Below, piece after piece: positions 1-21,855 of a stretch of DNA of 21,855 nt. Both the position numbers and the translations under genes were made by a program. The first letter of the stretch is position 1. Each line of letters begins with the position of its first letter. Under the pieces are notes generated by a model that saw nothing but the letters and a program-made list of their open reading frames with translations, had not been told where the DNA came from and searched no databases. This DNA comes from a virus: IMG/VR virus record IMGVR_UViG_3300030333_000644, positions 1 to 21,855 of that record; one strand, written 5' to 3'.

Positions 1-364
1 CGGTCAGTTCGCAGGCATGAATGTTGTTATTGACTCTCAAGTTAATACATCTGCTCCAGGTGCATCTGGTCATCAAACTGAGTTCCGTTGTTACTTAATT
101 AAGTCAGGAACAATTCTTGAAGGTCAGCAATCTCCTCTAAGCATTGAATCAGATAGAAACATCTTATCTAAGCAAGATGTTATGTCAGTTGATTATCATA
201 CTGCTTATCACATTATGGGTACTAAGTGGGCATCTGCTACAGATAACCCAACTAATGCTCAGTTAATGAGTTCAAGCAACTGGGCTGCTACATATGATGT
301 AGATTTAGTTCCTATTGTTGAGCTAATCGTTAACTCACCACTTGATACTTCAACTATTTCTTAA
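1..364 (+). CDS. Major capsid protein, C-terminal part (5' truncated)
   Basis: The reading frame is open from base 2, so the gene begins upstream of the window; the ATG at 17 is internal. The visible 120 or so residues carry features of the C-terminus of Gp13-like phage major capsid proteins: an acidic ESDRNI segment, a VDYHTAYHIMGTKW segment that matches the family's H-P-x-G-x-x-W region, an NPTNAQL stretch, an SSNW motif and a final hydrophobic strand (VPIVELIVNSP). The capsid protein forms the icosahedral head shell. An intrinsic terminator follows directly and the head-tail connector gene comes next, the order expected for capsid then joining genes. A tail tube protein was considered, but the motif order fits a coat protein better. 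The call is from remembered family patterns. Confidence 0.72.
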   Translation, partial: GQFAGMNVVIDSQVNTSAPGASGHQTEFRCYLIKSGTILEGQQSPLSIESDRNILSKQDVMSVDYHTAYHIMGTKWASATDNPTNAQLMSSSNWAATYDVDLVPIVELIVNSPLDTSTIS

Positions 365-385
365 TAGTATTAAGTAGCAAAGTAG

Positions 386-420
386 TAAAAAGCCTCATCA
401 ATTATTGGTGGGGTTTTTTC
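386..420 (+). terminator. Rho-independent terminator after the capsid gene
   Basis: An inverted repeat at 393-413 (CCTCATCAAT / ATTGGTGGGG, with two G-T pairs) forms a stem of about nine to ten pairs with a tiny loop, followed at once by six T residues (414-419) and preceded by an A-run. It lies 22 bases after the capsid stop codon. It would separate the highly expressed capsid transcript from the joining and tail genes. A weak -10-like TACAAT at 428-433 could restart transcription, but its only -35 candidate overlaps the stem. Confidence 0.85.
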
Positions 421-456
421 TTTACGCTACAATAAAACTAAAATTACTTTCTTATC

Positions 457-987
457 GTGGCAGCCACTATAAATGCAACTATAAAAGATGCTAACGCTAA
501 TAGCTATGTCACTTTGACAGAAGCTAATAGTTATTTTGAAACCGTACCAGATTCGAGTACTTGGACTAATAAAACAGATGATCAGAAAAATAGAGCATTA
601 ATATCAGCTACCAGATGGATTGATAGCTTTGTGTTTTATGGAGACAGATGTGATGATGGACAGGCATTGAAGTTTCCAAGAAATAATTATCAGGTTGATG
701 GAGTTGAGTTAGCTTGTTCTACTATTCCATTGAATATTAAATATGCACAATATGAATTAGCTAGGGCTTTAGCAAATGATACGGGAGCTATAACGGGTAC
801 AACTGGTAAAGATGGTAATTTTTCTGAAGTGAAACTAGGAGATATTGAAGTGAAATACAATACTGATAGTCAAGGAACAGGATCTATAAATAATATTCTT
901 GATGTTTACCCGTGGTTACAAAGTTATTTAGGTGCTTATATACTTGGTGGAGCTGGTAGTTTTCAGATGAGGGTAGTTAGAGGATAA
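457..987 (+). CDS. Head-tail connector (adaptor) protein
   Basis: A 176-residue protein starting at GTG 457. The N-terminal half has the motif pattern of phage head-tail connector proteins that databases often label DnaT-like: a YVTLTEANSYFE segment (residues about 17-28), then a tryptophan, then an ALISATRWID helix, followed by a short conserved FPRNN stretch. Such proteins form a ring below the portal and link the head to the tail. The stop codon overlaps the next start (TAATG at 985-989), so it is translationally coupled to the head-closure gene. Position directly after the capsid gene supports the call. Despite the database name there is no reason to think it acts in DNA replication. Confidence 0.72.
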   Translation: MAATINATIKDANANSYVTLTEANSYFETVPDSSTWTNKTDDQKNRALISATRWIDSFVFYGDRCDDGQALKFPRNNYQVDGVELACSTIPLNIKYAQYELARALANDTGAITGTTGKDGNFSEVKLGDIEVKYNTDSQGTGSINNILDVYPWLQSYLGAYILGGAGSFQMRVVRG

Positions 988-1373
988 TGGCAGGACAACT
1001 TGACTCATTATTAAAAAGCGTTGCAAAAGATATAGTTGCGACTTTAGGAGATTCTCTCGATACAACTATTACTTATGTAAAGAAGGGAGTTTCAAGTTAT
1101 AACGTAGAAACAGGAGAGCAAGTTACTGTAGACACAACTTATTCAGATATAAAAGTACCAATTGAATTTATCAAGTCTGAAGATGACGAAGGTAGAGAAA
1201 TAAGACAAGCAAAGTTATATATAACTCCCGATTTAATTGGTGATAACCAAGTCGATTTTGATGATGAAATCCAACTAACATATGCGGGAGAAACAAGAAC
1301 TGCACAGATTTACGATATAGACACTAGAAGAGGTGGACAGGTTTATCTATTTACAATCTTGGTGCGCTTCTGA
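987..1373 (+). CDS. Head closure / head-tail joining protein
   Basis: A 128-residue, mainly beta-strand protein in the position of lambda FII or SPP1 gp16. The N-terminal helix is followed by alternating strands, including a central ITPDLIGDNQVDFDDEIQL region, where a strand lays out a defined surface for a small beta-barrel fold, and a terminal strand (QVYLFTILVRF). Proteins of this class sit below the connector and provide the surface on which the tail docks. The start overlaps the upstream stop by one base and its own stop overlaps the next start (TGATG at 1371-1375). No diagnostic motif was seen, so the call leans on size, strand pattern and gene order. Confidence 0.6.
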   Translation: MAGQLDSLLKSVAKDIVATLGDSLDTTITYVKKGVSSYNVETGEQVTVDTTYSDIKVPIEFIKSEDDEGREIRQAKLYITPDLIGDNQVDFDDEIQLTYAGETRTAQIYDIDTRRGGQVYLFTILVRF

Positions 1374-1915
1374 TGGCTAATAAAGACTTATCAAAAAGTG
1401 ATCCAATTGGTGATATTGAAGCTCAAATGAATCGAGATTTTAATACTGTTATTAGAAAAGCATATAATAGTTTATCTACAAAAACTCATAGCCCTGTTTA
1501 TACAGGATTTTTTGCATCTAGTTGGAAGGTCGATACGAAACCTATTGTCGCAAAAGATGAGGTAAAAAATTTTAAACCGTGGGCTAATATTAAATTAGCT
1601 TCTGATGAAGGTGGTGAGAAATGGAAGCCTGCTGGTTTTAGACCACCAAATCCAAAAATTCAAAAAAGACATGAAATAAATAAACAGTACAATATAAAAC
1701 GACCTGTTTATATTGGAAATACTGTTAAATATGCTGCTTACGCCTTAGAAGGAGGTAAAATTCAGAATTTCATACAAGGACGTTTAGCTAAAATTATTAA
1801 AGATACAATGACACAGAAGAAAGGTAAATTATTTGTAGCATCGAGACAGATGCAAGGTTTTGGATCTTCTAAAGGAGGCGTAGGTTATTCTGAAATTAAT
1901 CTTAAGGAGTATTAA
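1373..1915 (+). CDS. Neck / tail completion protein (gpZ- or HK97 gp10-like)
   Basis: A 180-residue basic protein. Features typical of the HK97 gp10 / lambda Z class are the SPVYTGFFASSWKV segment (residues about 42-55), where a newly made tail protein often has TG-x-L-x-x-S, and the VYIGNTVKYAAYALEGG segment, which matches the N-x-x-x-YA-x-x-x-E-x-G pattern of that family. A helix (QGRLAKIIKDTM) follows. The family completes or stabilises the tail so it can join the head. The gene is coupled on both sides by one-base start-stop overlaps. The C-terminus from residue 155 on (glycine- and glutamine-rich) has no recognisable domain. Confidence 0.65.
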   Translation: MANKDLSKSDPIGDIEAQMNRDFNTVIRKAYNSLSTKTHSPVYTGFFASSWKVDTKPIVAKDEVKNFKPWANIKLASDEGGEKWKPAGFRPPNPKIQKRHEINKQYNIKRPVYIGNTVKYAAYALEGGKIQNFIQGRLAKIIKDTMTQKKGKLFVASRQMQGFGSSKGGVGYSEINLKEY

Positions 1916-2343
1916 TGACTTTAGTTAAAACAAGAGCAGCATTTGAAAAGGCAGTAACAGATGCAGTTGCGGACGTAGATCCAACTATTGATATGGTTTA
2001 TGACAATGTTACTTTTACTAAATCAGGTAAAACTAAAAAGTATGTAGTAATGTTAATAAATTACAATCAAGCTACGATTCAAAATCAAGGTGCATCTTCA
2101 GATTTTTATTCAGGTGTTATTCAATGTAATATATACGTCCCAAAAAGTAAGGGCACAAGTCAGTTATCAGAGATAGCAGAGGCAGTGATTGATGGTTTAA
2201 CTTCTGTAAATGCTTCGGGATATACAGATACTTTTAGTGTAAAACCAAGAGTACAGGATATAAATGGACCTACAATGCTTGAAATCGAGGATAGAAGTCA
2301 TTTTGTTGGAATAATATCTTGCCAATTCTCAGCCAATGCCTAG
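1915..2343 (+). CDS. Tail terminator protein (lambda U-like)
   Basis: A 142-residue protein whose layout fits phage tail terminators of the DUF4128 / gpU kind: an N-terminal helix (residues 1-18), a strand pair, an SSDFYSGVIQCNIYVPK strand region, a SQLSEIAEAVIDGL helix and a long final strand region ending ISCQFSANA. Terminators cap the growing tail tube and fix its length together with the tape measure protein. It starts in a TAATG overlap with the neck gene. In lambda the next gene would be the tail tube V; here the tail assembly chaperone follows after 26 bases. Confidence 0.65.
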   Translation: MTLVKTRAAFEKAVTDAVADVDPTIDMVYDNVTFTKSGKTKKYVVMLINYNQATIQNQGASSDFYSGVIQCNIYVPKSKGTSQLSEIAEAVIDGLTSVNASGYTDTFSVKPRVQDINGPTMLEIEDRSHFVGIISCQFSANA

Positions 2344-2349
2344 TATAAT
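2319..2349 (+). promoter_or_regulatory. Possible sigma70-type promoter before the chaperone gene
   Basis: A perfect TATAAT at 2344-2349 lies just after the tail terminator stop, with TTGCCA (five of six matches to TTGACA) at 2319-2324. The 19-base spacing is longer than ideal. It precedes the first non-overlapping gene start (2370) in this block, which makes a start of transcription here plausible. In AT-rich DNA such matches also arise by chance. Confidence 0.35.
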
Positions 2350-2369
2350 AAAGTAGCAGTACTTATTTT

Positions 2370-2726
2370 ATGACTAGAGCAGTTGATCTTTTAAGAAACA
2401 AGTTTGGAGTTTCTCAGCTTTATAAACATGATGTAGTAAAAGAAGGAACAGTTGTACTTACTGTTTATTGGCATCCTTTGACTATTGCAGAGAGAGAAGC
2501 CATTTCCAAAAAATCAGGCACAGACGATACTAATGATTATGCTTTGCAGATGATGATTGAAAAAGCATTAGATAAAGATGGTGCAAGACTTTTTCAAGAT
2601 GGAGATAAGGCTTCATTAAGAAGAGAAGTTTCAGCATCTATTCTTGAAGAAATACAGATAGCGATGATTACGGTGGGAACTGATAAGGAGGTTAAAGAGG
2701 CTAAAGCCGATTTGAAAAGCAAATAA
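2370..2726 (+). CDS. Tail assembly chaperone (lambda G-like)
   Basis: A 118-residue, mostly helical acidic/basic mixed protein directly upstream of the tape measure. The N-terminus (residues 15-40) forms strands including VVLTVYWHPLTIAEREAI, a pattern typical of phage tail assembly chaperones; helices rich in E, K and D follow. In lambda, gpG binds the tape measure protein and recruits tube subunits, and a fraction of ribosomes shift frame to make gpGT. Here a second open frame begins at 2716, overlaps the last codons of this gene and encodes a T-like domain. A TATAAT box lies 20 bases before the ATG. The A-rich run around 2715-2727 next to the stop is the likely shift site. Confidence 0.7.
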   Translation: MTRAVDLLRNKFGVSQLYKHDVVKEGTVVLTVYWHPLTIAEREAISKKSGTDDTNDYALQMMIEKALDKDGARLFQDGDKASLRREVSASILEEIQIAMITVGTDKEVKEAKADLKSK

Positions 2727-2910
2727 AGATTGGCAATTCTTATTTAGTTTGGCAAAGCAGTTACATAAAACTGTAGCTGAATTATGTGAAACTCTTACTA
2801 TCGAAGAGATGATGGGTTGGGCTGCTTATGCAGAGATTGAAAATGATGAATATAAAAAACAACAAGAACAAGCACAAAGAAATAGTGCTTTAAAAGGTAG
2901 AAGAAGGTAG
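2716..2910 (+). CDS. Chaperone T-like extension, probably made by +1 frameshifting
   Basis: This frame is +1 to the upstream chaperone frame, open from 2716 (after a TGA at 2713) to TAG at 2908. It reads NKDWQFLFSLAKQLHKTVAEL, then TIEEMMGWAAYAEIENDEYKKQ, ending in a basic tail. The W-x-x-LAK-x-L-x-x-TV-x-EL and W-x-AY motifs match the GpT-like C-terminal half of tail assembly chaperones. No ATG precedes the conserved part: the only in-frame starts are TTG 2749 and ATG 2809, both inside it. A slip of tRNA-Lys by one base on AAAA (2715-2718) would give a 179-residue fusion. The -1 frame closes at 2774 and shows no such domain. The shift itself is inferred. Confidence 0.68.
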   Translation, partial: KANKDWQFLFSLAKQLHKTVAELCETLTIEEMMGWAAYAEIENDEYKKQQEQAQRNSALKGRRR

Positions 2911-2942
2911 AATAGAAATAATTTTATTATTCAGATAGAAAA

Positions 2943-5147
2943 GTGGCAGCAGGTTATGACGTAAATCTGAATATAGCTCTTAAAAATTCTAATAAGTTAA
3001 TGCAACTCCGTAAGGAGTTGAAAGCAGCTGGAGAAGCTCAAGTTAGATTTAACAAAGCAGCTAGTGAAGGTAATGGAATAGCAGTTGCTACATTTAATAA
3101 ATTAAATAAACAACTTTCAAGAGCAAAGGGGTTATTAAACAAGGCTGCATATGGTACGGACAGTTTTAAAAGAGCAGCAAGGGCATTAGTAAATGTAGAA
3201 AAAGAACATAATCATCAATTAAAAGAAAAAGAAAAGTTATTAAATAAGTTGAGAATGGAATCAGATCCTCTGTTTCAACTTAAGCAACAAAGAAAACAAC
3301 AGATCAAAGAAAATATACGTCAAAATAGAGCACTTAGGTTTACAAATGTTAACCCTGGTCGTCCTGCTGTTGTCGGAGATTATGGGCAAGCTGGAGGAAG
3401 AGTTGGCCCTGCACAAATATTAAATAATTCGCAAGGAGGATTTTTAGCTTTTAGTAAAGTTGCTGATAAAATTGCTGATGGTGTGAAAGCAAACGTAAAG
3501 CAAACCACAAAAACAGCACAGGTATTAACTCAACAAGCAACTAGGTCTAATTTTGAAGCAATTTCAAATCAGTTTGGAGTGCAAGGTGGAAGAATAGGAC
3601 CACAACAAGCACCATTTTTTAACAGAATGGGTTTTGGTAGAAATGCAAAATCCACTGGTCCATTTGCTATGCCTGGTGGTGCAGCAGGTAGATTAAAAGG
3701 TGGTGTTGGTAGTGCATTGATTGGTGGTGGTTTTCCTTTCTTATTTGGAGCTGGCGGTCTTAGTGCAATCATGGGTGGTGCTGCAGGTGCAATCGGTGGA
3801 GCATTAGCACCAGGTGGGGGTTTTGCTCTTTCTATCGCTGCTACTGCTGTCGCTGCTCAAATTGAAGATGCAATAAAGTTTAGAAAAGAATTAAAATTAG
3901 TAAATAATCAATTATTGGCTGTTGGTAGCACTGCAAATTTTTCAAGACAAGAAGTAAAGGAGTTAGCTAAACAATTTAATATAACCAAAGAGGAAGCGAC
4001 ACAATTAATAGATAGTTTTGTTCCTCGATTTGAAAACGAACTAGATGTAAATGCTTTATTAGATGTTTTTGGTAAAGATGGACTAAAGGTGTTTGACGCA
4101 GTTTCTGGTGCGACTGACAATCAAAAATTAATAAATGAAATAGTAAAAGCTAGAGATATTATTGGACAGACAAAAGCAGATGAATTATTAGCAGATTTAA
4201 AAACTGAAACAAGTCTTGAAGTTCAACTAAGGTTAACAAGAGAAATTGCAAAAGCTAATAGAAATATAGTTTTACAGGATTTAGAACTTAATCGAAAAAT
4301 TGGAGGTAAACGATATGAAAATGTTGTTAATGAAAATTTCGATGCCTTTATAAATCAACTTGATCCGAATAGTGACTTAGCGAAGTTGTTGCAAGAGAAT
4401 CTTAGGAAAGACCTTTCTGATATAAAAACTTATCAAGAACTTGCAAGAAGCTATGGTCCTGGTGGTGGTACTTTTAGATTTTCAGAAGAGGTTGAAGAAA
4501 TATTCCGTAGAGACTTTTATAATTTCTTAAATCCTCTTGATGAAGCTGTTGACAGATCACAAAAACTTGTTGAGTTTGCTAGAGAATACGCTCTTCAATT
4601 ACAAGAGTTTGAAGAATTTAAAGCACCTGTAGATGAAATAGAAAGATTATCAAGAGCAACACGGGTCGTTCTTGATGTAAGTAAAGAATTGAAAACAAGT
4701 TTTGCAGAATCCTTTAAAGGAATTGTTAAGGGAACAATGACAGTTACCGATGCCTTTAGAAATATGTTGAACAGGATTGGCGATTACTTCTTGGATCTCG
4801 CTGCACAAGTTATGGCTGCTGGTATTCAAAAATCTTTCTTAGGCTTGTTTCAAAATATGTTTAATGTTCAGATGCCATCTCCTATGGCAGAAGGAGGGCG
4901 AGTTACTGGTGGTAGGCCATATATAGTTGGAGAACGAGGGCCAGAATTATTTAGTCCAGGAGTAAGTGGCAATATTACACCGAATCATGCTTTAGGTGGA
5001 TCAACAAATATCGTAGTAAATGTAGATGCTTCTGGTTCTAACGTAGAAGGAGATGAAGATAGAGGAAAAGAACTTGGTCGTCTTATATCAGTTGCAGTAC
5101 AATCTGAAATAATACAACAACAAAGGCCAGGAGGATTACTTGCATAA
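2943..5147 (+). CDS. Tail tape measure protein
   Basis: A 734-residue protein starting at GTG 2943, directly after the chaperone frames as in lambda (G, T, H). Residues about 15-130 are charged and heptad-like, a probable coiled coil. Residues about 248-307 are a glycine/alanine-rich hydrophobic segment able to insert in a membrane. Residues about 580-645 form an amphipathic region (FKGIVKGTMTVTDAFRNML onward) like the C-terminal domain of lambda-type tape measures. Residues 648-680 carry the AEGG-x-x-x-GG-x-x-x-VGE-x-GPE motif common near tape measure C-termini. Two similar short stretches, AGGRVGPAQ and QGGRIGPQQ, lie about 65 residues apart. The protein sets tail length and probably forms or guides the DNA channel. 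Its stop overlaps the next start (TAATG). Confidence 0.9.
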   Translation: MAAGYDVNLNIALKNSNKLMQLRKELKAAGEAQVRFNKAASEGNGIAVATFNKLNKQLSRAKGLLNKAAYGTDSFKRAARALVNVEKEHNHQLKEKEKLLNKLRMESDPLFQLKQQRKQQIKENIRQNRALRFTNVNPGRPAVVGDYGQAGGRVGPAQILNNSQGGFLAFSKVADKIADGVKANVKQTTKTAQVLTQQATRSNFEAISNQFGVQGGRIGPQQAPFFNRMGFGRNAKSTGPFAMPGGAAGRLKGGVGSALIGGGFPFLFGAGGLSAIMGGAAGAIGGALAPGGGFALSIAATAVAAQIEDAIKFRKELKLVNNQLLAVGSTANFSRQEVKELAKQFNITKEEATQLIDSFVPRFENELDVNALLDVFGKDGLKVFDAVSGATDNQKLINEIVKARDIIGQTKADELLADLKTETSLEVQLRLTREIAKANRNIVLQDLELNRKIGGKRYENVVNENFDAFINQLDPNSDLAKLLQENLRKDLSDIKTYQELARSYGPGGGTFRFSEEVEEIFRRDFYNFLNPLDEAVDRSQKLVEFAREYALQLQEFEEFKAPVDEIERLSRATRVVLDVSKELKTSFAESFKGIVKGTMTVTDAFRNMLNRIGDYFLDLAAQVMAAGIQKSFLGLFQNMFNVQMPSPMAEGGRVTGGRPYIVGERGPELFSPGVSGNITPNHALGGSTNIVVNVDASGSNVEGDEDRGKELGRLISVAVQSEIIQQQRPGGLLA

Positions 5148-5500
5148 TGGCTACGTTTCCCTCAATAAAACCTAAATATGGGCAGCAGAAAAGATCCGCA
5201 CCATTAACTCGTACGATTCGCTTTGCTGATGGTTATGAACATAGACTTTTATTTGGTTTAGCACAACATCAGAATCCAAAAGTTTTTAATCTTACTTTTG
5301 AAGTTTCAGAAACAGATGCGGATACCATAGAAACTTTTTTAGATGCTCGTGCCAATGACAGTGATAGTTTTACCTTTACTCCTCCAGGAGAAAGTTCTTC
5401 TTCTGAATTTGTTTGCGAAGGGTGGAGTAAATCTATACCATTTAATAACAGGGCTACAATTCAAGCTACTTTTAGACAAGTATTTGAACCAACTTCCTAA
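5147..5500 (+). CDS. Minor tail protein (lambda M-like)
   Basis: A 117-residue protein matching the phage minor tail M family by its layout: a basic N-terminus with P-x-YG (KPKYGQQKRS), an RTIRFADGYEHR strand (residues about 22-33), a central LTFEVSETDADTIETFLDAR helix-strand region and a final FTFTPPGE ... FVCEGWS segment. In lambda gpM is added near the tail tip during initiator assembly and helps join the tip to the tube. One-base overlaps link it to the tape measure gene before and the L-like gene after, the same order as in lambda. Confidence 0.8.
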   Translation: MATFPSIKPKYGQQKRSAPLTRTIRFADGYEHRLLFGLAQHQNPKVFNLTFEVSETDADTIETFLDARANDSDSFTFTPPGESSSSEFVCEGWSKSIPFNNRATIQATFRQVFEPTS

Positions 5501-6075
5501 TGTCAGTTAATTCAGCAGTATTTAGCAGTTTGCAAAGTATTAATCCGTCAGCGATTATTGAATTATTTACCTTGCAATTATCTACAGCATTGCATGGTGC
5601 AAATACCATATACAGATTTCATTCTGGTAGTAATTTGAATGCAAATGGTCAAATAGTTTGGGATGGTAATTCTTATCTTAGATTTCCTATACAAGCTTCA
5701 GGTTTTGCTTTTCAACGTGGACAATTACCTAGACCTAAAATAGTAATAAGTAATGCAACTGGATTGATTTCTGCAATACTTTTAAGTGTAAATGAAACAA
5801 CAGCTGGTAATGATTTAACGGGAGCCACAGTTACAAGAATAAGAACATTAGCTAAATTTATTGATGCTTCTAATTTTGCTGATGGAACAAATGCAACTGC
5901 TGATCCAACTGCTGAGTTTCCTAGAGAAGTATATGCAATAGATCGTAAGTCCGCAGAAACTAGAGAAATTGTTGAATTTGAGCTTGCTGCTCCTACTGAT
6001 CTTGCGGGAGTTAGGATACCGAAGCGTCAAGCGACACGATCAATATTCCCTTCCATTGGTACGTTTGTTCAATGA
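5500..6075 (+). CDS. Minor tail protein (lambda L-like), lacking the cysteine domain
   Basis: A 191-residue member of the phage tail L family. Diagnostic stretches are IVWDGNSYLRFPIQASGF (residues about 50-67), RGQLPRPKIVISN, and IDRKSAETREIVEFELAAP followed by LAGVRIPKRQ near the C-terminus, which parallels the corresponding lambda segment. Lambda gpL continues with a cysteine-rich C-terminal domain that holds an iron-sulfur cluster; this protein has no cysteine at all and stops 10 residues after RQATRS. The gene downstream starts in the stop codon (ATGA at 6072-6075), so no remnant of the domain lies beyond it. It acts in the tail-tip initiator complex. The family call is firm; the loss of the domain is read directly from the sequence. 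Confidence 0.82.
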   Translation: MSVNSAVFSSLQSINPSAIIELFTLQLSTALHGANTIYRFHSGSNLNANGQIVWDGNSYLRFPIQASGFAFQRGQLPRPKIVISNATGLISAILLSVNETTAGNDLTGATVTRIRTLAKFIDASNFADGTNATADPTAEFPREVYAIDRKSAETREIVEFELAAPTDLAGVRIPKRQATRSIFPSIGTFVQ

Positions 6076-6773
6076 GTTGGAAATATAAAGCACTACTCCA
6101 TGCTCAACGTGAAGACCCTAAAGAGTCTTGTGGTTTGTTGTTAAATATAAAAGGTAAGGAAAGATATTATCCTTGTCGTAATCTTTCGATGACGGATCAT
6201 CAATGTTTTATTATCGACCCAGAGGATTATGTAAAAGCAGATAATACAGGTGAGATAGTTGCAGTGGTTCATAGTCACCCCATAACACCTCCAACACCAA
6301 GCCAAGCAGATAAAATAAGTTGTGAAGATAGTAATTTACCTTGGCATATTGTTAACCCAAAGACAGAACAGTGGGCATATTTAGAACCGTGCGGATACAA
6401 GCCACCTTTATTAGGACGACAATGGGTATGGGGAATAACAGATTGTTGGAGTTTAATAAGAGATTGGTATAAAGAAGAAAAAAATATTGAACTTAGAGAT
6501 TGGAAAAGACCTACAACATTAGAGGAATTTAATAATAAACCTATGTTTGAAGATTGTGCTTGGCGAACTAATTTCAGAGAATTAAGACCTAATGAAAAAT
6601 TAGAAGATGGAGATGTTTTACTTATGAGTATTTTGCATCCAACTTTAAATCATGTAGCATTATTTTTTGAAGGAGATGTTATTCATCATTTAACCGATAG
6701 ACTATCTTGTAGAGAGCCTTACTCTGAATGGCTGTTAAAATGTACAGGAAAGAGGTATCGTTATGCTTCGTAA
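6072..6773 (+). CDS. Tail tip assembly peptidase (lambda K-like): JAMM plus NlpC/P60
   Basis: A 233-residue two-domain protein. Residues 1-105 form a JAB/JAMM metallopeptidase domain with all ligands visible: E18 in KESCGLL, then H67-S-H69 and S77-Q-A-D80 in the HSHPITPPTPSQAD motif. Residues about 112-230 form an NlpC/P60 cysteine peptidase domain with C125 in the TDCWSLIRDW motif, H194 in LNHVALFFEGD and a third polar residue at H205. In the lambda family gpK is needed for tail-tip assembly; the NlpC/P60 half is expected to cut peptidoglycan cross-links. Both active sites look intact. It overlaps L by ATGA and overlaps the I-like gene by 11 bases. Confidence 0.88.
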   Translation: MSWKYKALLHAQREDPKESCGLLLNIKGKERYYPCRNLSMTDHQCFIIDPEDYVKADNTGEIVAVVHSHPITPPTPSQADKISCEDSNLPWHIVNPKTEQWAYLEPCGYKPPLLGRQWVWGITDCWSLIRDWYKEEKNIELRDWKRPTTLEEFNNKPMFEDCAWRTNFRELRPNEKLEDGDVLLMSILHPTLNHVALFFEGDVIHHLTDRLSCREPYSEWLLKCTGKRYRYAS

Positions 6774-7389
6774 AGTAAAGCTATATGGAGAATTAGCAGA
6801 ATTTGTCGGGCATAAAGAGTTCGATGTTAATGTGGACACAATAGGAAAAGCTATTAGTTTTTTAATTCATAATTTTGCTGGTGTAGAGGCTCATATGAGT
6901 CCAAAGTATTATCAAGTTAAAGTAGGTAACTACGATTTAGATAAAGACGAATTATCGTATCCGATAGGGAAAGAGGATATACATTTTATACCAGTTATAG
7001 CTGGTGCAGGAAGAGGAGGATTAGGCAAGATTTTATTAGGTGCAGCTTTGATAGGTGCTGCTTTTATGACAGGTGGTGTAAGTTTTACATTCGCACCAAT
7101 TCCTTATGCGAATGCGGGTGCTATTACAGGAATTACTGGTACTTTTTTAGGTAAAGCTGCTGTTTATTTAGGTGCTTCTTTGGTTTTATCTGGCGTAGCA
7201 GAAATGCTATTCCCTTTGCCTAAACCTGAAAAATTTAATTCAGAAGAAGACCCACAATTATCTTTTAATTTTAGTGGAGTGCAGAATACATCAAGAGCAG
7301 GCACTCCTATACCAATAGTCTATGGTGAAATAATTACAGGAAGTGTTGTAATAAGTGCAGCAGTTGACACTAATCAGGTGGAAGCATGA
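6763..7389 (+). CDS. Tail assembly protein (lambda I-like)
   Basis: A 208-residue protein of the lambda tail I family. The N-terminal 80 residues resemble the family's small beta-grasp-like domain (RKVKLYGELAEFVG start, then VGNYDLDKDEL). Residues about 80-165 are glycine- and alanine-rich and very hydrophobic (several segments such as KILLGAALIGAAFMTGGV) and could span membrane or be buried in assembly. The C-terminus holds the conserved AGTPIPIVYGE segment. gpI is needed to form the tail initiator with J, K and L and is not retained in mature lambda virions. The start lies within the K-like gene, and its stop overlaps the J-like start by ATGA (7386-7389). Confidence 0.82.
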   Translation: MLRKVKLYGELAEFVGHKEFDVNVDTIGKAISFLIHNFAGVEAHMSPKYYQVKVGNYDLDKDELSYPIGKEDIHFIPVIAGAGRGGLGKILLGAALIGAAFMTGGVSFTFAPIPYANAGAITGITGTFLGKAAVYLGASLVLSGVAEMLFPLPKPEKFNSEEDPQLSFNFSGVQNTSRAGTPIPIVYGEIITGSVVISAAVDTNQVEA

Positions 7390-10300
7390 CAGACGAAACT
7401 AAGCTTATTAGAGGAGCAGGAGGCCCACCAAAACCACCCCCACCTCCTTATCGTGCTCCTGATACTTTACATAGTAGAAGTTTTGCTACCGTTCAAGACT
7501 TAATTTCTGAAGGAGAGATTGAAGGTTTTGCTAGTGCATCAAAAGAAGGTCTTACAAAAGGTACGACTGCATATGACAATGCAAGTTTAAAAGATGTATT
7601 TCTTGATGACACTCCAATATTGCAATCTACAGCTACAAGTGCTAGTCCTGCGGATACTGATTTTAATTTTCAAGATGTAACTTTTAAATCTAAGTTTGGA
7701 ACGTCAAACCAAACTGCAATGAGTGGTATTCCTGCTGAAAGCAGATCACCTACGGGTGTTGGGGTTACTGTTGTTAATGCTGATGGAACTGATAGCGGAG
7801 GAATAACAGGTGCAGTAACTAGACAAATTTCAAATACAGATGTTGACGCTGTTATTGTTACTTTAACTTGGCCTCAGATACAGGTAGCTGAAGATGATGG
7901 AGATATTCGAGGAGATACTGTTGAATATAAAATACAAGTTCAACATGACTCAGGAGGATTTGTAGATAAAATAAGTGCTTCTGTCAGTGGCAGGACAGCA
8001 GATGCTTATGCCAGAGATCACAGAATTGAATTAACAAGCGGATTTACCACTGTAGATGTAAGAGTAATCCGTGTAACCCAAGATAGTTCAGAGGCAGCGA
8101 GGGTAAATGCTTTTGAATTTACCAGTATTCAAGAAGTTATAGATAACAATTCAACTTACGCTAATAGTGCCTATGTTGCTCTTCGTTTAGATAGTAAACA
8201 ATTTAATCGTATCCCCACAAGAAAGTATCGAATAAGAGGAATAAAAGTAAGAATACCAGGAGCAGGAGCCTCTAGTTCTGGTACTCCTACTGTTGATAAT
8301 GCAACTGGCAGAATTGTTTATCCAACTGGTTATATATTTAATGGAGTTATGGGTGCTGCTGTTTATACAAACTGCCCTGCTATGTGCTTACTAGATCTTC
8401 TCACAAACACTAGGTATGGGTTAGGAGATCACGTTACTGACAGTAATTTAGATTTATTTAGTTTTGTAGCTGCCAGTAAGTATGCAAATGAAGAAGTAGA
8501 CGATGGGACGGGAGCTGGTACAAAAGAAGCTAGGTTTAGTTGTAATGTAAATATTCAAAGTCCTAAAGAAGCATTTGAAGCAATAAATGAGTTAGCAGGT
8601 GTTATGAGATGTATGCCTATATGGTCTGCTGGTTCTGTAACTATATCCCAAGATAAACCAACGACAGCAAGCTATCTATTTAACTTATCTAATGTAGATG
8701 AAAATGGATTTAATTATCAGGGTAGTAGTTTAAAACAACGTCATTCTGTTATTTCTGTTAGTTATTTCAACATGGATTCAAAAGAAGTGGATTTTGAGGT
8801 CGTAGAAGATAGCACTGCTATAAGTAAGCTAGGCACAATCGTTAAGCAAGTGAAAGCATTTGCGTGCACCTCCCGTAATCAGGCTGCGAGATTGGGTCGT
8901 GCAATACTTTTTGCTGAACAAAATGAATCTGAAACAGTTTTGTTTTCAGCTTCGATAGATGCAGGAATTGCTGTTAGACCTGGTTCTGTTATAGAAATAA
9001 ACGATCCAGTTAGGGCAGGTGGCAGAAGAGGTGGTCGTGTAGTATCTGCAACAACCACTGCTATTACGATTGATGCTATTGGAGATACAACGTTATCGAA
9101 CTTAGCCAATTCTGTTACTATTTCAGTCATATTACCTGATGGCACAGTTGAAGTAGGCAAAGTATCTAGTGTTGTTGGTGCTGTATTTACAGTAAATGAA
9201 GTTACTAAACCCGATGGAACGACACAATCTGCTTTTAGCTCCGCACCAAACGTAAATGCACCTTATCTAATCTCCAGTACTGATTTACAAACTCAACTAT
9301 TTAGAGTTATTCAAGTTGAAGAACAAGATGATTTAAAGTACACAATTTCGGCCTTGTCATATGTTGAGGGAAAATATGATTTTATTGAAAATGGAACTGC
9401 TTTACCTACGAGAACAATATCTTTATTAAATGCACCAGCATCTCCTCCAAGTGCTTTAACTGTTACTGAAAAAATAGTAACTCTTAATAATATGGCTAGA
9501 AGTAAATTGATTATAGATTGGCAGCCTGTCGATGGTGTTACTCAATATCTTGTAAATTATAAATTTGAAGATACCAATTTCATATCTCAAGTCGTATTTA
9601 GTAGTGATTTTGAAATTTTAGATAGTAAAAGAGGAACTTATACGATTGAAGTTTATTCTTTTAATGCTGCTTTAAACATATCTCCCAATTCAACTGAAAA
9701 GATTTTTGTTGCTGAAGGTAAAACTGCTGTACCAGAAAACGTACAGAATCTTACTATCGAATCAATTAACGATCAGTTTGTAAGATTAAGATTTAAACAA
9801 GCTACTGCTGTAGATGTTCTGCATGGTGGTCGGGTTTATATACGGCATACAAATTTAACGGGGGGATCTGCTACTTTCCAAGCTGCACAGGATATTATTG
9901 AAGCTGTACCTGGAAACTCTACCGAAGCGATTTGTCCAGCACTTCCAGGAACTTATTTGGTTAAATTTCAAGATGATGGCTTACGTTTCAGCACTACAGA
10001 GGCTTCAGTTTCTATAACACTACCAGAAATATTAGATTCTATAACTGTTAAAACAGATAGAGAAGATACAGATAGTACACCTTTTAATGGAACAAAAACT
10101 AATGTTGTATTTGATTCCTCTAAAGGTGGATTAAAGCTTATAGATCCTAGTGCAAACGCTACTGGAACTTATGATTTTGTTGAGACACTTGATCTTGGAG
10201 CAACTTTTTCTCTTACTTTGAAACGACATTTTCAAGGTGCTGGTTTTTATGTTGGAGATCAATTTGATAACAGAACAGACAATATAGATACTTGGACAGA

Positions 10301-10790
10301 TTTTGATGGATCAATAGCTAATGATGCAAATGCTCTTTTAGCCGTGCGGACTACCACCGATAATCCAAGTAGTTCACCTACCTATGGTTCGTTCAATACT
10401 ATGGCTAATGGAATATTTAAAGGTAGAGGATTTCAATTTAGAGCAACTTTGGAAACTAATGACGTTGCACAAAATATGAATTTACAACAATTAGGATATA
10501 CAGCAACTTTACCATCAAGAACAGAACAATCTGCTGTTATTGCATCTGGAGCAGGAGCAAAAGCAGTTACATTTACAGCACCTTTCTTTGTTGGAACGTC
10601 AGCACTAGGCAACTTAAATAATTTTTTACCATCAGTAAATATTTCTCCACAAAATATGGCAACAGGAGATTATTTTGAACTCAGTAGTATATCTGGAACT
10701 GGCTTTACAGTTCACTTTAAAAACTCAAGTAATGCTAGTATTGATAGGAACTTTACCTACAGTGCTGTTGGTTTCGGCAAAGGAGGGTAA
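7386..10790 (+). CDS. Tail tip / central fibre host specificity protein (lambda J-like)
   Basis: A 1134-residue protein after I, the lambda position of J. The N-terminus has the proline-rich lead (GGPPKPPPPPYRAPDTL) and the SFATVQDLISEGEIEGF motif of J-like proteins, followed by a central hub-like region (around 260-460) with an AYVALRLDSKQFNRIPTRKY stretch and a CPAMCLLDLLTNTRYGLG segment. Two fibronectin-III-like domains follow (about 685-780 and 781-885), the first beginning APASPPSALTV. The C-terminal 240 residues form strands ending in an F-x-YSAVGFGKGG tip, typical of marine phage J proteins. It should form the baseplate hub and central tip and contact the host receptor. A strong AGGAGGG run near its end serves the next start rather than this gene. 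Confidence 0.88.
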   Translation: MTDETKLIRGAGGPPKPPPPPYRAPDTLHSRSFATVQDLISEGEIEGFASASKEGLTKGTTAYDNASLKDVFLDDTPILQSTATSASPADTDFNFQDVTFKSKFGTSNQTAMSGIPAESRSPTGVGVTVVNADGTDSGGITGAVTRQISNTDVDAVIVTLTWPQIQVAEDDGDIRGDTVEYKIQVQHDSGGFVDKISASVSGRTADAYARDHRIELTSGFTTVDVRVIRVTQDSSEAARVNAFEFTSIQEVIDNNSTYANSAYVALRLDSKQFNRIPTRKYRIRGIKVRIPGAGASSSGTPTVDNATGRIVYPTGYIFNGVMGAAVYTNCPAMCLLDLLTNTRYGLGDHVTDSNLDLFSFVAASKYANEEVDDGTGAGTKEARFSCNVNIQSPKEAFEAINELAGVMRCMPIWSAGSVTISQDKPTTASYLFNLSNVDENGFNYQGSSLKQRHSVISVSYFNMDSKEVDFEVVEDSTAISKLGTIVKQVKAFACTSRNQAARLGRAILFAEQNESETVLFSASIDAGIAVRPGSVIEINDPVRAGGRRGGRVVSATTTAITIDAIGDTTLSNLANSVTISVILPDGTVEVGKVSSVVGAVFTVNEVTKPDGTTQSAFSSAPNVNAPYLISSTDLQTQLFRVIQVEEQDDLKYTISALSYVEGKYDFIENGTALPTRTISLLNAPASPPSALTVTEKIVTLNNMARSKLIIDWQPVDGVTQYLVNYKFEDTNFISQVVFSSDFEILDSKRGTYTIEVYSFNAALNISPNSTEKIFVAEGKTAVPENVQNLTIESINDQFVRLRFKQATAVDVLHGGRVYIRHTNLTGGSATFQAAQDIIEAVPGNSTEAICPALPGTYLVKFQDDGLRFSTTEASVSITLPEILDSITVKTDREDTDSTPFNGTKTNVVFDSSKGGLKLIDPSANATGTYDFVETLDLGATFSLTLKRHFQGAGFYVGDQFDNRTDNIDTWTDFDGSIANDANALLAVRTTTDNPSSSPTYGSFNTMANGIFKGRGFQFRATLETNDVAQNMNLQQLGYTATLPSRTEQSAVIASGAGAKAVTFTAPFFVGTSALGNLNNFLPSVNISPQNMATGDYFELSSISGTGFTVHFKNSSNASIDRNFTYSAVGFGKGG

Positions 10791-10812
10791 CATGGAGAAA
10801 AATAGTATTTAA
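10781..10812 (+). promoter_or_regulatory. Ribosome binding site and six-codon leader ORF before a GTG-start fibre gene
   Basis: AGGAGGG at 10781-10787, the best such site in this part of the window, lies inside the end of the J-like gene. Four bases later an ATG at 10792 opens a frame of six codons (MEKNSI) that stops with TAA at 10810-10812, two bases before the GTG (10815) of the next fibre gene. The site is too far (27 bases) to serve the GTG directly. Reinitiation after the leader is the simplest reading; that step is inferred. Confidence 0.4.
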
Positions 10813-10814
10813 CT

Positions 10815-11648
10815 GTGGCTGACGTAACAAACTACACTATTGAAAATAACTCAGGTCAAAACGTAAGAATTGACTTAAACGCTGTTTTTGCTGCAATACA
10901 ATCTAGCAATTCAAAGTCATCTGATTTGGTTACAAGTCAGTGTGTAGCTGGTATGCCTTTTCTTAATACAACTTCAAATATTTTAAAAATAAGAAACTCA
11001 AGTAATGGTGCTTTTACTGAAATAGGAAACATAGATCAGGCTAATTTAGGTTTATTGTTAAAATCTGGTGGAACAATGACAGGCACGTTAACAACGGCTG
11101 ATGTTGCTTTTCAAGGAGATAATTACAGTGTTTTGTGGGATAAATCTGATGATGCTCTTGAGTTTGCTGATAATGCAAAATTAGTATTTGGTTCTTCCTC
11201 TGATCTTACTATTAGTCATTCTGGATCTAATTCAGTATTTAATGAAACTGGCACTGGTAATTTACAATTACAACTAGGGGGATCTACGAAATTTGAAGTT
11301 GTATCAGGTGGTGTTTCCTTAACAGGTGGAGCAGCTTCAAATATAACAGCATTATCTGATGGTGCGACAATTACTATTGATATGGCTACTGCCTGTCATC
11401 ATTCTGTTACTTTGGGTGGTAATAGAACCTTTGCTGCACCTAGCAATCAGGTAGTAGGACAAAGTGGATCTATATTTATAACTCAAGACGGGACAGGCTC
11501 TAGAACAGCTACTTTTAATGGAGCATTTAAGTTTAATGGTGGAACTGCTCCAACCTTATCCACCGCTGCTGGTGCAGTTGATAGAATTGACTATATAATA
11601 AAATCAAGCGGTGTCATCCATTGTGCCGTATCTTTTGACGTTAAATAA
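10815..11648 (+). CDS. Tail fibre protein with shared C-terminal domain
   Basis: A 277-residue protein starting at GTG 10815. Its N-terminus (ADVTNYTIENNSGQNVRIDL, then AVFAAIQSS) resembles the attachment end of fibre proteins of marine phages. A central region has DDALEFADNAKLVFGSSSDL and similar strands, a pattern often repeated in such fibres. Residues 179-277 are a compact beta-rich domain that recurs, with few changes, at residues 396-496 of the fibre at 13407-14897, including an identical GQSGSIFITQDGTG stretch and a TAPTLSTAAGAVDRIDYI stretch. It should be a trimeric appendage bound to the tail tip. Its stop codon directly abuts the next ATG. Confidence 0.72.
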   Translation: MADVTNYTIENNSGQNVRIDLNAVFAAIQSSNSKSSDLVTSQCVAGMPFLNTTSNILKIRNSSNGAFTEIGNIDQANLGLLLKSGGTMTGTLTTADVAFQGDNYSVLWDKSDDALEFADNAKLVFGSSSDLTISHSGSNSVFNETGTGNLQLQLGGSTKFEVVSGGVSLTGGAASNITALSDGATITIDMATACHHSVTLGGNRTFAAPSNQVVGQSGSIFITQDGTGSRTATFNGAFKFNGGTAPTLSTAAGAVDRIDYIIKSSGVIHCAVSFDVK

Positions 11649-11990
11649 ATGGCAATTATTCCTGGAAAAAAGAATTTTACTGTTGATAGAAGAGCAGACT
11701 TTCCTATTAAATTAACATTTAAAGACTCAACTGGATCAGCAATAAATTTAACTGGATATACTGTAGCTGCACAAGTTTATGATGAATCACGTTCCACAAA
11801 ATATGCTGATTGGGACATAACATATACAGATAGAGCTAACGGAATTATTGATATGAATTTAACAGATACAGCTACAGCTACTTTTACTCCAAGTATTTTG
11901 TTTTATGACGTATTGTTAACAGAACCTTCGGGTAGCAAAAACTATTATTTAGAGGGTAAACTATTTATAAATGAAGGTTACACAGCATGA
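11649..11990 (+). CDS. Small baseplate/fibre protein, Ig-like (BppU N-terminus-like)
   Basis: A 113-residue protein made almost wholly of predicted strands. The DRRADFPIKLTFKDSTGSAI, NLTGYTVAAQVYD and FYDVLLTEPSG ... YYLEGKLFI segments follow the pattern of small beta-sandwich modules seen at the N-terminus of phage baseplate upper proteins and in short proteins between fibre genes of marine phages. It probably attaches or decorates fibres at the tail tip. The ATG follows the upstream TAA with no gap and its own stop overlaps the next start (ATGA at 11987-11990). Exact function is unknown; the family comparison is from memory. Confidence 0.6.
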   Translation: MAIIPGKKNFTVDRRADFPIKLTFKDSTGSAINLTGYTVAAQVYDESRSTKYADWDITYTDRANGIIDMNLTDTATATFTPSILFYDVLLTEPSGSKNYYLEGKLFINEGYTA

Positions 11991-12205
11991 GCAGCCCTAA
12001 TTCTATAACTGTAAGTCAGGTTTCTGATGTAACTACAGTCGAAATTACAACGCAAGGACCACAAGGACCAGCGGTAGCTGGTGTTAATTTTGATATATCT
12101 GGCAAAGTTGATGACGCAGTACTGTATTATCACGCTGCTTCTGATACCATAAAAGCAGATAACACTACTACCAAACTTACACTCGTTGACGGAGGAAACT
12201 TCTGA
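11987..12205 (+). CDS. Very short fibre-like protein with a single collagen-type tract
   Basis: A 72-residue protein. The N-terminal half is strands (ITVSQVSDVTTVEITTQ), followed by GPQGPAVAG, a minimal collagen-like Gly-X-Y tract often placed at the stalk of phage fibres, and a C-terminal stretch with a KVDDAVLYYHAASDTIKADN segment. It could be a separate small subunit of the fibre complex or an adaptor between the Ig-like protein and the next fibre. Start and stop overlap neighbours on both sides (ATGA, TGATG), which supports real translation despite the small size. No function can be assigned. Confidence 0.55.
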   Translation: MSSPNSITVSQVSDVTTVEITTQGPQGPAVAGVNFDISGKVDDAVLYYHAASDTIKADNTTTKLTLVDGGNF

Positions 12206-13386
12206 TGGCTAACACGATTAGAATTAAAAGATCTACAGGATCATCTGCACCAGGCAGTTTAGAAAATGCTGAATTAGCTTTTGCCGAAGGCAGTAAAAAA
12301 CTATTTGTCGGTATTGGAACGGGAGGATCAGGTGGATCAGCTACAACTATTGAAGCTATAGGTGGTTCTGGTAGTTTTGCTGATTTATTTACGAGTAGAA
12401 CACAAAATACATTTTTAGCTGCACCAGATGGTAGTAATGGTGCTGCAACATTCAGAGCTATGGTAGCTGCTGATGTACCTTCGTTAGCTCATACAAAAAT
12501 AAGTGATTTTGATACGGGTGTTCAAGCAAATAGATTAGATCAAATGGCTGCACCAACTGGTTCAGTTTCATTGAATAGCCAAACAATAACTAACGTAGCT
12601 GACCCTGTTAATGCTCAAGATGCAGCAACAAAAGGTTTTGTTGAAGCTACTTCACAGGGTCTTGATGTTAAAGATTCTTGTGTGGCAGCTACTACAGGAA
12701 ACATAACAATATCTACTGCACTTAATAATGGAGACACTATAGATGGTGTTACTCTTTCAACTAACGATAGAGTCCTTGTAAAAGATCAATCTACTGCATC
12801 TCAGAATGGCATCTATGTTGTTGGATCGTCACCAGCTAGAGCAGATGATTTAGCTGCTGGTTCAGACGCAGCAGGAATGTTTACTTTCGTGGAACAGGGA
12901 ACTGTTAATGCGGATAACGGCTTTGTCTGTACTAGCAACAAAGGATCAGCAGTAACGGGCACGAATAATCTAACTTTCGCTCAGTTTTCGGGAGCTGGTC
13001 AGATAACAGCAGGAGATGGTTTAGATAAGTCTGGGAATACTCTTTCTCTTGATCTTAAATCAAATGGTGGACTTGTAATCGAGTCAACAGAACTTGCAGT
13101 AGATTTAGCTGCCAGTTCTATAACAGGAACTTTACCTGTAAGTAAATTAACAAGCGTTACTTCTACTGCATCAGAATTGAACGTGTTGGATGGTATTACT
13201 TCAACTACCGCAGAATTGAATTTAATGGATGGTGGAACTTCAGCTACATCAACAACTCTTGCAGCAGCAGACAGATTTGTCTGTAATGATGCTGGAACTA
13301 TGAAACAGGTTGCATTGTCTGACCTGGTTACATTTTTAGAAGATGAAAGTGCATCTAGTTTTAACATAGATGGTGGTTCTTATTAA
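12205..13386 (+). CDS. Tail fibre protein with T-x-x-ELN-x-x-DG repeats
   Basis: A 393-residue fibre. The N-terminus MANTIRIKRSTGSSAP is paralogous to that of the next gene (MANQIRLKRASGSDP) and marks the attachment end of many marine phage structural proteins. A middle region (about 135-270) holds a PVNAQDAATKGFVEA segment and a DRVLVKDQSTASQNGIYVV domain common in phage fibres. Near residues 320-345 two copies of T-ASELNVLDGIT / T-AELNLMDGGT follow, then a short C-terminal cap ending FNIDGGSY. It should be a trimeric fibre or structural appendage. A GGAGG ribosome site lies 10 bases before the ATG, which overlaps the upstream TGA. Confidence 0.72.
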   Translation: MANTIRIKRSTGSSAPGSLENAELAFAEGSKKLFVGIGTGGSGGSATTIEAIGGSGSFADLFTSRTQNTFLAAPDGSNGAATFRAMVAADVPSLAHTKISDFDTGVQANRLDQMAAPTGSVSLNSQTITNVADPVNAQDAATKGFVEATSQGLDVKDSCVAATTGNITISTALNNGDTIDGVTLSTNDRVLVKDQSTASQNGIYVVGSSPARADDLAAGSDAAGMFTFVEQGTVNADNGFVCTSNKGSAVTGTNNLTFAQFSGAGQITAGDGLDKSGNTLSLDLKSNGGLVIESTELAVDLAASSITGTLPVSKLTSVTSTASELNVLDGITSTTAELNLMDGGTSATSTTLAAADRFVCNDAGTMKQVALSDLVTFLEDESASSFNIDGGSY

Positions 13387-13391
13387 GCCAT

Positions 13392-13398
13392 AGGAGGT
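13392..13398 (+). promoter_or_regulatory. Strong ribosome binding site for the 496-residue fibre
   Basis: AGGAGGT lies eight bases before ATG 13407, in one of the few true gaps (20 bases) of the fibre block. It fixes the start of the fibre gene and suggests high translation. Confidence 0.65.
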
Positions 13399-13406
13399 AA
13401 AAGCCA

Positions 13407-14897
13407 ATGGCTAATCAAATAAGATTAAAAAGAGCAAGCGGTAGCGATCCAAGTGCTAGTGATCTTGTTACTGGTGAATTAGCTGTAAGAACAGATACAG
13501 CTAAATTATTTACAAAAAAAGATGATAATTCTGTAGTTGAAATAGGTGCTGGATTAAGTGACGGAGATAAAGGAGATATTACAGTATCTAGTTCTGGTGC
13601 AACTTTCACTATTGATAATGATGCTGTAACTTATGCAAAAATTCAAAATGTATCAGCAACAGACAGACTTTTAGGGAGAGACAGTAGTGGTGCAGGAATT
13701 ATCGAAGAAATTGCTCCAAGTGCAGTAAGAACCATGCTTGGCCTTGCATCTTCAGCCACCACAGACACTACAAATGCGTCTAACATTTCTTCTGGAACGC
13801 TTGCAGCAGCTAGAGTCGCAACACTTAATCAAGATACAACTGGAAATGCAGCTACAGCTACAGCTTTGGAAACAGCAAGAACTATTGGAGGCACATCTTT
13901 TGACGGAACAGGAAATATCACGCCAGCCGAATGTACAAATGCCGACACAGTAGATTCTTTACACGCTTCAAGCTTTGTAAGGTCAGACGCAGCAGATGTC
14001 ATGTCTCAAAGCACACAAGGCACAGCTACTTTAGATGTTCGTAATACAGGTGGTGCTGGTTCTGGTACTGGTACAGGAGCTATTGTTGCAACATTCAAGG
14101 GTGATTCTGATGCTATAGAAGTGAGAAACATAGCTGGTGGTGATTATGGTATTTACAACACTCAACAAAATAATGGCCTTGAATTATATGACGGCTCTGG
14201 TGGTGTCAGGATTTTATATGACGGAAATATTGGCGTTGAATTTGATAGTGGTAATGCTTATGGAGACTTTAAAGGGGTTCCGACAGTAAATGGCACTAGT
14301 TTAGCAAGAGTTTCTGACAATATAACAGGATCAGCAGCCACCTTAACAACAGCCAGAACTATAGCTGGAGTTGCTTTTGATGGGTCGGCTAATATTTCTT
14401 TGAATAATAATGCAATTACTAATGGTGCTGGATATATTACGTCTGCTGATGGCGGTAACGCAGCAACATTAGATAGTATTGATTCGAGTCAATTCTTAAG
14501 ATCAGATACGGCTGATACTGCTACTGGAGTTTTAACAATAAATGGAGGCTTAGCTTTTGGTTCAAGTGCAACTTGTGAAGCTGCTATTCAAGCTCTTACT
14601 GACGGCTCAACAATAACTATTAATTTTAATTCTGGAATACATTATTCTGTAACTCTTGGAGGAAACAGAACTTTAGGCAATCCGCAAAATATAACAAGTT
14701 CATTAGGTCAAAGCGGTTCTATATTTATAACTCAAGATGGCACTGGCGGTAGAACTTTAGCATTTCATGCAGATTTCAAATTTGTTGGCGGTACAGCACC
14801 TACTTTATCGACAGCAGCAGGAGCAGTGGATAGAATAGATTATATTTTGAAAGAAGCTAACACTGTACATTGTGCAGTTTCTTTAGATGTAAAGTAA
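13407..14897 (+). CDS. Tail fibre protein with duplicated middle and shared C-terminal domain
   Basis: A 496-residue fibre with an excellent ribosome site. The N-terminus parallels that of the preceding gene. The middle is internally duplicated: ALETARTIGGTSFDGTGNI and NADTVDSLHASSFVRSDAAD recur later as TARTIAGVAFDGSANI and NAATLDSIDSSQFLRSDTAD, a repeat type common in fibre shafts. Between them is a region with DAIEVRNIAGGDYGIYN and YDGSGGVRILYDGN. Residues 396-496 copy the C-terminal domain of the fibre at 10815-11648. The stop abuts the next ATG. Likely a receptor-binding or decorating trimeric fibre; the ligand is unknown. Confidence 0.72.
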   Translation: MANQIRLKRASGSDPSASDLVTGELAVRTDTAKLFTKKDDNSVVEIGAGLSDGDKGDITVSSSGATFTIDNDAVTYAKIQNVSATDRLLGRDSSGAGIIEEIAPSAVRTMLGLASSATTDTTNASNISSGTLAAARVATLNQDTTGNAATATALETARTIGGTSFDGTGNITPAECTNADTVDSLHASSFVRSDAADVMSQSTQGTATLDVRNTGGAGSGTGTGAIVATFKGDSDAIEVRNIAGGDYGIYNTQQNNGLELYDGSGGVRILYDGNIGVEFDSGNAYGDFKGVPTVNGTSLARVSDNITGSAATLTTARTIAGVAFDGSANISLNNNAITNGAGYITSADGGNAATLDSIDSSQFLRSDTADTATGVLTINGGLAFGSSATCEAAIQALTDGSTITINFNSGIHYSVTLGGNRTLGNPQNITSSLGQSGSIFITQDGTGGRTLAFHADFKFVGGTAPTLSTAAGAVDRIDYILKEANTVHCAVSLDVK

Positions 14898-17360
14898 ATG
14901 GCATTATTTGATTCAATTCGTGCAGGAGCTTCCGCAGCTACAGAGAGTTATCAAATAGAAAGAAGTTTGATGTTTAATGACAACGATCAAACGGATCTGA
15001 AGAGGACTCCTTCTTCTTCGGGCGATAGAAGAACAATGACTTTTAGCTTTTGGGTCAAGCATAATACTGCTGGATATGAACCCGAAGATGGACAAGATCA
15101 TTATTTTTATAATGCAAAATTTGGAAGTAATAATCCTCAAAGTTATATGGCCTGGAAAGCTAATAGACTTGCAGTTGAATTTGTAACTGGCGGTAGTTAC
15201 TCAGGATCAGTTGCTACAGAAAGAAGATTTAGAGATGTAGGTGGCTGGTTCCACTGTGTAGTCTGGATAGATACAACTCAATCCACATCATCAAACAGAG
15301 TTAGATTTTATATAAATGGTGTAGAAGAAACAGATAAAACAGGTAACAATGTAAGTTTGCAATATCCCTCACAAAATTTTGAAACAGCATTTGGTGCTGA
15401 TTGTGAACAGGTTATAGGAGAATATTTTGGAGGTGGAGGTACCCATAACTATGATGGCTATATTGCGGAGTTTCATTATGTCAATGGTTCGACTGTAGCT
15501 CCAACAGAATTTGGAGAATATGACGATAATAATTCTTGGGTTCCTATAGAATACACTGGAAGTTATGGAACCACTGGTTTTTATTTAAAATTTACTGACG
15601 ATTCAAATACTACAGCCACTACTATGGGTAAAGATTACTCAGGTAATGGTAATAACTGGACTCCATCTAATTTTAATACGCACGATATTTCAGCAGATAC
15701 TCCAACTAATAATTTCTGCACAATGAATATAAATGATAAAAGTGATAGCACGTTAATTACAACTGAATATGGTGGTAGAAGGGTTGAGTGCCGACATGGT
15801 TTCAGAACTATAAGGGGAACTTTTGGTGTTACATCAGGTAAATGGTATTGGGAAGCAAGACTAGAAGATTGGTCTGATAGTTTTATAGGTATAACATCTG
15901 TTGAAGAAGATATAGATGGTAATACAAGAGGTGCAGAAACCAATCAATCTGCTCAAATTAGACAAAACAATGGAGACATAAGAAGTAACGGGAACAACTC
16001 TAGTTACGGCAATAGTCAATCTAATGGAGATGTTCTTGGTTTTGCTTTGGATATGGATAATGGTAAATTTTATATTTCTGAAAATGGTACTTTTTACAAC
16101 TCAGGTAATCCAGCGAACCAAACAAATCCAGCCGTTACTGGTCTTACTAAGAGAATATGTCCTGCTTGTGCTCCTTACGATAATAAAGAATGTTATTACA
16201 ATTTTGGTGCAGACGATACATTCAATGGAAATGAAACATCACAAGGTAATACAGATGATAATGGTATAGGTAAGTTTAGGTATGCACCTCCAAGTGGTTT
16301 TTTAGCTTTATGTTCTAAAAATTTACCAGAACCTACAATTCCAGAGGGAGCTAAATATTTTAAAGCAGTTAGTTATACAGGTAATGGAAATAGTAGTAGA
16401 GATATAACTGGTTTAGACTTTCAACCAGACTTTGTGTGGATAAAATCTAGAGATCATAACTATATACATCAGTTATATGATGCTGTTAGAGGTGCTGGAA
16501 AATCTATATACACTAACCATAATTTTTCAGAAGGTGTCGATGTTGGTTTAAAAGCATTTAATAGTGATGGATTTGAATTAGGAAACCTTACAAATACAAA
16601 TGAAAATGGAAGTGAATATGTGTCATGGAGTTGGAACGCTGGGGGTTCAACAGTAACTAATAACGATGGTTCAATCTCTTCTCAAGTTAGAGCAAGCCAA
16701 ACATCTGGGTTTTCTATAGTTACATATACAGGATCAGGCAGTAACGGAACAGTTGGGCATGGATTGGGAGTAAAGCCTACGTTTGTGATGCTTAAAAGAA
16801 GATCAGGTGGTAATTCTGATTGGATGACTTTTATTGATAATAATTTAGGTCCAACAAAAAATACAAGAGTAAATTTAGATAGTTCACCATTTACTACTTC
16901 TAACATTTGGAATAATACTGATCCCACAAGTTCTGTTGTTAATCTTGGAAATAGCAGTGCCGTCAATGCTAGTGGTAGTGAGTACGTTATGTATTGTTTC
17001 AATTCTGTTGAAGGCTACCAAGATGTTGGTCGATATGTTGGAAACGGTAGCGGTCAAGGTACGTTTATTAATACAGGTTTCAGACCCGCTTTTCTTTTTA
17101 TTCGTAGGATAGATAGCACTGGCGACTGGATTATGTTAGATGAATCACGCAATGCTTCAAGTTCAAATGGTAATGGTCTTGAAAAAAGATTACTAGCACA
17201 TAGTAGTAATCAAGAATCAACAGCTTATGTTGTTGCTTTTCTTTTCTCTAATGGTTTTCAATTACAAGATATGTATGATGGTTCTTGGAACGCAAATGAC
17301 GGTTCTTTTTTCTATCTTGCTATCGCAAGACACCCTTACAAATTCTCTAACGCAAGGTAA
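14898..17360 (+). CDS. Large adhesin-like tail protein: LamG-like, SPRY-like and three C-terminal repeats
   Basis: An 820-residue protein. Residues about 22-235 look like a concanavalin/LamG-type jelly-roll (MTFSFWVK, WFHCVVWIDTTQS, RVRFYINGVEE, YDGYIAEFHYVNG). Residues about 285-440 resemble a SPRY/B30.2 domain (GKWYWEARLED, SFIGITS, DVLGFALDMDNGKFYISENG). Residues 486-815 contain three related units of about 100 residues, each with Y-T/V-GNG-S, then G-F-x-P-x-F-V/L-x-I/L-K/R-R: at 491-520, 608-637 and 713-738. This C-terminal part resembles a domain seen in marine phage proteins (DUF7483-like, by memory). Both folds commonly bind glycans, so host-surface binding is the likely role. No catalytic motif was seen. 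Confidence 0.72.
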   Translation: MALFDSIRAGASAATESYQIERSLMFNDNDQTDLKRTPSSSGDRRTMTFSFWVKHNTAGYEPEDGQDHYFYNAKFGSNNPQSYMAWKANRLAVEFVTGGSYSGSVATERRFRDVGGWFHCVVWIDTTQSTSSNRVRFYINGVEETDKTGNNVSLQYPSQNFETAFGADCEQVIGEYFGGGGTHNYDGYIAEFHYVNGSTVAPTEFGEYDDNNSWVPIEYTGSYGTTGFYLKFTDDSNTTATTMGKDYSGNGNNWTPSNFNTHDISADTPTNNFCTMNINDKSDSTLITTEYGGRRVECRHGFRTIRGTFGVTSGKWYWEARLEDWSDSFIGITSVEEDIDGNTRGAETNQSAQIRQNNGDIRSNGNNSSYGNSQSNGDVLGFALDMDNGKFYISENGTFYNSGNPANQTNPAVTGLTKRICPACAPYDNKECYYNFGADDTFNGNETSQGNTDDNGIGKFRYAPPSGFLALCSKNLPEPTIPEGAKYFKAVSYTGNGNSSRDITGLDFQPDFVWIKSRDHNYIHQLYDAVRGAGKSIYTNHNFSEGVDVGLKAFNSDGFELGNLTNTNENGSEYVSWSWNAGGSTVTNNDGSISSQVRASQTSGFSIVTYTGSGSNGTVGHGLGVKPTFVMLKRRSGGNSDWMTFIDNNLGPTKNTRVNLDSSPFTTSNIWNNTDPTSSVVNLGNSSAVNASGSEYVMYCFNSVEGYQDVGRYVGNGSGQGTFINTGFRPAFLFIRRIDSTGDWIMLDESRNASSSNGNGLEKRLLAHSSNQESTAYVVAFLFSNGFQLQDMYDGSWNANDGSFFYLAIARHPYKFSNAR

Positions 17361-17369
17361 ACTAATACT

Positions 17370-17954
17370 ATGGCCTATCAATTAAACGGAAATCCTTTAC
17401 CTTTAGATGTTGCATTTAAAACATCTGATGGAACTCAATACCCTGCTAACTGGTTAAGACTTTCCAGTGCTGAAGAAAAAACTGCAATTGGAATAACTGA
17501 AGTAGCAGATGCAGTAAATTATGATAATCGCTTCTATAAATCAGATGGTACGCCTAAAAGTTTAGTTGATGTTGATGCCACATATGAGGCAGATGCTCCA
17601 GATGGATCTTACAAGAAAGGCGATCTAATAAAAAATCCTGACGGAACTCAACTTGTTTACTACGGTGTAAAATCTACTTTGATCGAAGCAGAAAGAAATA
17701 CTGTTAACAGTCTACTAAGTCTATATGATTGGTATGTTACGAGGAAGGCTGAAAAAGGAGTTGCGATACCAGAAGCAATAAGTACATTTCGTGATGGAGT
17801 TAGAACAGCTTATGAGACAAGAAAAACAGAAATTAATAATTGTTCTGATACAGCAGCTTTAATAAATTTATATGAAACAACCTATGATTCTGAAGGTAAT
17901 TTTGTTAAACATAATATGACACAATATCCTTCAGATCCAAACAGATGGAAATGA
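17370..17954 (+). CDS. Probable tail fibre assembly / chaperone-like protein
   Basis: A 194-residue protein after the last large fibre. The N-terminal part (residues 1-100) has TSDGTQYPANWLRLSSAEEKTAIGITEV, a P-x-x-W-x-x-x-x-x-x-EE pattern typical of phage fibre assembly and DUF4376-type proteins; the C-terminal part is helical with SLYDWYVTRKAEKGVAIPEA and TFRDGVRTAYETRKTEIN. Such proteins often follow fibre genes and help fold or trimerise them, or form a small fibre-tip piece. The end overlaps the next gene. The call rests on recalled motif similarity and position. Confidence 0.6.
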   Translation: MAYQLNGNPLPLDVAFKTSDGTQYPANWLRLSSAEEKTAIGITEVADAVNYDNRFYKSDGTPKSLVDVDATYEADAPDGSYKKGDLIKNPDGTQLVYYGVKSTLIEAERNTVNSLLSLYDWYVTRKAEKGVAIPEAISTFRDGVRTAYETRKTEINNCSDTAALINLYETTYDSEGNFVKHNMTQYPSDPNRWK

Positions 17955-18181
17955 AAAACTTAGCAGAGAAACAACTTCTCGAATGGAGAGAAGAATTAGG
18001 TAAACAAAGATTAAAGCAATCTCAAGCCAAGAAAGTTTTGGAAGAAACTAACCAATCTATTTTATTACTTGAGGGCGGTGTACAGGCTGTGGAGTTGTTG
18101 TTGAAGAAGATCGAGCAAGAATCCCAGCCAACAGGTATAGTGGAGCTAAACCAAGAATCAAAGCCAAAACCATCAAAGTAA
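17945..18181 (+). CDS. Small coiled-coil protein, unknown function
   Basis: A 76-78 residue charged, helical protein (LAEKQLLEWREELGKQRLKQ, then a KKVLEETNQSILLLEGGVQA segment) with a short lysine/proline tail. Two in-frame starts exist, ATG 17945 and ATG 17951; the second forms an ATGA overlap with the upstream stop, the geometry used repeatedly in this window, and is the likelier start. The heptad-like spacing of leucines and isoleucines suggests an oligomeric coiled coil. Similar small coiled-coil genes near fibre and lysis genes of marine cyanophages come to mind, but without known function. No membrane segment or signal is present. Confidence 0.6.
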   Translation: MEMKNLAEKQLLEWREELGKQRLKQSQAKKVLEETNQSILLLEGGVQAVELLLKKIEQESQPTGIVELNQESKPKPSK

Positions 18182-18198
18182 TTGGCACACTAGCTTTT

Positions 18199-18205
18199 AG
18201 GAGGG
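18199..18205 (+). promoter_or_regulatory. Strong ribosome binding site for the 73-residue membrane protein
   Basis: AGGAGGG lies 11 bases before ATG 18217, within the 35-base gap that follows the coiled-coil gene. It supports the chosen start and independent translation of the membrane protein pair. Confidence 0.6.
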
Positions 18206-18216
18206 CTTCTTTAATC

Positions 18217-18438
18217 ATGTTTCAAAAAATTGCTAACGTCTTAAGCATTGTTTCTTTTCTTATGGTAGCTTCCATGAGTGGTGGAGCGTACATAGGCTAC
18301 AAATATGTAACATCCGAGAATTTCAAGTCTCAAGTTATGAATGAAATTTTAGGAAATGTACAGGGTTCTATGCCTAAAGTATTAGATAATGTAATGCCTC
18401 AAGCAACAGGGCCATCTATACCATTTATTAAAAAGTGA
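18217..18438 (+). CDS. Small single-pass membrane protein, cyanophage type
   Basis: A 73-residue protein with a clear N-terminal membrane segment (residues about 5-30: IANVLSIVSFLMVASMSGGA onward) followed by a hydrophilic part ending PQATGPSIPFIKK. The N-terminal sequence closely resembles a small conserved protein of marine cyanophages, which I recall but cannot check here. The segment lacks a cleavage site, so it should stay anchored in the inner membrane. Its stop overlaps the GTG start of the next membrane protein (GTGA at 18435-18438), so the two are probably made in a fixed ratio and may work as a pair. Function unknown; a role in lysis or virion structure is possible. Confidence 0.65.
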   Translation: MFQKIANVLSIVSFLMVASMSGGAYIGYKYVTSENFKSQVMNEILGNVQGSMPKVLDNVMPQATGPSIPFIKK

Positions 18439-19073
18439 GTGAAATACCTCGTTTTAAAATAAACGAGATTCAAATACACAGAGTGCCGATATGGAGTGAT
18501 CACACTCCAATTATTAATCAAATAAATAAACCTATTGTAAATATCCCTGGTTGTGTAAGAGTTCATAGAAATAATTTAACTAGCCTTATTGATAACCCTA
18601 AAGATGAATATGGAACATATACAGAATGTGGTAACTTCAGTATTCCTAGTTTTGAACCTTTGGATTATACCCCCAACGAATTTAAGTATGTTCAATCAGA
18701 AACCCCCAATCAGACAGAAGAGTTTGTACCGCCAACAGTAGAACCACCAAAATACGAACCAAAGAAAGAAGAAGACAAGCCTCTTTTTGTTGAATGTCCT
18801 GGGCCAAATGACCAAAGAGTAGGCCAATATGCTTCAGAGTTTAAATTGGAGCGTGTTATAGGACACGAAAGAAGCGAAGATGGTAGTGAATGTATAACTC
18901 TTTATGAAGACGTTAAATTCATCGAGCAATACATACCGAATCCTCCACAGCTTGTTAGCACTGCTGCTATTGCTACTGTTGCTGCCACTACTCCATTATT
19001 GCTTAATATTGTCAAACCTCTCATAAAAAATCTATTTAAAAAACTTACAAAGAAAAAAGATAAGGTAAAATAA
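18435..19073 (+). CDS. C-terminally anchored membrane protein, cyanophage type
   Basis: A 212-residue protein starting at GTG 18435 in the stop codon of the upstream gene. Residues 1-100 hold strands with two cysteines (IPGCVRVH, YTECGNFSIP); residues about 95-118 are rich in P, E and K (a flexible linker); a second small domain (VECPGPNDQRVGQYASEF onward) follows; residues about 171-194 are a hydrophobic segment (QLVSTAAIATVAATTPLLLN) and the tail is very lysine-rich. This suggests a tail-anchored protein with the lysine tail in the cytoplasm, or a virion protein with a membrane-active end. The PN-P-P-QLV-T-A-A-x-A-T-VAAT segment recalls a conserved marine cyanophage protein. Function is not known. 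Confidence 0.62.
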   Translation: MSEIPRFKINEIQIHRVPIWSDHTPIINQINKPIVNIPGCVRVHRNNLTSLIDNPKDEYGTYTECGNFSIPSFEPLDYTPNEFKYVQSETPNQTEEFVPPTVEPPKYEPKKEEDKPLFVECPGPNDQRVGQYASEFKLERVIGHERSEDGSECITLYEDVKFIEQYIPNPPQLVSTAAIATVAATTPLLLNIVKPLIKNLFKKLTKKKDKVK

Positions 19074-19105
19074 AAATACCCTATTCGCCACGGCAATGGA
19101 TAGGG
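19067..19105 (-). terminator. Intrinsic terminator of the minus-strand cassette
   Basis: Read on the minus strand, CCCTAT and ATAGGG (19105-19100 and 19084-19079) form a six-pair stem with an additional CCA/TGG inside. It is followed by a T-rich tract (19077-19068). It lies about 35 bases past the stop codon at 19137 and overlaps the end of the plus-strand gene. Confidence 0.62.
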
Positions 19106-19112
19106 CGTCTAG

Positions 19113-19152
19113 GTGGGCAAGTTTAACCGTGCTTGCCTACTGCCCAATTTTT
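19113..19152 (+). terminator. Possible terminator of the plus-strand late operon
   Basis: GTGGGCAAG at 19113-19121 pairs with CTTGCCTAC at 19132-19140 (nine pairs, one G-T) with a ten-base loop. The TGGGCA/TGCCCA pair (19114-19119, 19141-19146) offers an alternative longer stem that would place the T-run at 19148-19152 right after it. It sits between convergent genes. The T-run is short and separated from the main stem, so termination on the plus strand is less certain. Confidence 0.42.
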
Positions 19153-19922
19153 AGTTCGTGAGTGTGCGGTATAACTTGATTAGGTTTTGGAGCAATACGA
19201 ACCCCGTCACATAATTTTGCGTATTCACTTTTAGGATCAAAGTATATTCCAGCCAACATTAACTCTCCACAATTTTTTAATCGGGCTATTTCATAGTTGA
19301 GCATCTTTGCATTTAGTTCCTGTTTTTGTAGTTTTATTTGGGTATTTGCAGCGTCTAAACAAGAATCTTGAAATCTGTTATCTAGCGGAATATTAAATGT
19401 AAACGCAAATCCAAAGTTAAGTCCAAGAGAATCCTTGTTACCACTATAGTTTTCTTGATAGTAAAGTATATTACCTGGATTATCTGGCACGTTATCATTA
19501 TTGGCATCTGTGTTGTCGTACACGGGCGTATGATAAATGTAATCTTGTGGCCTTCTTTGATTAAATGTGGTAGTTATAAAAGGAGTAAATCCCATCTGTG
19601 GGCCAGAACAAACTATTCCATTTCCATACTGATTTTCTACCATTGGGCCACCTAATACCTGAGTGGCAAAGTTAGATACTGAAGATGAGGATTGAGCTAC
19701 GGGTGCTGCTGTATTTGAGGTATTAGCAAATACAGGATTACTTATAAGACTTATTGCGAGAAGATAGTTGTGGTATCTGTGACGCTTGTGCTTTCTATGG
19801 TTCGGGTTATATCGGTTACGGATTCTAAACCAGGTGCTTGATAAACTTCTGTAAATTGAAAGGCATCTCCCTGAGTTGTTTGAGTCCAGTTTGGTCTTTG
19901 ATTTAGGTCTAATCCCTGCCAT
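19137..19922 (-). CDS. Secreted protein without a canonical start codon near its signal peptide
   Basis: The frame runs to TAG at 19137. The first ATG is at 19922, but residues 1-50 from it merely overlap the upstream gene and are arginine/asparagine-rich. The real protein probably begins near 19770: a signal-like stretch LLAISLISNPVFA (19763-19725) with an A-N cleavage site is followed by a mature part of about 195 residues with an S/A-rich start, an IVCSGPQMGFTPFITTTFNQ segment, an acidic NTDANNDNVPDNPGN loop, an LGLNFGFAFTFNIPLD strand region and a helix with cysteines (CLDAAN ... LKNCGEL ... AKLCDGV). Between 19919 and 19763 there is no ATG, GTG or TTG in frame; the next is ATG 19643. It resembles the third member of a secreted trio in marine cyanophages. 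The start is unresolved. Confidence 0.6.
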   Translation of the reverse strand: MAGIRPKSKTKLDSNNSGRCLSIYRSLSSTWFRIRNRYNPNHRKHKRHRYHNYLLAISLISNPVFANTSNTAAPVAQSSSSVSNFATQVLGGPMVENQYGNGIVCSGPQMGFTPFITTTFNQRRPQDYIYHTPVYDNTDANNDNVPDNPGNILYYQENYSGNKDSLGLNFGFAFTFNIPLDNRFQDSCLDAANTQIKLQKQELNAKMLNYEIARLKNCGELMLAGIYFDPKSEYAKLCDGVRIAPKPNQVIPHTHELKIGQ

Positions 19923-20176
19923 GTATGAGTAGTTCCGTTTATAGTTTCGTTAACAGTGGTAGCTGCTGGAGATATAGAAGATCCGTCATGTTGTATTCCT
20001 GATCCTGTAACTGAATACAAGAACCCAGAATTATATTCTGTTGTTCGTATAGACTCTGTAATAATTGTGGAAGTTTCTGTTCTACTTGTGGAACTGCCCT
20101 GAGTGAAATTAGGTATAACTGGCACAGCGTAACAAGGAGCAGATATAACAAAGCCAAGAAGAAATAGCCTCCTCAT
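19751..20176 (-). CDS. Secreted protein with Sec signal peptide (paralogue of its neighbour)
   Basis: A 141-residue protein with a textbook signal peptide: MRR, then LFLLGFVIS, then APCYA with cleavage before V18. The mature part is rich in T and S, with YSVTGSGIQHDGSSISPAAT in the middle and TQTTQGDAFQFTEVYQAPGL (residues about 97-116), which aligns with ATQATSGEAFSFAQSYVEG in the upstream protein, so the two are probably paralogues. The start codon overlaps the upstream stop (ATGA at 20173-20176 on the minus strand). It should be exported to the periplasm or beyond. I recall similar proteins from marine cyanophages, none with a known function. Confidence 0.68.
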   Translation of the reverse strand: MRRLFLLGFVISAPCYAVPVIPNFTQGSSTSRTETSTIITESIRTTEYNSGFLYSVTGSGIQHDGSSISPAATTVNETINGTTHTWQGLDLNQRPNWTQTTQGDAFQFTEVYQAPGLESVTDITRTIESTSVTDTTTIFSQ

Positions 20177-20658
20177 TCGATAGTAAGATCAACGACAAAC
20201 TGACCTGTTATTACGATACCCGTTCCTGTTCCTGGTGTCATTGTAATATTGTGATTGTCTATTGCCACTGCTGCTGTGCCCACGCTTCCAGCACTTGTAC
20301 TGGTAAGGTCTGAAAAATTTGGCACAGTACCTACTGTAACTGCACTACCTGGTGTAGCATCTCCTTCCACATAGGATTGTGCGAAACTGAACGCTTCACC
20401 ACTGGTTGCTTGAGTTGCAGAAGGGAATGAAATACTAGGAACTCCATTAGTTGCAGAACCAAAGCCACCGATAGTAGCTGCCGAGTTAGAGTCTACAGTT
20501 GTAACATTATTACCGCTTATGCTATATGACGACCCAATCTTATCTGCTGTACTTGCTGCCGACAAAGATTCAAATTTTACAGATGAACTGATACTGTGAT
20601 TCATGTCCGCATAGGCTGGTGCGGAAACTAGAAATAAAAATGGAATGAGTTTTTTCAT
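20173..20658 (-). CDS. Secreted protein with Sec signal peptide
   Basis: A 161-residue protein with a clear signal peptide (MKKLIPFLFLVSAPAYA, cleavage before D18). The mature chain is small-residue rich and acidic, mostly strands, with a SSYSISGNNVTTVDSNSAAT segment, an ATQATSGEAFSFAQSYVEG segment shared in pattern with the next gene, and a final hydrophobic strand ITGQFVVDLTIE. It has no cysteines and no second membrane segment, so it should be released into the periplasm or outside. It starts inside the stop codon of the holin-like gene (ATGA, minus strand), implying one co-translated operon. A role at lysis, in superinfection control or on the virion is possible; none is shown. Confidence 0.68.
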   Translation of the reverse strand: MKKLIPFLFLVSAPAYADMNHSISSSVKFESLSAASTADKIGSSYSISGNNVTTVDSNSAATIGGFGSATNGVPSISFPSATQATSGEAFSFAQSYVEGDATPGSAVTVGTVPNFSDLTSTSAGSVGTAAVAIDNHNITMTPGTGTGIVITGQFVVDLTIE

Positions 20659-21059
20659 TGTTTTGGTTTTTTGGAATCGACTATTTCTGCTCCAATAATT
20701 TTTATTGGTGTTTCAATTCTAACTGTCTGGTATCCACCCGATTGTGACGCTAGTAACGCTTCTACTTCTTTCTTGTTTAATGGTTTATCTTCTGGCTTAT
20801 ATGTTCCATCTCCTCTTTTCTTTGCACCTTCAAGCCCAAAACTGGCTAACGCACCAGTTAGCAGAGAAGCTGGAAAAGTTATATCTTTTGGTTCGTTGCT
20901 ATATCCTGGGATTGAAATGTAGTTTAGAGAAACTATAAACCCACTCCAAGCAACAACAACAAGCCTTACTACAACCGAAATAAAAGCTAACTGCTCTTCT
21001 TTATCTGTAATGTTTTCCTTCAGTTTTTGAAGTGGACCTTTTTTCTCCTGTTCTGCCAT
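20655..21059 (-). CDS. Holin-like two-helix membrane protein
   Basis: A 134-residue protein, first gene of the minus-strand operon. A charged N-terminus (MAEQEKKGPLQKLKENITDK) precedes a membrane segment at about 24-48 (LAFISVVVRLVVVAWSGFIV) and a second, shorter one at about 61-78 (FPASLLTGALASFGLEGA). A charged hydrophilic tail follows. Two close membrane helices, small size, charged ends and position next to exported proteins fit a class II-type holin or holin-associated membrane protein; I recall similar proteins in marine cyanophages annotated as holin-like. No endolysin is adjacent in the window. The divergent start faces the plus-strand gene at 21125 across 65 bases. An alternative is a membrane protein for superinfection exclusion. 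Confidence 0.55.
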   Translation of the reverse strand: MAEQEKKGPLQKLKENITDKEEQLAFISVVVRLVVVAWSGFIVSLNYISIPGYSNEPKDITFPASLLTGALASFGLEGAKKRGDGTYKPEDKPLNKKEVEALLASQSGGYQTVRIETPIKIIGAEIVDSKKPKQ

Positions 21060-21073
21060 AAAAGCTGAGTATC

Positions 21074-21102
21074 TTGTCTAATACTAGCAAAGTAGCTATG
21101 TT
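21074..21102 (+). promoter_or_regulatory. Weak candidate promoter in the divergent gap
   Basis: The 65-base gap between the divergent starts (21059 minus, 21125 plus) must hold promoters for both sides unless transcription enters from elsewhere. On the plus strand TTGTCT (21074-21079) and TATGTT (21097-21102) are 17 bases apart, each four of six matches to consensus. On the minus strand no convincing pair was found. The gap also holds TAGCAAAGTAG (21085-21095), identical to 375-385. Confidence 0.25.
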
Positions 21103-21124
21103 TGGGAAGTAACACATAAAAACG

Positions 21125-21301
21125 ATGGTAAAAATTCTAAAACCTATTCTTTTAGTCTTTATTAAATCAAAAGCAATGAAGAGATTGATTGTTGATTTGT
21201 TAAAAGCATTAGCTAAACAAACAGATAATACGATAGATGATCAAGCAGTAAGTTTTATTGAATCTAGGCTATATCCTGGATCAACTACAAATCTTCAATG
21301 A
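21125..21301 (+). CDS. Small amphipathic-helix protein, unknown function
   Basis: A 58-residue protein from ATG 21125 to TGA 21299-21301. The N-terminal half is hydrophobic and basic (KILKPILLVFIKSKAMKRLI, then VDLLKALAKQTDN), a pattern that suggests an amphipathic helix able to sit on a membrane; the C-terminal half is acidic (TIDDQAVSFIESRLYPG). The K-P-I-LL ... SKA ... LL-K-x-x-A-x-x-TDNT-x-DD pattern matches small conserved proteins that I remember from marine cyanophages near their structural or lysis genes. It is followed one base after the stop by the next start, so the two should be co-translated. Function unknown. Confidence 0.6.
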   Translation: MVKILKPILLVFIKSKAMKRLIVDLLKALAKQTDNTIDDQAVSFIESRLYPGSTTNLQ

Positions 21302-21302
21302 T

Positions 21303-21632
21303 ATGAAAGACACTTTTTTTCAAATCATCTTTGAATCTCCTCCAGCTGAAGTTGAACTTTCTACAGAATTAAAATGTAGAGAAGTAATGAAATCTAATGA
21401 TACAGATAAGATAAAAGCATTTTGTTGTGACCTTATAAGAAATCAAGCAAAAATGGATACTGTGCTTGCATCTTCATTGGCACGATTAGCTGAACAAGAG
21501 TCAAGAAAAATGATTGAAGAAAAGATAGTAAAAGCGAAAGGTATAAATAAATTACTATTTCTTTTCCATCAATTTATGGTTATGAAACAAGTAGAGAAAA
21601 TTATGAAAGCAAGCCGTCCTCAAAATCCTTAA
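21303..21632 (+). CDS. Helical protein of unknown function
   Basis: A 109-residue protein from ATG 21303. The frame could be extended to a TTG at 21258, but that would overlap the preceding gene by 44 bases, while ATG 21303 lies one base past its stop. It is mainly helical and charged: an FFQIIFES start, a STELKCREVMKSNDTDKIKA segment, three cysteines (two adjacent, in FCCDLIRNQ), a LASSLARLAEQESRKMIEEK helix and a hydrophobic-basic LLFLFHQFMVMKQVEKIMKA helix near the end. No family is recognised. Its last 32 bases overlap the end of the minus-strand gene that converges on it. Confidence 0.6.
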   Translation: MKDTFFQIIFESPPAEVELSTELKCREVMKSNDTDKIKAFCCDLIRNQAKMDTVLASSLARLAEQESRKMIEEKIVKAKGINKLLFLFHQFMVMKQVEKIMKASRPQNP

Positions 21633-21855
21633 GTTCTTGTTCTGAAAAATCCTCTTCACGCATACATAAGACTTCACATATCAAAGCGTTGTGCTTTACA
21701 ACAGCAGTTCTAATAAATTCTGTAACCCATTTACCGTTAGTTATAAGTTGTGCTTTTCGATTACCGTCAATAAAAACATAATGATCGTAACCTCTTAAAT
21801 CTTGATCTATTAATTTTTTTTCTAAGTTTGATATTCTATTTAATTTTAAAGTTTT
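21601..21855 (-). CDS. Unknown protein, C-terminal part (runs off the window)
   Basis: On the minus strand a frame is open from the window edge (21855) to TAA at 21603-21601, giving 84 residues without a start codon at the edge. It reads LEKKLIDQDLRGYDHYVFID, then RKAQLITNGKWVTEFIRTAV, then a cysteine-bearing ICEVLCMREEDFSEQELKDF stretch. Strands followed by an acidic helix suggest a small folded domain; no family is recognised. The absence of stops over 84 codons in this AT-rich DNA and the ordinary amino-acid make-up support a real gene. It converges on and overlaps by 32 bases the plus-strand gene at 21303-21632. Confidence 0.6.
   Translation of the reverse strand, partial: KTLKLNRISNLEKKLIDQDLRGYDHYVFIDGNRKAQLITNGKWVTEFIRTAVVKHNALICEVLCMREEDFSEQELKDFEDGLLS

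Follow-up and report, generated by a model that had tools for sequence, protein, structure and literature searches.

A 21,855-nt virus record fragment (GC 36%; hereafter the window) carries a co-inherited cassette of genes for Sec-exported and membrane proteins, and we give an even chance to the reading that this cassette is a lipoprotein-free lysis module specific to marine picocyanobacterial phages, doing the job of spanins and holin. In such a module, ORF1 would permeabilise the inner membrane in the manner of a class II holin, and the Sec pathway would export ORF3, its paralogue ORF2, and ORF4 into the periplasm. The convergently encoded GC234 would be anchored in the inner membrane, its N-domain periplasmic and its C-terminal tail inside, and would assemble with the exported proteins into a complex able to break or fuse the outer membrane, replacing the spanin pair without any lipoprotein. 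The initial annotation had proposed an envelope-directed module in which a holin-like protein acts with exported ones in place of a holin-endolysin-spanin set; this proposal is the best supported, since the genes are inherited together, they take the place of the T7 holin in cyanopodoviruses, and published work finds no spanins in these phages, although lysis and superinfection exclusion are inseparable by sequence alone.

Gene layout and encoded proteins

The window carries siphovirus-type tail genes on the plus strand and a minus-strand operon of four genes (Table 1). The operon had been recognised earlier, and its gene positions and the ATGA junctions (4-nt overlaps) of ORF1/ORF2 and ORF2/ORF3 are as described, but the third junction had been missed: ORF4 begins inside ORF3, out of frame (-1), with a 172-nt overlap. 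The trio of exported proteins with a holin-like gene is likewise real, but the unit extends beyond ORF1-ORF4 to convergent plus-strand genes (18217-19073), including the overlooked partner GC234. Pfam and PHROGs assigned ORF1 and ORF3 to DUF families and the remaining genes to families without known function. The operon had been said to run opposite to all other late genes, which holds leftward and fails at the right end, where a minus-strand frame is open over 21601-21855. As this frame continues past that end, the cassette may form the distal portion of a transcription unit running leftward, and the same could be true in the siphovirus MED4-117. Between the convergent genes (19076-19106), CCCTAT...ATAGGG followed by TATTTTTATTTT resembles a terminator hairpin with a loop too long for our scan; the scan for promoters and terminators gave no excess over shuffles.

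Table 1. Coordinates of the cassette genes and adjoining features in the window
Feature	Position	Strand	Family	Properties
ORF1	20655..21059	-	DUF6450 / phrog_2714 / T4-GC218	134 aa; Pfam PF20048, E 1.6e-21
ORF2	20173..20658	-	phrog_564 / T4-GC237	Sec-exported; ORF3 paralogue
ORF3	19751..20176	-	DUF6322 / phrog_650 / T4-GC236	Sec-exported; Pfam E 3.7e-34
ORF4	19137..19922	-	phrog_848 / T4-GC235 ("gp165")	Mature part 19140-19724
ORF3 3' end / ORF4 start	19751..19922	-		Dual-coding overlap; ORF4 in -1 frame
Convergent partner (GC234)	18435..19073	+	phrog_570 / T4-GC234	
Small protein	18217..18438	+	phrog_568 / T4-GC414	One N-terminal hydrophobic segment; label "plasmid stability"
58-aa protein	21125..21301	+	phrog_2738	Basic, amphipathic; cassette membership uncertain

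The two-helix holin-like protein noticed earlier on the minus strand was recovered as ORF1, which has two hydrophobic segments, K-rich ends and the invariant residues W38, Y47, D59, F62, A64 and G75 (alignment A5). Its predicted holin-like topology (N-in, C-in) is that of class II holins, which are small proteins with two TMDs, and the record of its P-SSP7 homologue notes 2 TMHMM helices. ORF1 gave no significant sequence match to the T7 holin 17.5, and Pfam yielded its DUF alone. In GC234, a Pro-rich N-domain containing 4 Cys precedes a single C-terminal hydrophobic segment, and the tail is very basic (alignment A3). Charge asymmetry around the hydrophobic segment was found in all 16 homologues, counting the divergent counterparts that podoviruses carry (16/16), and by the positive-inside rule these flanking charges predict an N-out/C-in topology.

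The signal-peptide-like segments reported for the three other frames recur among their homologues. A hydrophobic core and an AxA site were present in 44/44 ORF2 homologues, the ORF3 homologues had a core in 85/92 and an AxA site in 74/92, and 336/336 ORF4 loci had an AxA-type site just past the point where ORF3 stops. Lipoboxes were found in 0/336 ORF4, 0/44 ORF2 and 2/97 ORF3 sequences. A duplication had been suspected from a pattern common to the first two exported proteins, which we found in ORF2 (SYSISGNNV...TQATSGEAFSFAQSY) and ORF3 (LYSVTGSGI...TQTTQGDAFQFTEVY); profile-profile comparison made the paralogy significant (hhalign, probability 96.5%, E 9e-10, over an alignment that takes in the signal peptides), and the ORF3 profile cross-matched ORF2 in S-SSM7, P-HS2 and S-RSM4. 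We did not find ORF2 in the podoviral (T7-like) cassettes examined, which would fit duplication of ORF3 at a later stage. The composition of ORF3 is Thr-rich, and its C-terminus reads [IV]F[SGTQ]Q in nearly all of the 336 loci. A likeness of podoviral ORF3 to PraA/PraB was rejected as weak and limited to a few members; P-SSP7 gene 044 (38376-38738), for instance, matched the NCBIfam PraA/PraB model at E 1.5e-4, weakly and far below the cut-off.

Structure prediction with AlphaFold2 gave an all-beta ORF3 with two very long strands of 23-24 residues (pLDDT 80, pTM 0.42) and an ORF4 with eight strands followed by a 42-residue helix (pLDDT 65, pTM 0.29). The profile searches and structure predictions suggested in the initial annotation thus bore out the paralogy and left the ORF3 and ORF4 folds unmatched, as neither protein had a significant sequence or fold match in the PDB. 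The significant viral matches of ORF3 included named cyanophage proteins and several entries without a name, none with an annotated function. The beta-rich models would suit an outer-membrane conduit, formed by the exported proteins with ORF4, that alters nutrient or metabolite traffic during a long infection of a nutrient-poor cell, and pstS or phoA lies close to the cassette in some T4-like phages. We consider this quite unlikely: no channel fold reached significance in Foldseek (lowest E 0.95 for ORF4 and 0.018 for ORF3), the strand alternation of ORF4 did not exceed that of shuffled sequences, and nutrient genes are not constant neighbours. Two further ideas were dropped. For ORF3, a pore-forming fold of aerolysin type, drawn from its two long strands and Foldseek neighbours, met lysenin and other pores only at E of at least 0.099 and low TM-scores. 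For ORF4, a TolC/OEP-like or barrel strand, suggested by a sequence pattern, was set aside because there was no OEP match among 74 members scanned at E up to 10, and on the same shuffling result and the model scores given above.

Overlapping coding of ORF3 and ORF4

ORF4 consists of a basic N-extension of ~50 aa, a signal peptide encoded across the ORF3 3' end, and a secreted domain, with invariant cysteines at C39, C122, C152 and C172 (alignment A1). Its start ATG lies at 19922-19920, and the gene is in the -1 frame relative to ORF3 in 334/336 loci. We compared unique sequences from four groups of relatives (window, T4-like, MED4-117 and podoviral) with an expectation from synonymous shuffling of ORF3 codons. 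The ORF4 frame was open over the overlap in 64/64 window, 79/80 T4-like, 65/65 MED4-117 and 60/60 podoviral sequences, where shuffling gave 1.6%, 8.2%, 3.8% and 30%, respectively; within-group relatives are not independent, and these percentages are no p-values. The open frame was combined with an ATG at a constant position in 64/64 window (expected 1.0%), 72/80 T4-like (2.7%) and 64/65 MED4-117 (3.1%) sequences. In the podoviral group, the ATG stood at its modal position in 33/60, which makes the start codon less certain there. Stops closed the frame upstream of the ATG no less often than expected in three of the four groups, and an SD-like core preceded the ATG in 51% of cases (17% background). 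These comparisons indicate that the overlap is under selection, and the fixed ATG, the frame kept open only from it and the SD-like cores place the ORF4 start inside ORF3. Fusion of ORF3 and ORF4 by a -1 frameshift was rejected because the open frame is conserved only from the ATG; the upstream stops and the universal cleavage site favour internal initiation.

The N-extension of the window, T4-like and MED4-117 groups measures about 45-56 residues and is basic and weakly constrained in sequence. Synonymous diversity was lowered among podoviral (0.47 vs 0.73) and T4-like (0.74 vs 0.82) sequences and was not reduced in the window or MED4 groups, on which ground a strong amino-acid constraint on the N-extension was rejected. 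With a reduction in only two of the four groups, the openness of the frame and its start are conserved more than the sequence itself. The phage P-SCSP2 departs from the common arrangement, with an inverted cassette (4278-5363), ORF4 in the +1 frame and a short ordinary signal peptide. No proper gene is annotated at ORF4 in several GenBank cyanophage records, S-RSM4, S-MS29 and S-SCSM1 among them. Such missed or misplaced annotation is probably due to the start inside ORF3.

Distribution among marine cyanophages

Similar trios in marine cyanophages, mentioned in the initial annotation, do exist: our tblastn searches matched 436 phage records for ORF4, 412 for ORF3 and 409 for ORF2, essentially all of them phages of marine Synechococcus or Prochlorococcus. 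When ORF1, ORF3 and ORF4 were sought together in 24 complete genomes, all three were present in 16, covering T4-like, T7-like and siphoviral phages, and none in the other 8 (T7, Syn5, S-PM2, P60, P-SS2, S-CBS4, Ma-LMM01 and HTVC010P). Comparison of gene neighbourhoods showed the same cassette in the three phage types, and the cassette follows host group, not tail type. In T4-like phages, ORF1 lies on the other strand, about 2-3 kb off, yet is co-inherited. GC234 was present in 12/13 genome-contig loci holding ORF4; these genome-collection matches (n = 13) carry the phage cassette and resemble phage contigs in single-cell or metagenome assemblies. One such contig (L341, 5806 onward), from a single-cell assembly labelled Alphaproteobacteria, has a cassette whose ORF4 is 85% identical to that of the window, pointing to either a co-sorted cyanophage or an alphaproteobacterial host. 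Both the all-or-none inheritance of ORF1, ORF3 and ORF4, with GC234 alongside, and the recurrence of one cassette across the three phage types favour the lysis reading.

The gene clustering has a precedent in T4-like phages. Sullivan et al. 2010 (PMC3037559) described T4-GCs 218, 219, 234, 235 and 237 as a cluster of hypotheticals, thought to be functionally linked, in all cyanomyoviruses examined save S-PM2. The S-SM1 annotation ties T4-GC numbers to the window genes, and linked homologues of GC218 (ORF1), GC237 (ORF2), GC236 (ORF3), GC235 (ORF4) and the partner GC234, plus GC414, are present in the window; GC219 was not seen there. Known in that work from T4-like phages, the cassette is found here also in siphoviruses and T7-like phages, and the export signals, selected overlap, ORF2/ORF3 paralogy and proposed function are added. 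Among the flanking genes, phrog_568 / T4-GC414 is a frequent neighbour. The phrog_2738 58-aa protein adjoins the cassette in several cyanopodoviruses (also at 16666-16836 of L356), but its membership is uncertain because Syn5 has a similar protein (gp48) and no cassette.

In siphoviruses and podoviruses, the cassette adjoins tail-fibre genes, and ORF3, with its Thr content and long strands, is fibre-module-like and has a weak, non-significant Foldseek likeness to phage tail/collar proteins. ORF2-ORF4 could on these grounds be particle components or fibre attachments with incidental N-terminal hydrophobic stretches, but we regard this as very unlikely. Tailed-phage virion proteins assemble in the cytoplasm, whereas ORF2-ORF4 have cleavable Sec-type signals, universally so at the ORF4 loci; moreover, there was no significant sequence match to any solved PDB chain, and the exported genes are always linked to two membrane proteins.

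The main rival to lysis is superinfection exclusion or envelope remodelling, to which we assign a low probability. Here the exported proteins would cover or modify the cell's outer surface or its periplasm and block injection by a second phage, with ORF1 and GC234 as inner-membrane anchors. Three Sec-exported proteins and inner-membrane proteins fit this role, and the cassette behaves as an independent unit, often inverted (siphoviruses, most T4-like phages and P-SCSP2), as accessory modules often are. It also shares its strand with recombination/early-type genes in MED4-117 and lies near early/middle-type genes (regA, clamp-loader and polymerase genes) in T4-like phages. The strand in MED4-117 and the T4-like neighbourhood make early expression possible, which counts against lysis; for siphoviruses and myoviruses we infer late timing. 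Characterised exclusion genes usually come as one or two genes with a patchy distribution, whereas a set of at least four components is kept here across three phage types, and P-SSP7 holds the cassette in its late region, between fibre and terminase genes.

Relation to the T7 lysis region and spanins

The order in T7 is fibre, holin 17.5, small terminase, overlapping spanins 18.5/18.7 and large terminase, and that in P-SSP7 is fibre genes, 042, 043, 044, 045, 046 and small terminase. Gene 042 encodes one TM, 043 two TM with DUF6450, 044 an ORF3 with signal peptide, and 045 ORF4. The cassette of P-SSP7 therefore occupies the T7 lysis region, in the slot of holin 17.5, which favours the lysis reading. 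Shared with T7 are this position of a two-TM protein next to fibre/terminase genes, two envelope proteins whose genes overlap in the -1 frame (as 18.5/18.7), and a long basic out-of-frame N-region before the signal (as in 18.7). Moreover, when the C-termini of 56 T7 and 58 P-SSP7 proteins were compared (3,248 pairs), the best pair was the T7 o-spanin 18.7 (TTEMLNVFSQ) with P-SSP7 044 (TTTSLSVFSQ), identical at 7/10 positions. V[FL]SQ is the C-terminus of most T7-like o-spanins, ORF3 homologues share a VFSQ-type end, and the C-termini are conserved within both families. This likeness, noticed after the fact, also favours lysis, as a lead and no proof of homology. In contrast to the T7 lysis genes, the cassette has no lipoprotein, type II i-spanin or overall sequence similarity, and it has four or five components with a C-terminally anchored partner.

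Spanins are absent from these phages according to Kongari et al., whose "spanin-less" list includes many cassette carriers, and the predicted form of GC234 is the one they named; both points favour lysis. ORF3 and ORF4 overlap in different frames; genes overlapped or embedded in this way are common though not universal among spanins, and this selected overlap of two envelope proteins points the same way. Like lambda Rz/Rz1, the cassette has genes that overlap, a partner rich in proline, cysteines in its exported portions and a long predicted helix, but it carries cleavable signals where Rz/Rz1 relies on an N-terminal TMD and a lipid anchor. The lipobox counts yield no outer-membrane lipoprotein, and the cassette contains no type II inner-membrane subunit (N-terminal TMD with periplasmic coiled coil), as the predicted helix of ORF4 follows a universal cleavage site and the hydrophobic segment of GC234 is C-terminal. 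That neither spanin type was found weakens the lysis reading, as does the fact that no endolysin was identified in or beside the cassette and that ORF1 has no detectable similarity to the T7 holin. Five marine cyanophages on the spanin-less list (Syn5, S-PM2, P60, P-SS2 and S-CBS4) are cassette-free, which also weakens it; the cassette is thus not required for exit from these hosts and is one exit solution, not the sole one. More tentatively, at clearly less than even odds in our judgement, Prochlorococcus and Synechococcus phages of unrelated tail types may have in common a spanin substitute that uses no lipoprotein, made up of the overlapping-frame Sec-exported pair and an inner-membrane partner of inverted topology; such a way of disrupting the outer membrane would be previously undescribed.

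The gene families and their clustering were previously known, and the literature searched contained no mention of DUF6450 or DUF6322. As far as that literature shows, what is added here is the occurrence across morphotypes, the selection on the overlap, the argument from the T7 slot and the connection with missing spanins. ORF4 illustrates how a gene start inside another gene can be missed or misplaced in several records. Cyanophage engineering for deletions exists (PMC8776855). The hosts are the ocean's most abundant photosynthetic bacteria and main primary producers, and their phages are without recognised spanins; one conjecture in print is that they can do without them because the outer membrane is fragile (PMC6139136). 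The exported proteins described here, encoded in one conserved and jointly inherited cassette, offer a concrete alternative to that guess, and a candidate role for several hypothetical families in >400 sequenced phage records.
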